A DNA stretch of 64,000 bases from Desulfocapsaceae bacterium (GTDB lineage: Bacteria; Desulfobacterota; Desulfobulbia; Desulfobulbales; Desulfocapsaceae), in contig JARLHL010000105.1 of NCBI GenBank assembly GCA_031292275.1, forward strand, positions 1-64,000. The letters run 5' to 3'. This document shows positions 1 through 64,000 of the stretch, piece by piece (position 1 is the first letter of the stretch; every line of letters begins with the position of its first letter). A program made the translations under genes and the position numbers. The notes beneath the pieces are model-generated. The model made no database searches and had not been told where the DNA came from. It saw only the letters and a program-made list of their open reading frames with translations.

Positions 1-947
1 AGGCTGGCGTCAACCTTTCCCATTCTGCCGGCGGCATTGATCTTGGGGGCAAGTTGAAATGCAATATCGTCTGAGACGATTGCCCCTGACGGGATATTGC
101 TTGATCTGAGCAGGGCCGATATCCCAATATTTTCAGATCGGCTGAGGATTTCAAATCCTGATTTCACCAGAGTCCGGTTTACACCTGCTAGCGGAACCAT
201 ATCTGCAATTGATCCGATAGCAACTAAATCTAGAAATTGCTTTAAGTTTGGAGCCGGCTGAGCAGGGCTGAAATAACCTGATGCGTTCAGGTGGGAACGC
301 GTTCCGGCCGCAAGATAAAATGCTGTCGAGACCCCTGCCAGATTTTTATCACTAAAGGTACAGCCGGGCTGCTTGACATTTAAAATTGCATCCGCCTCAA
401 TCTTCGCCTCCGGGAGGCTGTGGTGGTCAGTAATAATCGTATAAAAGCCCAGATCTCTGGCTTTTTTGATTTCGGCCGTGCTCGAAATGCCGCAGTCCAC
501 AGTGATAAGCAAGGGGTGTTCTGAGGTGAGCCCGGCGCGTATTTTCTCGATTCCTTGTATATTGAGCCCGTATCCTTCTGAAAATCGATTCGGGATGTAC
601 CATCTGGCTTTCTTCCCTAATGAAGTAAAAAAGCGCATAAGCAGACAGGTAGCGGTAACACCGTCGACATCGTAATCCCCCCAGATAACGATGTCGGAAT
701 GCCTTGTAAGTGCCTCCGCAATCAGTCTGACTGCCTTCTGCATATCCTTCATGCTGAACGGATCGGGGAGATTCGCAAGGCTTGGATAGAGAAATTTCCC
801 AATAGCCTTTTCACTTTGAATATCCCGTAGAGCGAGAAGATGCAGTAAGTCCACATCAACCTTAAATTTTTGGGCCAGTTCAATTTGTTCACTGGTAGGA
901 GTAAACTGCCCTGGTCTTTGCCAGGAATGCCGGCGCTCAGGAATCAT
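1..947 (-). CDS. recJ: Single-stranded-DNA-specific exonuclease RecJ, N-terminal part (cut by window edge)
   Basis: RecJ is a 5'-3' single-strand DNA exonuclease of recombination and mismatch repair, acting in the cytoplasm. I translated the minus strand from an ATG at 947-945. The open frame runs about 315 codons to the window edge without a stop. It carries the DHH-family motifs: DYDVDGVTA (motif I, the metal-binding aspartates) and TDHHSLPEA (motif III). Near the cut end it has APKINAAGRMG, typical of RecJ. The C-terminal DHHA1 and OB-fold parts lie outside the window. The gene reads away from miaA, with a roughly 130-base gap that holds a dispersed repeat. Family assignment is firm; only the 3' end is missing. 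Confidence 0.95.
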   Translation of the reverse strand, partial: MIPERRHSWQRPGQFTPTSEQIELAQKFKVDVDLLHLLALRDIQSEKAIGKFLYPSLANLPDPFSMKDMQKAVRLIAEALTRHSDIVIWGDYDVDGVTATCLLMRFFTSLGKKARWYIPNRFSEGYGLNIQGIEKIRAGLTSEHPLLITVDCGISSTAEIKKARDLGFYTIITDHHSLPEAKIEADAILNVKQPGCTFSDKNLAGVSTAFYLAAGTRSHLNASGYFSPAQPAPNLKQFLDLVAIGSIADMVPLAGVNRTLVKSGFEILSRSENIGISALLRSSNIPSGAIVSDDIAFQLAPKINAAGRMGKVDAS

Positions 948-985
948 AACTGTGCTGAGATGTGATTGTTGGTTATTCTAAGATG

Positions 986-1081
986 AAGGCTTCCCGAAGC
1001 CAGCGGTTCCGCTATCCCGGGATGATGCGCTTTCATGTTTTGTTTCGGCCGGCAAGTACGCTGGCCATGCCGGTTTAACTG
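986..1081 (+). repeat. Two-copy intergenic repeat, copy A
   Basis: This stretch resembles 9728-9825 over about 95 bases, roughly 70% identical by eye, including the 14 identical bases GGCCGGCAAGTACG. A short stem (CCGGCA with TGCCGG) can form at 1052-1073, and copy B keeps it with one G-U pair. Copy A lies between recJ and miaA and runs a few bases into the 3' end of miaA. Confidence 0.6.
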
Positions 1082-2022
1082 CAGTTCTTCAGCCAGGATG
1101 CAATCGATGGTTCTATCTTTGATATATCCGCAGTATCATACCATTTAACATCCTTGGCGTTGGTGAACCAGGTCAATTGCCGTTTTGCATAATGCCTGGT
1201 GTCCCTGGCCAGAAACTCCTCCATCTTCGCAGCATCCCAGATCCTGGAGATGAAGTTCACCATATGACGATAGCCGATCGAACGCATTGATTTTAAGTCC
1301 GCGCTGTATCCTGCTTGCAGAAGTCCCCTCACCTCCTTCTCCAATCCTGCCTCGATCATCAGGCCGGTACGTTGATTGATGCGTTCGTAGAGAAGTTCTC
1401 TTCTGCTCGTAAGGCCGATCTGAAGAATATGTTTAAAACGCACTTTCTTCTTCTCAGTCGCCTGAATCTCCAAATGCCGGGACCAGGGAAGACCTGAGCC
1501 ATGATATATTTCGAGGGCCCTGATTAATCTATGCGTGTCGTTTGCATGTATTTTACTCCCGGAAATACAATCACATGCAATGAGTTCTTTATGTAGATTA
1601 GCATTTCCTTCCCGGGTCAGACGGGCCTTCAATTGAGCCCGGATCACGGGGTACTGCTGTCCTCCGTCAAAAAGCCCGTCGATGAGGGCCTTAAGATAGA
1701 GGCCCGTTCCCCCTGTGAGAAGAGGGATCTTTTTTCTGCCATGAATTTCAGCGATGAGATTGAGGCAATCGGAGACAAAATGCTCAGCGTCATACGCTTC
1801 ATCCGGATTCGCAACATCAATGAGATGATGAGGTGCAGCCGCCCTTTCCTCTTCTGTCGCCTTTGCAGTGCCGATATCCATGTACCGGTAAACCTGCATG
1901 GAATCCATATTGATTATTTCACAGCTGAAGGTCTTGGCCAGACTAAGAGAAAGCGCGGTCTTGCCGACAGCCGTCGGACCCACCAGGACGATAACCGGTT
2001 CCGATATGGGAAAAGATGCCAT
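1075..2022 (-). CDS. miaA: tRNA dimethylallyltransferase MiaA
   Basis: MiaA transfers a dimethylallyl group to the N6 of adenosine 37 in tRNAs that read UNN codons. The N-terminus has the P-loop GPTAVGKTALS, followed by the family's DSMQVYRYMDIGTAKA motif and HHLIDVANP. Length is 315 aa from the ATG at 2022, usual for the family (about 310). An upstream in-frame TTG at 2076 would add 18 unconserved residues and overlap the ComEA-like gene, so I prefer the ATG. Only 4 bases separate it from that upstream gene's stop at 2027, so co-transcription with the ComEA-like gene and lysC is likely. The stop codon falls inside the dispersed repeat. Confidence 0.95.
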   Translation of the reverse strand: MASFPISEPVIVLVGPTAVGKTALSLSLAKTFSCEIINMDSMQVYRYMDIGTAKATEEERAAAPHHLIDVANPDEAYDAEHFVSDCLNLIAEIHGRKKIPLLTGGTGLYLKALIDGLFDGGQQYPVIRAQLKARLTREGNANLHKELIACDCISGSKIHANDTHRLIRALEIYHGSGLPWSRHLEIQATEKKKVRFKHILQIGLTSRRELLYERINQRTGLMIEAGLEKEVRGLLQAGYSADLKSMRSIGYRHMVNFISRIWDAAKMEEFLARDTRHYAKRQLTWFTNAKDVKWYDTADISKIEPSIASWLKNCS

Positions 2023-2026
2023 GATC

Positions 2027-2443
2027 TTATCTATACGAAAACTGTTCGGAGAATCTTTGCATTCGCTTGGCCCCAACTCCAGGTATTTTCAAAAGATCTT
2101 CTGGTGAGCGAAATGGTCCCTGATCTGATCGTATACGAATTATCTCTTCTGCCAGATGTGGGCCGATACCGGAAATGGTCTGCAGCAATTGCTGGTTTGC
2201 CTCATTGATCGGCAGGGGGGCAAAGAAGAAGAAGGTCTTGTCTGCGGGGATTATGCTCTCAGATGTCCGGTCCCCTGCCGCTCCCGTGGAAGAGGCTTCT
2301 GCAATAACCAATTCCGGCGGCACCCACTTCAGTCGTAAATGGGAGGGCTGCACCGGAAAGGAGACGAGCACATGTTTGATGCAGTATATCAAAAAAAAGA
2401 GTATGCCAATACCCAGAAGGACAATCAGACGATCATCCTTCAT
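2027..2443 (-). CDS. ComEA-like membrane-anchored helix-hairpin-helix protein
   Basis: The protein is 138 aa from the ATG at 2443. It has one N-terminal membrane segment (about residues 5-26), a variable linker, and a C-terminal pair of helix-hairpin-helix motifs (SGIGPHLAEEI and IPGVGAKRM). This is the layout of ComEA, the DNA receptor of natural transformation, and of related short HhH proteins of unknown role. The reading frame stays open upstream into lysC, but the ATG at 2443 follows a GAGAA ribosome site and begins just outside lysC, so the longer form is unlikely. DNA binding is inferred from the motifs. No other competence gene is nearby, so a role in DNA uptake is unproven. Confidence 0.8.
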   Translation of the reverse strand: MKDDRLIVLLGIGILFFLIYCIKHVLVSFPVQPSHLRLKWVPPELVIAEASSTGAAGDRTSESIIPADKTFFFFAPLPINEANQQLLQTISGIGPHLAEEIIRIRSDQGPFRSPEDLLKIPGVGAKRMQRFSEQFSYR

Positions 2444-2498
2444 TTTCTCTGCATCTGCCTGAAAAATGGGTATGGGGGCTGGCATACGACGGCCCGTC

Positions 2499-3752
2499 CT
2501 ATCGGTCCAGTTCGTATGCCTCAGCGGGGAGGTCAGGTTTTTCCAGCACAAAGGCATCATGAAGGGCCCGAACGGCAAGCTCTGTATATTTCTCTGCAAT
2601 CACGCAGGAAATTTTAATTTCTGAGGTGGAAATCATCGAGATGTTTATCCCCTCGTTGGCAAGTACGTTGAACATGGCGGTCGCAACACCGGAATGATTT
2701 CTCATTCCGACACCAACGATGGATATCTTGGTGATACTGTCGGATCCGTACACCCCCTTGGCGCCCACGTTCTCGGAAACCTTCTGCAGAAGTTCCATGG
2801 TCCTGGCATAATCAGTACGCATCACGGTGAAGGTCATATCAGTGAGTCCGGCGCCGGTATCCTGATTCTGGATAATCATGTCCACATTGATATCGGCATC
2901 CGAAATAGGACTGAATATTTTTGCCGCGATTCCCGGTTGGTCAGGGACTCCGCAAATTGTCACACGCGCTTCATTCTTATTATAGGTAACCCCTGAAACA
3001 ATGACATCTTCCATGATCTTCTCCTCTTCAACAACCCAGGTGCCTTCAGTTTCAGTAAATGTGGACCGAACATGAAGGGGGACATTATATCTCTTGGCAA
3101 AGGCTACCGAACGGATATCCAGAACCTTAGCGCCAAGACTCGCCAACTCCAGCATCTCGTCGTAGGAGATGCGGTCTATTTTTCGCGCCTTGGCGCAGAT
3201 ATTAGGGTCCGTCGTATATACCCCTTCAACATCCGTAAATATCTCACAGACATCGGCACCCATGGCTGCTGCCAGGGCCACCGCCGTGGTGTCCGATCCT
3301 CCCCTTCCCAGGGTTGTGATATCTCCACACTCGTCGACACCCTGAAAACCAGCCACCGTCACCACGCAATCTTCATCAAGATGTTTAAAGATTTTATCGG
3401 TATCTATGGATTGAATCCTTGCCTTGGTATGGGTGGAATCCGTGAGGATCTTTACCTGATCGCCGAGAAAGGAAATGGCTTTGTGCCCGGCCTCCTTGAC
3501 GGCCATGGAAAAGAGGGCAACAGTAACCTGTTCGCCGGTCGATAGGAGCATGTCCATTTCCCGGGTGTCAGGTCTTGCCTGCATCTGGAAAGCCAGATCT
3601 GTCAGCCGGTTGGTTTCACCCGACATGGCGGAAAGGACGACGACGACCTTGTGGCCTTCATTTTTATAGCGCAGAACCCGATCGGCTACGGCCTTGATCT
3701 TCTGAGGGCTCCCGACCGATGTGCCGCCATATTTCTGTACAATTATACCCAT
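2499..3752 (-). CDS. lysC: Aspartate kinase
   Basis: This enzyme makes aspartyl phosphate, the first step to lysine, threonine, methionine and diaminopimelate. It is 417 aa, normal for a monofunctional aspartokinase. Visible motifs are KYGGTSVG at the N-terminus, LGRGGSDTTA at about residues 155-164 and FTDVEGVYTTDPN just after. The last 150 residues form two ACT domains (GVPDQPG and GVGMRNHSG), where lysine or threonine feedback usually binds. No homoserine dehydrogenase domain is fused. The start at 3752 follows AAGGTG. Together with the DUF39 protein at 8535 it fits an aspartate-semialdehyde route to homocysteine. Confidence 0.96.
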   Translation of the reverse strand: MGIIVQKYGGTSVGSPQKIKAVADRVLRYKNEGHKVVVVLSAMSGETNRLTDLAFQMQARPDTREMDMLLSTGEQVTVALFSMAVKEAGHKAISFLGDQVKILTDSTHTKARIQSIDTDKIFKHLDEDCVVTVAGFQGVDECGDITTLGRGGSDTTAVALAAAMGADVCEIFTDVEGVYTTDPNICAKARKIDRISYDEMLELASLGAKVLDIRSVAFAKRYNVPLHVRSTFTETEGTWVVEEEKIMEDVIVSGVTYNKNEARVTICGVPDQPGIAAKIFSPISDADINVDMIIQNQDTGAGLTDMTFTVMRTDYARTMELLQKVSENVGAKGVYGSDSITKISIVGVGMRNHSGVATAMFNVLANEGINISMISTSEIKISCVIAEKYTELAVRALHDAFVLEKPDLPAEAYELDR

Positions 3753-3793
3753 ATGCGTTTAACACCTTCGTTAAGAATAGTATGTAAATACAG

Positions 3794-3820
3794 CCGGCAG
3801 AAAGCCATTCGGCCTGCCGG
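3794..3820 (-). other. Hairpin in the lysC leader
   Basis: CCGGCAG (3794-3800) pairs with CTGCCGG (3814-3820). A second small stem GCC/GGC sits inside the loop. It lies 42 bases upstream of the lysC start. There is no T-run in either direction, so it is not a standard terminator. An attenuator or leader element is possible but unproven; I could not recognise a lysine riboswitch. Confidence 0.4.
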
Positions 3821-3899
3821 AGAATGAGTGTGAATGTATCGTTATATGGCAAAAATGCAACTGATTTTCGCCAGAAGATCTTTCCCGGTATTATTTTTG

Positions 3900-3928
3900 T
3901 TGTTTAAAAAAAACAGTGACGGTATAAG
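3900..3928 (+). promoter_or_regulatory. Possible promoter of trmL
   Basis: TTGTTT (3900-3905), a 17-base spacer and TATAAG (3923-3928), about 30 bases before the trmL start. The -10 box matches the sigma70 consensus at five of six positions, the -35 box at three. Confidence 0.4.
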
Positions 3929-3957
3929 ACTAGATTTCCGGTTTTAATTTCTGCAGT

Positions 3958-4443
3958 ATGCCGATGTCAATAATGCAAGAGAAATCATTCAATATTGTCC
4001 TGGTTGAGCCCGAAATTCCCCCGAACACGGGATCAATCTCCCGATTATGCGGAGCAACCAACACGGTCCTTCACCTTGTTCATCCGCTTGGTTTTTCTAC
4101 GGACGATAAGCATTTGAAGCGTGCGGGACTCGATTATTGGCAGTTTGTCACTATCGTCCACTGGGATAACCTGGATGCATTCCTGCAGGCTCAGGAGGAG
4201 ACCCGCTTATATTTTTTCAGCACCAAGGTCGATGTCCCCTATTTCGCTGCCCGGTTTCAGCCCGGGGATTTTTTACTCTTTGGGAAAGAAACAAAGGGCC
4301 TTCCGGCTGATATCCTCGAGCTCTATAAGGACAGATGCTATACTCTGCCGATGCAGAATGAGCATATTCGCAGTCTGAACCTGGCCATGGCTGCAGGAAT
4401 TGTACTCTATGAGGCCATTCGGCAAAACAGCGTCAGTCCATAA
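3958..4443 (+). CDS. trmL: tRNA (cytidine(34)-2'-O)-methyltransferase TrmL
   Basis: TrmL is a SPOUT-fold enzyme that methylates the ribose of wobble base 34 in leucine tRNAs, using S-adenosylmethionine. The 161-aa product has the family N-terminus IVLVEPEIPPNTG, the middle LLFGKETKGLP and the C-terminal knot sequence RSLNLAMAAGIVLYEA that binds the cofactor. Length matches the family (about 155). Three ATGs (3958, 3964, 3973) are possible; none has a clear ribosome site, so the exact start is uncertain by a few residues. It is divergent from lysC and followed by serC after 100 bases. Confidence 0.93.
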   Translation: MPMSIMQEKSFNIVLVEPEIPPNTGSISRLCGATNTVLHLVHPLGFSTDDKHLKRAGLDYWQFVTIVHWDNLDAFLQAQEETRLYFFSTKVDVPYFAARFQPGDFLLFGKETKGLPADILELYKDRCYTLPMQNEHIRSLNLAMAAGIVLYEAIRQNSVSP

Positions 4444-4543
4444 ACTGCTTCGCCTTTTTATTGAAACAGGAAATTTATTCAGAAACCGATAGCGCAGCGT
4501 TACTTAACAACTTGAATTATTATATCTTATAAGGAGACTCCAC

Positions 4544-5632
4544 ATGACTGATCGTATTTTTAATTTCAGTCCCGGCCCCGCCGTCCTGCCCCTTGAAGTG
4601 CTTGAACGGGCTGCAATCGATATCGTCAATTTTCAGAATACCGGTATAGGCATAGCTGAAATGAGCCATCGCTCCAAGGACTTTATGAAAGTCGCTGAGG
4701 ATGCAGAAAAGCTTCTTAGGGAATTGTATGAAATTCCGGATAATTACAAGGTTCTCTTCCTTCAGGGTGGGGCCTCCAGTCAGTTTTTCATGATCCCGAT
4801 GAATCTGCTGGCCCCAGGGAAGAAGGCATCCTACTTGAACACCGGCGTCTGGTCAAAAAAATCCATCAAGGAGGCCAAACTCTTTGGGGAGATCGAGATT
4901 CCCTTCTCCAGCGAAGAACAGAAGTTCAAGCGGGTGCCGGTCAATGGTGAGTATACGTTTTCTCAGGAATCTGAATATGTATATTTTGTCACAAACAACA
5001 CTATTTACGGAACACAGTTCAAGGAATTTCCAAAGACTGAAAAGATGCTTGTCAGCGATATGTCCTCGGATATCCTTTCGAGAAAGGTGGATGTCGGCAA
5101 ATTCGGTCTGATATTTGCCGGGGCTCAGAAGAATCTCGGTCCGGCCGGGGTCACCATCGTGATCATCAGGGAAGACCTGCTGGACAGGGCTCCGGACAAT
5201 ATTCCGACCATGTTGAAGTACAAGACCCATGCTGAAAAGGACTCCATGTTCAACACTCCGCCCTGTTTTTCCATCTATATTGTCGGTGAAGTGCTGAAAT
5301 GGATCAAGAAGAGCGGCGGCATCGAGGCAATCGACAGGGCAAATCAGGAAAAGGCCGGCCTGCTCTACGCCGCAATTGATGCCTCGTCCGGCTATTATCG
5401 CGGCCATGCCGAACTGGCTTCACGCTCACTTATGAATATCTCTTTCAATCTGGCGACTCCGGAGCTGGAGACAAAATTTATCGCCGAGGCCACCAAGGCA
5501 GGTCTGAACGGACTCAAAGGTCATCGTTCCATCGGCGGTTGCCGGGCCTCCATTTATAATGCATTCCCCAAGGAGGGTGTGGTCAAGCTGGTTCAGTTCA
5601 TGAAGGAATTCATGGCCGGCAATCCTGCATGA
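4544..5632 (+). CDS. serC: Phosphoserine aminotransferase
   Basis: SerC converts 3-phosphohydroxypyruvate to phosphoserine with glutamate as amino donor, using pyridoxal phosphate; it serves serine and often pyridoxine synthesis. The 362-aa product starts FNFSPGPAVLP, the family signature. It shows FLQGGASSQF near residue 73 and the cofactor lysine in GAQKNLGPAG (Lys196). The C-terminal GLKGHRSIGGCRASIYNA is also typical. The start follows AAGGAGA at a good distance. The reading frame is intact and the length normal. serA and serB are not in the window. Confidence 0.97.
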   Translation: MTDRIFNFSPGPAVLPLEVLERAAIDIVNFQNTGIGIAEMSHRSKDFMKVAEDAEKLLRELYEIPDNYKVLFLQGGASSQFFMIPMNLLAPGKKASYLNTGVWSKKSIKEAKLFGEIEIPFSSEEQKFKRVPVNGEYTFSQESEYVYFVTNNTIYGTQFKEFPKTEKMLVSDMSSDILSRKVDVGKFGLIFAGAQKNLGPAGVTIVIIREDLLDRAPDNIPTMLKYKTHAEKDSMFNTPPCFSIYIVGEVLKWIKKSGGIEAIDRANQEKAGLLYAAIDASSGYYRGHAELASRSLMNISFNLATPELETKFIAEATKAGLNGLKGHRSIGGCRASIYNAFPKEGVVKLVQFMKEFMAGNPA

Positions 5633-5714
5633 GCATGTTTTCCCGTTCAGGTTCAGCCGGAGTCTGCATAAGGATTGCACCGTATGAGACTGAATGTCCA
5701 GGAAATTCTCTGCC

Positions 5715-6584
5715 ATGAACTATGAAGGAAATATCATCCGGCCGCCCAGCGAGGCTGACTCCATCATCCTTCAGGTGACGGTCGGATGCTCCCACAATCG
5801 TTGTACCTTCTGCGGAGCCTACAAGGATGTCCGGTTCCGCGTTAAAGAAGAACACATCCTTGACGCGGATATTGACTTTGCGTCCAGATACTGCAGCCGC
5901 CAGAACAGAGTCTTTCTTGCCGATGGTGATGCGCTTATTCTCCCGCAGACCAGACTCATCGGGATTTTAGAGAAAATCAGAGTCCGTCTGCCATGGGTCA
6001 GAAGGATTTCCACATACGGGAATGCCAAGTCCATCCGCTCCAAGACGACCGCCCAGTTGCTAGCACTCAAAAACCTGGGGCTGGACCGTATATATATGGG
6101 CCTGGAGAGCGGTCATGATGCGGTACTGCTGAATATCGACAAGGGCGAAACAGCACAATCCATGATAGATGCCGCACAGAAAATCTGCGATACCGATATT
6201 TTCCTCTCCGTGACCGTCCTTTTAGGAATAGGCGGTGCTGATATGTCCGCCCCCCATGCCGAGGCCACAGGCTCCGTTCTCTCGCAGATGGCGCCTCGAC
6301 AGATAGCGGCATTGACCGTCATGCCCCTGCCCGAAACCCCTCTTTTCAGACAGATGCAGACAGGCGAATTCAGGCTTCCCGACGCCTGGGGGATTATGAG
6401 GGAACTCAAAATCCTGGTCCAGGCAATCAGCCTGGATCGTGTCCAGTTCCATGCCAACCATGCCTCCAACTATCTGCCGATTGCAGGCCGTTTGCAAAGA
6501 GATAAAGGGGCGATCCTTGATGCCGTTGACCGTGCGCTGCACAACAAGACACTTCTGACCCCGGAAAATATGAGGGCCCTATGA
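5715..6584 (+). CDS. Radical SAM protein of unknown function
   Basis: The product is 289 aa from the ATG at 5715, which has AGGAAA upstream; an ATG at 5694 lacks a ribosome site. The iron-sulfur cluster motif is CSHNRCTFC (Cys25, Cys30, Cys33), a CX4CX2C spacing rather than the canonical CX3CX2C. This spacing occurs in a family of otherwise uncharacterised radical SAM proteins. Further on come FLADGDA (about residue 73) and RIYMGLESG (about residue 125), both typical of Elp3/MiaB-like barrels. No extra TRAM, B12-binding or SPASM domain is visible. Its stop overlaps the rlmN start (ATGA), so the two are translationally coupled. The substrate cannot be told from the sequence. Confidence 0.85.
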   Translation: MNYEGNIIRPPSEADSIILQVTVGCSHNRCTFCGAYKDVRFRVKEEHILDADIDFASRYCSRQNRVFLADGDALILPQTRLIGILEKIRVRLPWVRRISTYGNAKSIRSKTTAQLLALKNLGLDRIYMGLESGHDAVLLNIDKGETAQSMIDAAQKICDTDIFLSVTVLLGIGGADMSAPHAEATGSVLSQMAPRQIAALTVMPLPETPLFRQMQTGEFRLPDAWGIMRELKILVQAISLDRVQFHANHASNYLPIAGRLQRDKGAILDAVDRALHNKTLLTPENMRAL

Positions 6585-7645
6585 ATGCAAAAACAGATCT
6601 GAAAAATTACGATCTCAAAGGCCTGGTGGCGTTTGTGGAAGGTCTTGGACAACCGGCCTTTCGCGGTCGTCAGATCATGGGCTGGCTCTACCGTCCCGGA
6701 ATTAGAGACTTCAGGCAGATGACTGATATTGCAAAGAAATTCAGGGAAATTCTACAGGAAAAGGCCTGCATTTCTCATTTTACCGAGCCGATAATGGAGA
6801 GATCCCAGGACGGTTCAATAAAATTCGGATTCCGCCTGGAAGACGGCGCCCTTATCGAGTCGGTACTGATCCCGGAGACAGACAGAAACACCCTCTGTCT
6901 GTCCTCACAGGTGGGATGTTCCATGAGATGCGCCTTCTGCCTGACCGGGACGATGGGATTCATCCGCAACCTTACCCCTTCTGAGATCGTCAATCAGGTC
7001 TGTGCCGTCCAGGATTTTCTGCTTGCTGAACCCCAGGAAAACCGTATCGGCCCGGCTGAAGTAACCAACCTGGTCTTCATGGGCATGGGCGAACCCCTGA
7101 ACAATCTCGATAATCTTCTGATAGCCCTCTCTATACTTACAGAGCCTAAAGGCCTGGACCTGACGGGGAGGAAAATTACCGTTTCCACCTGCGGTATTGC
7201 CCCGAAACTGAAACGACTGGGAGAAAATTCCACGGTCAATCTGGCAATATCGCTGCATGCGGTAGACGATGCAACCCGCAATCAGCTGATGCCGGTCAAT
7301 ACGATCTATCCGCTTGATGTCCTTCTTGACGCCTGCCGTACGTATCCGATGCCGAAAAGACGCCGGATCATGTTTGAATATATCCTGCTCAAAGGAATCA
7401 ACGATTCCGACGATCAGGCCCTGGAACTGGCACGGAAACTCCATAAAATTCCGTGTAAGATCAATCTGCTTCCTTATAACGAATCACCGAATCTGCCCTA
7501 CCGCAGTCCATCCCCGGAGCGAGTTCTTGCCTTTCAGAAGATCCTGCTCGATAAGCATTTTTCGGTCTTTATCCGCAACAGCAGGGGTTCTGATATCGCA
7601 GCAGCATGCGGTCAGCTTGCCGGTAAGTCGCAACCGGCCTTGTAA
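6581..7645 (+). CDS. rlmN: 23S rRNA (adenine(2503)-C2) / tRNA A37 methyltransferase RlmN
   Basis: RlmN is a radical SAM enzyme that methylates C2 of A2503 in 23S rRNA and of A37 in some tRNAs. The 354-aa product has the cluster motif CSMRCAFC (Cys113, Cys117, Cys120), the GMGEPLNN motif near residue 169 and the C-terminal DIAAACGQL. The cysteine in that last motif (Cys343) is the one that forms the transient methylene adduct. All catalytic residues appear present and the length is standard. It overlaps the upstream radical SAM gene by 4 bases. A strong hairpin follows the stop. Confidence 0.97.
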   Translation: MNAKTDLKNYDLKGLVAFVEGLGQPAFRGRQIMGWLYRPGIRDFRQMTDIAKKFREILQEKACISHFTEPIMERSQDGSIKFGFRLEDGALIESVLIPETDRNTLCLSSQVGCSMRCAFCLTGTMGFIRNLTPSEIVNQVCAVQDFLLAEPQENRIGPAEVTNLVFMGMGEPLNNLDNLLIALSILTEPKGLDLTGRKITVSTCGIAPKLKRLGENSTVNLAISLHAVDDATRNQLMPVNTIYPLDVLLDACRTYPMPKRRRIMFEYILLKGINDSDDQALELARKLHKIPCKINLLPYNESPNLPYRSPSPERVLAFQKILLDKHFSVFIRNSRGSDIAAACGQLAGKSQPAL

Positions 7646-7683
7646 AAAGACATCGGGAGCTGTGCCGTAGCCGCCCTCTATAC

Positions 7684-7717
7684 AAAAGAGGCCTGATGGC
7701 ATACACCATCAGGCCTC
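7684..7717 (-). terminator. Rho-independent terminator, probably of hup
   Basis: GAGGCCTGATGG (7688-7699) pairs perfectly with CCATCAGGCCTC (7706-7717) around a 6-base loop. Read on the minus strand the stem is followed by TTTTG, which suits the HU gene ending at 7830. In the plus direction no T-run follows, though it may still slow rlmN transcripts. An outer, imperfect stem (near 7653 and 7721) could lengthen it. Confidence 0.75.
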
Positions 7718-7829
7718 CAAGCAGCTTCCCGAACCTATCGCCTTCTCTAGACAGAGTTTCCTTCTTTACTTATTCAGCAATACCCGAAATCATAGCGATG
7801 TGTCAGGGAATCCATGAACACTGGTCTCT

Positions 7830-8102
7830 TTAGTTGATTGCCTCGGACAGCTTACTGCCTGCTTTGAATCTGGCGACATTTTTGGCAGGAATCTTTATGG
7901 CCTTGCCTGTCTGGGGGTTTCTGCCCTGACGTGAGTCACGCTTCGATACCGAAAAGGTGCCAAAGCCGACAAGGGTGACTTTGTCTCCCTTTTTAAGCGC
8001 ATCAGCAATAGCCACCAAGGTCCCGTTCAGTGCCTTTTCAGCATCCGCCTTACTTATCTCAGCTGCTTCAGCAATGCATTCAACCAGCTCCTTCTTATTC
8101 AT
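7830..8102 (-). CDS. hup: HU-family DNA-binding protein
   Basis: HU is a small basic dimeric protein that bends and compacts DNA. The 90-aa product has the family signature GFGTFSVSKRDSRQGRNPQTG (shown in part: GFGTFSVSKR, then RNPQTGK) forming the DNA-embracing arm, and the N-terminal MNKKELVECIAEAA helix. Length is exactly that of HU. The ATG at 8102 has a strong AGGGAGGAATTC ribosome site. It is a single-gene unit with its own terminator at 7684-7717. IHF is a possible alternative, but the arm sequence and length are those of HU. Confidence 0.96.
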   Translation of the reverse strand: MNKKELVECIAEAAEISKADAEKALNGTLVAIADALKKGDKVTLVGFGTFSVSKRDSRQGRNPQTGKAIKIPAKNVARFKAGSKLSEAIN

Positions 8103-8183
8103 GAATTCCTCCCTACTCTATCTTTTATTGCATAATAACAGAGCAAACCATCATGCACTGTCCCCTTTCTCCTAATGTCTGTT

Positions 8184-8212
8184 GCTTTAACCAAACTACA
8201 CAGAATTGTCAA
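8184..8212 (-). promoter_or_regulatory. Possible promoter of hup
   Basis: On the minus strand TTGACA (8212-8207), a 17-base spacer and TAAAGC (8189-8184) stand about 80 bases before the HU start. The -35 box is perfect and the -10 box poor. Confidence 0.35.
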
Positions 8213-8349
8213 AAGAAAAAAAGAATGATTCTTCTTTTTCAACTCATTCAAATTTAGTCACAATCCTTTATAATCAAGTGATTATGGCTCGGAAAATACA
8301 ATAAAGGTCTATCAAGAACCGCATGGAGATCAAATAATTGCCAAATCTC

Positions 8350-8396
8350 ATCATACCAGGATAAAAAAAGAAAATCTTTTTTTATCCTGGTATGAT
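8350..8396. repeat. Perfect 22-bp inverted repeat with a 3-base loop
   Basis: The arms at 8350-8371 and 8375-8396 are exact reverse complements separated by AAA. The seven-base A and T tracts sit near the tip of the hairpin, not at its base, which is the opposite of a normal terminator. It lies about 140 bases past the stop of the DUF39 gene and could still end or stabilise that transcript. Confidence 0.7.
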
Positions 8397-8534
8397 AGAG
8401 GGAAACATTCTATCATCATCAATGATTGCGGCTGCACTTTCAGCAACCTCCGGTGTGTCAGGCTTGTACTGTTGCGTTACAGCGAATTGCGCCCTGCAGA
8501 AACAGCAGTTTTGCAGTGTTTTCCTTCCGCCCTG

Positions 8535-9692
8535 TTATTTTACATCAGGGAGTGTTTGAGCCGGCGGACTGAGGAAGAAATCTCCCTTTCGTATCCACTT
8601 CTTCAGCGTTTCGGCAATTTCCCTGGCCTTGACAACACTGGAAAGCGGAGCCGTTGGAACCTTTTTTCCGTTCACTTCGATGACCCCCGACTTCAGTTGG
8701 GCATAACTCACCTCGCCGTAGGACTTGGATATGCCGTTGGTGTATTCATATCCATAATCCACAACCTGAGTGAAGATGTCCTTGTCGGCGACCCCTGTGA
8801 AGGCTGCCATTTCAGCATCCAGTATGGGAATCGGGATCCCGAGGCCCACAGCCATCGAACAGCCGTAACCAAGGATCGACAGACCTCGCAGCCACTCAGC
8901 CGACATCTGTTTCAGATCCCCCTGAACCATGATTGTCCCTGCTGGTTTGGTGGGAACGCCGTTTGCGCTTCTTGGGGCCTTGGGATTGTGCTGTGTTCCA
9001 TGCCAGGTGACATAACCGATCCCGCCGGCAAGGAATATCCTGGTGCCGATGCCGATGGTCCGGTAATGGGGATCATTGAGGAGGGGGCTGAGTTCACCGG
9101 CGCTGCAGTACGTTGCATTCTGTCCTTTCGGCTTCAGCATCCCCATATAGGTATAGACGGTCCTTTCCGTCAGATTCACGGCGCAGTTATAGTTCTGGTA
9201 ACCATTTCTCGGATTGCAGAGCAAGGCATTGGGCAGATCGTCAAGGGTCAGCTCTTTCTTCATTTTCCTGGCAGCATAACAATCGGTCCCATAGGCTTTA
9301 GCCTCCATGAAGATCTTCTTTCCCCGCAGCAGATCTTCAATGACATGGCCGCCGCCATACTTGAATTCTCCCGGATAGATCTTGTTCAGCGGGTCGTCTT
9401 CCGAGGGCTCTGTCGCTCCGATATAGGCATCAACGGCAGCCAGTCCTGCGTAAGCCTGCACCTTGTTGAACCAGACCCTGGAGGCCTTGATGGTGGGAGT
9501 CATCTGACCGAAGTTGAGAAAGGCCCCCGAGGAGCACATCGGGGCAAAAGTTCCGGTGGTGACGACATCGACATCCAGCGCTGCCTGTTCCGCCCCCCTG
9601 GTAGCGACTATACCCACCATTTCTTCAGCGGTGACCACGACTGCTTCACCGGCTTTAATCTTTGCGTTAATCTGTTCGTATGTCTTTGCCAT
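8535..9692 (-). CDS. DUF39 / homocysteine biosynthesis protein (aspartate-semialdehyde sulfurtransferase family)
   Basis: Proteins of this family (DUF39, HcyS-type) put sulfur onto aspartate semialdehyde to form homocysteine in methanogens and some anaerobic bacteria. The 385-aa product shows MCSSGAFLNFG with Cys53 and GTDCYAA with Cys138, which I take as the two conserved cysteines of the family. FAPMCSSG and LGYGCSMAVGLGIPIP are well preserved. It ends without the CBS or ferredoxin modules seen in some homologues, and no partner NIL/ferredoxin gene is adjacent. The start at 9692 reads MAKTYEQINAKI. The link with lysC in the same window supports an aspartate route. Function is by family only. 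Confidence 0.85.
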   Translation of the reverse strand: MAKTYEQINAKIKAGEAVVVTAEEMVGIVATRGAEQAALDVDVVTTGTFAPMCSSGAFLNFGQMTPTIKASRVWFNKVQAYAGLAAVDAYIGATEPSEDDPLNKIYPGEFKYGGGHVIEDLLRGKKIFMEAKAYGTDCYAARKMKKELTLDDLPNALLCNPRNGYQNYNCAVNLTERTVYTYMGMLKPKGQNATYCSAGELSPLLNDPHYRTIGIGTRIFLAGGIGYVTWHGTQHNPKAPRSANGVPTKPAGTIMVQGDLKQMSAEWLRGLSILGYGCSMAVGLGIPIPILDAEMAAFTGVADKDIFTQVVDYGYEYTNGISKSYGEVSYAQLKSGVIEVNGKKVPTAPLSSVVKAREIAETLKKWIRKGDFFLSPPAQTLPDVK

Positions 9693-9727
9693 TCTTTCTT
9701 TTTCGCGTATAAAACCAAATTAATATA

Positions 9728-9825
9728 AAAGCCTCACGGAAGCAGCGGCCCTGCCATGCCGAAGTGATGCGTTTTCAAGTTTCGTTGTGGCCGGCAAGTA
9801 CGGTCCAGCCCTGCTGGTTTATCTG
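9728..9825 (+). repeat. Two-copy intergenic repeat, copy B
   Basis: This is the second copy of the element at 986-1081, in the same orientation. Blocks such as GGCCGGCAAGTACG and TGATGCG are shared without change. It lies just upstream of the DUF39 start, whereas copy A lies at a gene's 3' end, so a fixed terminator role is unlikely. Confidence 0.6.
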
Positions 9826-9920
9826 AAAATATTACACGGTTCCCCTCTGCATCTTTTAACAATCCCTAAGCTTACCTCAGCGACAAGAAATTTCCAACTC
9901 TTATACACATCTTTTCCGAC

Positions 9921-9949
9921 TTGACAGAGTTTTTTCTTTCACCTACATT
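9921..9949 (+). promoter_or_regulatory. Promoter of pheA
   Basis: Perfect TTGACA (9921-9926), a 17-base spacer and TACATT (9944-9949; four of six). Transcription would start near 9956, leaving a leader of about 57 bases before pheA. I see no leader peptide or terminator pair, so attenuation is not evident. Confidence 0.6.
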
Positions 9950-10012
9950 CCACACCTGCCGGATAAACGTATCCGCAGAAACGACACAACCAAACCATCA
10001 ACAGGGCAGAGC

Positions 10013-11113
10013 ATGACAATTGAACAAAAACAGGCCATCGTTGCTGTACGGGAAGGCATCGATAAAATTGATGACCGGATAGTCTCACTCCTTAAGGAAC
10101 GGATCGGCTTCGCGAAGGAAATCGGAAAATTGAAAGATGAGGGAAAGAGAGCAAAATGGGACCCTCTGCGTGAACGCCAGATTTATGAACGGCTTATCAA
10201 GCTGAATGCAGGGGTCTTTCCCGAACAGGCGTTACATTCGATCTTTCATGAGATCATCACCAGCTGCAGGTTATCGCAGAAAAAAGCTGAAGTCGCCTAT
10301 CTTGGTCCGGAGGCGACCTTCACCCATCTGGCCGGGGTCAAGTATTTCGGGCATTCCGCTGACTATAAGGCCATGGAATCCATAGAGGACATCTTTTCGG
10401 ATGTGGAAAAAGGCCGGGTTGCCTACGGAATCGTACCGGTTGAGAATTCTATTGAAGGTTCGGTATTTTCAACACTGGATTCCTTTATGAAATACAAGGT
10501 ACAGATATGCGGCGAGGTCAGGCTGGAGATCAGCCATAACCTCGTCTGCCGATCGGGCAACATAGAAGATATCCAGACGGTGGCCTCGCACTCCCAGCCC
10601 CTGGCGCAATGCCGGGAATGGCTGCGGAAGCATCTGCCCTCCATCCCCACCCTGCCGGTGTTTTCCACCGGGGCGGCGGCGCAGATGGCCGCCAACAACC
10701 CCAACATCGGCGCGATCGCCTCATCGCTTGCAATCAAAACCTATGAATTGCAGGTTGTTGTCAAAGGTATCGAGGATTATCGCGGTAATACGACCCGCTT
10801 TCTGGTTATCGGCAAAAAATCCCCCAGTGCCAGCGGCTCCGACCGGACTTCCCTGCTTCTGGGCCTGATGGACAGGCCGGGCGCCCTCAACGAGGCCCTG
10901 ACCATCCTCTCTGAGGAAAAGATCAATCTGGCCAAGATCGAATCGAGGCCGATAAAAGGCAAGCAATGGAAGTATCTCTTCTTCATCGACATGATGGGAC
11001 ATATCGATAATGAGAAGATCAGCAGGGGCTGCGACAGATTGCGAGGGCTCTGCTCATACTATGAATGGCTGGGATCTTATCCCTCCGGCGACGAATCATC
11101 CGCCGATTCGTGA
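10013..11113 (+). CDS. pheA: Bifunctional chorismate mutase / prephenate dehydratase
   Basis: PheA converts chorismate to prephenate and then to phenylpyruvate, the committed steps to phenylalanine. The 366-aa product has three parts: an AroQ-type chorismate mutase (about residues 1-95, REGIDKIDDRIVSLLKER), a prephenate dehydratase domain (about 95-275, VAYLGPEATF and GIVPVENSIEG) and a C-terminal ACT domain (LLLGLMDRPGALNEAL) for phenylalanine feedback. The catalytic threonine motif NTTRFLVI is present. Length is typical for the P-protein. The gene ends 18 bases inside the 3' end of moaA, which converges on it. Confidence 0.96.
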   Translation: MTIEQKQAIVAVREGIDKIDDRIVSLLKERIGFAKEIGKLKDEGKRAKWDPLRERQIYERLIKLNAGVFPEQALHSIFHEIITSCRLSQKKAEVAYLGPEATFTHLAGVKYFGHSADYKAMESIEDIFSDVEKGRVAYGIVPVENSIEGSVFSTLDSFMKYKVQICGEVRLEISHNLVCRSGNIEDIQTVASHSQPLAQCREWLRKHLPSIPTLPVFSTGAAAQMAANNPNIGAIASSLAIKTYELQVVVKGIEDYRGNTTRFLVIGKKSPSASGSDRTSLLLGLMDRPGALNEALTILSEEKINLAKIESRPIKGKQWKYLFFIDMMGHIDNEKISRGCDRLRGLCSYYEWLGSYPSGDESSADS

Positions 11114-12160
11114 CATCCGTCCGTGACAGGGGGCCTGGGCAATGCTGTCCGGGCCCTCCTGCATGGCATGCCCCTTCTTCTTGGTCATTATGGTGAGCCT
11201 GATGGCGCTCCGCAGGTCATCGTCGGTGCCGCCGCTCCGCAATATCTCTCGGATATCCGTCTCCTGGTCGCTCAGGAGGCAGGAGCGCAGCCGGCCTTCT
11301 GAAGTCAACCGCAAACGATTGCAGCTGTCGCAGAAATGATGGCTGATGGGGCTTATAAAGCCGACGCTCCCCTGTCGTCCCTCCCTGTCGGTCAGGGAAA
11401 AGACCCTTGCTGGACCCTCTGATCTCTGGCCTTTTTGCGGGGTTAAGGTCCCTTCCTGCATAATAAGGGACTGGATTTCCGAGGCAGAGATAAAGTCCTT
11501 TTTGTCCCAGCCGGCCTGTTCTCCTACCGGCATGAACTCGATGAACCGCACCTGCAGCGGCTCCTGCAACGCAAGGTGAGCAAAATCGCGAAACTCGTCG
11601 TCGTTGATGCCACGCATGGCCACCACATTCAGCTTGACCTGAAATCCGAGATTTTTTGCAATCTGAATGCCCTGCCAGACCGTATGAAAGAGATCCCTGC
11701 CGGTTATGCGGGCAAATTTCTCCGGCTTGAGGGTATCAAGCGAGATGTTCAGATGCCGGATTCCTGCCTGGAACAGCGGCTCCGCCAACTCCGGCAACAG
11801 GACACCGTTGGTCGTCAGGCGGATCTGTTTTAAGCCCTCAAGGTTATTCAGGCTCCGGATGAAGTTCAGGATGCCCCGCCTGACCAGAGGTTCTCCTCCG
11901 GTCAGGCGGATCTTGTCCATCCCCATGGATACCGCCACGGAGGCAAAATGCAGGAGTTCCTCATAGGTCAGCAGATCCCTGTGCTGCAGGATTTCGACAG
12001 ATTTCCAGTGGGGCACCGTCTCTTCTATTTTTTTTGGCTGACAGTATATGCAGCGCAGGTTGCAGCGGTCAGTTATGGATAATCGCAGGTAGGAAATAGT
12101 ACGCGAAAACTGATCGACAAGGAGCTCCGGGGGATTTTTCCCGCTGAATTTACTACCCAT
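11096..12160 (-). CDS. moaA: GTP 3',8-cyclase MoaA (molybdenum cofactor biosynthesis)
   Basis: MoaA is a radical SAM enzyme that starts molybdopterin synthesis from GTP. The 354-aa product has the N-terminal cluster motif CNLRCIYC (Cys33, Cys37, Cys40) and the C-terminal cluster cysteines in CDSCNRLRLTSEG and RSCLL. It ends in Gly-Gly, as active MoaA must. I chose the ATG at 12160 because it follows a strong GGAGGGG site; an ATG at 12178 has none. The last 18 bases overlap the 3' end of pheA on the other strand. moaC and other cofactor genes are absent, though a MoeB-like gene occurs at 28834. Confidence 0.95.
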   Translation of the reverse strand: MGSKFSGKNPPELLVDQFSRTISYLRLSITDRCNLRCIYCQPKKIEETVPHWKSVEILQHRDLLTYEELLHFASVAVSMGMDKIRLTGGEPLVRRGILNFIRSLNNLEGLKQIRLTTNGVLLPELAEPLFQAGIRHLNISLDTLKPEKFARITGRDLFHTVWQGIQIAKNLGFQVKLNVVAMRGINDDEFRDFAHLALQEPLQVRFIEFMPVGEQAGWDKKDFISASEIQSLIMQEGTLTPQKGQRSEGPARVFSLTDREGRQGSVGFISPISHHFCDSCNRLRLTSEGRLRSCLLSDQETDIREILRSGGTDDDLRSAIRLTIMTKKKGHAMQEGPDSIAQAPCHGRMSRIGG

Positions 12161-12239
12161 TCCCTGCCCCTCCGGCATAGAGATGTGAAAATCATGCGAT
12201 TACAGCGCAATCCAAACAAAAAGGGGATTCCAATCCTGA

Positions 12240-12268
12240 TTGACATTCGGGCCCATGCTCCGTATAGT
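12240..12268 (+). promoter_or_regulatory. Promoter of tsaD
   Basis: Perfect TTGACA (12240-12245), a 17-base spacer and TATAGT (12263-12268; five of six). This is the best promoter match I found in the window. It would give a leader of about 70 bases before tsaD and probably drives the DUF2062 gene and rsmA too. Confidence 0.7.
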
Positions 12269-12343
12269 GGCATGCTCTCATGCTAACCATGTCCCAACAA
12301 TAAGCACTATTCATACTCTCAACATTATGTCTTTGCAACATTC

Positions 12344-13348
12344 ATGCTCACATTAGGAATCGAAAGCTCCTGTGATGATACAGCGGCGGCCGTCCTGCAG
12401 GATGGTGACCGGCTTCTCTCCAGTGTTATCAGCAGCCAGGATGCCATCCACACCCGGTTCGGAGGGGTTGTGCCGGAACTTGCGTCAAGACGGCATCTTG
12501 AATCCATTATCCCTGTTGTCCAGGAGGCGTTGGAGCAGGCCTGCGTCACCCTTGGCGATATCGATCTCATTGCCGTCACGCAGGGCCCCGGTCTGATCGG
12601 TTCCCTGCTGGTCGGTTTCTCCTACGCCAAGGCCGTATCCTATGTCAGCGGCATCCCCTATATCGGCGTCGATCATATGGCAGGCCATCTTCTCTCCGTC
12701 TTCCTTGAGGAGGAAAAACCGCAGTTCCCCTACATTGCCCTGATCGCTTCCGGAGGCACAAGCTCACTTTTTCTCTGCACCTCCTTCTCAGACTTTACCC
12801 TCCTGGGCCGCACCCGGGATGACGCTGCCGGCGAGGCCTTTGACAAGGTGGCCAAACTGATCGGCCTTGACTATCCGGGAGGTCCCAGGATAGCCCGGCA
12901 GGCCCTGTCGGGAAACAGAAAGGCGGCCGTTTTCCCGAGGGCATGGCTGGAAGAAGATTCCCTCGACTTCAGCTTCAGCGGACTGAAGACCGCAGTCCTC
13001 AATCATTGCAATCTCTGGAAGCAGAAAGGCTGTGATTTGCCGATCGCCGATATCTGTGCCTCATTTCAGGAGGCGGTGGTTGAGGTCCTGGTGGAGAAGA
13101 CCATGATCGCGGCACGAAAAACCGGACACAACACGGTGGTGATGGGAGGCGGTGTGGCATCCAACCAGAGACTCCGCGATGCCATGCGGCAACGATGCGA
13201 CCGGGAAGGAATTCGGCTCCACATTCCCCGTCCGATATTTTGCACGGACAATGGCGCCATGATCGCCCTGGCCGGGTATTTTCAGTTTCAGAAAGAGGCC
13301 CCGGTGCTGTATAGTGAGGATGTCTTCTCCCGTTCACAACTCGGATAA
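12344..13348 (+). CDS. tsaD: tRNA N6-adenosine threonylcarbamoyltransferase TsaD
   Basis: TsaD transfers threonylcarbamoyl to adenosine 37 of tRNAs that read ANN codons, with TsaB and TsaE. The 334-aa product begins LGIESSCDDTAAAV, the family signature. It has the metal-binding HMAGH motif near residue 108, followed by ALIASGGTSSL and, near the C-terminus, MGGGVASNQRLR. Length is normal (about 335-340). The DUF2062 gene follows after 12 bases, and rsmA after that, so all three likely share the promoter at 12240. Confidence 0.97.
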   Translation: MLTLGIESSCDDTAAAVLQDGDRLLSSVISSQDAIHTRFGGVVPELASRRHLESIIPVVQEALEQACVTLGDIDLIAVTQGPGLIGSLLVGFSYAKAVSYVSGIPYIGVDHMAGHLLSVFLEEEKPQFPYIALIASGGTSSLFLCTSFSDFTLLGRTRDDAAGEAFDKVAKLIGLDYPGGPRIARQALSGNRKAAVFPRAWLEEDSLDFSFSGLKTAVLNHCNLWKQKGCDLPIADICASFQEAVVEVLVEKTMIAARKTGHNTVVMGGGVASNQRLRDAMRQRCDREGIRLHIPRPIFCTDNGAMIALAGYFQFQKEAPVLYSEDVFSRSQLG

Positions 13349-13360
13349 TGAATTGATACA

Positions 13361-13861
13361 ATGAAACTGAACCGTTTAGGTAAATACTACTATCTCAAGT
13401 TTATCAGGCTGAAGGGTGACCCGAAATCGCTGGCAGTGGGAACCGCCATCGGCGTCTTTGTCGGCCTCACCCCCACAATGCCCCTGCATACCATTGTTAT
13501 TCTGGTCCTGACCCTGGTGACCAGGAGTTCGATGATTGCAGCGATGACAATCAGCTGGTTGATCTGCAACCCCCTGACCTACATCCCGATCTATGCCGTC
13601 TCCGTCAAGATCGGCAACGCCCTTACCCCCTATAATCTCTGCTGGGCACAGATAAAAGATGTTCTCAATTTCCTTCTCTCTCACCCGGGGGTAGGTCCCT
13701 CATTAAAGGCCCTGGCCGACCTCGGCTGGGAGGCCATCGCAGTCCTTCTGGTCGGCGGCTGTGTCCTGGCCCTGCCCTTTACCGTTGTCAGCTACTATCT
13801 CTCTCTGTCCATGTTCGTAAAGATACGGAAGAAGAGGATGGAAAAGCATATATTGAAATGA
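13361..13861 (+). CDS. DUF2062 small membrane protein
   Basis: The 166-aa product has at least three hydrophobic segments (about residues 25-55, 60-80 and 120-145). It carries the DUF2062 features: a basic N-terminus ending in GDPKSLAVGTAIGVFVGLTPT and the ICNPLTYIPIY motif. The family's role is unknown; members often neighbour glycosyltransferases or cell-envelope genes. Here it sits between tsaD and rsmA, 12 bases after the former and about 50 before the latter. An inner-membrane location is likely. Nothing in the sequence points to a reaction. Confidence 0.85.
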   Translation: MKLNRLGKYYYLKFIRLKGDPKSLAVGTAIGVFVGLTPTMPLHTIVILVLTLVTRSSMIAAMTISWLICNPLTYIPIYAVSVKIGNALTPYNLCWAQIKDVLNFLLSHPGVGPSLKALADLGWEAIAVLLVGGCVLALPFTVVSYYLSLSMFVKIRKKRMEKHILK

Positions 13862-13913
13862 TGCCGCAAACGATTTTCCCCAGGACAAGACCATCGGCTC
13901 GTGACCCAAGGCC

Positions 13914-14828
13914 ATGACCGCCTACAGCAAGACCAGACAGGCGCTGCAGGACCACAGCCTCACTCCCAAGAAGCGCTTCGGCCAGAATTTTCTCGTCCAT
14001 CGCCGAACGGCCGAGGCCATAGTCCGGGCGGGCGAGGTCTGCAAAGAGGACACGATCGTCGAGGTGGGTGTCGGCCTCGGAGCCCTGACCATTCCGATTG
14101 CCGAGGCTGCAGGACAGGTCTTCGGGCTTGAGATCGACAGCGGCATTATCCGCCTGCACCAGGAGGAACGGGACCTTCCCGCAAACGTAACCCTCATCCA
14201 TGCCGATGTCTTGAAGAGCGACTTCGGCCGCCTGGCCGAGCAATGCGGCGGACCGTTGAAAATCATGGCCAATCTGCCCTATTCGATTTCCAATCCCTTC
14301 CTTTTCAAGCTTATTGAAAACCGTGAAAGGATGGCCTGGGCCACCATCATGCTGCAGAAAGAAGTAGCCGAGCGGCTTACGGCCCCACCCGGGACCAAGG
14401 AGTACGGCGTTCCCACCGTCATGCTGCAGTCCTGCGCCACGGTCCGGACCCTGATGACACTCAAGCCGGCCGAATTCCATCCCCGGCCCAAGATTGATTC
14501 AGTTGTGGTCAGGATCGATTTTTCCCCGGTCGAGAGGCTTAAGGGCCTGCCCGGATACGACCACGCAATCTTTCGGCGTATTGTCAGGGCCGCCTTCGGC
14601 CAGAGAAGAAAGACCCTGCTCAACGCCCTGTGCAGTGCTGAACTCTTTGGTTTTCTGCCTGAGAAAGGGAAAGCGGCGGGAAAAGAACTGACTGGCGGGA
14701 TCATACAGGCCGCAGGGCTTGCACCCGACATACGGGCGGAAGTCCTGGCGCTGGAGGATTATATCCATCTGGCTATCGAGACCTCCCGACTGATCGACTC
14801 CCTTTCAGCCGGGCAGGAAGAGGCCTAG
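13914..14828 (+). CDS. rsmA: 16S rRNA (adenine(1518)-N6/adenine(1519)-N6)-dimethyltransferase RsmA
   Basis: RsmA (KsgA) dimethylates two neighbouring adenines near the 3' end of 16S rRNA, a late step in small-subunit assembly. The 304-aa product shows KKRFGQNFLVHR, the cofactor loop EVGVGLGALT (about residues 49-58) and the catalytic NLPYSISNPFLF. The C-terminal RNA-binding part has FHPRPKIDSVVVR and AAFGQRRKTLLNAL. All expected motifs are intact. The product is longer than E. coli KsgA (273 aa) at both ends. It converges on the ParC-type gene with a 52-base gap. Confidence 0.97.
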   Translation: MTAYSKTRQALQDHSLTPKKRFGQNFLVHRRTAEAIVRAGEVCKEDTIVEVGVGLGALTIPIAEAAGQVFGLEIDSGIIRLHQEERDLPANVTLIHADVLKSDFGRLAEQCGGPLKIMANLPYSISNPFLFKLIENRERMAWATIMLQKEVAERLTAPPGTKEYGVPTVMLQSCATVRTLMTLKPAEFHPRPKIDSVVVRIDFSPVERLKGLPGYDHAIFRRIVRAAFGQRRKTLLNALCSAELFGFLPEKGKAAGKELTGGIIQAAGLAPDIRAEVLALEDYIHLAIETSRLIDSLSAGQEEA

Positions 14829-14880
14829 GGGCAGGCGAGCAAGCCCCTTGAGGTCGACACAGCAACGGTCTTCGTTCCAT

Positions 14881-16902
14881 CTACTCGTCATCGTCCTTAT
14901 TGTCCTCTGGCGGTACAGACTCAGGGGCCTGCAGGCCGGGCAGGACCAGGTTCTGTTTCCCCGCCACCGTGGCCCTGCCTGCCGACTCGACCACCTTGCG
15001 GACAACCCGGTTGGAGACCCGTTTTCCTTTAGCGGCGGGCCCCTTGATCAGATAGTCGCTGAACGTGACCTCAATGGCATTGGCCTTGGCCCGGCTCGAC
15101 GGCATCAGACTGATTCGGGCAAATTTATCCTCGCCCGTCAGGAGCAGCAGGATCCTGGACCGGGGATGCTCGTCGAAGAGCCGGTATTCCTTTTCCAGGA
15201 TGAATTTGGGCATATTGAACCGTTTGCCGTAGACCAGGTTTTCCGCCCCGTCCCGATAGATCATATTGAAGATCAGATCCTTGTCCACCTTGCCCAGCCA
15301 GGCCAGTTCATGGCCGACAAAGAGCTTTTCGGCAACGGGCATGATCTTATAGAGTCCGTTGCTGAAGATCAGCAGCAGCCTGTCATATTCGGAACAGGGC
15401 ACCGATAGATCGTTTTTCTCATCCTCTGCCTTGATGGTATGCCCCAAAAATCCCGACTCCCGGTGATAGCCGACGTTCAGATTAGCAACGGCGATATTGC
15501 GGGCGCTGACCTCGGTGAACTCGGCAATCTCGGTCTGCCGGGGATAAAATTTCCCGTAACGTTCCAGGAGGCTGTCAATATAGGAGATGGTAAATCCGAC
15601 CGTATCCGTCAGGTGCCTCCGTATTGTTTCGATCTCCTTTTCAATGGCCCGGATCTCCTTGAACTGCCGGTTGATGTCATAACGGGATATCCGTTTGATC
15701 CTGATCTCCAGCAGGCGGTCGACATCCTCGTCGGACACGGCCCTGATCAGCTGATCCGCGAAGGGGGCGAGGGATGTAAAGATTCTGTCGGTGATCGCCT
15801 TGACGCTGGTCTCCTCTTCTATATCCTTGTAGAGCCTCTCCTCGATGAAGATCTGCTCGAGCCTGCGGGCGTGCAGCTTTTCCAGCTGACGGTTAAGATC
15901 GATCTCCAATTCCCGGGTCAGGTCCCTGTGCAGTTTTTCGGTATTATACCTGATGACCTCCTCAACGCTGGCGGTCATCGGGGTCTTATCCCGGATCAGG
16001 GTCAGATTGGGGCTGATCGGGACCTCGCAGTCGGTGAAGGCATAGAGGGCGGTGATGGTGTCCTTCGCATAGATTCCGCGGGCCAGCTTAATCTCAATCT
16101 CAACCTCTTCGGCTGTGTAATCATCTATCGAGTGGATCTTGATCTTGCCGGCCTTGGCGGCCCGTTCAACGGACTCGATGAGGGATTCGGTGGTGGTGGT
16201 AAAGGGGATCTCCCGGATAACGATAGTCTTTTCATTGAGTTCCTCGATGCGGGCCCGGCAGCGGATCTTGCCGTTGCCGTGATCGTACTGGCTAACATCC
16301 ACCAGGCCTTTCTGCTGAAAATCCGGATAGATCTCAAAATCTTCGTCCCTTAGGATTTTTTTCTGGGCCTCCAGGAGTTCGCAGAAGTTATGGGGCAGAA
16401 TCTTGGTTGCCATGCCTACCGCAATGCCGTCGGCGCCCTGGAGCAGCAGGACCGGAATCTTGGCCGGCAGGGTCAGGGGCTCCATCATCCTGCCGTCATA
16501 GGACTCGTCATATTCGGTCAGATCCTTGTTGAAGAGGACCTCCCTGGCCAGCGGCGAGAGCCTGCACTCGATGTACCGGGCGGCCGAGGCCTGATCTCCG
16601 GTAAGGATGTTGCCGAAATTTCCCTGGCGGTCGATCAGAAAGCCCTTGTTGGCGAGATTGACCAGGGCCGCGAAGATCGAAGCATCACCATGGGGGTGGA
16701 GTTTCATGGTCTCTCCGACCACGTTGGCCACCTTGTGAAAGCGTCCGTCGTCCATATTATGCAGGGTCTGCAGCAGTCGGCGCTGGACCGGCTTGAACCC
16801 GTCGTTGATATCAGGGATCGCCCGCTCCTTGATCACGTAGGAGGTGTATTCGAGGAAGTTCTGATCAAAAAGCTGATGGAGTTTTCCGAGGTTGGATTCC
16901 AT
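14881..16902 (-). CDS. parC: DNA topoisomerase IV subunit A (ParC-type)
   Basis: The type IIA topoisomerase A subunit cuts and rejoins DNA. The 673-aa product has the breakage-reunion domain with the HPHGDASIF quinolone-region sequence and the catalytic tyrosine in [12 protein letters not shown] (Tyr110). A long coiled tower region follows (about residues 330-450). The C-terminal beta-pinwheel is short and lacks a clear GyrA box, so it is a decatenase-type subunit rather than gyrase. At 673 aa it is shorter than E. coli ParC (about 750). The extreme C-terminus is acidic (EDNKDDDE). The B subunit gene lies 65 bases upstream, so the pair forms an operon. Confidence 0.92.
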
Positions 16903-16967
16903 GGAGGTAGTCGGGATGTTAAAGTTGATTGAGGACTATCATAAGGCAATGCAGGGCGGCATGGGGT

Positions 16968-18794
16968 TCACACCAGGTTTTCCATAATATACTTCTTCCG
17001 ATCCGGTGTGTTCTTTCCCATATAGAAGGAGAGCACCTTGGCCACCTCGCTGATGGAATCCATGCTGACGCTCCTGATCCGCATGTCGGTACCAATAAAC
17101 TGTTTGAACTCCCTGGGGGAGATTTCGCCCAGGCCTTTGAACCGGGTCGTCTCCACATTGGCCTGCGTCTGTCCCCTGCCCTGGAGCTTTTTGGTGGCGG
17201 TATTTTTTTCCCTTTCCGAATAACAGTAGCAGGTTTCCTTCTTATTACGGACCCGGAAGATCGGCGTCTCCAGGATATAAATATGGCCGAGTTTGACCAG
17301 AGGCTCGAAATAGTGCAGGAAGAAGGTCAGCAGGAGGTTTCTGATATGCAGACCGTCGACATCGGCATCCGTTGCCAGAATAACCTTGTCATAACGAAGA
17401 TTGGAGATCGAATCCTCCACATCAAGGGCCCGCATCAGCGAATACATCTCTTCATTCTTGTAGATCAGGGCCATCTTCTGCCCAAGGACGTTCATGGGCT
17501 TGCCTTTCAGTGAAAAGACTGCCTGGACCAGAGGGTCGCGGGACGAGACGATGGAGCCCGCCGCCGACTGACCCTCGGTAATGAAGAGCATGTTCTCGCG
17601 GCCGTTGCAGGAGGGGTTTTCCCGGGAGGGATGATACTTGCAGTCCTTGAGCTGGGGGATCTTCAGCGCCACCTTCTTGGCCTTGGCCCTGGCCTCCTTT
17701 CTGACGCTCTGCAGCTCCTTTCTGACCTCTTCGTTGCGGGCGATCTTGTCCAGCAGGATCTCAGCCGCCTGGGTGTCCTTGTACAGGGCGCTGGAGACCG
17801 CATCCTTGACTATATTGACAATCCATGAGCGTATCTCAGTGTTTCCAAGCCTGTTTTTGGTCTGGGATTCAAAGACGGGATCCTTGATCTTTACTGACAG
17901 GGTACCGACAATTCCATCACGAACGTCTTTGCTGACAAACTTTTTATTGGAATACTCGTTCACCCCTTTCAGGATCCCCTCTCGGAAGGCGGAGAGATGG
18001 GTTCCGCCCTCGCTGGTATATGTGCCATTGACAAAAGAGTAATAGGTATCCCCGTAGGCATCGGTATGGGAGAAGGCGAATTCCAGAAGGGCGTCCCGGT
18101 AGTAGATGGGAGTGTAGATATTCTCGCCGTCCAGTTCCTTATTCAGGAGATCGAGCAGACCGTTGGAAGAATGATAGCAGGTCTTGTCCAGATACAGCTT
18201 CAGTCCTGCATTCAGGTAGGCATAGCGCCACAGGCGTTTATCAATGAACTGCAGGTCAAAGGTGTAATCGGGAAACATGGTCCGGTCCGGCAGGAACTCC
18301 ACCAGTGTGCCGTCTTTTTCTTTGGTTTCGCCGCTGTCCTGCCCGACCAGTTCCCCCCTGACAAACCTGGCCATGGCAAAGCGGCCGTCCCGGAAGGCTG
18401 TCACCTGGAAATGCTCGGACATGGCGTTGACGGCCTTGGTGCCGACCCCGTTCAGGCCGACGGAAAACTGGAAGACCTCGGTATTATATTTGGCGCCGGT
18501 GTTGATCGTGGAGACGCAGTCGACAATCTTGCCCAATGGAATGCCGCGGCCAAAGTCGCGGACCTGGACCAGGCCGGTCGGATTAATATTGATATTAATC
18601 CGTTTCCCGGCCCCCATAATAAATTCGTCGACACCATTGTCAACGACCTCCTTCAGCAGAATATAGATGCCGTCATCCTGATTGGAGCCGTCGCCGAGCC
18701 TGCCGATATACATACCCGGACGTTTCCGTATATGCTCCAGAGAACTCAGGGTCTTTATCTTACTTTCGTCGTAAACATGCGGAGATACAGTCAT
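16968..18794 (-). CDS. parE: DNA topoisomerase IV subunit B (ParE-type)
   Basis: This is the ATPase subunit partnering the product at 14881. The 608-aa protein has the GHKL ATPase (EVVDNGVDE, DFGRGIPLG, GLNGVGTKAVNAMS) and the TOPRIM domain. TOPRIM keeps the first glutamate (Glu407) and DADVDG (from Asp476). The usual EGDSAGGS motif reads EGQSAAGS, with Gln409 in place of Asp, a notable variation near the metal site. The insert typical of E. coli GyrB is missing. The start at 18794 has no ribosome site and stands just after a possible -10 box, so the transcript may be leaderless. Confidence 0.93.
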   Translation of the reverse strand: MTVSPHVYDESKIKTLSSLEHIRKRPGMYIGRLGDGSNQDDGIYILLKEVVDNGVDEFIMGAGKRINININPTGLVQVRDFGRGIPLGKIVDCVSTINTGAKYNTEVFQFSVGLNGVGTKAVNAMSEHFQVTAFRDGRFAMARFVRGELVGQDSGETKEKDGTLVEFLPDRTMFPDYTFDLQFIDKRLWRYAYLNAGLKLYLDKTCYHSSNGLLDLLNKELDGENIYTPIYYRDALLEFAFSHTDAYGDTYYSFVNGTYTSEGGTHLSAFREGILKGVNEYSNKKFVSKDVRDGIVGTLSVKIKDPVFESQTKNRLGNTEIRSWIVNIVKDAVSSALYKDTQAAEILLDKIARNEEVRKELQSVRKEARAKAKKVALKIPQLKDCKYHPSRENPSCNGRENMLFITEGQSAAGSIVSSRDPLVQAVFSLKGKPMNVLGQKMALIYKNEEMYSLMRALDVEDSISNLRYDKVILATDADVDGLHIRNLLLTFFLHYFEPLVKLGHIYILETPIFRVRNKKETCYCYSEREKNTATKKLQGRGQTQANVETTRFKGLGEISPREFKQFIGTDMRIRSVSMDSISEVAKVLSFYMGKNTPDRKKYIMENLV

Positions 18795-18942
18795 AGTAGA
18801 TATTTTCTCAAAAAATTATCTGATCTGTCAATTGCGGTCATACTATTGTATTTGGCAATTTTAATCAACACCCATGGAAAATCTAAACCTGATATCACCC
18901 CATTCGCAGAGGGCCGGTCTCCGGATGATAAAAGGGCCCCGG

Positions 18943-19422
18943 TCAGCCCACCAGATAGGTCCCGGTTCCTGCAGCGATCAGCACATTCTGGTCGTTGCAT
19001 AATTCCGTTCGGACCACCGCAACCCTCTTCCCCTTGCGCAAAACAGCCCCCGAGGCGATGAAATATTCCCCTTCGCCGCCTCTGAGATAATCCACCCTCA
19101 GATCGATGGTCCCCAGTTTCATCAACCGTTTGCCCAACTCATCCAGGGGGTGGTGTTCCATGTTCTTCAGCATTTCCACCGACGCTATGAGCCCGCCTGT
19201 CAGATCCAGGACCGAGGAGATCACGCCGCCGTGCAGGATGCGGCGGACAAAATTACCGATAAGCTCCTCCCGCATGTCAATCCTGACCTTGATATCGGTA
19301 AGAGACAGGCTGACGACCTTTACGCCAAGCAGGCGGTCAAAGGGCAAAAGATTTTCGTAGATATCACGCAGCAGTTCAAATATATCCTGAAGATTCTTAT
19401 TCTTTTCCGTAGATTCTTTCAT
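18943..19422 (-). CDS. Hotdog-fold acyl-CoA thioesterase family protein
   Basis: The 159-aa product is a single hotdog domain of the PaaI/YiiD type. The central helix carries LHGGVISSVLDLTGG, matching the HGG-x6-D pattern that places the catalytic aspartate. The following strands (TIDLRVDYLRGGEGEYFIASG and KRVAVVRTEL in part) fit the fold. It probably hydrolyses an acyl-CoA or acyl-ACP thioester; the chain cannot be told. About 20 charged N-terminal residues precede the domain. It lies 148 bases upstream of parE on the same strand, a gap that may hold parE's own promoter, so an operon is uncertain. Confidence 0.82.
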   Translation of the reverse strand: MKESTEKNKNLQDIFELLRDIYENLLPFDRLLGVKVVSLSLTDIKVRIDMREELIGNFVRRILHGGVISSVLDLTGGLIASVEMLKNMEHHPLDELGKRLMKLGTIDLRVDYLRGGEGEYFIASGAVLRKGKRVAVVRTELCNDQNVLIAAGTGTYLVG

Positions 19423-19666
19423 CTGTGCCTACCTCCTGCCGGCGGAGAGGAAACTGCCTGATGTCCGTATTTTTTTTGATGGGCTATGTTCTAGCCCATA
19501 TTCAGGGATCATGCAATTGGAGATCGCCTGACCGGCTGCAGAGAGATGATTGTCCTGGGTTGCGCAGGCATTTCATGAATTCGGAGAAGATCTATTGTGG
19601 CAATTTATCAATTCGCCTATGATGAAGTAGGTGAATGTTATAAAATTGAATTTATCTTGAGGCCTT

Positions 19667-20875
19667 ATGGACATTTTCATTGCTAGGCAGCCAATTCTTA
19701 ACGCACATAAGCGATTGTTTGCCTATGAGCTTTTGTACCGGGGAACCAAGAGAACGACCCTCAACACAGTCAGCGGCAATAAGGCCACGACCAGTGTTCT
19801 TTCCAGCGCTTTTCTGACTGAAGGGATAGACAAGATTAGCGGATCCCGGCCCTGCTTTATCAATTTCACCCGTCAGCTCCTGCTGCAGAATCTTCCTGCC
19901 TCCTTTCCCAAGACCCTTCTCGTCATAGAGGTCCTGGAGGATGTCCCGCCCACCTCTGATATTATCGATATTTGTAAGAAGCTGAAAAGCAACGGCTATA
20001 CTATTGCCCTCGATGATTTCATCTACGACGCCAGTCTGGAGCCTCTTATCGCTCTTGCCGACATTATCAAATTTGATCTTCGTCTATCCTCCATCGATAC
20101 CATCCAGAGGACCATCTATAGACTGTCCCGGTATAAGCTGAAATATCTGGCGGAAAAGGTCGAGACCCACGAAGAATTTGCCCAGACCGTCAAGCTGGGC
20201 TTCACCTATTTTCAGGGATTTTTTTTCTGCAGACCGGAGAAAATCAGGATCAGGGAGGTCGATTCGGCAAAAATCAATCTGGTCAATCTGCTGGCTGAGG
20301 TTAATCGGAAGACCACCTCAGTGAAAAAAATGGAAAAAATCATCACGGAGGATGTGGGACTGGCCTATAAGCTCCTCCGTTATATCAACTCCTCATACTT
20401 TTATCGGTTCAACAAGATAGACTCTGTAAACCATGCGATAAGCTATCTGGGAGAGTTGGAGATCCGGAGATTTATCCTTCTGGTGCTCATCTCGGAACTG
20501 GCAACGGATAAGCCGACGGAACTGGTGCGAATGGCCGTGGTCCGGGCCAGGATGTGTCAGCTGCTTGCCCAGGAAACGGTATTCAGCAGCAAGGACGATG
20601 AGATCTTCCTGCTGGGACTTTTCTCTCTGCTGGATGCCATGCTCGATACAAGCATGGAGTTTATTTGCGAACGCTTGTCCCTGAGCGATCCCCTGAAAAA
20701 TGCCCTGATTCACAGAACCGGCCCCTATTCGCCCTTCCTCAGGTTGGTGCTCAGCTATGAAAAACGGGACAAGCCCGGTTGCCTGACTGCTTTGCAGGAA
20801 TTGCTCCTGAACCCAGGAATACTCCATCAGATGTACATGGAGTCTATCTCCTTTGCCGAGTCTGTATTACTGTAA
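19667..20875 (+). CDS. EAL-HDOD signalling protein (YuxH/CdgJ type)
   Basis: The 402-aa product joins an N-terminal EAL domain (about residues 1-200) to a C-terminal HDOD domain (about 205-400). The EAL part begins IARQPILNAHKRLFAYELLYRG, shown here as ARQPILN and AYELLYRG, the family mark. Many EAL residues are kept: the YELL glutamate, an Asn in FINF, Glu in VIEVLED, LDDF, KFD, AEKVE and FQGFFF. Most relatives are thought not to cut cyclic di-GMP, but here loss of activity is not obvious from the sequence. HDOD domains lack the HD metal pair and act in signalling. It stands alone, with no sensor domain. A role in motility or surface control is inferred from the family. Confidence 0.88.
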   Translation: MDIFIARQPILNAHKRLFAYELLYRGTKRTTLNTVSGNKATTSVLSSAFLTEGIDKISGSRPCFINFTRQLLLQNLPASFPKTLLVIEVLEDVPPTSDIIDICKKLKSNGYTIALDDFIYDASLEPLIALADIIKFDLRLSSIDTIQRTIYRLSRYKLKYLAEKVETHEEFAQTVKLGFTYFQGFFFCRPEKIRIREVDSAKINLVNLLAEVNRKTTSVKKMEKIITEDVGLAYKLLRYINSSYFYRFNKIDSVNHAISYLGELEIRRFILLVLISELATDKPTELVRMAVVRARMCQLLAQETVFSSKDDEIFLLGLFSLLDAMLDTSMEFICERLSLSDPLKNALIHRTGPYSPFLRLVLSYEKRDKPGCLTALQELLLNPGILHQMYMESISFAESVLL

Positions 20876-21020
20876 TGATTGGGGCCTGATGACCCTGTTA
20901 TAAAAAAATGCAGGTCCGGGGCGTCTGCCGGGGAGGGAAGGAAGAGGGAGGCTGTCTCCGCTGGCCGGAAAATCTGCACGAGTGATTCGCAGAAAAATAC
21001 AGGACAGGAAGGAGGTCAAT

Positions 21021-21923
21021 ATGATTGAGGATATGAAGCAATACCTGAAGCCGGCAGGTGAACATGAATCCTTGGGGAAGATGCTGCGGACTGTTCTTGG
21101 CCTCATCCCTGTGATCATTGCCACACTGGTAATCACAACTGCGGCGAGGCGCGATCCTCTCCATTTTCTGGAGCCGGTCCTGCTCACCACTGTAATCGTT
21201 TTGATACTGCTCTGGTTCGTGCTTGTCTCCGGCCTGCGGGTGGCTGCGCAGTGGGAGCGGGGAGTCGTTCTGCGTCTGGGAAAGTTCAAATCGGTACAGG
21301 GGCCCGGGCTGCTCTATATCATACCGATTGTAGAAAGTGTCCGCTTCCTTGACACCCGGGTCCTGGTCCTCAATATTCCCCGGCAGAAGGTCATCACTAG
21401 AGACAATGTCCCGGCGGAGATTGACGCCGCCCTGTTTTTTATGATTGTCGACAGTGAAAAAGCTGTCATATCGATCCAGGATTTTAAATTTGCCGTTGGC
21501 CAGTATGCCCAGGCGGCACTGCGAGACATCATCGGCGGCCTGACCCTGGATGAGCTGCTCTCAGAACGGGAGCAGATTCAGGTTCGGATCAAGGAACACG
21601 TTGAAGAAAGGGTCAAGAATTGGGGGCTGTGCGTGGATTCGCTGCGCCTGCAGGATATAGAGCTGCCGGAGGATCTGAAGAGAATGATGTCCCGCCAGGC
21701 CTCCGCCGAGCGTGAAAAACGAGCGACCATTACCAAGGCCGAAGGCGACAAAATGGCGGCCTCAAACCTTGCCGAGGCGGCAAAGATCATGTCCGAGAGC
21801 CCTATCACCCTGCAGCTGCGGACCTTGCAGACGATAGACGGGCTGGGGGCGAGTCCATCCAATACAGTGATCCTCTTTCCCGCTCAGATTGGAGAATTAC
21901 TGCAGGGATTGACCGGAAAATAA
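21021..21923 (+). CDS. Slipin / stomatin-like SPFH membrane protein
   Basis: The 300-aa product starts at the ATG at 21021 directly after an AGGAGGT site; the frame stays open upstream but without such a site. It has two hydrophobic stretches (about residues 25-45 and 50-70), then the SPFH domain (GVVLRLGKF, GPGLLYIIPIVE, VITRDNVPAEIDAAL). A helical region rich in AE and KR (RQASAEREKRATITKAEGD) follows. Slipins form ring-like oligomers in the inner membrane and usually work with an NfeD-type protein; no nfeD gene is adjacent. It converges on the histidine kinase gene. Role in membrane organisation is by family. Confidence 0.9.
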   Translation: MIEDMKQYLKPAGEHESLGKMLRTVLGLIPVIIATLVITTAARRDPLHFLEPVLLTTVIVLILLWFVLVSGLRVAAQWERGVVLRLGKFKSVQGPGLLYIIPIVESVRFLDTRVLVLNIPRQKVITRDNVPAEIDAALFFMIVDSEKAVISIQDFKFAVGQYAQAALRDIIGGLTLDELLSEREQIQVRIKEHVEERVKNWGLCVDSLRLQDIELPEDLKRMMSRQASAEREKRATITKAEGDKMAASNLAEAAKIMSESPITLQLRTLQTIDGLGASPSNTVILFPAQIGELLQGLTGK

Positions 21924-21974
21924 GACCAGAATTTCATTCCTGCTGAACAGCATGGAAAGGGCAGGATTGCCGTC

Positions 21975-24107
21975 TCATTTGCGTGGGAGCAGTGCGCCGA
22001 GAATTTCTTTAAATTGCCCTATATTGTAGGGTTTGGCAATCGCTCCGCAGAACCCGTATTCCTTGAAGTTAGATATGATGGGATCATTGGAATAGCCGCT
22101 TGACACAACCAGACAGGCCTTTGGAGCAAACGACAGGATCTGTTGAGCGGCCTCTTTGCCGCCAAGCCCTCCGGGAATCGTCAGATCCATAATGCCCATT
22201 AAAAAGGGATGCCCTGCTTCCTGGGCAGATCTGTAGACTTCGACCGCCTCTTCGCCGCTTGCACAGGTTGTAACAGAATAGCCGAGGTGAACGAGCATTG
22301 ATGAGGCAACGTCTCTGATCATCTGGTCGTCGTCCATCACAAGGACTGAGCCTCCCCGAAGAAGACAGCTTTCCTGAACGGCATTCTCCGTCTGGTGAGC
22401 GGTATAGCTCGCTCCTGTTGACGGCAGGCGGAGGGTAAAAATGGTGCCTCTGCCCGGTGTGGATTCCACGCTGATATGCCCGCCATGCCTGCTGATAATG
22501 GAGTGAACGGAAGAAAGCCCAAGGCCGATGCCCGCCGACTTTGTGGTGAAATAGGGATCGAAGATTTTTTTCAGGTTCTCTTCCGATATACCGCTGCCCT
22601 GATCGGTGAAACTCAACCGGATATAGGGGCCAGGCGGGAGTGCAAAGGTATTGTTTTCGGCAATCTCTTCGTTGGCCGCAGTGACAGCCAATATCCCGCC
22701 GCCGGGCATCGCCTGGGCGGCGTTGATGATGATATTCTGAAAGACCTGGCTGATCTGCCCTGCATCTACCTCAAGGGCATGGATATTGTCGGGAATCTCA
22801 GCGATTCCTTTGACATTTGAACCGTGCAGAACAAATGACAGGGCCTCATTGACAAGGTGCCGCGGAGAAACCATTTTCTTGATCGGCTTACCCCCTCGGG
22901 CAAAGGTCAGAAGCTGGTGGGCAAGCTCTTCCGCCCGGACCGCCGCCCTTTCGGCCTCGTCCAGGGGTTTGTAGGATTTATGCGCTGTATCCAGGAAGAC
23001 CTTGGCAAAGGAGATATTCCCCATGATTCCGGTCAAAATGTTATTGAAGTCGTGGGCAATACCGCCGGCCAGAATCCCCAGGGATTCCAGCTTTTCAAGT
23101 TTCAACCGTTCCTTCTCATGGGTCTTGTGCTCGGTTATATCTCTGGTGATTGAGATTATATGCTTAACACCCTTCAGGGTGATTATCCTGGCAGACATCA
23201 GTCCGGTAATCAGCTCTCCGTTCTTCTTTTTGAATTGCGATTCGAGATTTTCGTAAAACCCCTTTTGCAGAAGTCCATCGGTCAGAAGTCGGCGATCGGC
23301 AGGGTTATGCCAGATATTCAAATCCAGGGATGACCGGCCTAAAACATCTTCCCGGGTATATCCCGTGGTCCTGGTGAACCCTTCATTGATATCCACATAG
23401 AGGCCATCCACCAGGCGGTTGATGTTTACGGAGTCGGGACTGAAATCAAACGTGAGCCGGAAGGTATCATTGCTTTCCCGCAGGGCATCTTCTGCTTTTT
23501 TTCGGTCAGTGATGTCAATATGCGTACCGACGATGCGCCGCGCACGTCCATTGCCATCATGGCTGACCGCCCTGCCGCGCCCCAGGATCCATCTGGTCTG
23601 ACCGTCCCGGGTATGCATGCGATATTCAACCTCGAAACATTCAGTAATCCCTTCCACGCATTCCTGATTTACAGCCAGAACCCTGTCTTTGTCCGCTGCA
23701 AATATCAAATCAGACCATGCCTCGACACGCTCTTTGAATTCCTGGGGTTCATACCCCAGCATCTGGGTATATTTGGGACTGAAATACACCTCATCGGTTT
23801 CTATATTCCAGTCCCATATGCCGTCACTGGTTGCATCCATGGCCAGACGGAAACGCTCCTCGCTGTCGCTTAAGGCGCTTATCGACTCATTGATCCTGGC
23901 GCTCAGGCGGGTGATGAGAAAATAGAGGAGAAATGAGGTGCAGACGATGAAGAGTGCCCCTTTGCCTATCTCAATCTTCGTTACCAGAGCAGGGTCATAA
24001 ACAAACCGGGACACCACTGTATCCGAGAAGTAGATCCAGGCACAGCCAATCAAAGCGTAAATTGATACAATTTTAGCAATTTCCTGATTCTTATTCATCT
24101 GCGGCAT
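21975..24107 (-). CDS. PAS-domain hybrid sensor histidine kinase with receiver
   Basis: From an ATG at 24107 the product is 710 aa. It has two N-terminal membrane segments (about residues 14-32 and 48-65), two PAS domains (about 80-200 with a PAC tail VGTHIDITDRK, and 210-325 ending ITRDITEHK), and a HisKA-type dimerisation helix. The phosphoacceptor is His352 in AGGIAHDFNN. The HATPase domain shows NIIINAAQAMPGG, DQGSGISEEN and GLGLSSVHSI. A receiver domain with Asp641 (GIMDLTIPGG) ends the protein. No separate response regulator is nearby. The frame opens 9 codons further at a TTG, and none of the starts has a good ribosome site. The signal is unknown. Confidence 0.9.
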   Translation of the reverse strand: MPQMNKNQEIAKIVSIYALIGCAWIYFSDTVVSRFVYDPALVTKIEIGKGALFIVCTSFLLYFLITRLSARINESISALSDSEERFRLAMDATSDGIWDWNIETDEVYFSPKYTQMLGYEPQEFKERVEAWSDLIFAADKDRVLAVNQECVEGITECFEVEYRMHTRDGQTRWILGRGRAVSHDGNGRARRIVGTHIDITDRKKAEDALRESNDTFRLTFDFSPDSVNINRLVDGLYVDINEGFTRTTGYTREDVLGRSSLDLNIWHNPADRRLLTDGLLQKGFYENLESQFKKKNGELITGLMSARIITLKGVKHIISITRDITEHKTHEKERLKLEKLESLGILAGGIAHDFNNILTGIMGNISFAKVFLDTAHKSYKPLDEAERAAVRAEELAHQLLTFARGGKPIKKMVSPRHLVNEALSFVLHGSNVKGIAEIPDNIHALEVDAGQISQVFQNIIINAAQAMPGGGILAVTAANEEIAENNTFALPPGPYIRLSFTDQGSGISEENLKKIFDPYFTTKSAGIGLGLSSVHSIISRHGGHISVESTPGRGTIFTLRLPSTGASYTAHQTENAVQESCLLRGGSVLVMDDDQMIRDVASSMLVHLGYSVTTCASGEEAVEVYRSAQEAGHPFLMGIMDLTIPGGLGGKEAAQQILSFAPKACLVVSSGYSNDPIISNFKEYGFCGAIAKPYNIGQFKEILGALLPRK

Positions 24108-24388
24108 CTGTTTTAAGGAACAGGCATAATTCAAAACACACCCAATCGTTTTTCAATTTATATAGGATGAATACTCTTTTGTAAACGTCAAGGATCAGCC
24201 TTCCTTGTCCTTACAGAGAACGACCATCGGTTCAGTGTAGATAAATGGATGAGCACGCCCTCTCATACCGGGAGAATGCCGGATTTCCCACTCCGGGGAC
24301 AAGTCTGGAATCGGCAAAGCTTGGGATACAGGCGGCCCTGATTTTCATGTAAACAGAGAGGTGAGGACAGGCAACAGCCAGTGGGTGA

Positions 24389-25444
24389 TCAACGCCGGTT
24401 ATGCATTGCCTGGACGATGATTTCCTGCAGCGCCGTCTGGAGTTGGACAGGGCTGAAATATGCATCAAATAAGGCCCGGGTTTCTTGGCCGCGCCTGTCC
24501 AGGTCATCGGGATGGCGCAACCAGTTGTCGACCTTATCCGCCAGGGCCTGGGGATCGCCGCTCGGGACCCAGCCGATGATATCCGATCCTTCGAGACTGT
24601 CTGTGTAGGCCTTTGAATAACTGGTAATCACCGGTCTTCCCACGGCCATGGACTGGAACATCTTATTGGGAATTACCAGGTCCGTCAAAACCGTAGGCCC
24701 GAAGATCCCCAGCATTATATGGGCACGGGCAATGCGGTCAGGCAGAGTCTCGTAGGGGATCCAGGATTCAAAACGGATGAAGGGATACCTGCTTGCCTCG
24801 GCCTGTATCCCTTCCTTCATGTCGCCCTCTCCCAAAAGGACCCAGGTGACATCGGGACGGTTGAGTATCTTGGCCGCTTTGACAATGACATCCACACCAT
24901 GCAGTTCCAGGAAACTGCCGTAGAAGAGCAGCTCATACGGCGGTCCGGTGTTGACGGCAGGCCGTGCTTCAAACAGGCCGTCCTCAGCTCCCACATAGAG
25001 GACCCTGGTGTTTTCCGGTTTGACCTGGAGTCGCTCATGAAAAAAGCGGGCGTGGGCGGATGTATCGGCCACCAGCACATCGGCGGTGGCAAAGAGTTTT
25101 GTCTCCCACCGTCTGAGATGTTCTGCCTGCCTGGAGTCAGACGGCCATTTCCGGCGCTCGAAGACCTCCTTTTCATAGGCTGAAATCAGCGGGTCCAGGA
25201 CCAGCGGCACCTGCCATTTTCTGGCCCAGAAGGCGGCAGAATGGATATCGCGATGACGGAAACACGGGAGCCAGACCAGATCGGGGCGTCTGGGTCTGCG
25301 GACAACTGCTTCCAGGAGTCCGAGCTGGCTGGAAAAGGGATGAAAGGAGGAAATATCCCAGCCCAGGTTTTCAAAGAGGTGCAGAACCACGCGGTTCCTG
25401 GAATAATCCCGTTCGGTACGGCCCCACCATAAGACAGTCGGCAT
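24389..25444 (-). CDS. Glycosyltransferase (GT4-like, GT-B fold)
   Basis: The 351-aa product resembles GT4-family transferases. The N-terminal half has LWWGRTERDYSRNRVV and later VLVADTSAHARFF. The C-terminal half has ELLFYGSFLELHGVDVIVKAA, given in part as FYGSFLELHGVDV, then LLGEGDM and IPNKMFQSMAVGRPVI, the region where the nucleotide-sugar EX7E motif normally lies. The stop codons and start are shared with the upstream transferase as TGATG at 25444. It likely adds a sugar to LPS core or another surface glycan in the cytoplasm. Donor and acceptor are unknown. Confidence 0.82.
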   Translation of the reverse strand: MPTVLWWGRTERDYSRNRVVLHLFENLGWDISSFHPFSSQLGLLEAVVRRPRRPDLVWLPCFRHRDIHSAAFWARKWQVPLVLDPLISAYEKEVFERRKWPSDSRQAEHLRRWETKLFATADVLVADTSAHARFFHERLQVKPENTRVLYVGAEDGLFEARPAVNTGPPYELLFYGSFLELHGVDVIVKAAKILNRPDVTWVLLGEGDMKEGIQAEASRYPFIRFESWIPYETLPDRIARAHIMLGIFGPTVLTDLVIPNKMFQSMAVGRPVITSYSKAYTDSLEGSDIIGWVPSGDPQALADKVDNWLRHPDDLDRRGQETRALFDAYFSPVQLQTALQEIIVQAMHNRR

Positions 25445-26598
25445 CAGTCCTTCCCTCTCCCCAGGTTTTTTTCTCCATGCCTTCCGTAGACAGCCATGGT
25501 TTGTTCAAATAATTTCTGGGCGGAAAACCGTCGGCCCACCCAGTCCCGGCCGTTCTTGCCCATACTCAGGCAGAGGGCCTCGTCTAATACTGCCCGGGCC
25601 ATGGCCTGGGCCATCTCCTCTGCATTCCCCGGTTGAACCAGCCAGCCGGTCCGACCATCCACAACAGTTTCCAGACTGCCGCCATGGGCGGTGGCGACAA
25701 CCGGTCTCTCCATGGCCTGGGCCTCGACGGCAATGCGTCCAAAGGACTCGGGTTTGACGGAGGATGAGACCACCACCCGGGCCATCTTCAGGGCGGCTGG
25801 CATGTCCGCGCAGAAGCCAACGAAACGGATGCGCGTCTCGAGTCCCGCCGCGGCTGCAAGCCCCTGTAATTCTGAAGAAAGCCTGGGATTCTGCCCAAGA
25901 TCACCCGTGCAGACGGCCAACCAGGGTAAATCTCGTATCCGGGCAAGGCTGCTGATAAACAGCTCATGCCCCTTCAGGCGGGTGATCCGTCCCGGCAGAA
26001 GGATGAGGGGAAGACCGTCATCGGCAAGTCCCCACTGTCTGCGCAGGGCATCGACCCGCGCAGCTTCAACCCGTTCGGGGGCAAAAGACTCTTCATCATA
26101 ACTGCCGTAGATGACAGCGATCCTCTCATCGGGCACCCCGTAGGCAGTCTTGATATGTTCGGCTATGCACTGTGAGACAGCGATAATGCGCTGCCCCCTG
26201 GCCATTATGGCGCTGTAGGCATTGATGGAATGAAAGCCATGAAAAGTGGTGACGAGATACGGACGTTTTTTACTGGGAAGACTTTTCCAGGCCAGATAGC
26301 CGATCCAGGCCGGCAAACGTGAACGTAAATGCAAAATATCCACCGGCGTCTCAGCAAGCAACCGCCGCAACTGTACGAGATAGGCCAGGCAGCGCGGGCT
26401 CTTTTCACCGATATGAGGCCAGGTATGATGGATGCTGCCTGAGGCGACGAGAGCGGGAACCATCCTCCCTCCTTCGGAAATAACAAGAGAGCGGTGCCCC
26501 TGGCCGACAAGGTATTCTGCCAGTTCCACGGTCTCGCACTCCACCCCGCCTTCTTCCAGCTCCGGCAGCATTTGCACCACGGTTAGAGGTCTCATCAT
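25444..26598 (-). CDS. Glycosyltransferase, GT4 family
   Basis: The 384-aa product begins TVVQMLPELEEGGVE, the glycine-rich acceptor-side loop of GT4 enzymes. It carries the usual VIYGSYDEESFAPERVE, LLPGRITRLKGHELFI and the EX7E motif in VVSSSVKPESFGRIAVEA, here shortened to PESFGRIAVEA. The fold is GT-B and the enzyme retaining. Its stop overlaps the next gene's start by one base (TGATG), so translation is coupled. The O-antigen-ligase family gene lies 22 bases upstream. The three probably build and export part of a surface polysaccharide. The first two codons are both ATG, so the start may be 26598 or 26595. Confidence 0.88.
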   Translation of the reverse strand: MMRPLTVVQMLPELEEGGVECETVELAEYLVGQGHRSLVISEGGRMVPALVASGSIHHTWPHIGEKSPRCLAYLVQLRRLLAETPVDILHLRSRLPAWIGYLAWKSLPSKKRPYLVTTFHGFHSINAYSAIMARGQRIIAVSQCIAEHIKTAYGVPDERIAVIYGSYDEESFAPERVEAARVDALRRQWGLADDGLPLILLPGRITRLKGHELFISSLARIRDLPWLAVCTGDLGQNPRLSSELQGLAAAAGLETRIRFVGFCADMPAALKMARVVVSSSVKPESFGRIAVEAQAMERPVVATAHGGSLETVVDGRTGWLVQPGNAEEMAQAMARAVLDEALCLSMGKNGRDWVGRRFSAQKLFEQTMAVYGRHGEKNLGRGKD

Positions 26599-26620
26599 GC
26601 AGACTCATGCGTATTTTTTT

Positions 26621-27862
26621 TCAAGCGGCAGAGCCCGCGTACTCTTCAGCAGGCGGGGAAGGCCGGCTGACGGTGAGCCAGGCCAGGAAGAATATGACAA
26701 TGCAGGCATAAAAGGAATCATACACAGTCCATCCCGTAAAGCCGATGCCCAGCAGGACAAAGGGGCAGGCTCCCAGGCCGACCCGCCAGCAGGAGCGGTT
26801 CTGCATCCATCTGCGGGTAGCAGCAAACACGAGCCAGAAAAAAGACAGAAATCCCCAGATCCCCGTACAACTCAGGAGATGCAGATACAGATCATGGGAG
26901 TGGGATGCATACTGAACCTGATAGGCTGCACCATCGGGAGCGATATAGGGCGCAAAATCGGTACTGGCGGCCAGTTGATAGATAGCATTGGAAAAATTGG
27001 AAATACCCACACCCAAGACCGGATTTTCCATCCACAGGGTCAGGCTTCTCTGCCAGATCCAGTAGCGATCATACATGCTGCCCATACTGGTCTGGTAGCC
27101 GGAAAAATACATCAGCAGGCCGCCGGCAATCATGGCCACGGCAACACCGCCGGCAATCCCCCAGCGATAACGCCCCTGCAGGGTTATGGCCAATCCTCCG
27201 ACAATGCCTATCCCGGCAGCAAGCCAGGCGGTCCGGATTTTGGTGATAAAAAGCAGGCCGCCGGCAAGGACAATCAGAATACAGAGGAAAAACCGCTCAT
27301 ATTTCTTCAGGTCCCGTCCCGAAATAAACCGGAGTACCAGAAAGGGAAAGACATAGGCGCTGAAAGCAGCTATCCTCTCCCCCTCATGAAGTTTCTCTGT
27401 ATAAAAACTGACCGGATCGCCGATGATGTCAAATCCCAGTCCCAGGGCCAGGAGGGTGTTCAGCGCAGCCCAGATGATGCCGGTCATCACCCCGGCAAGC
27501 AGGTAGCGGTCTATGTCCAGGCGTTCGGAAATATCGACAATGGCCAGAAAAAAAACCATATACCGGAGGTATAAAAAATCATGGAGAAATCCCGCAGCGG
27601 AAAATCCGTTGACAAGCCTGCTGAGCAGAATTCCGGTCATCCAGAGCACTATGGGCCAGAAGGTCGGCTGTATCCGGATGCGCTGTCGATGAGGCCGAAA
27701 AAAAAGAGACTGTACCAGCCACATCAGCCCGGTGCCGGCGACAACCAGTTCAAAGGCAACACTGCCAAGCACAAGAGCGATGGGAAGCAAGGCAGCAGTC
27801 ACGGCCACCCATTGATCACCGGTCTGAGGAAGAGAGAAGGCAACTCTCAATTTTTCCGACAT
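26621..27862 (-). CDS. O-antigen ligase family membrane protein (WaaL/Wzy_C)
   Basis: The 413-aa product has about 10-12 membrane segments and a large periplasmic loop (about residues 265-330). The loop bears NPVLGVGISNF and SHSHDLYLHLLSCTGIWG, matching the H-x-GxxG pattern of WaaL-type ligases that join undecaprenyl-linked glycan to lipid A core. Polymerases of the Wzy type share this domain, so ligase versus polymerase cannot be decided. It heads the operon with two glycosyltransferases. No flippase or Wzz gene is in the window. The C-terminus is short and soluble. Confidence 0.85.
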   Translation of the reverse strand: MSEKLRVAFSLPQTGDQWVAVTAALLPIALVLGSVAFELVVAGTGLMWLVQSLFFRPHRQRIRIQPTFWPIVLWMTGILLSRLVNGFSAAGFLHDFLYLRYMVFFLAIVDISERLDIDRYLLAGVMTGIIWAALNTLLALGLGFDIIGDPVSFYTEKLHEGERIAAFSAYVFPFLVLRFISGRDLKKYERFFLCILIVLAGGLLFITKIRTAWLAAGIGIVGGLAITLQGRYRWGIAGGVAVAMIAGGLLMYFSGYQTSMGSMYDRYWIWQRSLTLWMENPVLGVGISNFSNAIYQLAASTDFAPYIAPDGAAYQVQYASHSHDLYLHLLSCTGIWGFLSFFWLVFAATRRWMQNRSCWRVGLGACPFVLLGIGFTGWTVYDSFYACIVIFFLAWLTVSRPSPPAEEYAGSAA

Positions 27863-28095
27863 GATATACTCTTCTTAGACTCCGTTGAAAATTGATTTAG
27901 TCCGTTAAAGCCGGATCATCAAGATCCTGATTTATGGAGTTTATCTACGACCCTTTCAGAAAGCTTTTTCTCTTACAGCAGAAGGATGTCAATTGTCAAT
28001 CATTTTGGGGCAGTCAATCGGAACCGGCCACGAGGATGCCGAAAGGACAGAAAAATCCTGGCGTAGGAAGGGTTCACGCCTGTCCGCAGTTCGCT

Positions 28096-28788
28096 TCAGT
28101 TCTTGCAAATTTCAACAATATTATGAATATGTATTCTTGAAGAGTCAACATAATGGACACTGACTTCATCGGCTGTGACAAGCAGGGGAATTGCAGCGGA
28201 TCCTGCAATGAGGCCGTCAATATGTTCATCCTTAATGATCCTGTCGATAATGGCCAGGATATTCTTTTTTGTCCCCTCTTTAAGAACGCTGGACCTTCCA
28301 ACGGAGGAAATTGCGTTGTGGATAAAATCCTGCTCCTCGGGGTTGGGGAGGACAAGCCGGATTTCCTCTTTTTCGAACATCTGCCGAAAGCAATCACTTT
28401 CCATCGTGACCTTTTCCCCCAGCAGGCACAGATTCCGTAAATTATGCTGTATCGTGTAATTCAGGGTGGCATCAACCACACTGACAAGAGGCAGAAAGGT
28501 CTGAGACTGAATCTCATCAAAGGCCACATGGAGGGCAGTCGATGCTATGGCACCGAAGGCGGCCCCTCCGGCCCGCAGCACTTCAAATTTCGAGGCGATG
28601 AATTCAGAGACCTGATCCCATCTGGAATTGTCGACATGAAACATCGCCCTCTTCATATCGATACTCTCGACGGCTATTTCCGGATAGCCATGCTCTTCGA
28701 AGGCTGGGCTGCATGCATCGATTATTCCGCGATAATATGCGATGGTTGACACAGGATCAATTCCGCCGACAATACCAACCTTTTTCAT
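28096..28788 (-). CDS. Aspartate/glutamate racemase family protein lacking both catalytic cysteines
   Basis: The 230-aa product has the racemase fold: VGIVGGIDPVSTIAYYR at the N-terminus and two half-domains. Active members use two cysteines, in a CNT motif and in a GCTE motif. Here the first reads IASTALH (Ser83) and the second AGSAAIPLL (Ser197), so both cysteines are serine and the flanking Asn, Thr and Glu are lost too. E. coli YgeA is known to use Thr and Cys at these sites, but losing both is more extreme. The rest of the fold is intact and the frame unbroken, so a changed or binding function is likely rather than decay. The start follows GAGGGAA. Confidence 0.85.
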   Translation of the reverse strand: MKKVGIVGGIDPVSTIAYYRGIIDACSPAFEEHGYPEIAVESIDMKRAMFHVDNSRWDQVSEFIASKFEVLRAGGAAFGAIASTALHVAFDEIQSQTFLPLVSVVDATLNYTIQHNLRNLCLLGEKVTMESDCFRQMFEKEEIRLVLPNPEEQDFIHNAISSVGRSSVLKEGTKKNILAIIDRIIKDEHIDGLIAGSAAIPLLVTADEVSVHYVDSSRIHIHNIVEICKN

Positions 28789-28833
28789 AATTCCCTCATT
28801 GTTGAAATAGCGAACAGCCGCCGCAGAACAACC

Positions 28834-29595
28834 TTATTCGTTTGTCAGTCCGCAGGCTGCACAGTCCGGACGCCGTTTGAGACTGATTTTCCTGAAGTCC
28901 ATGGTCAAGGCATTGAAGGTGAGCAAGGTGTCTGTCAGCAGAGTACCGACACCTGTCACGAACTTCAAGGCCTCAGCCGCCTGAATTGTCCCCAGCATCC
29001 CGGCTACGGCCCCCAGGATTCCGGCCTTGGAGCAGGTGTTGGCGATATCATAAGGCGGAGGATGTCTAAAGACGCAGCGATAACAGGTGCTTTTCCCAGG
29101 GAGAACCGTCATGGTCTGGCCGTCATACTGCAGAATTCCCCCATGAGAGAAAGGGATCCCGGCAGATATGCAGGCATCATTGATGAGAAATTTTGTTGGA
29201 AAATCATCCGTGCCGTCAATAATGAAATCGTACGCCCCTATGATTTCTGCAATGTCTCCTGCCTGAAGACGCCGGTAATAGATCCGCAGATTGACCTCGG
29301 GATTGAGGGCCAGGAGTTTCTCTTTGGCGGAATCGACCTTGGCCTTACCGATATCTTTTGTATAATGCACAACCTGTCGCTGCAGATTTGAAAGATCAAC
29401 CGTATCACCGTCAATCAGTCCCAGGGTCCCCACGCCGGCGGCAGCGAGATACAGCGAGACCGGCGAACCCAGGCCTCCCACACCGACAAGCAATATCCGG
29501 GCGGAGCGAAGCCGTTCCTGTCCGTTGACCCCGATGTCCTTGAGAAGGATCTGCCGGCTGTAACGTTCAAGCTGCTCTTTGCTGAATACAGGCAT
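28834..29595 (-). CDS. MoeB/ThiF/HesA-family adenylyltransferase (E1-like)
   Basis: These enzymes adenylate the C-terminal glycine of a small ubiquitin-like sulfur carrier such as MoaD or ThiS. The 253-aa product has the nucleotide loop LLVGVGGLGSP (from residue 35), the DTVDLSNLQRQ motif, DGTDDFPTKF, a candidate catalytic Cys188 (NTCSKAG) and two zinc pairs (Cys171/Cys174 and Cys245/Cys248). There is no C-terminal rhodanese domain. moaD, thiS, thiG and moeA are not in the window, so MoeB and ThiF roles cannot be told apart; moaA at 11096 slightly favours MoeB. The small gene at 29645 lies 49 bases upstream. Confidence 0.9.
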   Translation of the reverse strand: MPVFSKEQLERYSRQILLKDIGVNGQERLRSARILLVGVGGLGSPVSLYLAAAGVGTLGLIDGDTVDLSNLQRQVVHYTKDIGKAKVDSAKEKLLALNPEVNLRIYYRRLQAGDIAEIIGAYDFIIDGTDDFPTKFLINDACISAGIPFSHGGILQYDGQTMTVLPGKSTCYRCVFRHPPPYDIANTCSKAGILGAVAGMLGTIQAAEALKFVTGVGTLLTDTLLTFNALTMDFRKISLKRRPDCAACGLTNE

Positions 29596-29644
29596 TATTC
29601 ATCAGAACAAAGAATGGTGGAGAAGCCACAGGAGAAGAAGGCAA

Positions 29645-29899
29645 TCAGCCCTCTTCTCCCCAATCCGGGATGTGCCGAAGGACATAGTCCTGCACGCAGG
29701 ATTTTTCCATCGACTTGCCCTCCGCCTTCAGCGCATCCTTCACCTCTTGATAATCAAACCAGCAGACCTCCTGATCCTCGTAGTTATATACCGTTAAGAT
29801 CCGCTTGTCCTCATTGTGGATGTCCTCTTCCTCCTGGATGGCTGCGACAATCTTCAGGGCATCTTCAAGAGAGAAGAACCGCATTGTTTTTTCTTCCAT
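29645..29899 (-). CDS. Small acidic protein of unknown function
   Basis: I do not recognise this 84-aa protein. It is rich in Glu and Asp with a predicted alpha-beta mix: SLEDALKIVAAIQEEE, then a strand ILTVYNYEDQEVCWFDY, then two helices, ending DWGEEG. It has two cysteines and no membrane segment. The gene looks real because the ATG at 29899 follows GAGAGGTGATG at a good distance and it is packed between rpmB and the MoeB-like gene. The C-terminus is not Gly-Gly, so it is not an obvious sulfur carrier for its neighbour. A regulator or partner of the MoeB-like enzyme is possible but unsupported. Confidence 0.6.
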   Translation of the reverse strand: MEEKTMRFFSLEDALKIVAAIQEEEDIHNEDKRILTVYNYEDQEVCWFDYQEVKDALKAEGKSMEKSCVQDYVLRHIPDWGEEG

Positions 29900-29916
29900 A
29901 TTTCATCACCTCTCAA

Positions 29917-29959
29917 ACCAAAAAGGGCGAGCTGGATAGATTACAATCCACTCGCCCTT
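29917..29959 (-). terminator. Rho-independent terminator of rpmB
   Basis: AAGGGCGAG (29923-29931) pairs perfectly with CTCGCCCTT (29951-29959). On the minus strand the stem is followed by TTTTTGG. It comes right after the rpmB stop at 29981 and right before the next gene's ribosome site, so that small gene may rely on read-through. Confidence 0.75.
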
Positions 29960-29980
29960 CAATTGCCGTTGTCTAAACCC

Positions 29981-30175
29981 TTACGCCGGTTTCACCACGG
30001 CTCCGGAACGTATACAGCGGGTGCACACTCTCGCATGGGCTGTGCCGCCCTTATCGGTGACCAGACGAACCTTCTTCAGGTTGGGGAGCCAGCGCCGCCG
30101 AGTTTTATTGTGAGCATGGGAAACATTATTTCCAGTGGCCGGACCCTTTCCGCAAATCTGACATACCTTAGCCAT
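29981..30175 (-). CDS. rpmB: 50S ribosomal protein L28
   Basis: L28 is a small protein of the large ribosomal subunit. The 64-aa product has [19 protein letters not shown], shown as CQICGKGP and VSHAHNKT, and the basic [12 protein letters not shown] second cysteine pair (CTRC) pairs with the first CxxC, so this is the zinc-binding (C+) form. Length is typical of the shorter bacterial type. The start follows AAGGAGAG. It is a single-gene unit closed by the terminator at 29917-29959; rpmG is not adjacent. Confidence 0.97.
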
Positions 30176-30646
30176 TGTAAACTCTCCTTAATCGTATCTC
30201 TTCCCACCACCGTTCAGCTCAGGGCAAAAAGGCGGTGCTATCTGACAACTCAAAATTTATGTCTTCTGCAACACAGTTTGATACTCCTTTTCTTCAAGAA
30301 TAGCAAGTATAAAAATGTGTGACAATACGGTTGCGTGTCTTGAGGACGACAATAATTATTCTGTATTTTCACAGGTTGGCTTTTGAGTTGCAATCACCGG
30401 TTATGCGTGGTAGCAAGGAGAATTGTTTTACATGATACATGTTCCTGATCGTGATTGGAAAGACAAGTGTATCTCTATGAAAGCCTCATTTGACTGGCGG
30501 CCTTGCCATCATGAGATGACGAGTTTTGATGGTTCATTGTGGCCGACCGTTGCAGTCCGGATAGTCCTCTGCCCCGTGACTCCTTTCCCTTCAGGTATTA
30601 TAATGAGCAATAAATTATTGCTAAAGCACTCCTCTTTGATCCAAAA
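30176..30646. other. Intergenic region of 471 bases between rpmB and resB
   Basis: The flanking genes diverge from here, so promoters for both should lie inside, but I found no strong sigma70 match. A 75-codon frame at 30423-30650 has a plausible ribosome site yet an unconvincing protein. Nothing else stands out. Confidence 0.6.
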
Positions 30647-31987
30647 ATGACAACTAAGCCTTCTTCTGTAAATGTGTTTTCTCTTCTCTGGGATTTTTTT
30701 GCCTCGGTCAAACTGGCCCTGCTCACCCTCGGCGTCCTCTGCCTCGCATCGATTGTCGGCACAATAATCCCCCAGGGTGAAGCCTTTTCCTGGTATGTCA
30801 GGAAATTCGGTCCCTGGCAGGCGCAGCTTTTCAACCTGTTCCAACTCTCGGACCTGTTTGGTTCTCTCTGGTTCAAGGCCCTTTTGGGGATACTGAGTTG
30901 TAATCTGATCATCTGCAGTCTTGACCGGTTTCCTCAGATTTGGAAAAAAATCACAGCGGACAATCTGGATACCACGGTTGTCAGACTGCAGAGCATCAAA
31001 AGAAACAGCAGATGGACAAGCTCATTGCCACCGGCCCGGACCGTCGAAGAGATCGCCCGGTTGCTCGGGCGTAACGGCTGGAAAACTTCTTCCCGGGAGC
31101 TTGATAACGGCACCCTCCTGTTCAGCCAGAGGGGGGCATGGACCAGACTGGGCTTCTTCGTTGTGCATGCATCCATTTTAATTATTTTGACAGGCGCGAT
31201 CATCGGCTCCCTCCTGGGATTCAAAGGGACAGCCCTGATTCCGGAAGGCCGGAGTGTGAGCGAGATCCGGACAACCGGGAAATCTTCCTCCGTTGACCTT
31301 GGGTTTGAGGTCCGCTGCGATACCTTCGGCATTGAATATTATCAAAACGGCATGCCTAAAGAATATCGTTCGGATCTGACTCTTCTTGAACAGGGGCGCG
31401 AGGTGCTGCACAAATCCATCATGGTCAACCACCCCCTGACCTATAAAGGCATCACCTTTTATCAGTCCAGTTTCGAGGCCTACAGGGATTTTATCATCAC
31501 GCTCACAGATAAGGAAAGCGGCGACCGGCAGATATTCGTTACTCCCTACCAGAAGCAGCGAACCTGGGAAGAAAAGGCACTGCGCTTCGGCGTAATCAAT
31601 GCCGAGGTCAGTGAAGACCGGATCAGCCGAATGAAGATCTGGATTACAGGTCCTGATGATGCGCCTTCCGTATTCTGGATGGATCCCGGACAGACCATCC
31701 CCCTCACCCTTCATGGCCGCCCCTATCTTATTTCGGCAAAACAGATGTATGCAACCGGTTTGCAGGTGGCAAAGGACCCCGGCGTCTGGTGGGTGTATAT
31801 CGGCTGCACGCTGATACTTGCTGGCCTGTTTACGACCTTCTTTTTGTCTCACAGGAAAATATGGATTTATGTCCACCAAGAGAAGCAGGCGACCGCAATA
31901 CTTATGGCCGGTTCCACCAATAAAAATAAGGCTGGCTTTGACGGCCATTTTTCCAGACTGACAGAACTGCTCAAGGCCGCCGTATGA
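30647..31987 (+). CDS. resB: Cytochrome c biogenesis protein ResB (CcsB)
   Basis: ResB with CcsA forms the system II machine that moves heme out and attaches it to apocytochrome c. The 446-aa product has three N-terminal membrane segments (about residues 20-42, 75-95 and 170-195), a large periplasmic domain and a last membrane segment near 380-405. Motifs are LASIVGTIIPQ, LLGILSCNLIICSLDR and VNHPLTYKGITFYQSSF. The length is near the family norm. ccsA follows after 87 bases on the same strand, a usual pair. Multiheme cytochromes are common in Desulfobacterota, but none is encoded here. Confidence 0.93.
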   Translation: MTTKPSSVNVFSLLWDFFASVKLALLTLGVLCLASIVGTIIPQGEAFSWYVRKFGPWQAQLFNLFQLSDLFGSLWFKALLGILSCNLIICSLDRFPQIWKKITADNLDTTVVRLQSIKRNSRWTSSLPPARTVEEIARLLGRNGWKTSSRELDNGTLLFSQRGAWTRLGFFVVHASILIILTGAIIGSLLGFKGTALIPEGRSVSEIRTTGKSSSVDLGFEVRCDTFGIEYYQNGMPKEYRSDLTLLEQGREVLHKSIMVNHPLTYKGITFYQSSFEAYRDFIITLTDKESGDRQIFVTPYQKQRTWEEKALRFGVINAEVSEDRISRMKIWITGPDDAPSVFWMDPGQTIPLTLHGRPYLISAKQMYATGLQVAKDPGVWWVYIGCTLILAGLFTTFFLSHRKIWIYVHQEKQATAILMAGSTNKNKAGFDGHFSRLTELLKAAV

Positions 31988-32074
31988 GGCCCCATGAACA
32001 GGCGGCCGTTCCGCTGGACCGCAAGCGGCAGTTCACTGCAACGGGTACTATGATAATCGAACAATGGAGTTTCC

Positions 32075-32929
32075 ATGAATAGCGCGCAGTTTCTGGGTAT
32101 CACAACCTTTGCCTATATGTTTTCAACCCTGCTCTATGTGGCAATGTTTGTTTTCAAAATCAAACGATTGGGGAAATTCACAACCTGTTTTACCGCCATC
32201 GCCCTCCTGGTCCAGACTGCCGGCCTCGGTCTGCGCTGGCAGGAGTCCTATCAGATGGGTATCGGCCATGCCCCTTTGACAAATATGTACGAATCGGTGA
32301 TATTTTTTGCCTGGGCCATCATCGTCCTGTACCTGCTCATCGAGTGGAAGTTCAAGACGCAGATCATCGGCGCCTTTGCTGTCCCCTTTGCCTTTCTGGC
32401 AATGGCCTATGCCTCGCTGTCCAAGGATCTGACCAAAGGCATCAGCCCGCTTATCCCCGCCCTGCAATCCAACTGGCTGATCTCCCATGTAATCACCTGT
32501 TTTATCGGTTACGCCGCATTTACCGTAGCCGCAGGTCTCGGCCTTATGTATCTGATCAAGGAAACAAGCGACAGCAGACATTCTTCCAATGACAAAACCC
32601 TGATCGGCAGCCTGCTCCCACTGCATCAGATTGAAGACATTACTCACAAAACCATGATCTTCGGGTTTATATGGCTGACTGCGGGCATCATTACCGGCGC
32701 CGTCTGGGCCGATTCCGCCTGGGGGACCTACTGGAGCTGGGATCCAAAGGAAACCTGGTCGTTAATCACCTGGTTCGTCTACGCCATCACCCTCCATGCC
32801 CGCTACACCAGGGGATGGGGAGGAAAGAGGATTGCCTGGCTGGCAATTATCGGTTTCTTTTCAGTGATTTTCACTTACTACGGAGTAAATTTCATCCTCT
32901 CGGGACTCCATAGCTATGGTTCCAATTAG
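32075..32929 (+). CDS. ccsA: Cytochrome c biogenesis protein CcsA (ResC)
   Basis: This is the heme-handling half of system II. The 284-aa product has about eight membrane segments. It carries the tryptophan-rich WWD motif WGTYWSWDPKETWS, flanked by histidines that bind heme on the outer face. LTNMYESVIFFAW and HVITCFIGYAAF are also family marks. Length is that of the short ResC/CcsA form (E. coli CcmC and CcmF also carry WWD but differ elsewhere). Naming varies between CcsA and CcsB. Its stop TAG abuts the stop of tamB on the other strand inside TTAGCTAA. Confidence 0.94.
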   Translation: MNSAQFLGITTFAYMFSTLLYVAMFVFKIKRLGKFTTCFTAIALLVQTAGLGLRWQESYQMGIGHAPLTNMYESVIFFAWAIIVLYLLIEWKFKTQIIGAFAVPFAFLAMAYASLSKDLTKGISPLIPALQSNWLISHVITCFIGYAAFTVAAGLGLMYLIKETSDSRHSSNDKTLIGSLLPLHQIEDITHKTMIFGFIWLTAGIITGAVWADSAWGTYWSWDPKETWSLITWFVYAITLHARYTRGWGGKRIAWLAIIGFFSVIFTYYGVNFILSGLHSYGSN

Positions 32930-35900
32930 CTAATAATTTTTTCGCCACCCCACTCCCACCTGGCTGGAACTCGGTGATGTACGGCCTTCGATATTCACGT
33001 TGGGAAAAAGTTCCATTTCAACACGAACCCCCGTGCTTTCAGGCGTTGCTCCCTGCTCAATCCCCATATAGAAGCTGTCATTGATATATTTCCCGGCTTC
33101 AACTGTGGGTCCCGGTTCCGTGTTGCTTTGAGTCCCACTGCCGTTGCTGGGGCGGAAACCGCCGGCCGCGTCGAACTCCCCGGTACTTCTGCGCTGCTGC
33201 CCGTTCCCGCCCCCGCTGACGCGCAGCACATCAAGTCCCAGGATTTTACGCATGCTGCCCACAGAAGCAAGGCCGTTGTCGCCCACACCGGCCAGTTCCC
33301 GCATGCCGTTGGCCAGCTGCAAGGCTTCAAAATTGCTGAGACCTGAGACGCTCCTGCCAAACAGGACCTGTGCCATAACCTCATCCTGCGGCAAGGGCGG
33401 ATTGCTGCCGAGAGTAAGAGAAGGGTGAGAGGCGGTGCCGCCCACCTGCACAACAGCCTCGATGGAGGGTCCTGAATAGGTTAACGTAAGATCAATTCCG
33501 GGATTTATCTGTCTGTCTCCGGTAAAAACAATTTCTCCATTCGTAAACGCAAATGGTTTTGACAGCAGATCAAAAAAACCGCGTACCGGGCGCAGAGAAC
33601 CGGTCAGATGGGGCTCTGCGATCGGCCCGTCAAAGTGAAGGAGGCCTTGCCATTCGCTATCCAATCCCCGGCCGCGGATAAAAAACCGCCCCGGCACATC
33701 AACGACTACGGCACAGGTCGGTCCTCCCGGACCATGCATAGCGGACGGCTCATCCTTGTCTGCAATATTCAATGTTTGGATAGAGCTGTCGGACAATGTG
33801 GAAAGCAGAGTCACCTCACCGCGTTCAACGAGGATGTTTGCCGTTACAACCGGGGCGGAAAGCGGCCCGTTAACGCCAAAAAGGCCGGAAAGTATCAGGG
33901 AAATGTCGTCTCTGTGCAGCGGTTGCAGATGTTTGACCTGTCCGCGCAGGGCAACAGACGCCTGGTCGCCGCTTTGGGTCAGGAGGCCTTCAAGGGCCAA
34001 GGTGCCGCCTTTACCATCGCCCAAAGCCAGCACAGCCCGGGCGAGGCCATCTGGAGTCGCATGGCTTTCCAGAGTGATATCAGTGAGCAGCAGACCCGTC
34101 ACTCTATCCTCGTAGCGCCCGTCTGCCAGGAACGCTTCAAGCTCAATTTTTGGAGCTTCCATACTGCCTGAAACAGCCAGGTCCACCTTGGTCCGGCCGG
34201 TAAGACGCCGATCCGGGATGGCCGCAATCCGCCAGAAAAGATCTGCCGGGCCCTGCCAATGCAAAGCCGCTGTCAGCGGCCCTTTCATGTTCGGTGCGGG
34301 CAGCCCGTTTTCCATCATCTGCATCGGTAGAACAAAACTCAAGTCACCGCCCTTGCTGCCTCCTCCCGGTTCCACAACTATTTTCCCCCTGCCGCGCAGG
34401 GCAAGAGAGCCGCTGGCACCTGCTGTACCGGCAGCGCGGTCCAAGGCCGCTTCTGTCCGCACAGTCAGGAGAGGGCGAAAAGAAGACACAGCCCCGGCTC
34501 GTGCCGCCTTCGTCTTGTCGTCTGCAGCGGGCAGGCCCAACCTCGTATTCAGGCTTATCGTTCCCCTCGGTCCCCCGCTTGGAGTACTGTATACCGCCTG
34601 GGCATCGATCACCCCGGACGGCAGCGGACTGTTGGTGAATATCCGGAAAAAATCAACAGGTAAGGCACTGAGGCTGGCGTCCACGGCAAGGGTTTCCGGT
34701 TCGACATTCAGATCGGCCTTCAGGCTGCCGCCGGGTAAAAAAGAGACATTGAGATCATGAATCCGGATACCCTTGTCAAGACTCAAGCATACCGGCTTTT
34801 GCAGCCGTATGCCGAATCGGGTTCCCCTTCCGGGGACGGGCTGCAGATCAGGCGGGGGCGGTGAAACAAGCGATGGAATCGCGAGAAAGGCCTGCACCAG
34901 AGTGACTTCTTTTTTGAGTCCGTTGTAATTGCCGCGCACGGCCAGCGGCCCAAGGGTATCGGTTGGATCCGCACCTCCGGACGCGACCGCATGCCCGTTT
35001 ATCCGGTCCATCGGGGCAGCAGTATCGGCAGGTCTTTTCGAAGTGCTGCCGGTGGCCGCTACGGCCTGCCCGCCGCCCCGAAAATCGAGAGAAAAATTCC
35101 CGTCCCGGAGACTGCCGTCAAGCCGGGCAGTTCCGGAACTCCAGGCCAGGGGCCCTGCATTGCCCCGGCCAAGGCGCACATTCATGCTGGCAGACGGATT
35201 GCGGAAAATGTCTGTCAGTTTGAGCTCGCCGGCAGCATCATGCAGAAAAACACCACTGTCAATCTCACTCTTTCCTCCTCGCTCAGCAATATTGCCGCGC
35301 AAATGCAGGTCTGTAAGCTGTACGGTCATTAGAGCGTCCTGACGAGCGTCCTTCCCGCCCAGGAGCAGATCCGCCCTCCCTGCTCCGCCAGCCAGGCCCA
35401 TACCCGACAGGCTGGAGAGACGCGACCAGTCCAGCACCTCAGCAGACAATTTTCCCTCCAGGGTCAAAGAGGAGGCAACACGCGCAGTCAGATCTCCATT
35501 CAACGCAATTCCCGCACTTTGAGCGTGCAAACGGCTCAGGGTCGCTATGAGGGTGCCGTCGGTCTGGAGGCTCACCTTCCAGGATGCGTCCGCTTCCCCC
35601 GGACCGCCAAACAGCTGCTGCACGCCTGATTCGATGGTCCCCGCCGCATTCAGACTGCCCCCGGGCTGCATATCGATACTGCCGTCAAGCCGTGCTGCGG
35701 CCCCTTGCAAGGTGACAGCCGGGCTGATAAGCTCCTGGCTGGAGGCGACCAGCGTGGCTTTAAGAGCGTTCAGTGTGCCACCGGCACGCAGGTCCAGGGC
35801 CAAGGGGCCACTTACGCCAATCTGCAGAGGCGCAAGATCGGCAATATTTACAAAAAGCTCCGCTTCAAGCTCTCCCGGCGCCATCGACCGATTGCCAGAC

Positions 35901-36976
35901 CTGCTCTGGCCGCCCGTACCGACAGCGCCGGGTTCAAACCATGGCTCCGCCATGTGTGCCTGGCCCGTGGCATGCAAAAGGCCTAGGTCCAGTGTTTCCA
36001 GAGTGAGGCTGGCAGGCTCATTTCCGCCGCCGGAAAATCCGGCTTTGAGATTGAGGTTCTCCCCCAGAGCCTGGGGCAAAAGAAACTCCGGCCAGCGCAT
36101 GCCCTTCCCCTGCAGGGTGAGTGTGCCGGTTAACGGGCTGCCCGGTTTCAACGTCGGGTCAGGCAGGACGAGGTCGAGATTCAGGTTGAGTTCCCCTCCC
36201 CATTGAAAGCTGGAAGAGCCGGAGGAGGCCTCGGCCGGAATATGCAATATCTGCACAAGCATCTGTTGCCAGGGAGCGTGATCAAAGGCCGTTGCGGCAA
36301 GTTCAGCATGCATGCCGCCGGTGAGCGTGTCGATGGTTCCGGCGGCATGCATGCTGACACCCAGCCCTCCCGTATCCTGCAGGGGAGACTTGCAATCAAG
36401 CCCAGCTGTCAGAATTCCCTTTTTAAGCGTAGCGGCTCCCTCGGCATTCAGAGACAGGAAGGGTTCCGGCAGTCCGAGAAGACTGCCCGGCAGAGTCCCT
36501 TTATCAACCCGGACACTGTCGAGCCGGATGGCAACCGGCAAATCAAGCTGTGTCGCAAAAAACGGTTTTTCCTCCTGGTTGGCCCCGGCTTCCTCTGTTT
36601 CATTCAGAAGAGGGAGGCGTAACAGCTCGGGCTCAGTAAGGCGCAGCGAATTCACAACGAGCGTTCCTGCAACCAGCTGCCGCAACGAAAGAGCCACCTC
36701 CAATTCTTTTACAGACAGAAAAGGGCCGGAAGCATCGGCGAGGCGGAGATCATGTATCAAGAGGCGATACGGCAAGGGGCCGGTCACACCGCCGATGGAC
36801 ACATGCAGGCCCTCTTCACCAAGGGAGCGGACAATGAAAACGGTCAGGAAGTTTTCAGCCGCCGGGGTGCGCAGCCAGATCAACGCTCCCGCAGAGACAA
36901 GAAGGCAAAGCAGCGCAGCAATCCCCAGGAACATGGCCGTTGTACGCAGGAGTCGTTTAATAAGAGGGTTGTCCAT
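32930..36976 (-). CDS. tamB: Translocation and assembly module subunit TamB
   Basis: TamB spans the periplasm and works with TamA in outer-membrane protein or lipid transport. The 1348-aa product has a signal anchor (about residues 13-34, CLLVSAGALIWLR), a very long region of repeated beta-groove segments with alternating hydrophobic residues, and the C-terminal DUF490 (TamB) domain. That domain shows GSLRPVRGFFDLLSKPFAFT in part, TGDRQINPGIDL and LPQDEVMAQVLFGR. Length is close to E. coli TamB (1259). It overlaps the tamA stop by one base (TAATG), so the pair is coupled. Confidence 0.93.
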   Translation of the reverse strand: MDNPLIKRLLRTTAMFLGIAALLCLLVSAGALIWLRTPAAENFLTVFIVRSLGEEGLHVSIGGVTGPLPYRLLIHDLRLADASGPFLSVKELEVALSLRQLVAGTLVVNSLRLTEPELLRLPLLNETEEAGANQEEKPFFATQLDLPVAIRLDSVRVDKGTLPGSLLGLPEPFLSLNAEGAATLKKGILTAGLDCKSPLQDTGGLGVSMHAAGTIDTLTGGMHAELAATAFDHAPWQQMLVQILHIPAEASSGSSSFQWGGELNLNLDLVLPDPTLKPGSPLTGTLTLQGKGMRWPEFLLPQALGENLNLKAGFSGGGNEPASLTLETLDLGLLHATGQAHMAEPWFEPGAVGTGGQSRSGNRSMAPGELEAELFVNIADLAPLQIGVSGPLALDLRAGGTLNALKATLVASSQELISPAVTLQGAAARLDGSIDMQPGGSLNAAGTIESGVQQLFGGPGEADASWKVSLQTDGTLIATLSRLHAQSAGIALNGDLTARVASSLTLEGKLSAEVLDWSRLSSLSGMGLAGGAGRADLLLGGKDARQDALMTVQLTDLHLRGNIAERGGKSEIDSGVFLHDAAGELKLTDIFRNPSASMNVRLGRGNAGPLAWSSGTARLDGSLRDGNFSLDFRGGGQAVAATGSTSKRPADTAAPMDRINGHAVASGGADPTDTLGPLAVRGNYNGLKKEVTLVQAFLAIPSLVSPPPPDLQPVPGRGTRFGIRLQKPVCLSLDKGIRIHDLNVSFLPGGSLKADLNVEPETLAVDASLSALPVDFFRIFTNSPLPSGVIDAQAVYSTPSGGPRGTISLNTRLGLPAADDKTKAARAGAVSSFRPLLTVRTEAALDRAAGTAGASGSLALRGRGKIVVEPGGGSKGGDLSFVLPMQMMENGLPAPNMKGPLTAALHWQGPADLFWRIAAIPDRRLTGRTKVDLAVSGSMEAPKIELEAFLADGRYEDRVTGLLLTDITLESHATPDGLARAVLALGDGKGGTLALEGLLTQSGDQASVALRGQVKHLQPLHRDDISLILSGLFGVNGPLSAPVVTANILVERGEVTLLSTLSDSSIQTLNIADKDEPSAMHGPGGPTCAVVVDVPGRFFIRGRGLDSEWQGLLHFDGPIAEPHLTGSLRPVRGFFDLLSKPFAFTNGEIVFTGDRQINPGIDLTLTYSGPSIEAVVQVGGTASHPSLTLGSNPPLPQDEVMAQVLFGRSVSGLSNFEALQLANGMRELAGVGDNGLASVGSMRKILGLDVLRVSGGGNGQQRRSTGEFDAAGGFRPSNGSGTQSNTEPGPTVEAGKYINDSFYMGIEQGATPESTGVRVEMELFPNVNIEGRTSPSSSQVGVGWRKNY

Positions 36977-38997
36977 TAGAAACTCTGCCCGATACTGATA
37001 TAAAATTGCAGATGCGCATCATCATTTCGCGGATTCAGAGGGGTGGCCACATCAAAGCGAAAAGGGCCGAGGGCCGTGTAATAACGCAGGCCGACGCCGG
37101 CACCCCAGCGCAGATTTTTACCGATGTCACCCAAATCCGGTGTCGAATCCTCAAAGGCCATTCCACCATCCAAAAATGTCACAAGCCCCCACTCCGCCGA
37201 TATTTTCCAGCGTGATTCAAGCCCGAACTCCACAACCGAAGATCCTCCCAGCGGATCGTTGTCCTTGTTGCGCGGTCCTAATGACTGATATGCATACCCG
37301 CGCACCGAGCCCCCTCCCCCGCTGTAAAACCGCTCTGAAGGAGGAATTTGCCCGGCAGGCGCCCCGGTAACGGTGCCATAAGCCCCCCGAAGGGCAAGGA
37401 CGAGCCTGCCGTCTTTCTCCAAGGGGATGAAGCCCTGTGCGTCAATGCGGGAACGCAGTATGGAAAACTCGCCGCTGTATTCCCCCGTGTAGGGCGCGAG
37501 TGAAAACATCACCCGCGCCCCGCGGGTTGCATCCAGGAGATTGCCGGTATTGTCATAGGTCATTCCCAGGGGAAGCCCGAGCACCATATACTCATGCCGC
37601 GGTTCATCCGGATCCCTGATCGATCCTGCCTCCAGGCTGCCCTGGACACTGCCCGTCCAGCTGGCAGAGAAACGGCGTTCTATACCGGCGGAAACGGCTG
37701 CGGACTGCAGATCATAGGCGTCCGTATGCTGATTCAGCAGCCCGGCCCGGGCAATAAACGCCTGGTCAGAACGCAAAAAGAACGGAAGACGATATGTGCC
37801 GGTCAGCCCCTGCATGTCGGCCCATATCGGCAGTTCTAGACGCAGGCGGTCTCCCTGGCCGGTGATGTTGCGGTGCTCCCAGAGCCCCTGCACCCCGGGA
37901 CCGAAATCGGAGTCATATTTAATGGAGCCGCCCACGATTCTTTGCGCTGCGCTGGTGTAGGTTGCAACGATGGGGCGAAGGCCGGAGGCATCTTCGCCCT
38001 GCGCCGGAGCAATGTCGAGGGATTGAAAAAGTCCGCTGCGGCGGAGGCTGTCACGAAAGCGGTTTACCTGTTCCTGATTCCAGGGTGCACCCGGCTGCCA
38101 GGTACGCTGAGAGGTAAAGTAGGCAGGACGGACAGAATGGTCGCCATGGACTTCGACCCCGCCCATCCGCACAAAAGCGCCGGGGGAGATATGCACTTCG
38201 GATTCAAGCAGTCTGGTATTGCGGTCAAGGATATGGCGGGTGGAGGCGATAACCGCGAAGGGATAGCCCTGGTTGCGGAAGGCCTCACGCACCCGGTCAA
38301 TGGCGGCGAGGACATCCCCCGCGACAGCTGGAGCGCCAACCGGCAGCCCGACATCGGCCAGGGATTTCGGCAGGCGCCCGCCTTCGACCGGCAACTTCGG
38401 CCAGGTCACACTGCTTTGCCCCATGCGGTATTGCGGACCGGGAGTAAAGATCACATGAACATCCACCGGGCGTTCCCTCCCTGCTGCAGTAGCATTGCCG
38501 TCTGGGCCCGGAGCTGTGCCGGATGATAAGCGGTCGGACGGTTCGATTCGTCCAAGGACGCTGCCTTCGTAATATCCGTTAGAATGCAGGATATCCCGCC
38601 CGGTCTTGAGCGAGACGTTCAGACGTTGCTCCAGACCGGTCAAGGTCTGCGGATGAACATCTATTAGACTGTAGAGCAGGCTGCTTCTTTTAAAAGCGCC
38701 GGCCAGTTCAGGCATGTCCGGGGCGGATAATTCCACAGAATAAACAATGCCGTCCCCAGTGGGCATATGAGCAGGAGCGGCAGCCGGCGCGGAAACGAAA
38801 TCCGGAGGAAGCTGCGGCGCGGGCACAGGGCCTGCAGGATCGCTTTTGATGAGGGCAATGGCCCTTTCGGTGCTGTCAGTATTCGGGCTGTCTTTGTTGG
38901 CATATACAGCCACAGCCTGCTGTCCGGAGCATCCCGGGAGCAAAACAAGGCACAACAGCAAAAACATTGTCTCGATGGACGCCATGCAGCCATTCAT
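36976..38997 (-). CDS. tamA: Outer-membrane protein TamA, possibly lipidated
   Basis: TamA is an Omp85-family barrel with periplasmic POTRA domains. From the ATG at 38997 the product is 673 aa. An upstream in-frame start at 39051 would only add residues before the signal sequence. POTRA-like segments lie at about residues 65-345 and the 16-strand barrel at about 355-673, with YDSDFGPGVQGLWEHRN, the GGGGSVRGY loop typical of Omp85 lid locks, and a terminal F. The signal sequence ends LLPGC (Cys23), a lipobox, which TamA normally lacks. It is coupled to tamB and lies about 50 bases after the binding-protein gene. Confidence 0.9.
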   Translation of the reverse strand: MNGCMASIETMFLLLCLVLLPGCSGQQAVAVYANKDSPNTDSTERAIALIKSDPAGPVPAPQLPPDFVSAPAAAPAHMPTGDGIVYSVELSAPDMPELAGAFKRSSLLYSLIDVHPQTLTGLEQRLNVSLKTGRDILHSNGYYEGSVLGRIEPSDRLSSGTAPGPDGNATAAGRERPVDVHVIFTPGPQYRMGQSSVTWPKLPVEGGRLPKSLADVGLPVGAPAVAGDVLAAIDRVREAFRNQGYPFAVIASTRHILDRNTRLLESEVHISPGAFVRMGGVEVHGDHSVRPAYFTSQRTWQPGAPWNQEQVNRFRDSLRRSGLFQSLDIAPAQGEDASGLRPIVATYTSAAQRIVGGSIKYDSDFGPGVQGLWEHRNITGQGDRLRLELPIWADMQGLTGTYRLPFFLRSDQAFIARAGLLNQHTDAYDLQSAAVSAGIERRFSASWTGSVQGSLEAGSIRDPDEPRHEYMVLGLPLGMTYDNTGNLLDATRGARVMFSLAPYTGEYSGEFSILRSRIDAQGFIPLEKDGRLVLALRGAYGTVTGAPAGQIPPSERFYSGGGGSVRGYAYQSLGPRNKDNDPLGGSSVVEFGLESRWKISAEWGLVTFLDGGMAFEDSTPDLGDIGKNLRWGAGVGLRYYTALGPFRFDVATPLNPRNDDAHLQFYISIGQSF

Positions 38998-39050
38998 GTT
39001 CCTGCTGTCCTTCCCGCCTTCGAGTCCGTCCGCCGATACGGGCAATCCCA

Positions 39051-40199
39051 TTATTGCGCCTTTATGGAAGGGCTCCCGACCTCGACAAATTGTCCGTTCT
39101 TGACCTGGTACATGGAGAAGCCGGCGCCAATGGCATCTCCTTTTGCGTCAAAAGAAATTTTGCCGATGGGAGTATCCACCTTTTCCGTCTGCAGGACCTT
39201 TTTCAAATCGTCGAGGTTTTCGTTACCTGCCCTCTTTATCGCATTCATCAGGACCAGGGCAGCCGCATATGCATTCTCGTAGAATGCGCCTGGATCACTC
39301 TGGTAAGTCTTTTTATGGGCGGCAACGGCTTCCAGGGCAACGGGATTTCCTGAGGTATCCCGGGGGCCGGAGGCGTATACGCCTTCAGCATCCTTGCCGG
39401 CGACCTTGATGAAGGTATTGTCCTTGACGCCGTCGTCCGAAATAAAATCTATGGTAAGGCGTTTTTTTCTCATCATGCCGACGATCTTCGATGCTTCCGG
39501 ATGGTATCCGCCGAACATCACCGCAGTTGCGCCGGACTGTTTGATCTTTTGAACGATCGCCGAATAGTCGACTGCGCCCGGAGTGATCCCCTCGAAAAGG
39601 ACCACCTGTCCCTCTCCTGACGCCTCAATGAATTTTTTGGCAAATTCCGCAAATCCCTTGCCGTAATCTCCTTTATCATGGATAAGAGCAATTTTTTTCA
39701 GCTTCAGCACCTGCAGGGTGAAATCAACATCGAGTTTCGCCTGGGCATCATCCGGAGCGATTGTCCTGAAAAAATTCGGATATTCACCGGATTCCGTCAG
39801 CTCGGGACTGGTGGCCGACGGAGACATGACCAGGACGCCCGCATTTTTATAGAGAGGTAATGCCGCCTTGGTAGCCCCCGAACAGATATGGCCCAGGACA
39901 ATTTTCACCCCTTCAGAGACCAGTTTCGCCGCCGTATTCGCTGCAATCTCAGGCTTGCAGACATCATCGTTGACAAGAATTTCAATTTTCCTGCCGTTTA
40001 TGCCCCCGGCGGCATTCACCTGCTCCACTACCAGACGCACCGCGTTGACCGTGGGAAGCCCGTAGGATGCAAGGTCGCCGCTCTGCGCACCGGCCACACC
40101 CAGTTTAATGGTCTCCCCTGCTCCGCATTCAACGGACAGCAGCATAATTACCAGGGCAACTCCAACTGCAATAAATCTGCTTCGACGACAGCGTCCCAT
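39051..40199 (-). CDS. Branched-chain-amino-acid-type periplasmic substrate-binding protein (LivJ/LivK-like)
   Basis: The 382-aa product has a signal peptide (residues 1-28) and a two-lobe periplasmic binding fold (Peripla_BP_6). Marks are IKLGVAGAQSGDLASYG, NAAGGINGRKIE and DDAQAKLDVDF. Relatives bind leucine, isoleucine, valine, short amides or other small ligands for an ABC importer. No livH, livM, livG or livF is near, so it is orphan. It is encoded just upstream of tamA-tamB on the same strand with a 53-base gap, so it may be co-transcribed with them, an uncommon arrangement. The ligand is unknown. Confidence 0.88.
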   Translation of the reverse strand: MGRCRRSRFIAVGVALVIMLLSVECGAGETIKLGVAGAQSGDLASYGLPTVNAVRLVVEQVNAAGGINGRKIEILVNDDVCKPEIAANTAAKLVSEGVKIVLGHICSGATKAALPLYKNAGVLVMSPSATSPELTESGEYPNFFRTIAPDDAQAKLDVDFTLQVLKLKKIALIHDKGDYGKGFAEFAKKFIEASGEGQVVLFEGITPGAVDYSAIVQKIKQSGATAVMFGGYHPEASKIVGMMRKKRLTIDFISDDGVKDNTFIKVAGKDAEGVYASGPRDTSGNPVALEAVAAHKKTYQSDPGAFYENAYAAALVLMNAIKRAGNENLDDLKKVLQTEKVDTPIGKISFDAKGDAIGAGFSMYQVKNGQFVEVGSPSIKAQ

Positions 40200-40348
40200 T
40201 CTCCCCTCCCTTAGGTTTTCAAGTCATGGTGCAGTTTGGAAAATTCAAGCGGAAAATTTAAAAAAATGATAGTTATTTCTTACGCGTCCTTGCCTGGAAA
40301 CAAAAGAAAAAAATCTATTGCAGGCATTCATTTATGCTCGCACATATA

Positions 40349-40354
40349 TATAAT
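40349..40354 (+). promoter_or_regulatory. TATAAT box of lpxK (possibly leaderless)
   Basis: A perfect TATAAT ends 8 bases before the lpxK ATG. TTCATT (40327-40332) at 16 bases is a weak -35 box. If used, transcription would start within a few bases of the ATG, which also has no ribosome site. Confidence 0.4.
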
Positions 40355-40362
40355 CCGACTCT

Positions 40363-41433
40363 ATGCTCAATCTCATCAGCACGTTATACACTCTAGGACG
40401 TCCCCTAAGCCCTCTTTACGGGCTGATCATGCAGGCCCGTTTTTTTCTGTATCGCAGCGGGATATGGCAACGGGAAAAAATGGATGTGCCTGTTATTTCT
40501 GTGGGTAATCTGACCATGGGAGGGACCGGCAAGACACCGGTTGTTCGGTATTTAGCCAGGTTTCTTCTCAGAAATGGCTATAAACCGGCGATCATCAGCC
40601 GAGGATACGGGGGCAAGGCAAGAGAGAAGGTCAACATGGTCTCAGATGGTAAAACCATCCTCCTCGATGCACTGCAGGCAGGTGACGAACCCCGCTTCTT
40701 GGCGGAGTCGACTCCCGGCGTTCCGGTGATTACAGGGACGCTGCGGACCCATCCCTGCCATTTTGCCATCAAAGAATTGTCGTGCGATATCCTCATCCTG
40801 GACGACGGCTTCCAGCACCTGGCAGTCAGCCGCGACCTTGACTTGGTGCTCTTTAACGCCTTGACGCTGGCCGGGAACAACAGGGTTTTTCCGGGCGGCC
40901 CTCTGCGTGAGCCCTTCTCGGCGCTGTCCCGGGCCGATGCCTTTTTCCTGACCGGCTCACAGGAAATCACATCATCAAAGGTCAGACAGTTCATCGAATT
41001 CCTGCTCCGTAGGGCTCCGGATCGTCCTGTCTTTCTGAGCACCTACTCCCCTACAGGATGTCGGAAAATGGGCAGCGCAGATCCTGTCTCCTTGCAGGAC
41101 ATACCCTCCCGGCTCTTTGGTTTCTGCGGTATCGCCGAACCCGAGCGTTTCCGGAAAAGCCTGGAAGACTGTGGCTTTATACTCACCGGTTTTCTTGCAC
41201 TACGAGACCATCAGGATTATTCTCCTGATCATATAAATGCACTCTTTCAGACAGCCGAAGAGACAGGAGCGGAGGCCCTTATCACTACCGAAAAGGATAT
41301 GGTCAAATTACACAAATTACACGGCCTGACTCCTGCGCCTCCTCTTTTCAGCCTTGACATGGATGTGGGAATGGACCCCGCATTTGACGAGTATCTTCTG
41401 GCAAGGCTGGCCGCCTGGCAAAAGAGGCCATAA
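40363..41433 (+). CDS. lpxK: Tetraacyldisaccharide 4'-kinase LpxK
   Basis: LpxK phosphorylates the 4' position of the lipid A disaccharide at the inner membrane. The 356-aa product has an N-terminal membrane-associated helix (PLYGLIMQARFFLYR), the P-loop GNLTMGGTGKTP (about residues 48-59), ISRGYGGKA, the DDGFQH motif and FPGGPLREP. All fit the family, and the N-terminus aligns from the first Met, so the start is right though it lacks a ribosome site. lpxC follows on the same strand after about 290 bases and has its own upstream palindrome. Confidence 0.95.
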   Translation: MLNLISTLYTLGRPLSPLYGLIMQARFFLYRSGIWQREKMDVPVISVGNLTMGGTGKTPVVRYLARFLLRNGYKPAIISRGYGGKAREKVNMVSDGKTILLDALQAGDEPRFLAESTPGVPVITGTLRTHPCHFAIKELSCDILILDDGFQHLAVSRDLDLVLFNALTLAGNNRVFPGGPLREPFSALSRADAFFLTGSQEITSSKVRQFIEFLLRRAPDRPVFLSTYSPTGCRKMGSADPVSLQDIPSRLFGFCGIAEPERFRKSLEDCGFILTGFLALRDHQDYSPDHINALFQTAEETGAEALITTEKDMVKLHKLHGLTPAPPLFSLDMDVGMDPAFDEYLLARLAAWQKRP

Positions 41434-41673
41434 TCCTCTTTCCTGATGGCTGGGATCAAAATCTGTATGAGCCCCGGTCTTGGCCATGCTGGTCTTTGTC
41501 CCGGATCAGGAAGACATTCCTGGTGTTTTTTCCCATTGTGGGTTATTTACCACACAGGGGTGACACGGCTCCGAATCCGCATCCATCTTTTATCTGCATG
41601 AATAATCGAACTTTATCTTACAGTATAGTGTCCTATCACACAAACAGTCATCTGGAACATTTTTTGCAGGATA

Positions 41674-41689
41674 ATCTTCACGTGAAGAT
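41674..41689. promoter_or_regulatory. 16-bp palindrome upstream of lpxC (possible operator)
   Basis: ATCTTCAC is followed directly by its reverse complement GTGAAGAT, 35 bases before the lpxC start. A TATAGT at 41624-41629 lies upstream without a good -35 box. A two-fold symmetric site here could bind a dimeric regulator; no factor is known from the sequence. Confidence 0.4.
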
Positions 41690-41724
41690 AATTAACCATT
41701 AAACCTGTTCAAAAGGTGTTTGCT

Positions 41725-42723
41725 ATGCATGCCTCTGTCGACCCGCATCAATATACTCTCAAAAAAGCTGTCAATTGCTGCGGTATTGGTTTGCATTCCG
41801 GAAGAACCGTGAACCTTACCATCAAGCCTGCCCCCGTGAATAACGGTATCCGTTTTTTCCGATCGGACCTGAGCAATGGAAAACACATCAAGGCACATAT
41901 GGATAAGGTTGTTGACACACGCCTGGCGACAACCCTGGGCGACGATCAGATGAAGGTTTCCACAACCGAGCATCTGATGGCTGCTCTCCGCGGCTTTGGT
42001 ATTGATAACGCTGACATCGAGCTTGACACGGTTGAGATACCGATCATGGACGGAAGCGCCGGTCCTTTTATCCACCTCCTGAAGAAATCCGGACGAAAAA
42101 AACAGAACGGTCTGCGCAAGGTCCTCCGTATAACCAAAAAGATCACCTACACCGATGGAGACAAGACCATCAGCGTGACGCCTTATAACGGTTTCAAGGT
42201 TACAGGAGAAATTGTGTTCGACGATACCCTGATTCAGTCTCAGAAGTACAGCCTGAATGTCAGCCCGGAACGTTTTGTCAGGGAGATATCCGGAGCACGG
42301 ACCTTCGGGTATGTTGAACAGGTCGAAGAGCTGTGGGCCAATGGTCTGGCGCTTGGCGGGACACTGGAAAATGTCATTGCCATCCACTGGAACAGAAAAT
42401 CAATCCTCAATGAGGACGGCCTGCGCTTTGATGATGAGTTTATACGGCATAAAGTACTTGATCTGATTGGCGATCTCGCGCTTCTTGGCTGCCCCGTTCT
42501 TGGCCATGTAACAGCACGAAAATGCGGACATACGCAGCATCTGGCCTTTATGAAGGCCCTTGCGGACGCCTCTGACTGCTGGGAATTGATCGAGCTCAAG
42601 GGCAACGGCAGTCATTCCGTCCTTAATCAGGTGGTTTCCAGCACCAGGGCAGCCAGCGATATGCTTATGCCGTTTTTTAAACCGCAGCCGCAATCCATTG
42701 CACTCCAGGAGGCGGTATACTGA
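41725..42723 (+). CDS. lpxC: UDP-3-O-acyl-N-acetylglucosamine deacetylase LpxC
   Basis: LpxC carries out the committed step of lipid A synthesis, removing the acetyl group with a zinc ion. From the ATG at 41725 (preceded by AAAAGGTG) the product is 332 aa; a GTG three codons upstream is less likely. Zinc ligands are His83 in TTEHLMAA and His242/Asp246 in HKVLDLIGD. DGSAGPF and a later GHTQHL histidine (about 272) are as expected. It is about 25 residues longer than E. coli LpxC at the C-terminus. Function and location (cytoplasm) are firm. Confidence 0.96.
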   Translation: MHASVDPHQYTLKKAVNCCGIGLHSGRTVNLTIKPAPVNNGIRFFRSDLSNGKHIKAHMDKVVDTRLATTLGDDQMKVSTTEHLMAALRGFGIDNADIELDTVEIPIMDGSAGPFIHLLKKSGRKKQNGLRKVLRITKKITYTDGDKTISVTPYNGFKVTGEIVFDDTLIQSQKYSLNVSPERFVREISGARTFGYVEQVEELWANGLALGGTLENVIAIHWNRKSILNEDGLRFDDEFIRHKVLDLIGDLALLGCPVLGHVTARKCGHTQHLAFMKALADASDCWELIELKGNGSHSVLNQVVSSTRAASDMLMPFFKPQPQSIALQEAVY

Positions 42724-42764
42724 ACCGATCCGCCTCCTTTTGATTAAAACGGGTCCCGGCAAGA

Positions 42765-43181
42765 TTATTCACCGATAATTTTGACCAGTACCCGTTTTTT
42801 TCGTTTTCCATCAAATTCCCCGTAAAATATCTGCTCCCAGGGACCGAAGTGCAGTTTTCCTGCACTCACCGCCACCACGACCTCCCGCCCCATTATCTGG
42901 CGCTTCAAATGGGCATCGGCATTATCCTCATATCCGTTATGCTTATACTGTTCAACTGGGGTATGGGGGGCCAGTCGTTCGAGCCACACCTCATAGTCGG
43001 CATGCAGGCCCGATTCATCATCATTGATAAAAACAGATGCGGTGATATGCATTGCGTTACAAAGAAGGAGCCCTTCCTGAATGCCGCTTTCCCGCAGACA
43101 CTCTTCAACCTTTTCGGTTATATTGATGAAACCCCTTCGGAGAGGCAGGTTAAAATAAAGTTCTTTACAGTATGATTTCAT
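42765..43181 (-). CDS. YjbQ-family protein (secondary thiamine-phosphate synthase enzyme)
   Basis: YjbQ proteins (UPF0047) are small and form trimers; one member has a weak thiamine-phosphate synthase activity, but the main role is unknown. The 138-aa product has the family motifs [25 protein letters not shown] and the closing [20 protein letters not shown], given here in part. Histidines in these motifs form a metal-like pocket. Length is typical. The start at 43181 has an AGGAG site. It is transcribed away from the lipid cluster and converges on lpxC. Confidence 0.92.
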
Positions 43182-43194
43182 TCCCGATTATCTC

Positions 43195-43223
43195 CTGATC
43201 TTTTCGGTTATACCTGATATAAT
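43195..43223 (+). promoter_or_regulatory. Possible promoter of the ketosynthase cluster
   Basis: A perfect TATAAT (43218-43223) lies about 200 bases before the ketosynthase start. At a 17-base spacing the -35 position reads CTGATC (three of six). A leader of some 195 bases would follow. Confidence 0.35.
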
Positions 43224-43424
43224 TCACACAAAAGTCAGCATTACACTTGAATTTTCTTTGATTTTATCCTAAAAATCACAATTTTGGCCCAGGCGGAATA
43301 CGCATACATCAAACAATGCGTGCTCAACAATGTATTGAATTAGGGCAGTGTTGTTTGATTTTTTCCGCAGAGCCCTAACAATTCAACACGATTTCACGGC
43401 ATTTTACACCTCTACAGAGGCATC

Positions 43425-44666
43425 ATGACAGATTTGCAACAGAGAATAGTTATAACGGGTGTTGGTCTCGCCGCCCCCAACGCGAATACCATCCAGGACT
43501 TCAGAGCCAAGCTCCTGCGGGGGGAAAGCAATATCCAGGAGATTGACTTACGGTACTTCGGCAAGGCGCCTGCGGGCTTATGCAGCTTTCCCGAGACACA
43601 ATACCGCAAAAAAAAGGATAACAAAAGGGGAACACGTGCCGGTTGTCTTGGCGTATATTGCGCCCATGAGGCCATCAGGGACGCCGACCTCTCCCTTGAA
43701 TATTATGACAAATCGCGTATAGGCGTCTATATAGGCCTGACCGAGCACGGCACAGTGGAAACGGAGAATGAGATCTACAATATCAGCCAATATGGCTATA
43801 ATGTTGATTATTGGACGCATCACCACAATCCGCGGACCGTCTTGAACAATCCTGCCGGCGAAATAACCATGAGCCTGGGGATCACCGGACCGCATTATTC
43901 CATAGGGGCGGCCTGCGCGGCAGGAAATGCCTCTCTGATCCAGGGCGTGCAGATGCTGCGTCTGGGGGAGGTAGACATGGCCCTCGCCGGCGGCGTTTCG
44001 GAATCCACCGGTTCTTTCGGCATTTTTGCCAGTTTCAAGGCCCAGGGGGCGCTTGCCTCTGCCCCTGATCCACGCCAGGCCTGCCGCCCTTTCGATAAAA
44101 ACAGAAATGGCATTGTTGTCTCCGAGGGAGCGGCCATCTATGTCCTTGAATCCCTGGAAAAGGCCCTTGCGAGAAACGCCCCCATCTATGGAGAGATTGT
44201 CGGATACGCCATGAATTCCGACGCCAACGATTTTGTGCTTCCACTGGGCGAAAGGCAGGCCGAGTGCATGCAATTGGCATTGAACCGGGCTGGGATGAAG
44301 CCGCAGGATATCGATATCATCAGTACCCACGCCACCGGGACTCCGCAGGGCGATATTGAAGAATGCAAGGCAATTCGCCAAGTCTTTGACAACTGTCCCA
44401 CTACCTATCTGAATAACACCAAGAGCATTATAGGGCATGCCATGGGAGCAGCAGGCGTTCTGGAACTAGCCGGGAACCTTCCTTCTTTTCAGGATAATAC
44501 TGTACACCCGACTATCAATGTACAGTCGCTTGACCCGGAATGTTTCCTGCCGAATCTGGTCATGAATAAACCCCTGCAGGTGGAGAACATTTCAACAATC
44601 CTGAATAATTCTTTCGGGATGGTCGGAATCAACTCGACTGTGATCATAAAGAAATATACAAGATAG
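43425..44666 (+). CDS. Beta-ketoacyl-ACP synthase (FabF-like ketosynthase)
   Basis: This enzyme condenses malonyl-ACP with an acyl chain. The 413-aa product has the full FabF-type triad: Cys164 in GAACAAGNAS, His302 in STHATGTPQGD and His338 in KSIIGHAMGAAG, plus Lys333. So it should be active and decarboxylative, unlike an OleA or a chain-length factor. It opens a co-directional set with an ACP, two CrtI-like flavoproteins, a ketoreductase and a dehydratase, which points to a dedicated acyl product and not bulk fatty acids. A 166-base gap with an inverted repeat separates it from the ACP gene. Chain length and substrate cannot be read from the sequence. Confidence 0.93.
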   Translation: MTDLQQRIVITGVGLAAPNANTIQDFRAKLLRGESNIQEIDLRYFGKAPAGLCSFPETQYRKKKDNKRGTRAGCLGVYCAHEAIRDADLSLEYYDKSRIGVYIGLTEHGTVETENEIYNISQYGYNVDYWTHHHNPRTVLNNPAGEITMSLGITGPHYSIGAACAAGNASLIQGVQMLRLGEVDMALAGGVSESTGSFGIFASFKAQGALASAPDPRQACRPFDKNRNGIVVSEGAAIYVLESLEKALARNAPIYGEIVGYAMNSDANDFVLPLGERQAECMQLALNRAGMKPQDIDIISTHATGTPQGDIEECKAIRQVFDNCPTTYLNNTKSIIGHAMGAAGVLELAGNLPSFQDNTVHPTINVQSLDPECFLPNLVMNKPLQVENISTILNNSFGMVGINSTVIIKKYTR

Positions 44667-44684
44667 CAATAATTCTGGAAATAC

Positions 44685-44719
44685 ATGCATCTTTGTAAAA
44701 ATTAATAAAAAAGATGCAT
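44685..44719. repeat. 10-bp inverted repeat between the ketosynthase and ACP genes
   Basis: ATGCATCTTT (44685-44694) pairs perfectly with AAAGATGCAT (44710-44719) across an AT-rich 15-base loop, 18 bases after the ketosynthase stop. No T-run follows, so it may be an operator, an mRNA processing or stability hairpin, or a partial attenuator that sets the ACP level. Confidence 0.5.
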
Positions 44720-44832
44720 CAACTATGGTATATAGAAGGGTTCGCTTTCTTTCAACAGAGGTGAACGATACAGGTAAACAGCTCTTTATACACGCATACA
44801 TCCCCTTACAAAGGGATCATCCGGAGAAGCAC

Positions 44833-45084
44833 ATGACACGTAACGATATAAAAGAACTTATAATGGAGATAATTGCAGATATTGACGAGGATGCTGACTT
44901 CGATAGTCTGAAACCTGATCAGCCGTTACGGGACCAACTGGATCTGGACTCGATGGATTTTCTGGATATCGTCATGGAACTCAGGAAGAGGCATAAGCTC
45001 CAGATCCCAGAAGAAGACTACCCTCAACTCGCTTCCCTGGACAGTTGCGTCAACTACCTTGAACCCCTCCTGAAAGACGCTTGA
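44833..45084 (+). CDS. Acyl carrier protein
   Basis: The 83-aa product begins at the ATG at 44833, preceded by CCGGAGAAG; the frame runs 36 codons further upstream but without ACP-like sequence. The phosphopantetheine site is Ser40 in LDLDSMDFLD, the DSMD variant of the usual DSL. It is acidic, has four predicted helices and is of normal ACP size. It sits 4 bases before the first flavoprotein gene, so it is co-translated with it. It probably carries the growing chain for this cluster only, since the sequence differs from housekeeping AcpP. Confidence 0.92.
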   Translation: MTRNDIKELIMEIIADIDEDADFDSLKPDQPLRDQLDLDSMDFLDIVMELRKRHKLQIPEEDYPQLASLDSCVNYLEPLLKDA

Positions 45085-45088
45085 TCTT

Positions 45089-46474
45089 GTGAGCGTCCCC
45101 TTGCTGATTATTGGCAGTGGCCTGTCAGGACTCGCCGCTGCCATACGGTATGCCAGATTTTCTCCAGACGTTCTTCTCCTTGAAAAACACGCACGAATCG
45201 GCGGGCTCAATTCTTTTTTCCATCGAAACGGCGCTCTGATTGAAACCGGACTGCATGCCATAACAAATTATGCAGAGCCCAAAGACAAAAAAGCCCCCCT
45301 CAACCAGCTTTTCCGTCAGCTGAAGCTTAACAGGAAAGATCTTCCCCTCCAGGAACAGATCCAGAGCGAAATCTGCTTCCCAAACAGGGAGTCTCTTTTA
45401 TTCTCCAATGATTTTAATCTATTTTACAGCCAGGTCGTCTCAAAATTCCCCCGTTTGACCGCCGCATTCGACCAGGTACTTGCAGCAATAAAGGCCTATG
45501 ATCCCTTTCGTGCCCGGCCCTTTATTTCAACCAGATCGTTTTTATCCGACTCTATCCGGGATCCCCTGCTCATAGACATGATCCTGTGCCCTCTTATGTA
45601 TTATGGTTCCTGCAGCGAGAACGACATGGACCTGGGGCAGTTCGTCATCATGTTTCGGGCGATTTTTCTGGAGGGCATGTTTCGGCCTCGGGGGACCATC
45701 AAGGATCTCCTCGACTTTCTGCTCAATCATTACACCGCCTTCGGCGGCAAGATCCGGCTCAACTCCCCGGTGGTAAAAATATGCCACAAGGATAAAAAAG
45801 TCTCCGCGGTCGAACTGGCATCCGGGGAGGTGATTGAATGCGATCACCTCCTTTCCACAATCGGCTACCGGGAAACCCTGCGGCTGCTCGGACAGGATAC
45901 CTCTCATGAATCCCTTACCAGGCTCGGTTTTATAGAGTCGATATTCCGGCTACCGGTGTCATGCAGGCAAGAACTCCCCCTTGACCGGACCATCATCTTC
46001 TACAACCAGGCCGATCGCTTCCGCTATGAACGTCCTCACAGGCATGTCGACTTTAACAGCGGCGTTATCTGTTTCCCGTCGAATTTTCACGGCATCCGTC
46101 CAGAGGGATATTTCGAGATCCGCTCAACCCACCTTGCTGATTATCACAGTTGGAAATCGTTACAATCCTCCCCTTTACTCTATGGGGAGAAAAAACGTGA
46201 ATCATCCCGGCGATCAGTCGAAACCATTGAGAAAATCACTGGCAATTTCAGAAATAACATTGTATACGAAGACACGTTTACGCCCCTTACAGTAGAGCGG
46301 TTTACGGCCAAATTGGAAGGGGCGATCTATGGTCATCCCCGCAAGTTCAAGGATGGTCTGATAGGATATGGGAACCTGTTCCTGGCCGGGACCGATCAGG
46401 GATATCTCGGCATCGTAGGATCCATGCTCAGCGGCATATCCATGGTTAATCGGCATATATTGTCAGCACTCTGA
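45089..46474 (+). CDS. CrtI/phytoene-desaturase-like FAD oxidoreductase 1
   Basis: The 461-aa product has an N-terminal FAD-binding Rossmann fold (LLIIGSGLSGLAAAIRY, then LLEKHARIGGLNSFF in part) and the C-terminal FAD-closing sequence NLFLAGTDQGYLGIVGSM. This is the layout of CrtI-type desaturases, CRTISO isomerases and retinol saturases, which move or remove double bonds in long polyenes. The start is GTG at 45089, 4 bases after the ACP stop. It is related to the next gene product but clearly divergent. Without an enoyl reductase nearby it may reduce, isomerise or desaturate the ACP-bound or free chain. The reaction is unknown. Confidence 0.82.
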   Translation: MSVPLLIIGSGLSGLAAAIRYARFSPDVLLLEKHARIGGLNSFFHRNGALIETGLHAITNYAEPKDKKAPLNQLFRQLKLNRKDLPLQEQIQSEICFPNRESLLFSNDFNLFYSQVVSKFPRLTAAFDQVLAAIKAYDPFRARPFISTRSFLSDSIRDPLLIDMILCPLMYYGSCSENDMDLGQFVIMFRAIFLEGMFRPRGTIKDLLDFLLNHYTAFGGKIRLNSPVVKICHKDKKVSAVELASGEVIECDHLLSTIGYRETLRLLGQDTSHESLTRLGFIESIFRLPVSCRQELPLDRTIIFYNQADRFRYERPHRHVDFNSGVICFPSNFHGIRPEGYFEIRSTHLADYHSWKSLQSSPLLYGEKKRESSRRSVETIEKITGNFRNNIVYEDTFTPLTVERFTAKLEGAIYGHPRKFKDGLIGYGNLFLAGTDQGYLGIVGSMLSGISMVNRHILSAL

Positions 46475-46521
46475 TGTAACCTTTTACAAAAACTCTACTC
46501 TGTTCTTTCCTCCTTTTCCTT

Positions 46522-47937
46522 ATGTGTGTTGACCACGACAAACTCTCCGATAATTATGATGTTATAATTATCGGCTCAGGTCTTGGCGGACTGACCACGG
46601 CCAATCGTCTCGCCTACTGCGGCCATAGGGTACTTCTGCTTGAATTTCATCATCAGCTGGGAGGTCTGGCTACCTGGTTCAAACGGCGCGGTCATATCTT
46701 TGATATCTCCCTGCACGGTTTCCCTTACGGCATGGTCAAGACCTGCAAGAAATACTGGAACCGGGAAATTATGCAGTCAATCGTGCAGTTGAAAAATATT
46801 GTCTTTGACAATCCTCAATTTTCCCTGCGTACGACCTTCACCCGGGAAGATTTTACATCCATCCTCCGGAATTATTTTAAAATCCCCCAGACAACTCTTG
46901 ATAGATTCTTCACCACCGTTGCCGGGATGAATTTTTATGATGATCAATCGATGACGACACGGGAGCTTTTTGATCAGTTTTTCCCCGGCCGCACCGATGT
47001 CCACAGGCTCCTGATGGAGCCGATCACCTATGCCAACGGCTCGACCCTGGATGACCCGGCCATCACCTACGGAATCGTCTTTTCAAATTTCATGAACAAG
47101 GGTGTCTATACCTTTGAAGGCGGGACGGACAAGCTGATCCGGATGATGACCGATGAACTGACCAAAAGCGGTGTCACCATCTGCACCAACGCCAAGGTCG
47201 ACAGGATCATTGTTGAAGATAAAAAGGTTCGCGGGATTGTGACCCGGGGCAAGACCATAAGCGCCAGGGCCGTGGTCTCAAACAGCGGCATTACGAACAC
47301 CATCTATGATCTGGTCGGCAGGGAGGGCTTCTCCGATGATTTTCTGGAAAAAGCCGATGCCATCAGGGTCAACAATTCAAGCTGCCAGGTCTACTTCGGC
47401 ATTAAAAAAGACTCCGTTATCAAGGACGCCGGTGATCTCCTCTTCACCTCGGCCTCCCCGCGGTTCGATTCAGAGGAACTGCTGGACCTGCATACCCGTT
47501 CGAAGACCTTTTCCATCTATTATCCAAAGACCAGACCGGGACATGACAGGCATACTATTGTCGCATCCATGAACAGCCGTTTCGACGACTGGTCCCTTAT
47601 GGATGAAGCGACGTACAAAGAGCAGAAGAAACGTCTGATCGACCGCACCCTGATTGATCTGGAGCGCTATTTTCCAGGCGTGCGGGAAAAGATAGATTGG
47701 ATGGAGGCCGCCACGCCCAAGACCTTCAAACGCTATACCCTGCACACTCTGGGGACCTCGTTCGGCACCAAGTTTGAAGGACTGGATGTCTCCCGTTCCC
47801 TCTATAAAGAAATTGCCGGCCTTTTTCATGTCGGTTCAGTGGGTATCATCATGTCTGGCTGGCTCGGCGCCATCAACTACGGTGTTATTGTCGCCAATGA
47901 TGCCGATGGATTCCTCAGGAGTGCGACAGCTCAATAA
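46522..47937 (+). CDS. CrtI/retinol-saturase-like FAD oxidoreductase 2
   Basis: The 471-aa product shares the fold of its neighbour: DVIIIGSGLGGLTTANRL with HHQLGGLATWF near the start, and GLFHVGSVGIIMSGWLGAIN near the end. FEGGTDKLIRMM and the RFDDWSLMDEATY segment are typical of the CRTISO/retinol-saturase side of the family. Two such genes in tandem beside an ACP and ketosynthase are unusual. There is no clear ribosome site before the ATG at 46522 and the stretch is pyrimidine-rich, so the start is less certain. It is 47 bases after flavoprotein 1 and 2 before the ketoreductase. Confidence 0.82.
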   Translation: MCVDHDKLSDNYDVIIIGSGLGGLTTANRLAYCGHRVLLLEFHHQLGGLATWFKRRGHIFDISLHGFPYGMVKTCKKYWNREIMQSIVQLKNIVFDNPQFSLRTTFTREDFTSILRNYFKIPQTTLDRFFTTVAGMNFYDDQSMTTRELFDQFFPGRTDVHRLLMEPITYANGSTLDDPAITYGIVFSNFMNKGVYTFEGGTDKLIRMMTDELTKSGVTICTNAKVDRIIVEDKKVRGIVTRGKTISARAVVSNSGITNTIYDLVGREGFSDDFLEKADAIRVNNSSCQVYFGIKKDSVIKDAGDLLFTSASPRFDSEELLDLHTRSKTFSIYYPKTRPGHDRHTIVASMNSRFDDWSLMDEATYKEQKKRLIDRTLIDLERYFPGVREKIDWMEAATPKTFKRYTLHTLGTSFGTKFEGLDVSRSLYKEIAGLFHVGSVGIIMSGWLGAINYGVIVANDADGFLRSATAQ

Positions 47938-47939
47938 TT

Positions 47940-48680
47940 ATGACAGAATTTGCGAATAAAAAAGTTATCGTAACGGGTGTGACCAGGGGGATAGGCCTGG
48001 CCATTGCCCAGGCCTATCTTCGAGAAGGTGCAACCGTGATCGGGATCTACCGCCAAAACCAGGAGGCTGCCGACAAATTGCTCGCCGCAAGCCGTCAATG
48101 CCTGAACCAAGTGGTCCTCTATCGGTGTAATGTCTCGGATCCTCAGGATGTTGCATCCTTCTTCAGGCTGATTGAAGAGAGGTTTGCAGATGTGGATATA
48201 CTGATCAACAACGCCGGCATCAGGTGCGATGCAGTGCTGGCCATGATGTCTATACCGGACTGGCAGCGCGTCATCGACACAAACCTGACCGGCACCTTTC
48301 TGATGTCAAAATATGCAGTGCCTCTGATGATGAAAAACAAATGGGGCCGCATTATCACCATAACCTCCCCCGTCGCCTATATGGGCTTTGCCGGGCAGGC
48401 CAATTATGCCGCTTCGAAGGCTGGGCAGATCGGGATGATGAAAAGCCTGGCCAAGGAGACGGCCAGGAAAAAGATCACCGTCAATTGCGTATCTCCCGGC
48501 TTTATCGATACTGAATTCCTTGATGGACTGTCGGAAGAGCAGAAGGCGGATTATAAGAGGATGGTTCCCATGCGCAGGTTTGGAAAACCTGAGGAAGTGG
48601 CGGATGCAGTGCTTTTTCTCTCGTCTGAAAAGGCCGGCTACATCAGCGGTTCCGTCCTTGAAATCAACGGAGGTCTTTAG
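47940..48680 (+). CDS. 3-oxoacyl-ACP reductase (FabG-like)
   Basis: This short-chain dehydrogenase reduces the beta-keto group of an acyl chain with NADPH. The 246-aa product has the cofactor loop TGVTRGIG (from residue 12), NNAG (90-93) and the catalytic set Asn115, Ser143, Tyr156 and Lys160 (NYAASK). All are in place and the length matches FabG. It is 2 bases after the second flavoprotein and 2 before the dehydratase gene, so it belongs to this operon. Serving the same ACP-bound chain is inferred from context. Confidence 0.92.
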   Translation: MTEFANKKVIVTGVTRGIGLAIAQAYLREGATVIGIYRQNQEAADKLLAASRQCLNQVVLYRCNVSDPQDVASFFRLIEERFADVDILINNAGIRCDAVLAMMSIPDWQRVIDTNLTGTFLMSKYAVPLMMKNKWGRIITITSPVAYMGFAGQANYAASKAGQIGMMKSLAKETARKKITVNCVSPGFIDTEFLDGLSEEQKADYKRMVPMRRFGKPEEVADAVLFLSSEKAGYISGSVLEINGGL

Positions 48681-48682
48681 CA

Positions 48683-49147
48683 ATGTCCGCTGAGTCCAGG
48701 ATCACAGCACTTATTCCCCACCGGGAGCCATTTCTCTGGGTCGATAGAATTGTCGCCACAACAGACCGCTCGATAGTAACAGAGAAAGACATCCCTGCGG
48801 ATCTCGACGTTTTTAAGGGACATTACCCGGACCACCCGATTTTACCGGGAGTCCTGCTGTGCGAGGCCGTTTTTCAGACCGGGGCCCTGCTGAGCGCCCA
48901 GATGGATTCCGGCAATACACCCCAAGGGCAGGATCGGATGCCGGTCGTCACCAGGATCGGAGGTGCCAGATTCAAGCGCCCCGTGCTGCCCGGAGATACC
49001 ATCCGGATGAATGTTGAGCTCACGGAAACCGTGTCGTCAGTCTGCTTTTATAAAGGTACGGTCCGGGTAAATGATAAAGTTGCCCTGAAAATCGAATTTG
49101 CAACCACCCTTGCAGACTCCGGAAAAAAGAACCAGACAACGCTATAA
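48683..49147 (+). CDS. 3-hydroxyacyl-ACP dehydratase (FabZ-like hotdog)
   Basis: FabZ-type enzymes remove water from 3-hydroxyacyl-ACP to give the trans-2-enoyl chain. The 154-aa product has LIPHREPFLWVDRI and GHYPDHPILPGVLLCEA, placing catalytic His47 and Glu61. Both are present. It is slightly longer than FabZ because of a loop around residues 73-85. No enoyl reductase follows, so the double bond made here may stay or be handled by the flavoproteins. It is the last gene of the cluster; a weak AT-rich stem and a small GC stem (near 49203-49218) follow before the Tol promoter. Confidence 0.9.
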   Translation: MSAESRITALIPHREPFLWVDRIVATTDRSIVTEKDIPADLDVFKGHYPDHPILPGVLLCEAVFQTGALLSAQMDSGNTPQGQDRMPVVTRIGGARFKRPVLPGDTIRMNVELTETVSSVCFYKGTVRVNDKVALKIEFATTLADSGKKNQTTL

Positions 49148-49234
49148 AAAAAACAATTGCCGAGATTTTTTTTCATCAGTATGATGTCCGGCTAATCTGT
49201 ATAGCGTAATCATACGCTTTGGCCTCTCTGCACA

Positions 49235-49262
49235 TTGAAAATTATTTTTTAAAGATTATTAT
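49235..49262 (+). promoter_or_regulatory. Promoter of the Tol operon
   Basis: TTGAAA (49235-49240), a 16-base spacer and TATTAT (49257-49262), each five of six to consensus. Its place rules out a translation start at the TTG at 49262 and separates Tol expression from the lipid cluster. Confidence 0.55.
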
Positions 49263-49357
49263 TGTTTGAATTTGTGACCGAGATCGACGGATTCTCAGGT
49301 GTCACTCTTTTTCACTCTTCCGATACAATTCTGAAATCACAAAAAGGAACTTCCGCG

Positions 49358-50059
49358 GTGCAACTCTCAATTACAAACATGGTGTTACATGCAGGACCGA
49401 TCAGTCAGCTGGTCATGCTGACTCTTTTTATCTTTTCTATAATATCCTGGTCCATCGTCTTTATGAAGGCCCGTCTTTATCGTAAGGTCCGCATTGACTC
49501 AGAAGATTTTCTCGAGTCGTTCTGGTCGTCCAGCAACCTCAGTGAGGCGAACAAGGCTGCAGAAGATTTTCAATACAGCCCCGAGGCAACCGTATTCACC
49601 ACCGGCTACAGCGAGTTGCAGAAAATAAACCGGATCAGAAATCGCCGCGACAATGATGAAGTCAAAGAAACACTGGAAATGCAGATGGCGACCATGGACA
49701 ACCTGAAGAGGGCCATACACAAGGCCGAATCACAGGAGATTGCCCAACTCGGCAGCGCACTCCCCTTCCTGGCAACCACAGGCAGTGCAACTCCTTTTAT
49801 AGGGCTGTTTGGAACCGTTTGGGGCATTATGGCCTCATTCCACGACATCGGTCAACGCGGTTCGGCTTCGCTTGCCGTTGTCGCCCCGGGAATATCTGAG
49901 GCCCTTATCGCCACGGCCGCAGGTTTGGCAGTGGCGATACCGGCGGTCATTTTTTATAATTTCTACTCAAACAAGCTCACGGCGATTGACAATGAACTTC
50001 GTGTTTTTTCAACTGATTTTCTCAATCTTGTTGAGCGGGATCTCTTAAGCAGGGTTTAG
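49358..50059 (+). CDS. tolQ: Tol-Pal system proton channel subunit TolQ
   Basis: TolQ, with TolR, uses the proton gradient to power the Tol system across the envelope. I place the start at GTG 49358, which follows AAAGGAAC; this yields 233 aa, near the usual 230. Three membrane segments are visible (about residues 15-35, 135-160 and 170-195), with SATPFIGLFGTVWGIM and EALIATAAGLAVAIPAV as in the TolQ/ExbB family. An open frame upstream would begin inside the likely promoter. An ATG at 49379 is an alternative start. TolR follows after 50 bases. Confidence 0.88.
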   Translation: MQLSITNMVLHAGPISQLVMLTLFIFSIISWSIVFMKARLYRKVRIDSEDFLESFWSSSNLSEANKAAEDFQYSPEATVFTTGYSELQKINRIRNRRDNDEVKETLEMQMATMDNLKRAIHKAESQEIAQLGSALPFLATTGSATPFIGLFGTVWGIMASFHDIGQRGSASLAVVAPGISEALIATAAGLAVAIPAVIFYNFYSNKLTAIDNELRVFSTDFLNLVERDLLSRV

Positions 50060-50109
50060 GGATTCGTTGAAAGAATCTGTCCAATTGACGCTTTCTGAAG
50101 GATGATGTA

Positions 50110-50532
50110 ATGGGACCCACACGTGGAAATGGTGATAGAGGACTTGTCTGTGATATCAACGTGACACCGCTGGTCGATGTTATGCTGGTGCTGCTGATTA
50201 TATTTATGGTGACTGCACCGATGATGACCCAGGGCCTGGATGTCAACCTCCCGGAGACCACCGATAAGGCGCTGGTACAGAAGGATAAAGATCCGCTGGT
50301 TGTCACTATTGACAAAAACAAGAATATTTCCCTGGACAAAACGACAGTCACCGAACCCCTGCTCGCGGATATGCTGAGTAAAAAAGATGAAGAGATCAAG
50401 AAAAATCCCATTTTTCTGCGCGCTGACAAAGATGTACCGTATGGGGCTGTCGTCAATGTGATGGATATTATAAAAAAAGCTGGTTTTGATAAACTCGGCA
50501 TGGTTACCCAACCATCAGAGAAAGACAAATAG
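50110..50532 (+). CDS. tolR: Tol-Pal system protein TolR
   Basis: TolR is the inner-membrane partner of TolQ. The 140-aa product has a short cytosolic N-terminus, the single membrane helix VDVMLVLLIIFMVTAPM with the functional aspartate just at its start (DVMLVLL), and a periplasmic ExbD/TolR domain (LRADKDVPYGAVVNVMDI). The length is typical. It lies between tolQ and the tolA-like gene, 3 bases before the latter, in the standard order. The proton-binding Asp in the helix is present. Confidence 0.94.
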   Translation: MGPTRGNGDRGLVCDINVTPLVDVMLVLLIIFMVTAPMMTQGLDVNLPETTDKALVQKDKDPLVVTIDKNKNISLDKTTVTEPLLADMLSKKDEEIKKNPIFLRADKDVPYGAVVNVMDIIKKAGFDKLGMVTQPSEKDK

Positions 50533-50535
50533 TTC

Positions 50536-51609
50536 ATGTATCAGGAATATCACGTGACCTATATGCACAACAATGAGTGGAAACTTCCGCTCAATCTGGC
50601 TATCGGCTTCCATGTCCTCTTAGTCCTTGTTGCTCTTTATATGCCAGAGTTGTTTCATACCAGGCCGATACCGGCGGATATCTACTCGGTCAATCTGGTC
50701 AGTGTCGCCGAACTTGGCCCAAAGGCCGGAGGGAGCCCCAAACAGGAGGCTGCAAAGCAGGAGGCCGCAAAACCGGAACCTGCTCAAAGTAAGGCTGAAA
50801 CCGCTAAGCCCGAGGTTAAGATCAAGCCGATTGATATAAAACCGCCTCCTCCGCCTCCGGAGCCCGTTCATATCCAGAAACCGGTGGTAAAACCTGCAAT
50901 CGCGCCTACTCCCGTTCCACCTCCGGCCAATGACGCCATTTCGCTTAAGCCGCTGAAAAGGCCGATACCAAAGGATGTTGTGGATGACACAGTCATCAAT
51001 GAGCGGATACGGAAACTTGAACTCCAGCAGAAACGGGAACAGGAAGAGCAGAAACGGGAACTTGAGTTGAAACAGAAGCGTGAGCAGGAGGTCGAAAAAA
51101 ACAAGGAGCTTGAAAACATCCGGAAACAGCGGATTGCTGAAGCGGCAAAGGCGGAAAGAGAAGCGGAAAATGCCCGTAAGACTGCTGACGAATTAAAAAA
51201 CTTGATTCATTCATCGGGCGGCGTTAAAAATACGGTTAAAGATTCCACCGGCAATCAGGCCGGCAGCGGTGAAGGCAATTCGGAGGGGACAGCAACACGA
51301 TCCGGCGGCACCTCCAGCGCTCTGGACAGTCAGTATCAAGCGGCTATTTATAAACGGATTCAACAGTTCTGGTCTCTTCCTGATATAAAAAAATGGGATC
51401 CGTCGCTTACTGCAGTCGTTGTCATAACCATCAATCAGGATGGATCTATCAGTAATCAGTTTTTTGAAAAACGTTCGGGAGACAGCTCTTTCGATCAATA
51501 TGTGGAAAAAACGCTCCATGACTGTGTGCCTCTTCCCCCAATTCCTGGAGCATTACGAAAGTCTCAGTATGAAATAGGCCTTCGCTTTAAACCAACAGGC
51601 ATTCAATAG
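50536..51609 (+). CDS. tolA: TolA-like protein with TonB-type C-terminus
   Basis: The 357-aa product has one membrane segment (about residues 18-40), a proline- and alanine-rich stretch with PPPPPEP and PVPPPAN, a charged coiled helix of KREQEEQ-type repeats (about 150-230), a Gly/Ser linker and a C-terminal TonB/TolA domain (AAIYKRIQQFWSLPDIKKW). This is TolA architecture: TolQR-driven force transfer to the outer membrane. A second Met at residue 10 (50563) is a possible start. The mixed Pro-rich and coiled parts fit TolA better than TonB, as does the operon. Confidence 0.88.
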   Translation: MYQEYHVTYMHNNEWKLPLNLAIGFHVLLVLVALYMPELFHTRPIPADIYSVNLVSVAELGPKAGGSPKQEAAKQEAAKPEPAQSKAETAKPEVKIKPIDIKPPPPPPEPVHIQKPVVKPAIAPTPVPPPANDAISLKPLKRPIPKDVVDDTVINERIRKLELQQKREQEEQKRELELKQKREQEVEKNKELENIRKQRIAEAAKAEREAENARKTADELKNLIHSSGGVKNTVKDSTGNQAGSGEGNSEGTATRSGGTSSALDSQYQAAIYKRIQQFWSLPDIKKWDPSLTAVVVITINQDGSISNQFFEKRSGDSSFDQYVEKTLHDCVPLPPIPGALRKSQYEIGLRFKPTGIQ

Positions 51610-51644
51610 CATTTTAACATTTCTTTTATAACGTGATTTCCCTT

Positions 51645-52937
51645 ATGAAAAACCTCACACTGTCAGTACTTTTCGTCTGTGCGTTGATGTCTTCTCTTTT
51701 TCTCAATTCCGGAAGACTCCTGGCCGACGACCGGGTTTATCTGGATATAACCTCGCCTGAGGCCAGAAAAATAAACATTGCGGTCCCCTGGTTTGCAGAT
51801 AAGGGCTCACAGGATCAGGCCCTGGGCAAGGAATTGGCAGACACACTGGGAGCTGCCCTGCAGTTTCACGGTATCATTTCCATCGTTCCAGCCAAGACCT
51901 ACGGCGGTTCTCAGACAGCCGAATGGAAAGGACTCGGTATTGATTATGTAGTCCTCAGCCAGTATTCGGTATCCGGGGACAGCCTGTCACTTGAACTGCG
52001 GCTGCTCGACGTGACCAGCGGCGGCATTCTGATGGGCAAGGCACTCAATGGCTCCCTGGCCCAAAAGGATGAAATGCTGTTCAAGTTCTGTGACAGCATC
52101 ATCAAGGAGCTTACCGGAGAACAAGGAATCGCTTCTTCCCAAATCGTCTTTGTCTCTTTAAACAACAAGGTTAAGGAGGCCTTTTCAACCGACATTCTCG
52201 GGCATCATTTCCGGCAGATTACCCGTCATAAGAATCTCGTTATTTCTCCGCGATTTACGCCCAACGGAGTCTTCCTCTGCTATACATCCTACCATACCGG
52301 AAATCAGAATCTCTATATAACTGATCTGCGTCAGAGCCAGACTACACGGGTCTTGTCTAACAGGAAGGGAATGAACATGGCCCCGGCCTGGGCACCAGAT
52401 GGCAGAACGATGATCGTCACCCTCTCCTTCGAGGGAAATCCGGATCTCTATCTGCTGAACAGCCAGGGAGAGATCCTCGACAAACTGACCAACGGAGAAG
52501 GTGTCAACGTATCAGCAACATACTCTCCCGATGGCAGACAGATTGTCTTTGTCTCGGATAGAACGGGCAAACCAAATCTTTACCTCATGGATCTTGCAAC
52601 CAAAAGAGTCCAACGTCTCACCTTTACCGGTTCAGAGAATGCTGAACCTTCATGGAATCCGAAGGAGGATCTGATTGTCTATTCCAGCCTGACAGCCGGT
52701 CTCTACCAGATATGCACCATCAAACCGGTTCCCAATTCCAGCCCCACGTTTGTCACCAAAGATCTGATGAACAATGAGAACCCCTCATGGTCACCGGATG
52801 GAAATCAGATTGTATTTTCAAAACGAGTAGGTGGAATCTATAAAATTTATGTTATACTTAAAAATGGCACATTTGAGAGGCAACTCTTTGCCTATCCAGG
52901 CAGCCAATCCTATGCACGATGGGCGAGAGTTCAGTAG
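51645..52937 (+). CDS. tolB: Tol-Pal system beta-propeller TolB
   Basis: TolB is a periplasmic propeller that binds Pal and Lpp. From the ATG at 51645 the product is 430 aa with a signal peptide (residues 1-28). An N-terminal domain (about 30-160) is followed by repeated WAPDGRTM-type blades, such as YSPDGRQIVFVS and WNPKEDLIVYSS. In-frame GTG 51633 is an alternative without better support. Its usual partner Pal is missing from this operon. Length matches E. coli TolB (430). Confidence 0.93.
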   Translation: MKNLTLSVLFVCALMSSLFLNSGRLLADDRVYLDITSPEARKINIAVPWFADKGSQDQALGKELADTLGAALQFHGIISIVPAKTYGGSQTAEWKGLGIDYVVLSQYSVSGDSLSLELRLLDVTSGGILMGKALNGSLAQKDEMLFKFCDSIIKELTGEQGIASSQIVFVSLNNKVKEAFSTDILGHHFRQITRHKNLVISPRFTPNGVFLCYTSYHTGNQNLYITDLRQSQTTRVLSNRKGMNMAPAWAPDGRTMIVTLSFEGNPDLYLLNSQGEILDKLTNGEGVNVSATYSPDGRQIVFVSDRTGKPNLYLMDLATKRVQRLTFTGSENAEPSWNPKEDLIVYSSLTAGLYQICTIKPVPNSSPTFVTKDLMNNENPSWSPDGNQIVFSKRVGGIYKIYVILKNGTFERQLFAYPGSQSYARWARVQ

Positions 52938-52971
52938 TTCTACAAATTAATTCAAATATATAGATAAAAAT

Positions 52972-53988
52972 ATGAAAAAATCTGTGCGTAACATACTCCT
53001 CATGTTGGTACTTTGTCCGCTTCTGATCCAATGTGCATCCCGCGACGAAGTCGATCGTCTTAACTATCAGCTGCGTGTCGTCAATAAAAAACTAAACGAT
53101 ATGAAAAATGACACAGTTGAAGATATGCAGAGACGTCAGGCGGCTTCATCCGATCAGATAGACCAGTTGCAGACGGAGATCAGGAATCTGAGAGGCCAGC
53201 TGGAAGAGACTGCGCACATGAATCAGGAGTTGACCTCTCAGAATAAAGAACTCGAGAGTTCGTTCAAGACTTTCTCCAGCAAATCAGAAGAGGAAAAGGC
53301 CAACGTCCTGAAAGAAAATCAGGAGAAGGAGGCAAGACTTTCCGAGTTATCTGACCGGCTGACGGCCTTACAGGCGATCAAACTCAAAGAGGCGGAAAGG
53401 AAAGCCAACGAAACAGCAAAACGCGCTGAAGAGGCCAAGCAAAAGGCCAACGAAGCCAACAAAAACCTGTCAAAAACCGACACAAAAACCGCTGCTGCCG
53501 AGAAGAAAAAACCTGTCAAAGAGCAAAAGGATTCTGAAGCTGCAGCAGAGAAAAAATCGACAGCAACAAGCACTCCGCCACCGAAAACTGCTGCTGGAGA
53601 AGGATCCGGGGGCTCTTCCAGCGCCAGTGATAGCTACAGTCAGGCTATGGCAGAGTACAATAAAGGAAATTATTCCGGAGCATTCAAGAATTTTGAGACA
53701 TATATAGGAAAGAATGAGACAGGAGAAAAAGGCATCGAGGCGAGATATATGATGGGTGAATGCCTTTTCAAACAAAAGGAATATGACCAGTCCATTCTGC
53801 AGTATCAGAAAATTGTCTCCAATTACCCTCAAAACCCTAAGGCTGCCGCCGCCCTGCTCAGGCAGGGAATGGCCTTTGAGAGCCTTTCTGACAAAGACAC
53901 GGCAAGGATAATCTATAAAAAAATCATGACTTCATATGGAAATTCTCCTGAAGCGGCAACCGCCAAGCAGAGAGCCGGGAGCCTGTGA
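52972..53988 (+). CDS. cpoB: Cell division coordinator CpoB / YbgF-like TPR protein
   Basis: The 338-aa product has an N-terminal signal ending LLIQC (Cys21), a possible lipobox with an unusual Gln at -1. A long coiled coil (about residues 25-140) and a Lys/Glu/Ala-rich linker (about 140-210) follow, with a C-terminal TPR domain (about 215-335, ARYMMGECLFKQKEYDQS). In E. coli CpoB links the Tol system to peptidoglycan synthesis; there the coiled coil is short. Here coil and linker are long. The order TolB-CpoB without Pal in between is odd. Lipid anchoring would compensate in part for Pal's absence, which is inference. Confidence 0.85.
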   Translation: MKKSVRNILLMLVLCPLLIQCASRDEVDRLNYQLRVVNKKLNDMKNDTVEDMQRRQAASSDQIDQLQTEIRNLRGQLEETAHMNQELTSQNKELESSFKTFSSKSEEEKANVLKENQEKEARLSELSDRLTALQAIKLKEAERKANETAKRAEEAKQKANEANKNLSKTDTKTAAAEKKKPVKEQKDSEAAAEKKSTATSTPPPKTAAGEGSGGSSSASDSYSQAMAEYNKGNYSGAFKNFETYIGKNETGEKGIEARYMMGECLFKQKEYDQSILQYQKIVSNYPQNPKAAAALLRQGMAFESLSDKDTARIIYKKIMTSYGNSPEAATAKQRAGSL

Positions 53989-54014
53989 TCACCTCGTTCA
54001 GAGATATGTGAAAT

Positions 54015-54746
54015 TTGAAGCGCCGTCTTGATGAACTTCTTGTCCAGCGAGGACTTGCCGAGGATCTTGCCGCCGCCCGGGCCCTTATCGGTGCAGGTGA
54101 GGTCCTCGTTGAAGACAGGGTCCTGGATAAGGCCGGCAGCCTTGTCCAGGTGGCTGCGGTAATCCGGATAAGAGCCCGTTGCCCCTATGTTTCTCGAGGA
54201 GGTCTGAAGCTTCGGGAAGGACTTGCTCGATTTGATATTGATCCCACCGATATGGTCTGCATAGATGTAGGCGCTTCAACCGGCGGTTTTACTGACTGTC
54301 TCCTGCAGCATGGGGCCCGGAAGGTCTATGCCGTTGATGTTGCCTATGGTCAGCTTGACTGGAAGCTCCGGCAGGACCCGCGGGTAGTTGTTATGGAACG
54401 TTTCAATGCCAGGGAACTGACTTCCGCCCATCTCCAGGAATCTCTTGATTTCGCCGTAGTAGATGCTTCATTCATTTCACTGACCAAGCTCATACCAGCT
54501 CTGGTTCATCTCTTCCTGCAGGATGTATCCATTCTTGCCCTGATAAAACCGCAATTCGAACTCGCCAGAGAAAAAATCGGACCCGGAGGGATAGTCAGGG
54601 AGGCACAGTTTCATGACGAAGTCCTCGAATCTGTACAGGGCTTTGCCCGTGACCAAGGCCTCAGGGTTACGGGTGTTGTCAAATCTCCAATCTTGGGCAG
54701 AAAAGGGAATAAGGAATACCTCATCCATCTGGCAAATACCTGCTGA
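54015..54746 (+). CDS. tlyA: TlyA family rRNA (cytidine-2'-O)-methyltransferase
   Basis: TlyA-type enzymes 2'-O-methylate cytidines in 16S and, in some species, 23S rRNA. The 243-aa product begins with an S4 RNA-binding domain (RRLDELLVQRGLAEDLAAARAL, shown in part) followed by a Rossmann-like FtsJ domain. Motifs are IDVGASTGGFTDCLLQHGA (part of the cofactor site) and VVDASFISL. The start is TTG at 54015; the nearby ATG at 54006 runs into an immediate stop. The catalytic K-D-K-E set was not checked residue by residue. Its 3' end meets the BepA-like gene, with a small terminator between. Confidence 0.88.
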   Translation: MKRRLDELLVQRGLAEDLAAARALIGAGEVLVEDRVLDKAGSLVQVAAVIRIRARCPYVSRGGLKLREGLARFDIDPTDMVCIDVGASTGGFTDCLLQHGARKVYAVDVAYGQLDWKLRQDPRVVVMERFNARELTSAHLQESLDFAVVDASFISLTKLIPALVHLFLQDVSILALIKPQFELAREKIGPGGIVREAQFHDEVLESVQGFARDQGLRVTGVVKSPILGRKGNKEYLIHLANTC

Positions 54747-54769
54747 GCCTGGCGGTCAGCCTTTATTTT
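54742..54769 (+). terminator. Terminator of tlyA
   Basis: GCTGA (54742-54746) pairs with TCAGC (54756-54760), followed by CTTTATTTT. The stem is only five pairs, so efficiency is doubtful. It overlaps the last codons of the converging BepA-like gene. Confidence 0.4.
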
Positions 54770-56174
54770 CCTCAACGCGATTAATGGTCTTTATTGCGTC
54801 GATCGCATCGTTTTTCAGTGTTCCGTCAAGGTCTTTCTTCTCCACTGCAGCCTTGAACATCTGCTTGGCCAACTTTGTTTTTCCGGAGTAAAAATAGTAT
54901 TTCCCCAGATAATAGGTTGAATCACCATCTTTCTTCTGGTCAGCCTTTATATGCCCAAGCTCATAATAGACCTGCGCATATTCAGGCATTTCTCCAACAA
55001 CAATTTTCAGTTTCTTCTCAGCCTCCGCCAGATTGTTCAAATTCATCTGCACCTTTGCCAGATAGAATGTTGCATAATAATCCCTCGGATCATTGGAGTA
55101 TGCCCTGGTCAGGGTTGCCAGGGCGCTCTGGGTCCTCCCGGCGGCGAGTTCGATAACTCCCTTATCATCCAAAAGGATATTCCTGTCAGGATAGGCTTTA
55201 ATGACCTCATCAATCAACTGAAGACTGCTGTCGAAATTGTTTTCTTCGCGGTCGAGCTGTGACAGCCCGTATTTTGCCATGGTGATATCGAGTTGAGAGG
55301 AGTGCGGATCTGCAATTTTCTCCGCCAGGAATGACCTGAAATTCGAATGATCATTAGTAATGGACATTATTCTGTATTTGAATCTCAGGAAGGCAAAGTC
55401 GTCCCCGGCCTTGAACTTGGACAGCTCACCCTTATCCTTCACCAATAATGAATCGACATAATCCAGACGTGCCTCCGGATCAGGATGGGTGAGCAGATAT
55501 TGCGGTACCTTGTTGCTCCGATACCGTGTAATCCTCCTCATGGTCTGCAGCATCTTTTCCATAGCTTCCGGATTCCTGCCCATCTTTTTCATCCAGCCAT
55601 AGGAGAGGAGATCAGCCTCCTGCTCGTGCAGGCGGCTGAAATGCAGGTTCATACTCTGATTGGCCGCCATGGAACCGGACAGCAGGGCCTGCGTTGCCAC
55701 CCCTCCTCCCATGGCCATGGAAGCAAGAGCCAGGAGAAGGGTTCCGGCTGAGACAGCATTTCCCTGCTCAATACTGGTGGCCAGATGCCGTTTGACAGTA
55801 TGGCCTATTTCATGGGCCATGACGGCAACCAGCTCATTTTCAGAGTTTACAGCTTCAATGAGACCGGCATAGAAGAAAATCATCCCGGAAAATGCGGAAA
55901 ATGCATTGAATTCTTTGTCATTTATGACAAAAAAACGAAAATCGAAATATTGGGCCCCCGCAACGGACAGGACCTCCTGCCCCAGCGTATTGATATACTG
56001 GTAGAGATCGGGATCATTGAAGAGCGGGAAGGTCGAGCGGACGGTAAAGAGGAGTTTCTCACCTACCTCACGTTCCTCTCCTATGGAAAATCCATATGCC
56101 GGCACCAGGCAATGCATGCTGACCATTGTGAAGGTCATAACAAGAACGCAGACTTTTGTTAATTGTTTTTTCAT
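54756..56174 (-). CDS. M48-family periplasmic metalloprotease, BepA-like, with TPR domain
   Basis: BepA-type proteases act in the periplasm on outer-membrane assembly, including LptD. The 472-aa product has a signal peptide (residues 1-28), the zinc motif HEIGH (His121, Glu122, His125) with Glu186 in EQEAD as third ligand, and a C-terminal TPR-like helical region (about 330-460). The plug segment that E. coli BepA uses is less clear. The start overlaps the oleD stop (ATGA), so it is co-translated with the ole genes. Whether that reflects a shared role or just gene order is unknown. Confidence 0.9.
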   Translation of the reverse strand: MKKQLTKVCVLVMTFTMVSMHCLVPAYGFSIGEEREVGEKLLFTVRSTFPLFNDPDLYQYINTLGQEVLSVAGAQYFDFRFFVINDKEFNAFSAFSGMIFFYAGLIEAVNSENELVAVMAHEIGHTVKRHLATSIEQGNAVSAGTLLLALASMAMGGGVATQALLSGSMAANQSMNLHFSRLHEQEADLLSYGWMKKMGRNPEAMEKMLQTMRRITRYRSNKVPQYLLTHPDPEARLDYVDSLLVKDKGELSKFKAGDDFAFLRFKYRIMSITNDHSNFRSFLAEKIADPHSSQLDITMAKYGLSQLDREENNFDSSLQLIDEVIKAYPDRNILLDDKGVIELAAGRTQSALATLTRAYSNDPRDYYATFYLAKVQMNLNNLAEAEKKLKIVVGEMPEYAQVYYELGHIKADQKKDGDSTYYLGKYYFYSGKTKLAKQMFKAAVEKKDLDGTLKNDAIDAIKTINRVEENKG

Positions 56175-57157
56175 AATGATTGTAGCGAGATGACAAGTCT
56201 TCTCATTCCTTCTTCGTTGTTTACAAGAGGGATATAGCCGAGTTCTTCCCGGGCTCTTGCAATTGAGAAATAATGTGATTTTGCCAGTTGTTCCGCCAAA
56301 AACCGTGTCATTCCGGGTTCTCTGTCAAGAGCCAGTATCTTGTATGCAATCTCCAGAGTCATCCCAATGCCATAGGCGGCGATGAAAGGAACTTTTTTTT
56401 CCAGAATCGCAATACCCGTTCTTTCAAAAAGTTCATTTATCCATTTCCATAAATCGACAGGTTCCCCCTGATTGACGAAATAGGCCTTTCCGGCGGCAAT
56501 GCCCGGAAGATTGTCAGCCGCCAACAAATGCGCATGGGCAACATTATCGACATAGGAGATATCGACCAGGTTCTCTCCCCGTCCTACGATTTTCAACTGC
56601 CCGTTCCTTCCTCTCTCAAGAAGACGGGGGATCAGATGCGGGTCGCCGGGCCCCCAGACAAGATGCGGCCGTATTGCGCAGGTGCTGAGGGAATCCCCGT
56701 TGGCCTGCAGGACCATCCGTTCGGCCAGGGCCTTGGTCTGCGCATAGTGGCAGAGAAAGGTTTGGGGATAGGGCAAGGTCTCGTCGCCGTTGCAGATATC
56801 ATGTCTGTCGAAGACAACCGAGGGGGTAGATGTGTAAATCAGCCGGGCAATTGAATTTTTCCTGCAGGCATGGAGGACGTTTTCAGTGCCGAGGACATTC
56901 ACTGAATAATAGTGCGACCACGGTCCCCATATACCGGTAAGAGATGCCGTGTGAAACAGGGTATCCACACCCCGGCTGCATTCCTCCAGAAATCCACGAT
57001 CCCGGATATCTCCGCAGAAACAGAGCGCCCCCATTTTTTCTATTTCCGGATAGGGATTGCGTCCTGCCACATAACAGGTGATTCCACGCGCAAGCAAGGC
57101 CCGGACAAGGGCTCTGCCGATAAAGCCTCCGCCGCCTGTGACAAGTGCAGTCTTCAT
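56171..57157 (-). CDS. oleD: OleD-like NAD(P)-dependent 2-alkyl-3-oxoalkanoate reductase
   Basis: In long-chain olefin synthesis, OleD reduces the beta-keto acid made by OleA to a beta-hydroxy acid. I chose the ATG at 57157, which overlaps the oleC stop (ATGA); an upstream in-frame start at 57184 is less likely. The product is 328 aa. Motifs are TGGGGFIG, YTSTPSVVF, the catalytic Tyr138-x3-Lys142 (HYAQTKAL), RPHLVWGPGDPHLIPRL and the PGMTRFLAEQL tail, all close to known OleD proteins. It is thus a better match to OleD than to general 3-beta-HSD or epimerase families. Confidence 0.9.
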   Translation of the reverse strand: MKTALVTGGGGFIGRALVRALLARGITCYVAGRNPYPEIEKMGALCFCGDIRDRGFLEECSRGVDTLFHTASLTGIWGPWSHYYSVNVLGTENVLHACRKNSIARLIYTSTPSVVFDRHDICNGDETLPYPQTFLCHYAQTKALAERMVLQANGDSLSTCAIRPHLVWGPGDPHLIPRLLERGRNGQLKIVGRGENLVDISYVDNVAHAHLLAADNLPGIAAGKAYFVNQGEPVDLWKWINELFERTGIAILEKKVPFIAAYGIGMTLEIAYKILALDREPGMTRFLAEQLAKSHYFSIARAREELGYIPLVNNEEGMRRLVISLQSL

Positions 57158-58785
57158 CGCTTCTTTAACTCCAACTCGGCCCATAGGCTCAGTTTCTCTC
57201 TGAATATCTTGGCATTATGCCGTATATCGACAGGAAAGTCATGATGAAAGAGAAAGTGTTTAATATCTCCAGTGAGCCTGCTGCCGGCAGCGAGTTTCCG
57301 GATTTCCTGCAGAAGAAGAAGGTCGTCGACCCGGATATTCTTCTTTTTTTCTATTATCAAAACAGGTTCCTGTAAACCAGGATTATTGATATCCGGAATG
57401 CCGACCAGCGCCGTGCGTCTCACCTGGGGGTGCACATTAATAATGGCCTCACACGGTATGGTGAACAGGTCTTGCTTGTTCGTACGCACCCGATGAGCTC
57501 GCCGGCCGCAAAACCAGAGCCGTCCCTCTCCGTCAAGATAGCCGGTATCTCCCATACGGTGCCAGAATTTCTCACCGTCCCGAATCTTGGAAAATTGCGT
57601 TTCGGCCTCGTTATTGTCATAGGATCGGGTGACGACGCCGCCGGATACAATAATCTCGCCAATAGTTCCGACGGGCAGCGGGCAGGCGTCGTCAAGCTCT
57701 GCAATAACCTCATCCGAGATGGCAATGATCATGATCCGGATACCGGGAAGTGCCCTGCCGACACAGGTTCCGCCGCCCGCCCGAGTCACCTTCCAGGTGG
57801 ACTCCAGGATCTCCCGGCCTTCCATGGAGACGATGGGCAGGCTCTCTGTTGCCCCGTAAGGTGTGTGGATCCTGGCGCCGCTGGGCAGAATGGCCTGCAT
57901 CCTCTGAATCAACTCGCCTGAGACCGGGGCACCCGCCATCAAGACCTGCCGCAGGCTGGTAATTGTTATTCCCTTCTCGATGCAGTATCTGCTGACCACA
58001 TCCCAAATGGCAGGCGATCCGAAGGAGTACGTCACCTTATGGCGATTGATGGAATTCAGAAATTTCACAGGATCCACCTGCGCCGGTTGCGCAGGGTTCA
58101 TGTCCGGGATGACTGAACAGGCGCCAAGTGCGGTGGAAAACAATGCAAACAGCGGAAAGGCCGGCTGGTCGACGTCTGCCGGAGAGATGCCATAATAGTC
58201 CTTGATCAGGCCGAGCTGGGTTGCAAATATCGAGTGTTCGTACCGTACTCCCTTGGGCGGGCCGGTTGATCCCGTGGTGAAGATTATGGCCGCCAGATCA
58301 TCGGCAGCCGGCCGATGAATTTGAAAGTTGCCCGCGCAATGCTGCGATGCCTGCCGGATATCGGCGCCAAAAAGGCCCCAAGAGGCGCCGCAGCAGAATG
58401 CATGCCGGATGGTTGAAAACGGTTTTGGGTATACCTTCCGAAACAGGTGAGCCTTTGGTACACCGATGAATATCTCGGGTCTCACACCAGCGATACAGCG
58501 CAGGAGATTGCGATACCCCATGCCGGGGTCGATGAGAATTACCGGGGCCCCGATCTTAAAGAGTGCAAAAGTCAGACAGATAAAATCTGCAGATGGAGTG
58601 ACCATCAGCATCACCCTGTCCCCTCTCCTGACACCTTTGTCGCTCAGATAAACGGCCAGTTGATCAGAATAGTGCTGCAACTGGGAGAAGGTCAGCGATT
58701 TCCCGGTCTTTGCCTCGATCAAACCAACTTTGTCACTGTATTTTGAGGCTGCTTCTACAAGTGTCTCTGCAATATTAAGGGTCAC
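57154..58785 (-). CDS. oleC: OleC-like beta-lactone synthetase
   Basis: OleC adenylates a 2-alkyl-3-hydroxyalkanoic acid and closes it to a beta-lactone. I prefer GTG 58785, whose GTGA overlap with the oleB stop is typical of coupled genes; the longer ORF from 58854 would overlap oleB more. The product is then 543 aa. It has the AMP-binding loop FTTGSTGPPKGV, the PAFPLFALFSTALG motif characteristic of OleC, YGATESLP and TGYLDGEGRLWFCGR in the C-terminal part. Neighbouring OleB and OleD homologues strongly support this over a plain fatty-acyl ligase. Confidence 0.9.
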   Translation of the reverse strand: MTLNIAETLVEAASKYSDKVGLIEAKTGKSLTFSQLQHYSDQLAVYLSDKGVRRGDRVMLMVTPSADFICLTFALFKIGAPVILIDPGMGYRNLLRCIAGVRPEIFIGVPKAHLFRKVYPKPFSTIRHAFCCGASWGLFGADIRQASQHCAGNFQIHRPAADDLAAIIFTTGSTGPPKGVRYEHSIFATQLGLIKDYYGISPADVDQPAFPLFALFSTALGACSVIPDMNPAQPAQVDPVKFLNSINRHKVTYSFGSPAIWDVVSRYCIEKGITITSLRQVLMAGAPVSGELIQRMQAILPSGARIHTPYGATESLPIVSMEGREILESTWKVTRAGGGTCVGRALPGIRIMIIAISDEVIAELDDACPLPVGTIGEIIVSGGVVTRSYDNNEAETQFSKIRDGEKFWHRMGDTGYLDGEGRLWFCGRRAHRVRTNKQDLFTIPCEAIINVHPQVRRTALVGIPDINNPGLQEPVLIIEKKKNIRVDDLLLLQEIRKLAAGSRLTGDIKHFLFHHDFPVDIRHNAKIFREKLSLWAELELKKR

Positions 58786-59660
58786 GATGCAGTTGAATCC
58801 CCTGTTTTTCTCTGAAAAAAATTCAGCAGTATGGGCGAAATTTCGTCCAGGCAATCATCAAGGATGTAATGGCCGCCATGCACAAAATAATGATGTTCTG
58901 CATCCGGAAAACGGTGACACCATTCCTGATAGAAATACCGGTTAAAACAAAAATCCTTTGCACCCCAGAGTATCAGCATTGGATGCAGGCTGTCTGCCAG
59001 TCCGGCCAGCCCGTTCTCGATCCTAACCAGGGTCTCATAGGAGGGATGGTCGGATGAAAGCGGAATATCGCGGACGAACGCATGGATTGCGACCCTGTTT
59101 TTCCAGGAATCGTAAGGGGAAAGATAGGCCATGGCGACCTTTCTTTCAAGAGGTTTGGTCACAGCCATATGGCTTGCGGGAGCAGCAAATCCATTACAGC
59201 CTCTGACCAACATGGCACCGAACAGCGGCCACCGGCATATCCTGATCCGCAAGGGGATCCGCGATGACCTGAAGGCAGCAGTATTCAGAATAACTATCTT
59301 TGCAATCCGCTCCGGAAAAGAAACAGCATATCCCATGCCGATTGCCCCGCCCCAGTCATGGACTATCAGAGAATTTCTCTCAATTTCGAGATAATTGAGC
59401 AGGGAGGAAAGGTTATCAATATGCGTCTGCAGCCGATATGGATATTTCTGGGGCTTATCAGAGAGTCCGCAGCCCATATTATCCACCGCAATAACCCTAT
59501 ATCTTTCAGCCAAAAGGCTGATCAGGTTGCGATAATAGTATGACCAGGTAGGATTGCCATGAACCATCACGATAACAGGCCCGCTCCCTTCATCAATATA
59601 GTGAAGACGATGACTATCAATGGCATGATATCGGGAAGTGAACGGGTATTGTGGATACAA
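58782..59660 (-). CDS. oleB: OleB-like beta-lactone decarboxylase (alpha/beta hydrolase)
   Basis: OleB decarboxylates the beta-lactone to an alkene; it belongs to the haloalkane-dehalogenase-like hydrolases. The 292-aa product has HGNPTWSYYYRNL (oxyanion and halide-side loop), nucleophile Asp102 in VHDWGGAIG, acid Asp236 in WGAKDFCF and His264 in HGGHYILDD. All three catalytic residues are in place. It is the first of oleB-oleC-oleD; upstream (59661-59911) there is no oleA, only non-coding sequence. A role in degrading alkyl halides is possible but unlikely in this setting. Confidence 0.88.
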   Translation of the reverse strand: MYPQYPFTSRYHAIDSHRLHYIDEGSGPVIVMVHGNPTWSYYYRNLISLLAERYRVIAVDNMGCGLSDKPQKYPYRLQTHIDNLSSLLNYLEIERNSLIVHDWGGAIGMGYAVSFPERIAKIVILNTAAFRSSRIPLRIRICRWPLFGAMLVRGCNGFAAPASHMAVTKPLERKVAMAYLSPYDSWKNRVAIHAFVRDIPLSSDHPSYETLVRIENGLAGLADSLHPMLILWGAKDFCFNRYFYQEWCHRFPDAEHHYFVHGGHYILDDCLDEISPILLNFFQRKTGDSTAS

Positions 59661-59911
59661 GGCGGACAGTCAAATGAAAAATTAAGGGGAAACAGAGAAT
59701 TCAGAGACGTCAGGATACGGAGGGCTCAAGAGAAGGCCTTATGGACAGTTGCCGACAGTTCACATCTTCGTCCCCGCAGGTCCCCGGAGAGGAAAAAGAT
59801 TTCAAGGCCGGCATCGCCAAAGACTAGCGCCACTCCCTCATGCACCATTCGCCCCAGTCACATTTTACAAAAAAAATTGAAGAATTGTCTTCACCCTGCT
59901 TCTTTAGCATC

Positions 59912-60307
59912 CTACAGGGTCTGTAAGATGTTGCTTACGATATTTCCATCGGCCGAACTACCGAAATGAGCCATAATGGGGCGCATGGCCTGCATTTTGT
60001 TTTTATAGGCGGAGAAGTCGATATTCGCTTCAATCCAGGCCCTTATTTCCGCCTCTGTCGCCAGTTGAGGAAGATACCCCTCAAGTATTGCCAGATAGGC
60101 AGAGCTCTCCTTGCCGGCAGAGGCAAGAAGTTCTTTTTCGGATTTGACCAGTTTCTTTATTATTGCAATAACCTGCTCATCACTCAATTCCTTGGCTGGC
60201 TGACGCTGAAATTCGCCAATCAGTATCCGGATTGCCCCGGTTCTCTCCCCGTCTCTGGCTTTCATGGAGACCTGGAGTTCTGATTTGATTTTAGCCTGCA
60301 TACTCAT
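59912..60307 (-). CDS. GatB/YqeY domain protein
   Basis: YqeY proteins resemble the C-terminal tail of GatB, the tRNA-dependent amidotransferase subunit, and probably bind tRNA; their role is unknown. The 131-aa product (ATG at 60307, after GGAGAG) has the usual MKARDGERTGAIRILIGEFQ part, EQVIAIIKKLVKSEKE and the GYLPQLATEAEI motif. It is about 15 residues shorter than usual at the C-terminus. A GTG at 60322 would extend it by five residues. The gap of 250 bases to oleB makes co-transcription possible but unproven. Confidence 0.85.
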   Translation of the reverse strand: MSMQAKIKSELQVSMKARDGERTGAIRILIGEFQRQPAKELSDEQVIAIIKKLVKSEKELLASAGKESSAYLAILEGYLPQLATEAEIRAWIEANIDFSAYKNKMQAMRPIMAHFGSSADGNIVSNILQTL

Positions 60308-60322
60308 ACATGTACTCTCCAC

Positions 60323-60852
60323 TCATAGACAAACTCATCCGCTTGTTACAACAGGCCTGGCAGTCTACACCAGATCCCATATAAAAATATTTTCGATTTT
60401 CCCTGACCCTGAAAGGGCATTGCTATTCTCATTCCCCTACTGACCCGTTCTCCTGAAAGTGCATCGCCCCCGCAGGCTTTCAAGGTACATCGTCATTATG
60501 AAAATGACACGCGAAAAATAGCAGATATCTGTAATCGCGAGTAATTTAACAAACTGACCATCGCAATCAAGGATACGCCTGCACGACTTACGGATCGATT
60601 CAGCCGAAATTCTCAGATATACTTGACATTTTAGAATAAAGTTATGAAAATGATTGAATGTTCAGGGTGGACTGCCCGTCTTGAAAGCAGTCTTTTCTTC
60701 CACTGGAGCTCCGGGACTCCGATCCGGAGTTTGCAGACAATCCCTTCATAGGAAACCACGTCCTGTCTACTGCTTAAATTTGACCGGCAAGTACAGGATT
60801 CAACAAACATATTACTCTGTAAGGACAGGAGGACAGCCTCCTGCCAGGTGAG
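60323..60852. other. Structured intergenic region of 530 bases
   Basis: No convincing gene is visible. It holds several inverted repeats: CCTGAAAG with CTTTCAAGG (60452-60485), GTCAT/ATGAC (60492-60508) and CGCGA/TCGCG (60510-60539) around the 10-bp palindrome CAGATATCTG. A TTGACA at 60623 with GAAAAT 17 bases on could start transcription of the next gene. A short piece at 60783-60794 shares CCGGCAAGTAC with the dispersed repeat. Confidence 0.5.
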
Positions 60853-61494
60853 ATGATGAAAAAATGGAGATGCATGATCTGCGGTTACGTCCACTCGGGA
60901 GATGAGCCACCGGAGCAATGTCCTGTCTGCAAAGCGCCCAAAAACATGTTCGTTGAAATAGATGCAGAGGGAAACAGGATTGACGCGCCGGCGGAAAACA
61001 CCACCCAGCAGACCCAGTCCTCCCCGTTATCGGGGTCGCAACAAGGTGCCTGGGAAAAATTTGCCCGTTTTGTCCTGCGGCACCACCTCCACCCCATTCT
61101 TGCTCATACGCCAAATGGTCTGATACCGGTCATTGTTGTGTTCCTGCTGCTTGGCAACATCCTTCATAGCCCGGATCTTGAAAAGGCCGCCTTCTACAAT
61201 ATGATCTTTGTCATCCTGACGATGCCTGCTGTCATCCTCACCGGCTACCTGGAATGGCAGAAGCATTACATGCGGGCCAAAACAGTCCTGTTTTTCAGCA
61301 AGATCAGTTGCAGCATCATAGTTTTCACAAGTCTTGTTGTCCTGGTATGCTGGCAATTCATAAATCCCGAGGTTGCCGCTCCGACCTCACCGGCAAAATG
61401 GATCTATTTTCTCATCAGCCTGATCATGCTGGTCGGGACCGGGATAGCTGGTCATCTCGGAGGCAAGTTGGTCTTCGGCTCACGAGAAAAATGA
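60853..61494 (+). CDS. Rubredoxin-like domain fused to a DUF2231-type membrane domain
   Basis: The 213-aa product begins with a rubredoxin-like iron site of rubrerythrin type: CMICGYVH (Cys7, Cys10) and CPVCKAP (Cys23, Cys26). A linker of about 45 residues follows, then about four membrane segments (about residues 87-108, 113-133, 146-168 and 182-203). The membrane part has HHLHPILAHTPNGLIP, a histidine-rich entry that could bind heme. So it may pass electrons between a soluble iron centre and the quinone or heme side of the membrane. This is inference. The start is ATG 60853 (or the next codon). I do not know of a tested homologue. Confidence 0.75.
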   Translation: MMKKWRCMICGYVHSGDEPPEQCPVCKAPKNMFVEIDAEGNRIDAPAENTTQQTQSSPLSGSQQGAWEKFARFVLRHHLHPILAHTPNGLIPVIVVFLLLGNILHSPDLEKAAFYNMIFVILTMPAVILTGYLEWQKHYMRAKTVLFFSKISCSIIVFTSLVVLVCWQFINPEVAAPTSPAKWIYFLISLIMLVGTGIAGHLGGKLVFGSREK

Positions 61495-61888
61495 TGCGTC
61501 CTCAGCCATGAACGGACAGTTAAGGCGCAGATCTGCGCTGAAGCTCATTTTAGAGAGTGGCTGTACGAAGAGAAGATTTTATTTTCTCGACAAGATAGAG
61601 CACGCAGACAGGTTATTTCAATACATTCGAGCAGGAAACGTAATCTGCCTGCAGATGGCCGTAGTGGCGCAGATTATTCTTCTGCGCTCAAGAGAGATAT
61701 CTTTGTCATTTTCCCATTCCTCGAGAAAACAAAATATGTCAATCAGTTCTTTGCTTTCCATAGTTAAACATGCTATATTGTCCGACCTGCCACGTTCGGA
61801 CAATAATGAGCTGTATAGAGTTTTCAGCTTATGGATGCAGGGCCATGCGCGGTGCCATATGACATCACTTTCAATTTGAGCCAGCCCC
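61495..61888. other. Intergenic region of 394 bases
   Basis: It separates the rubredoxin fusion from the L,D-transpeptidase gene. Open frames exist on both strands (123 codons on plus, part of a 189-codon frame on minus), but neither has a recognisable product. I see no strong promoter match or hairpin. Confidence 0.5.
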
Positions 61889-63592
61889 ATGAAAAAAATT
61901 TTTATACTTCTTGCGTTTTCTCTTGTCAGCTTCACTAACGGTGTACACTGTCTGGCGGCTTCACATGAAGAAATTCTCTCCGCCCTGACCGATGCTCTAA
62001 AATCCTTGGCTATTGCTCCAGAAAAATTAGAAAATTCCAGGCCATCATTGAACGACCGGGACCTCTGCATCGCTGTCATATACAATAAAACAGGTTTAAA
62101 ACCTCTCTGGGTCTCGGAAAAAGGTCCGGAAGACAGGGCGACAATCATCCTGAATTTTCTGAAAAAATCAGATGAAGAAGGGCTCAATCCTCAAAAATAT
62201 CAGGTAGGGGAAATCACCGACCTCTGGTCCTCCACATTCCCGGCCTCCATGGCCCGCCTTGATACCCTGTTGACCTATAATCTTATCAAATACATCCATG
62301 ACATAAGTTATGGTCAGCTCCAGCCCCTTTCTCCCGATAACTCGCCGTTTACCGATGTCCTTGAGAAAAACTTCGATGTTGCTGCTGCCACTGAGACTGC
62401 ACTCAGTGCCCAGGATCTTACGTCTTTTCTTACTTCTCTTGCCCCGGCACACGAACACTACCAGGGATTAAAGCAGGGCCTGAAGGTCTATCGAGCAATT
62501 GCGGCAGCAGGTGGATGGAAGCAAATACCCGAAGGCAAGACTCTGCGTCCAGGGGAGACGGATGATCGGCTCCAGCTCATTTATAAACGGATGATTGCTC
62601 CGGGGATTCCTCAACCTCCGAGACCCGAAAGTAATGTATACGAGCCTTTATTGCAGAAGGCAGTGGCCAGATTCCAGCAATTGAACGGCATTGAAGCTGA
62701 TGCGGTGATAGGTCCTCAGACCCTTGCGGCGATGAATGTCAAGGCAAGCGATCTCGTTGAGCAGATCATAGTCAATATGGCCAGATGGCGCTGGCAGGCC
62801 CATATCCTTGGTTCACGGTATGTACTGGTCAATATCGCCAGCTTTAATCTGACCGCCTTTAATGGCGAAGAGATGGTCCTGAACTTTCCGGTGATAATTG
62901 GCCAGCTGCAGCATCAGACCCCTGTCTTCAGCGACAGCATAAAATATATTGAATTGAATCCATACTGGAATATCACCCCCAGTATTGCCCGCAACGAGGA
63001 GCTTCCCAATCTTAGAAAAAATCCTCGCTATCTGGTGGACAGGCATGTCCGGCTGTACTCGAGCTGGGGGGCCGATGCAACAGAGCTTGACTCAACCTCT
63101 ATCGACTGGCATGCAGTGTCACCCTCTCAGATCGCAGGCTATAAACTCCGCCAGGATCCCGGCGCATGGAACTCTCTAGGACGAATAAAATTCGTTTTTC
63201 CCAATAAATACTCAGTATATATGCATGACACACCATCCAGGAATCTCTTTTCCCGTTCCAAAAGAGACTTCAGCCACGGCTGTATTCGACTGAGCAATCC
63301 GATGGCGCTTGCCCTCTTTGCCCTGGAAGATCAAAGCAAAGTCTGGACCAAGGAAAAGATCCAGGCAATTTATGATTCAGGTAAAAGAACGGTCCTGCGT
63401 CTCACACACCCCCTGCCTATTCATATCACATATCAAACAAGCTGGGTTGACAAAGAAGGTCAAATCCACTTTAATAGAGATATTTATTCGAGGGATGAAA
63501 AATTATTTAAGGCTTTGCAATCCGGTAACGATAGAATAGAATTGAATATTGATAAGACGCCAGCAGATCCAAATGATAAACTCAACCAATAA
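61889..63592 (+). CDS. L,D-transpeptidase (YcbB/LdtD family)
   Basis: These enzymes form 3-3 cross-links in peptidoglycan in the periplasm. The 567-aa product has a signal peptide (residues 1-24), an N-terminal scaffolding region, a peptidoglycan-binding domain (about 250-285, KAVARFQQLNGIEADAVIGP) and the YkuD catalytic domain (about 310-480). The active site is His446 (MHDTPS), His463 and Cys465 in SHGCIRLSN. All key residues are kept. Length is close to E. coli LdtD (615). The DUF882 gene follows after 6 bases, as in E. coli where ycbB and ycbK are neighbours. Confidence 0.94.
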   Translation: MKKIFILLAFSLVSFTNGVHCLAASHEEILSALTDALKSLAIAPEKLENSRPSLNDRDLCIAVIYNKTGLKPLWVSEKGPEDRATIILNFLKKSDEEGLNPQKYQVGEITDLWSSTFPASMARLDTLLTYNLIKYIHDISYGQLQPLSPDNSPFTDVLEKNFDVAAATETALSAQDLTSFLTSLAPAHEHYQGLKQGLKVYRAIAAAGGWKQIPEGKTLRPGETDDRLQLIYKRMIAPGIPQPPRPESNVYEPLLQKAVARFQQLNGIEADAVIGPQTLAAMNVKASDLVEQIIVNMARWRWQAHILGSRYVLVNIASFNLTAFNGEEMVLNFPVIIGQLQHQTPVFSDSIKYIELNPYWNITPSIARNEELPNLRKNPRYLVDRHVRLYSSWGADATELDSTSIDWHAVSPSQIAGYKLRQDPGAWNSLGRIKFVFPNKYSVYMHDTPSRNLFSRSKRDFSHGCIRLSNPMALALFALEDQSKVWTKEKIQAIYDSGKRTVLRLTHPLPIHITYQTSWVDKEGQIHFNRDIYSRDEKLFKALQSGNDRIELNIDKTPADPNDKLNQ

Positions 63593-63598
63593 GAGATC

Positions 63599-64000
63599 AT
63601 GATGAACCGACGAAGATTTCTGATGACATCGGCCCAATTGGCTCTCGGTATGCTCCTCTCCACCGCTCCCCTTGATTGTTTCGCAAGTAGAATTGAATAC
63701 CATCCTCTCACCTTTTACCATACCCATACCGGCGAGAACCTGCAGATCAGATATTCACCAAAAAAAGGCTGCTCTTTTTCCACGCAGCGCAAGGTCAATG
63801 AATTTCTTCGTGATTTCCGTACCGAGCAGGTTCATCCCATTGACCCGCAGCTCTTGGAAATCCTGACCCAGATTCAGGTATTCAGCGGCAGCACCGGCAC
63901 CTACGAGATCATATCGGGATATCGTTCGCCAGAGACAAATCATCTTCTGCGGGAAAGAAGCGCAGGTGTGGCCCAGAATAGTTTTCATATGCAGGGTAAG
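63599..64000 (+). CDS. YcbK-like DUF882 / M15 peptidase (MepK type), cut by window edge
   Basis: The 134 codons present start at ATG 63599 (or the next ATG) 6 bases after the L,D-transpeptidase stop. The N-terminus has NRRRFLMTSA, a twin-arginine-type signal. Downstream the reading has ISGYRSPETN and AGVAQNSFHMQGK, the family zinc motif region (H in SFHMQGK). E. coli MepK cleaves 3-3 cross-links, the bonds made by the neighbour's family, so the pair likely act in opposition on the same bond. The rest of the catalytic domain lies beyond the window. Confidence 0.88.
   Translation, partial: MMNRRRFLMTSAQLALGMLLSTAPLDCFASRIEYHPLTFYHTHTGENLQIRYSPKKGCSFSTQRKVNEFLRDFRTEQVHPIDPQLLEILTQIQVFSGSTGTYEIISGYRSPETNHLLRERSAGVAQNSFHMQGK

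Follow-up and report, generated by a model that had tools for sequence, protein, structure and literature searches.

The racemase-homologue locus

The window, by which we mean the whole stretch of 64,000 nucleotides that was analysed, carries on its minus strand the genes rpmB, a gene for an 84-aa protein, thiF, and a homologue of the aspartate/glutamate racemases, in that order. The genes at the locus are as follows.

28096 to 28788, minus strand: gene of the Asp/Glu-racemase fold, 230 aa, with the catalytic pocket motifs lost (open frame, profile match, alignment, structure search)
28834 to 29595, minus strand: ThiF/MoeB-type adenylyltransferase gene, 45 bases upstream of the racemase homologue, rate not raised (profile match, rate counts)
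29645 to 29899, minus strand: gene of an 84-aa protein, adjoining thiF in three genomes of the genus, no Pfam or NCBIfam family over cut-off (profile searches)
29981 to 30175, minus strand: rpmB, ribosomal protein L28, a reading of the 64-aa frame made without a family search

The frame of the racemase homologue begins with GAGGGAATTATG and is open for 230 codons, which bears out the intact frame reported in the first-pass annotation. The protein matched the PF01177 Asp_Glu_race profile with 78.5 bits (cut-off 31, E 8e-22) and scored 90.7 bits with the TIGR00035 amino acid racemase model, just below the cut-off of 93.1. The family match alone would label the protein an amino acid racemase, and this label is probably wrong. 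Racemases of the two-cysteine type (PhAspR, MurI) have Cys at both catalytic positions, where the window protein has Ser83 and Ser197, and Cys188 of the arylmalonate decarboxylases, taken as the equivalent of position 197, is likewise Ser by alignment. In the tree the window row groups inside the one-cysteine, PH1733-like clade; of the residue signature of that clade (Cys197 with N84-T85 and T198-E199) all five residues are replaced. The protein has four cysteines, at positions 26, 121, 133, and 228. The source genome (4.14 Mb, 114 contigs) has one further PF01177 match, on another contig; we considered whether it could be a second active racemase copy that freed the window gene and rejected this, as it reads MurI-like by its motifs.

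Residues replaced at the catalytic positions

The alignment held 88 other rows, namely the best 80 of 427 relatives from a genome_contigs scan and 8 from a scan of 58 relatives (the first of two genome_contigs scans for relatives gave no confirmed match). Two pairs of rows are identical and L080 has a stop in its stretch. The clade comprised 84 of the rows, with L010, L011, L031, and L093, which are of the Thr83 kind outside the clade, left out. Against these rows the window gene had the following features.

28750 to 28758, minus strand: D11-P12-V13 in place of G-P-E; G11 and E13 occur in 84 of 84 clade rows (alignment)
28540 to 28542, minus strand: Ser83, the first catalytic position; Ser or Ala in 81 of 84 clade rows (alignment)
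28531 to 28539, minus strand: T84-A85-L86 in place of the N-T-P motif; N84 and T85 occur in 84 of 84 clade rows (alignment)
28414 to 28416, minus strand: E125 in place of T, which 83 of 84 clade rows have (alignment)
28288 to 28302, minus strand: V163-G164-R165-S166-S167 in place of E-I-E-L-G, in the least confident stretch of the model (alignment, predicted structure)
28198 to 28200, minus strand: Ser197 in place of the single catalytic cysteine of the clade (alignment)
28192 to 28197, minus strand: A198-A199 in place of T-E, present in 84 of 84 clade rows (alignment)

The orthologue from the same genus (L041, identical with L004; CAIUQR010000059.1) is 60% identical and has all catalytic motifs intact, and its gapless alignment with the window protein sets IASTALH and AGSAAIPLL of the latter against IASNTPH and LGCTELPLL. 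Cys197 is present in 83 of the 84 clade rows and G11, E13, N84, T85, E163, T198, and E199 in all 84, and every one of them is changed in the window protein, whose losses include, besides N84T, T85A, T198A, and E199A, also G11D, E13V, P86L, T125E, E163V, G167S, and T216S. What is new here is Cys197Ser together with the loss of G11, E13, N84, T85, T125, E163, T198, and E199, all of which are retained in the orthologue of the same genus.

Among the columns invariant in 83 rows, the window protein differs in 8 of 25 (G11D, E13V, N84T, T85A, I104V, E163V, T198A, E199A; 26 columns were counted at first, and column 230, filled in two rows only, was then dropped), and among those conserved at 95-99% it differs in 8 of 20 (I4V, P86L, T125E, F133C, L195A, C197S, L204V, T216S). 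At columns conserved to at least 95% in the clade the window row deviated in 14 of 44, the maximum among the other 84 rows being 3. When the codons at 13 changed positions were compared with the sister gene, 10 differed by two bases, T125E among the two-base changes, and 3 by one base.

The first-pass annotation had placed Ser83 and Ser197 where racemases have cysteine and had reported the loss of the neighbouring Asn, Thr, and Glu; the alignment to the orthologue and VIA-align (below) confirmed the former, and N84T, T85A, T198A, and E199A confirmed the latter. Its statement that both cysteines were changed held for Cys197 and not for position 83, since Ser or Ala is usual there in the clade and only Cys197 was therefore lost in this lineage. 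The alignments did not place Cys121 or Cys133, the alternatives that the annotation had named, at the active site; Cys121 also occurs in L041 to L045, whose active site is complete and normal, and is therefore no substitute.

A clade with one cysteine

Position 83 in the 84 clade rows (from the best 80 of 427 relatives and the 8 others) is Ser in 49, Ala in 32, and Thr, Cys, and Gly in one each, and position 197 is Cys in 83 and Gly in one. In the tree the clade spans bacterial phyla and archaea. The loss of the first cysteine is therefore old and general in the clade. The two-cysteine rule is thus not general (first cysteine absent in 83/84 rows), and annotation rules requiring two cysteines would misjudge a large group. 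The single Gly at position 197 belongs to L099, an acidobacterial member that reads GGTE with its other motifs intact.

Orthologues and nearer relatives were sought in 3 genomes of the genus (matches in 2), in the 58 relatives, and in 93 genomes of the bacterial family (query L004), and the wider scans covered 257 genomes of the order (9 with E <= 1e-45), 395 of the phylum (2 with E <= 1e-50), and 26 of a spirochaete order (3 with E <= 1e-50). Among the matches listed (the 88 rows, and 60 rows from whole genomes, 51 of them distinct), Ser197 was seen in no orthologue beyond the window genome, and among the 60 rows the window gene and L029 alone lacked Cys197; the fragments L028 and L032 end short of position 197. 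The third genome of the genus (G002, 63% complete) gave no match to the racemase homologue, and its contig ends inside thiF. The Ser/Ser pattern, for which conservation within a clade had been proposed as a check, is therefore not a clade character in these rows: Ser83 is common, Ser197 was seen in this genome only, and the other judgeable member of the genus keeps Cys197.

L029 (G025:C19:50100-50759, minus strand) comes from another genus of the same bacterial family and has GGRR for GCTE and SHSLH for TNTMH in an open frame. It is thus a further racemase homologue whose pocket was lost, independently of the window gene; its identity to its other matches (E <= 1e-30, 93 family genomes) is 31-43%, with none closer among them.

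Predicted structure

The AlphaFold2 model of the window protein had a pLDDT of 94.0, a prediction from the alignment of relatives that does not itself show folding, falling to 75 over residues 161-170 (89 in the sister). VIA-align laid residues 1-230 of the model on residues 1-230 of 5hra_B, the E. coli Asp/Glu racemase with D-aspartate (228 aligned, rmsd 1.6, Z 32.5), and because of this pairing positions 83 and 197 of the window protein fall on Thr83 and Cys197 of the E. coli enzyme, of which Cys197 is the catalytic residue. 2zsk ranked fifth in VIA-align (Z 29.7).

Evolutionary rate and selection

In a quick tree, without bootstrap, the window row was sister to L041 (SH-aLRT 99) in a group of seven rows (100) within the clade, with a terminal branch of 0.59 against 0.085 for L041. 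Relative-rate counts with 7 outgroups gave 36-52 changes in the window row only and 9-12 in L041 only, and the window gene has changed 3.5-5 times as much as L041. The corresponding counts for thiF were 16-21 and 10-19, significant with one outgroup (p 0.048) and not with the other 6. By column class, from most to least conserved, the window protein differed from its sister in 8/25, 8/20, 11/34, 27/63, and 38/87 columns; the old conserved columns were given little protection and changed nearly as often as the variable ones.

Such similar rates favour decay, i.e. that selection on the racemase ceased in this lineage and the frame is open by luck, and the absence of the same pattern from any other genome points the same way. 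We consider this explanation unlikely. In a codon model of seven sequences, the estimates of omega were 0.19 for the window branch and 0.084 for all others; equality of the two was rejected weakly (2 dlnL 4.3) and omega 1 on the window branch more firmly (10.8). Among site-class codon models for the window branch, one omega for all columns was best (lnL -4316.97, omega 0.18, or 0.27 with a clock), ahead of scaled family constraints (-4343.69) by 26.7 log units, of a wholly neutral branch (omega = 1, -4322.51) by 5.5, and of a partly neutral branch (-4321.28) by 4.3, the last a small enough lead to count in favour of decay. All codon models were purpose-written scripts, the site-class models with one start each. 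Since synonymous sites are near saturation (pair dS 2.0-3.3), omega is only rough, about 0.2-0.3 on the window branch. The constraint pattern of the family seems to be gone on this branch, but not all constraint.

Against the sister gene the frame has no stop and no indel over 229 shared codons. When the sister gene was mutated neutrally to 92 amino acid differences, i.e. with all of the observed differences taken as neutral, 4.75 stop mutations were expected on average and 0.8% of runs were stop-free, which argues against decay; at 60 neutral changes a stop-free gene was still obtained in 7% of runs, which argues for it. Moreover, the window protein kept 69 of 72 hydrophobic columns against 59.7 (sd 3.0) under neutrality, a number reached in 0 of 3000 runs (0.03-0.09% in repeat simulations at 90 changes), the excess being smaller with Ala left out of the class (P 0.015-0.059 over six definitions). 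Of 16 conserved polar columns it kept 7 against 9.4 under neutrality, not significantly below (P 0.155), while five relatives at a similar distance kept 15-16. The joint chance of hydrophobic columns kept and polar columns lost, under any neutral amount tried, was at most 0.011 with the least favourable class and 0.0004 with the first class, before stops are counted, which again speaks against decay. The suggestion of the first-pass annotation that the gene is kept for another task is thus supported by the codon models, the lack of stops, and the hydrophobic retention, and falls short of proof, the pattern coming from one genome.

Neighbouring genes

L041 lies in the same chromosomal region as the window gene (rpmB, the 84-aa gene, thiF) but directly downstream of a chemoreceptor gene and not of thiF. 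In genome G001, the 84-aa gene and thiF come first, then an oppositely oriented gene for a protein with DisA-type nucleotide-binding and sensor domains, then a dCache chemoreceptor gene, and finally the racemase; because two genes intervene there, thiF and the racemase homologue either became neighbours in the window lineage or were separated in G001. In G002 the 84-aa gene and thiF are both present. Within about 1.5 kb of thiF at nine loci from other genera, we found no copy of the 84-aa gene and no racemase, and thiF was rejected as a functional partner since none of these loci had a racemase nearby. A search for a partner by neighbourhood, in which 919 ORFs from 87 loci and the window were clustered and the 25 largest clusters examined, yielded no broadly recurring neighbour; the most recurrent cluster, read as an ABC-type transporter without a family search, occurred in 14 of 88 stretches and the other groups at no more than 5 loci. 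No Rfam match was present in the window at gathering score, and a conserved block upstream of the 84-aa gene, considered as an RNA element, was set aside because it holds the 64-aa frame read as rpmB.

Elsewhere in the window, an alpha/beta hydrolase, an AMP-binding enzyme, and a 3-beta-HSD-like dehydrogenase stand in a row at 56171-59660 (minus strand), a gene order that presumably resembles oleB-oleC-oleD of long-chain olefin synthesis. At 43425-49147 (plus strand) a ketoacyl synthase and a flavin oxidoreductase (Pfam) are followed by genes read as a second flavoprotein, a FabG-like, and a FabZ-like protein; we read this as an unplaced lipid or polyene cluster.

Interpretation

The explanation we favour, and think probable, is that the window gene encodes a lineage-specific pseudo-racemase, probably folded and kept under altered selection, in the one genome that has it. 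Its ancestors would be Asp/Glu racemases of the one-cysteine, PH1733-like branch. Judging from published work on relatives, Cys197 of that branch, together with N-T, T125, and T-E, should transfer the alpha proton and bind the amino acid. In this species Cys197 became Ser, 9 of the 16 conserved polar positions were replaced (by Ala or Val in five cases), and two new acids, D11 and E125, were introduced, while the protein appears, as a statistical pattern, to have been retained under altered selection for its fold. Its current job would most likely be non-catalytic, such as the binding of a different, less polar small molecule or of a protein partner.

The two acids could alternatively serve as general acid or base for a new isomerase or lyase reaction in the old pocket. 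Their columns have Gly in every one of the 84 clade rows (D11) and Thr in all but one (E125), T125E needs two base changes, the predicted fold is kept, and the superfamily includes decarboxylases and isomerases (excerpts of PMC4996985). The known lyase of this fold, arylmalonate decarboxylase, depends on a single catalytic Cys188 (same excerpts), where the window protein has Ser; moreover, the gene stands in no metabolic operon, its adjacency to thiF is absent in G001, and the only recurrent neighbour is the transporter-like cluster. We regard this reaction as quite improbable.

In a bolder reading, which we offer tentatively, a cofactor-free racemase scaffold would have been stripped, within one genus, of the residues for catalysis and substrate binding and put to a new use, perhaps in sensing an effector or as an enzyme that employs D11 and E125. 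If re-purposing is true, the window gene and its intact, 60%-identical orthologue would be a natural before-and-after pair for an enzyme becoming something else. The two genes are similar enough for one to ask which of the changes do away with racemase chemistry, and what function the scaffold has once that chemistry is lost.

Comparison with known systems

The E. coli EcL-DER/YgeA type (5hra, 5ell, 5elm) shares the fold with the window protein and likewise has no cysteine at position 83 (Thr), whereas it keeps C-T-N-T-M-H and Cys197 and is only 24-25% identical. In excerpts of PMC12838360, Cys197 of this type is catalytic and C197S of EcL-DER is cited as inactive; according to one sentence there, kcat rose and binding became poorer with a 'C197S' substitution, and a protein with Ser at position 197 may therefore retain some activity.

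RacX of Halocola ammonii (Ala79/Cys193) is, like the clade of the window protein, of the one-cysteine type, and is described in the same excerpts as an active, broad-specificity racemase whose C193S mutant was markedly reduced, not described as dead, with N80A, T81A, N121A, and T124A also reduced. In a mapping made here, RacX positions 79, 80, 81, 121, 124, and 193 correspond to 83, 84, 85, 125, 128, and 197 of the window protein with a constant shift of +4, and of the five tested positions besides 79, four (N80, T81, N121, and C193; not T124) map to residues replaced in the window protein.

The behaviour of RacX C193S lends something to the explanation that racemase activity persists in the window protein, the proton being transferred by Ser or by a relocated cysteine; Cys133, new at a column that is 96% Phe, sits in the predicted structure at the start of the helix after T128-M129. 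The inactivity of EcL-DER C197S and the additional loss of N84, T85, T125, and E199 stand against it, and we hold it to be very improbable. By analogy with the published mutants of these two relatives, the window protein should have lost both thiolate-based proton transfer and the canonical binding of amino acids.

Among the titles and abstract openings listed from the open literature we found no description of racemase homologues in which both catalytic residues are absent, and in the literature examined (excerpts of PMC12838360) activity data on Ala83-type homologues were met only for RacX and PH1733. PH1733 of Pyrococcus horikoshii (2zsk), an aspartate racemase homologue cited in these excerpts as inactive on Asp and Glu, was the top Foldseek match of the window protein (E 1.3e-18, 31% identity) and its top PDB sequence match. 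Like the window protein it is without the first cysteine (Ala there); unlike it, PH1733 keeps A-N-T and G-C-T-E, neither of which the window protein has.
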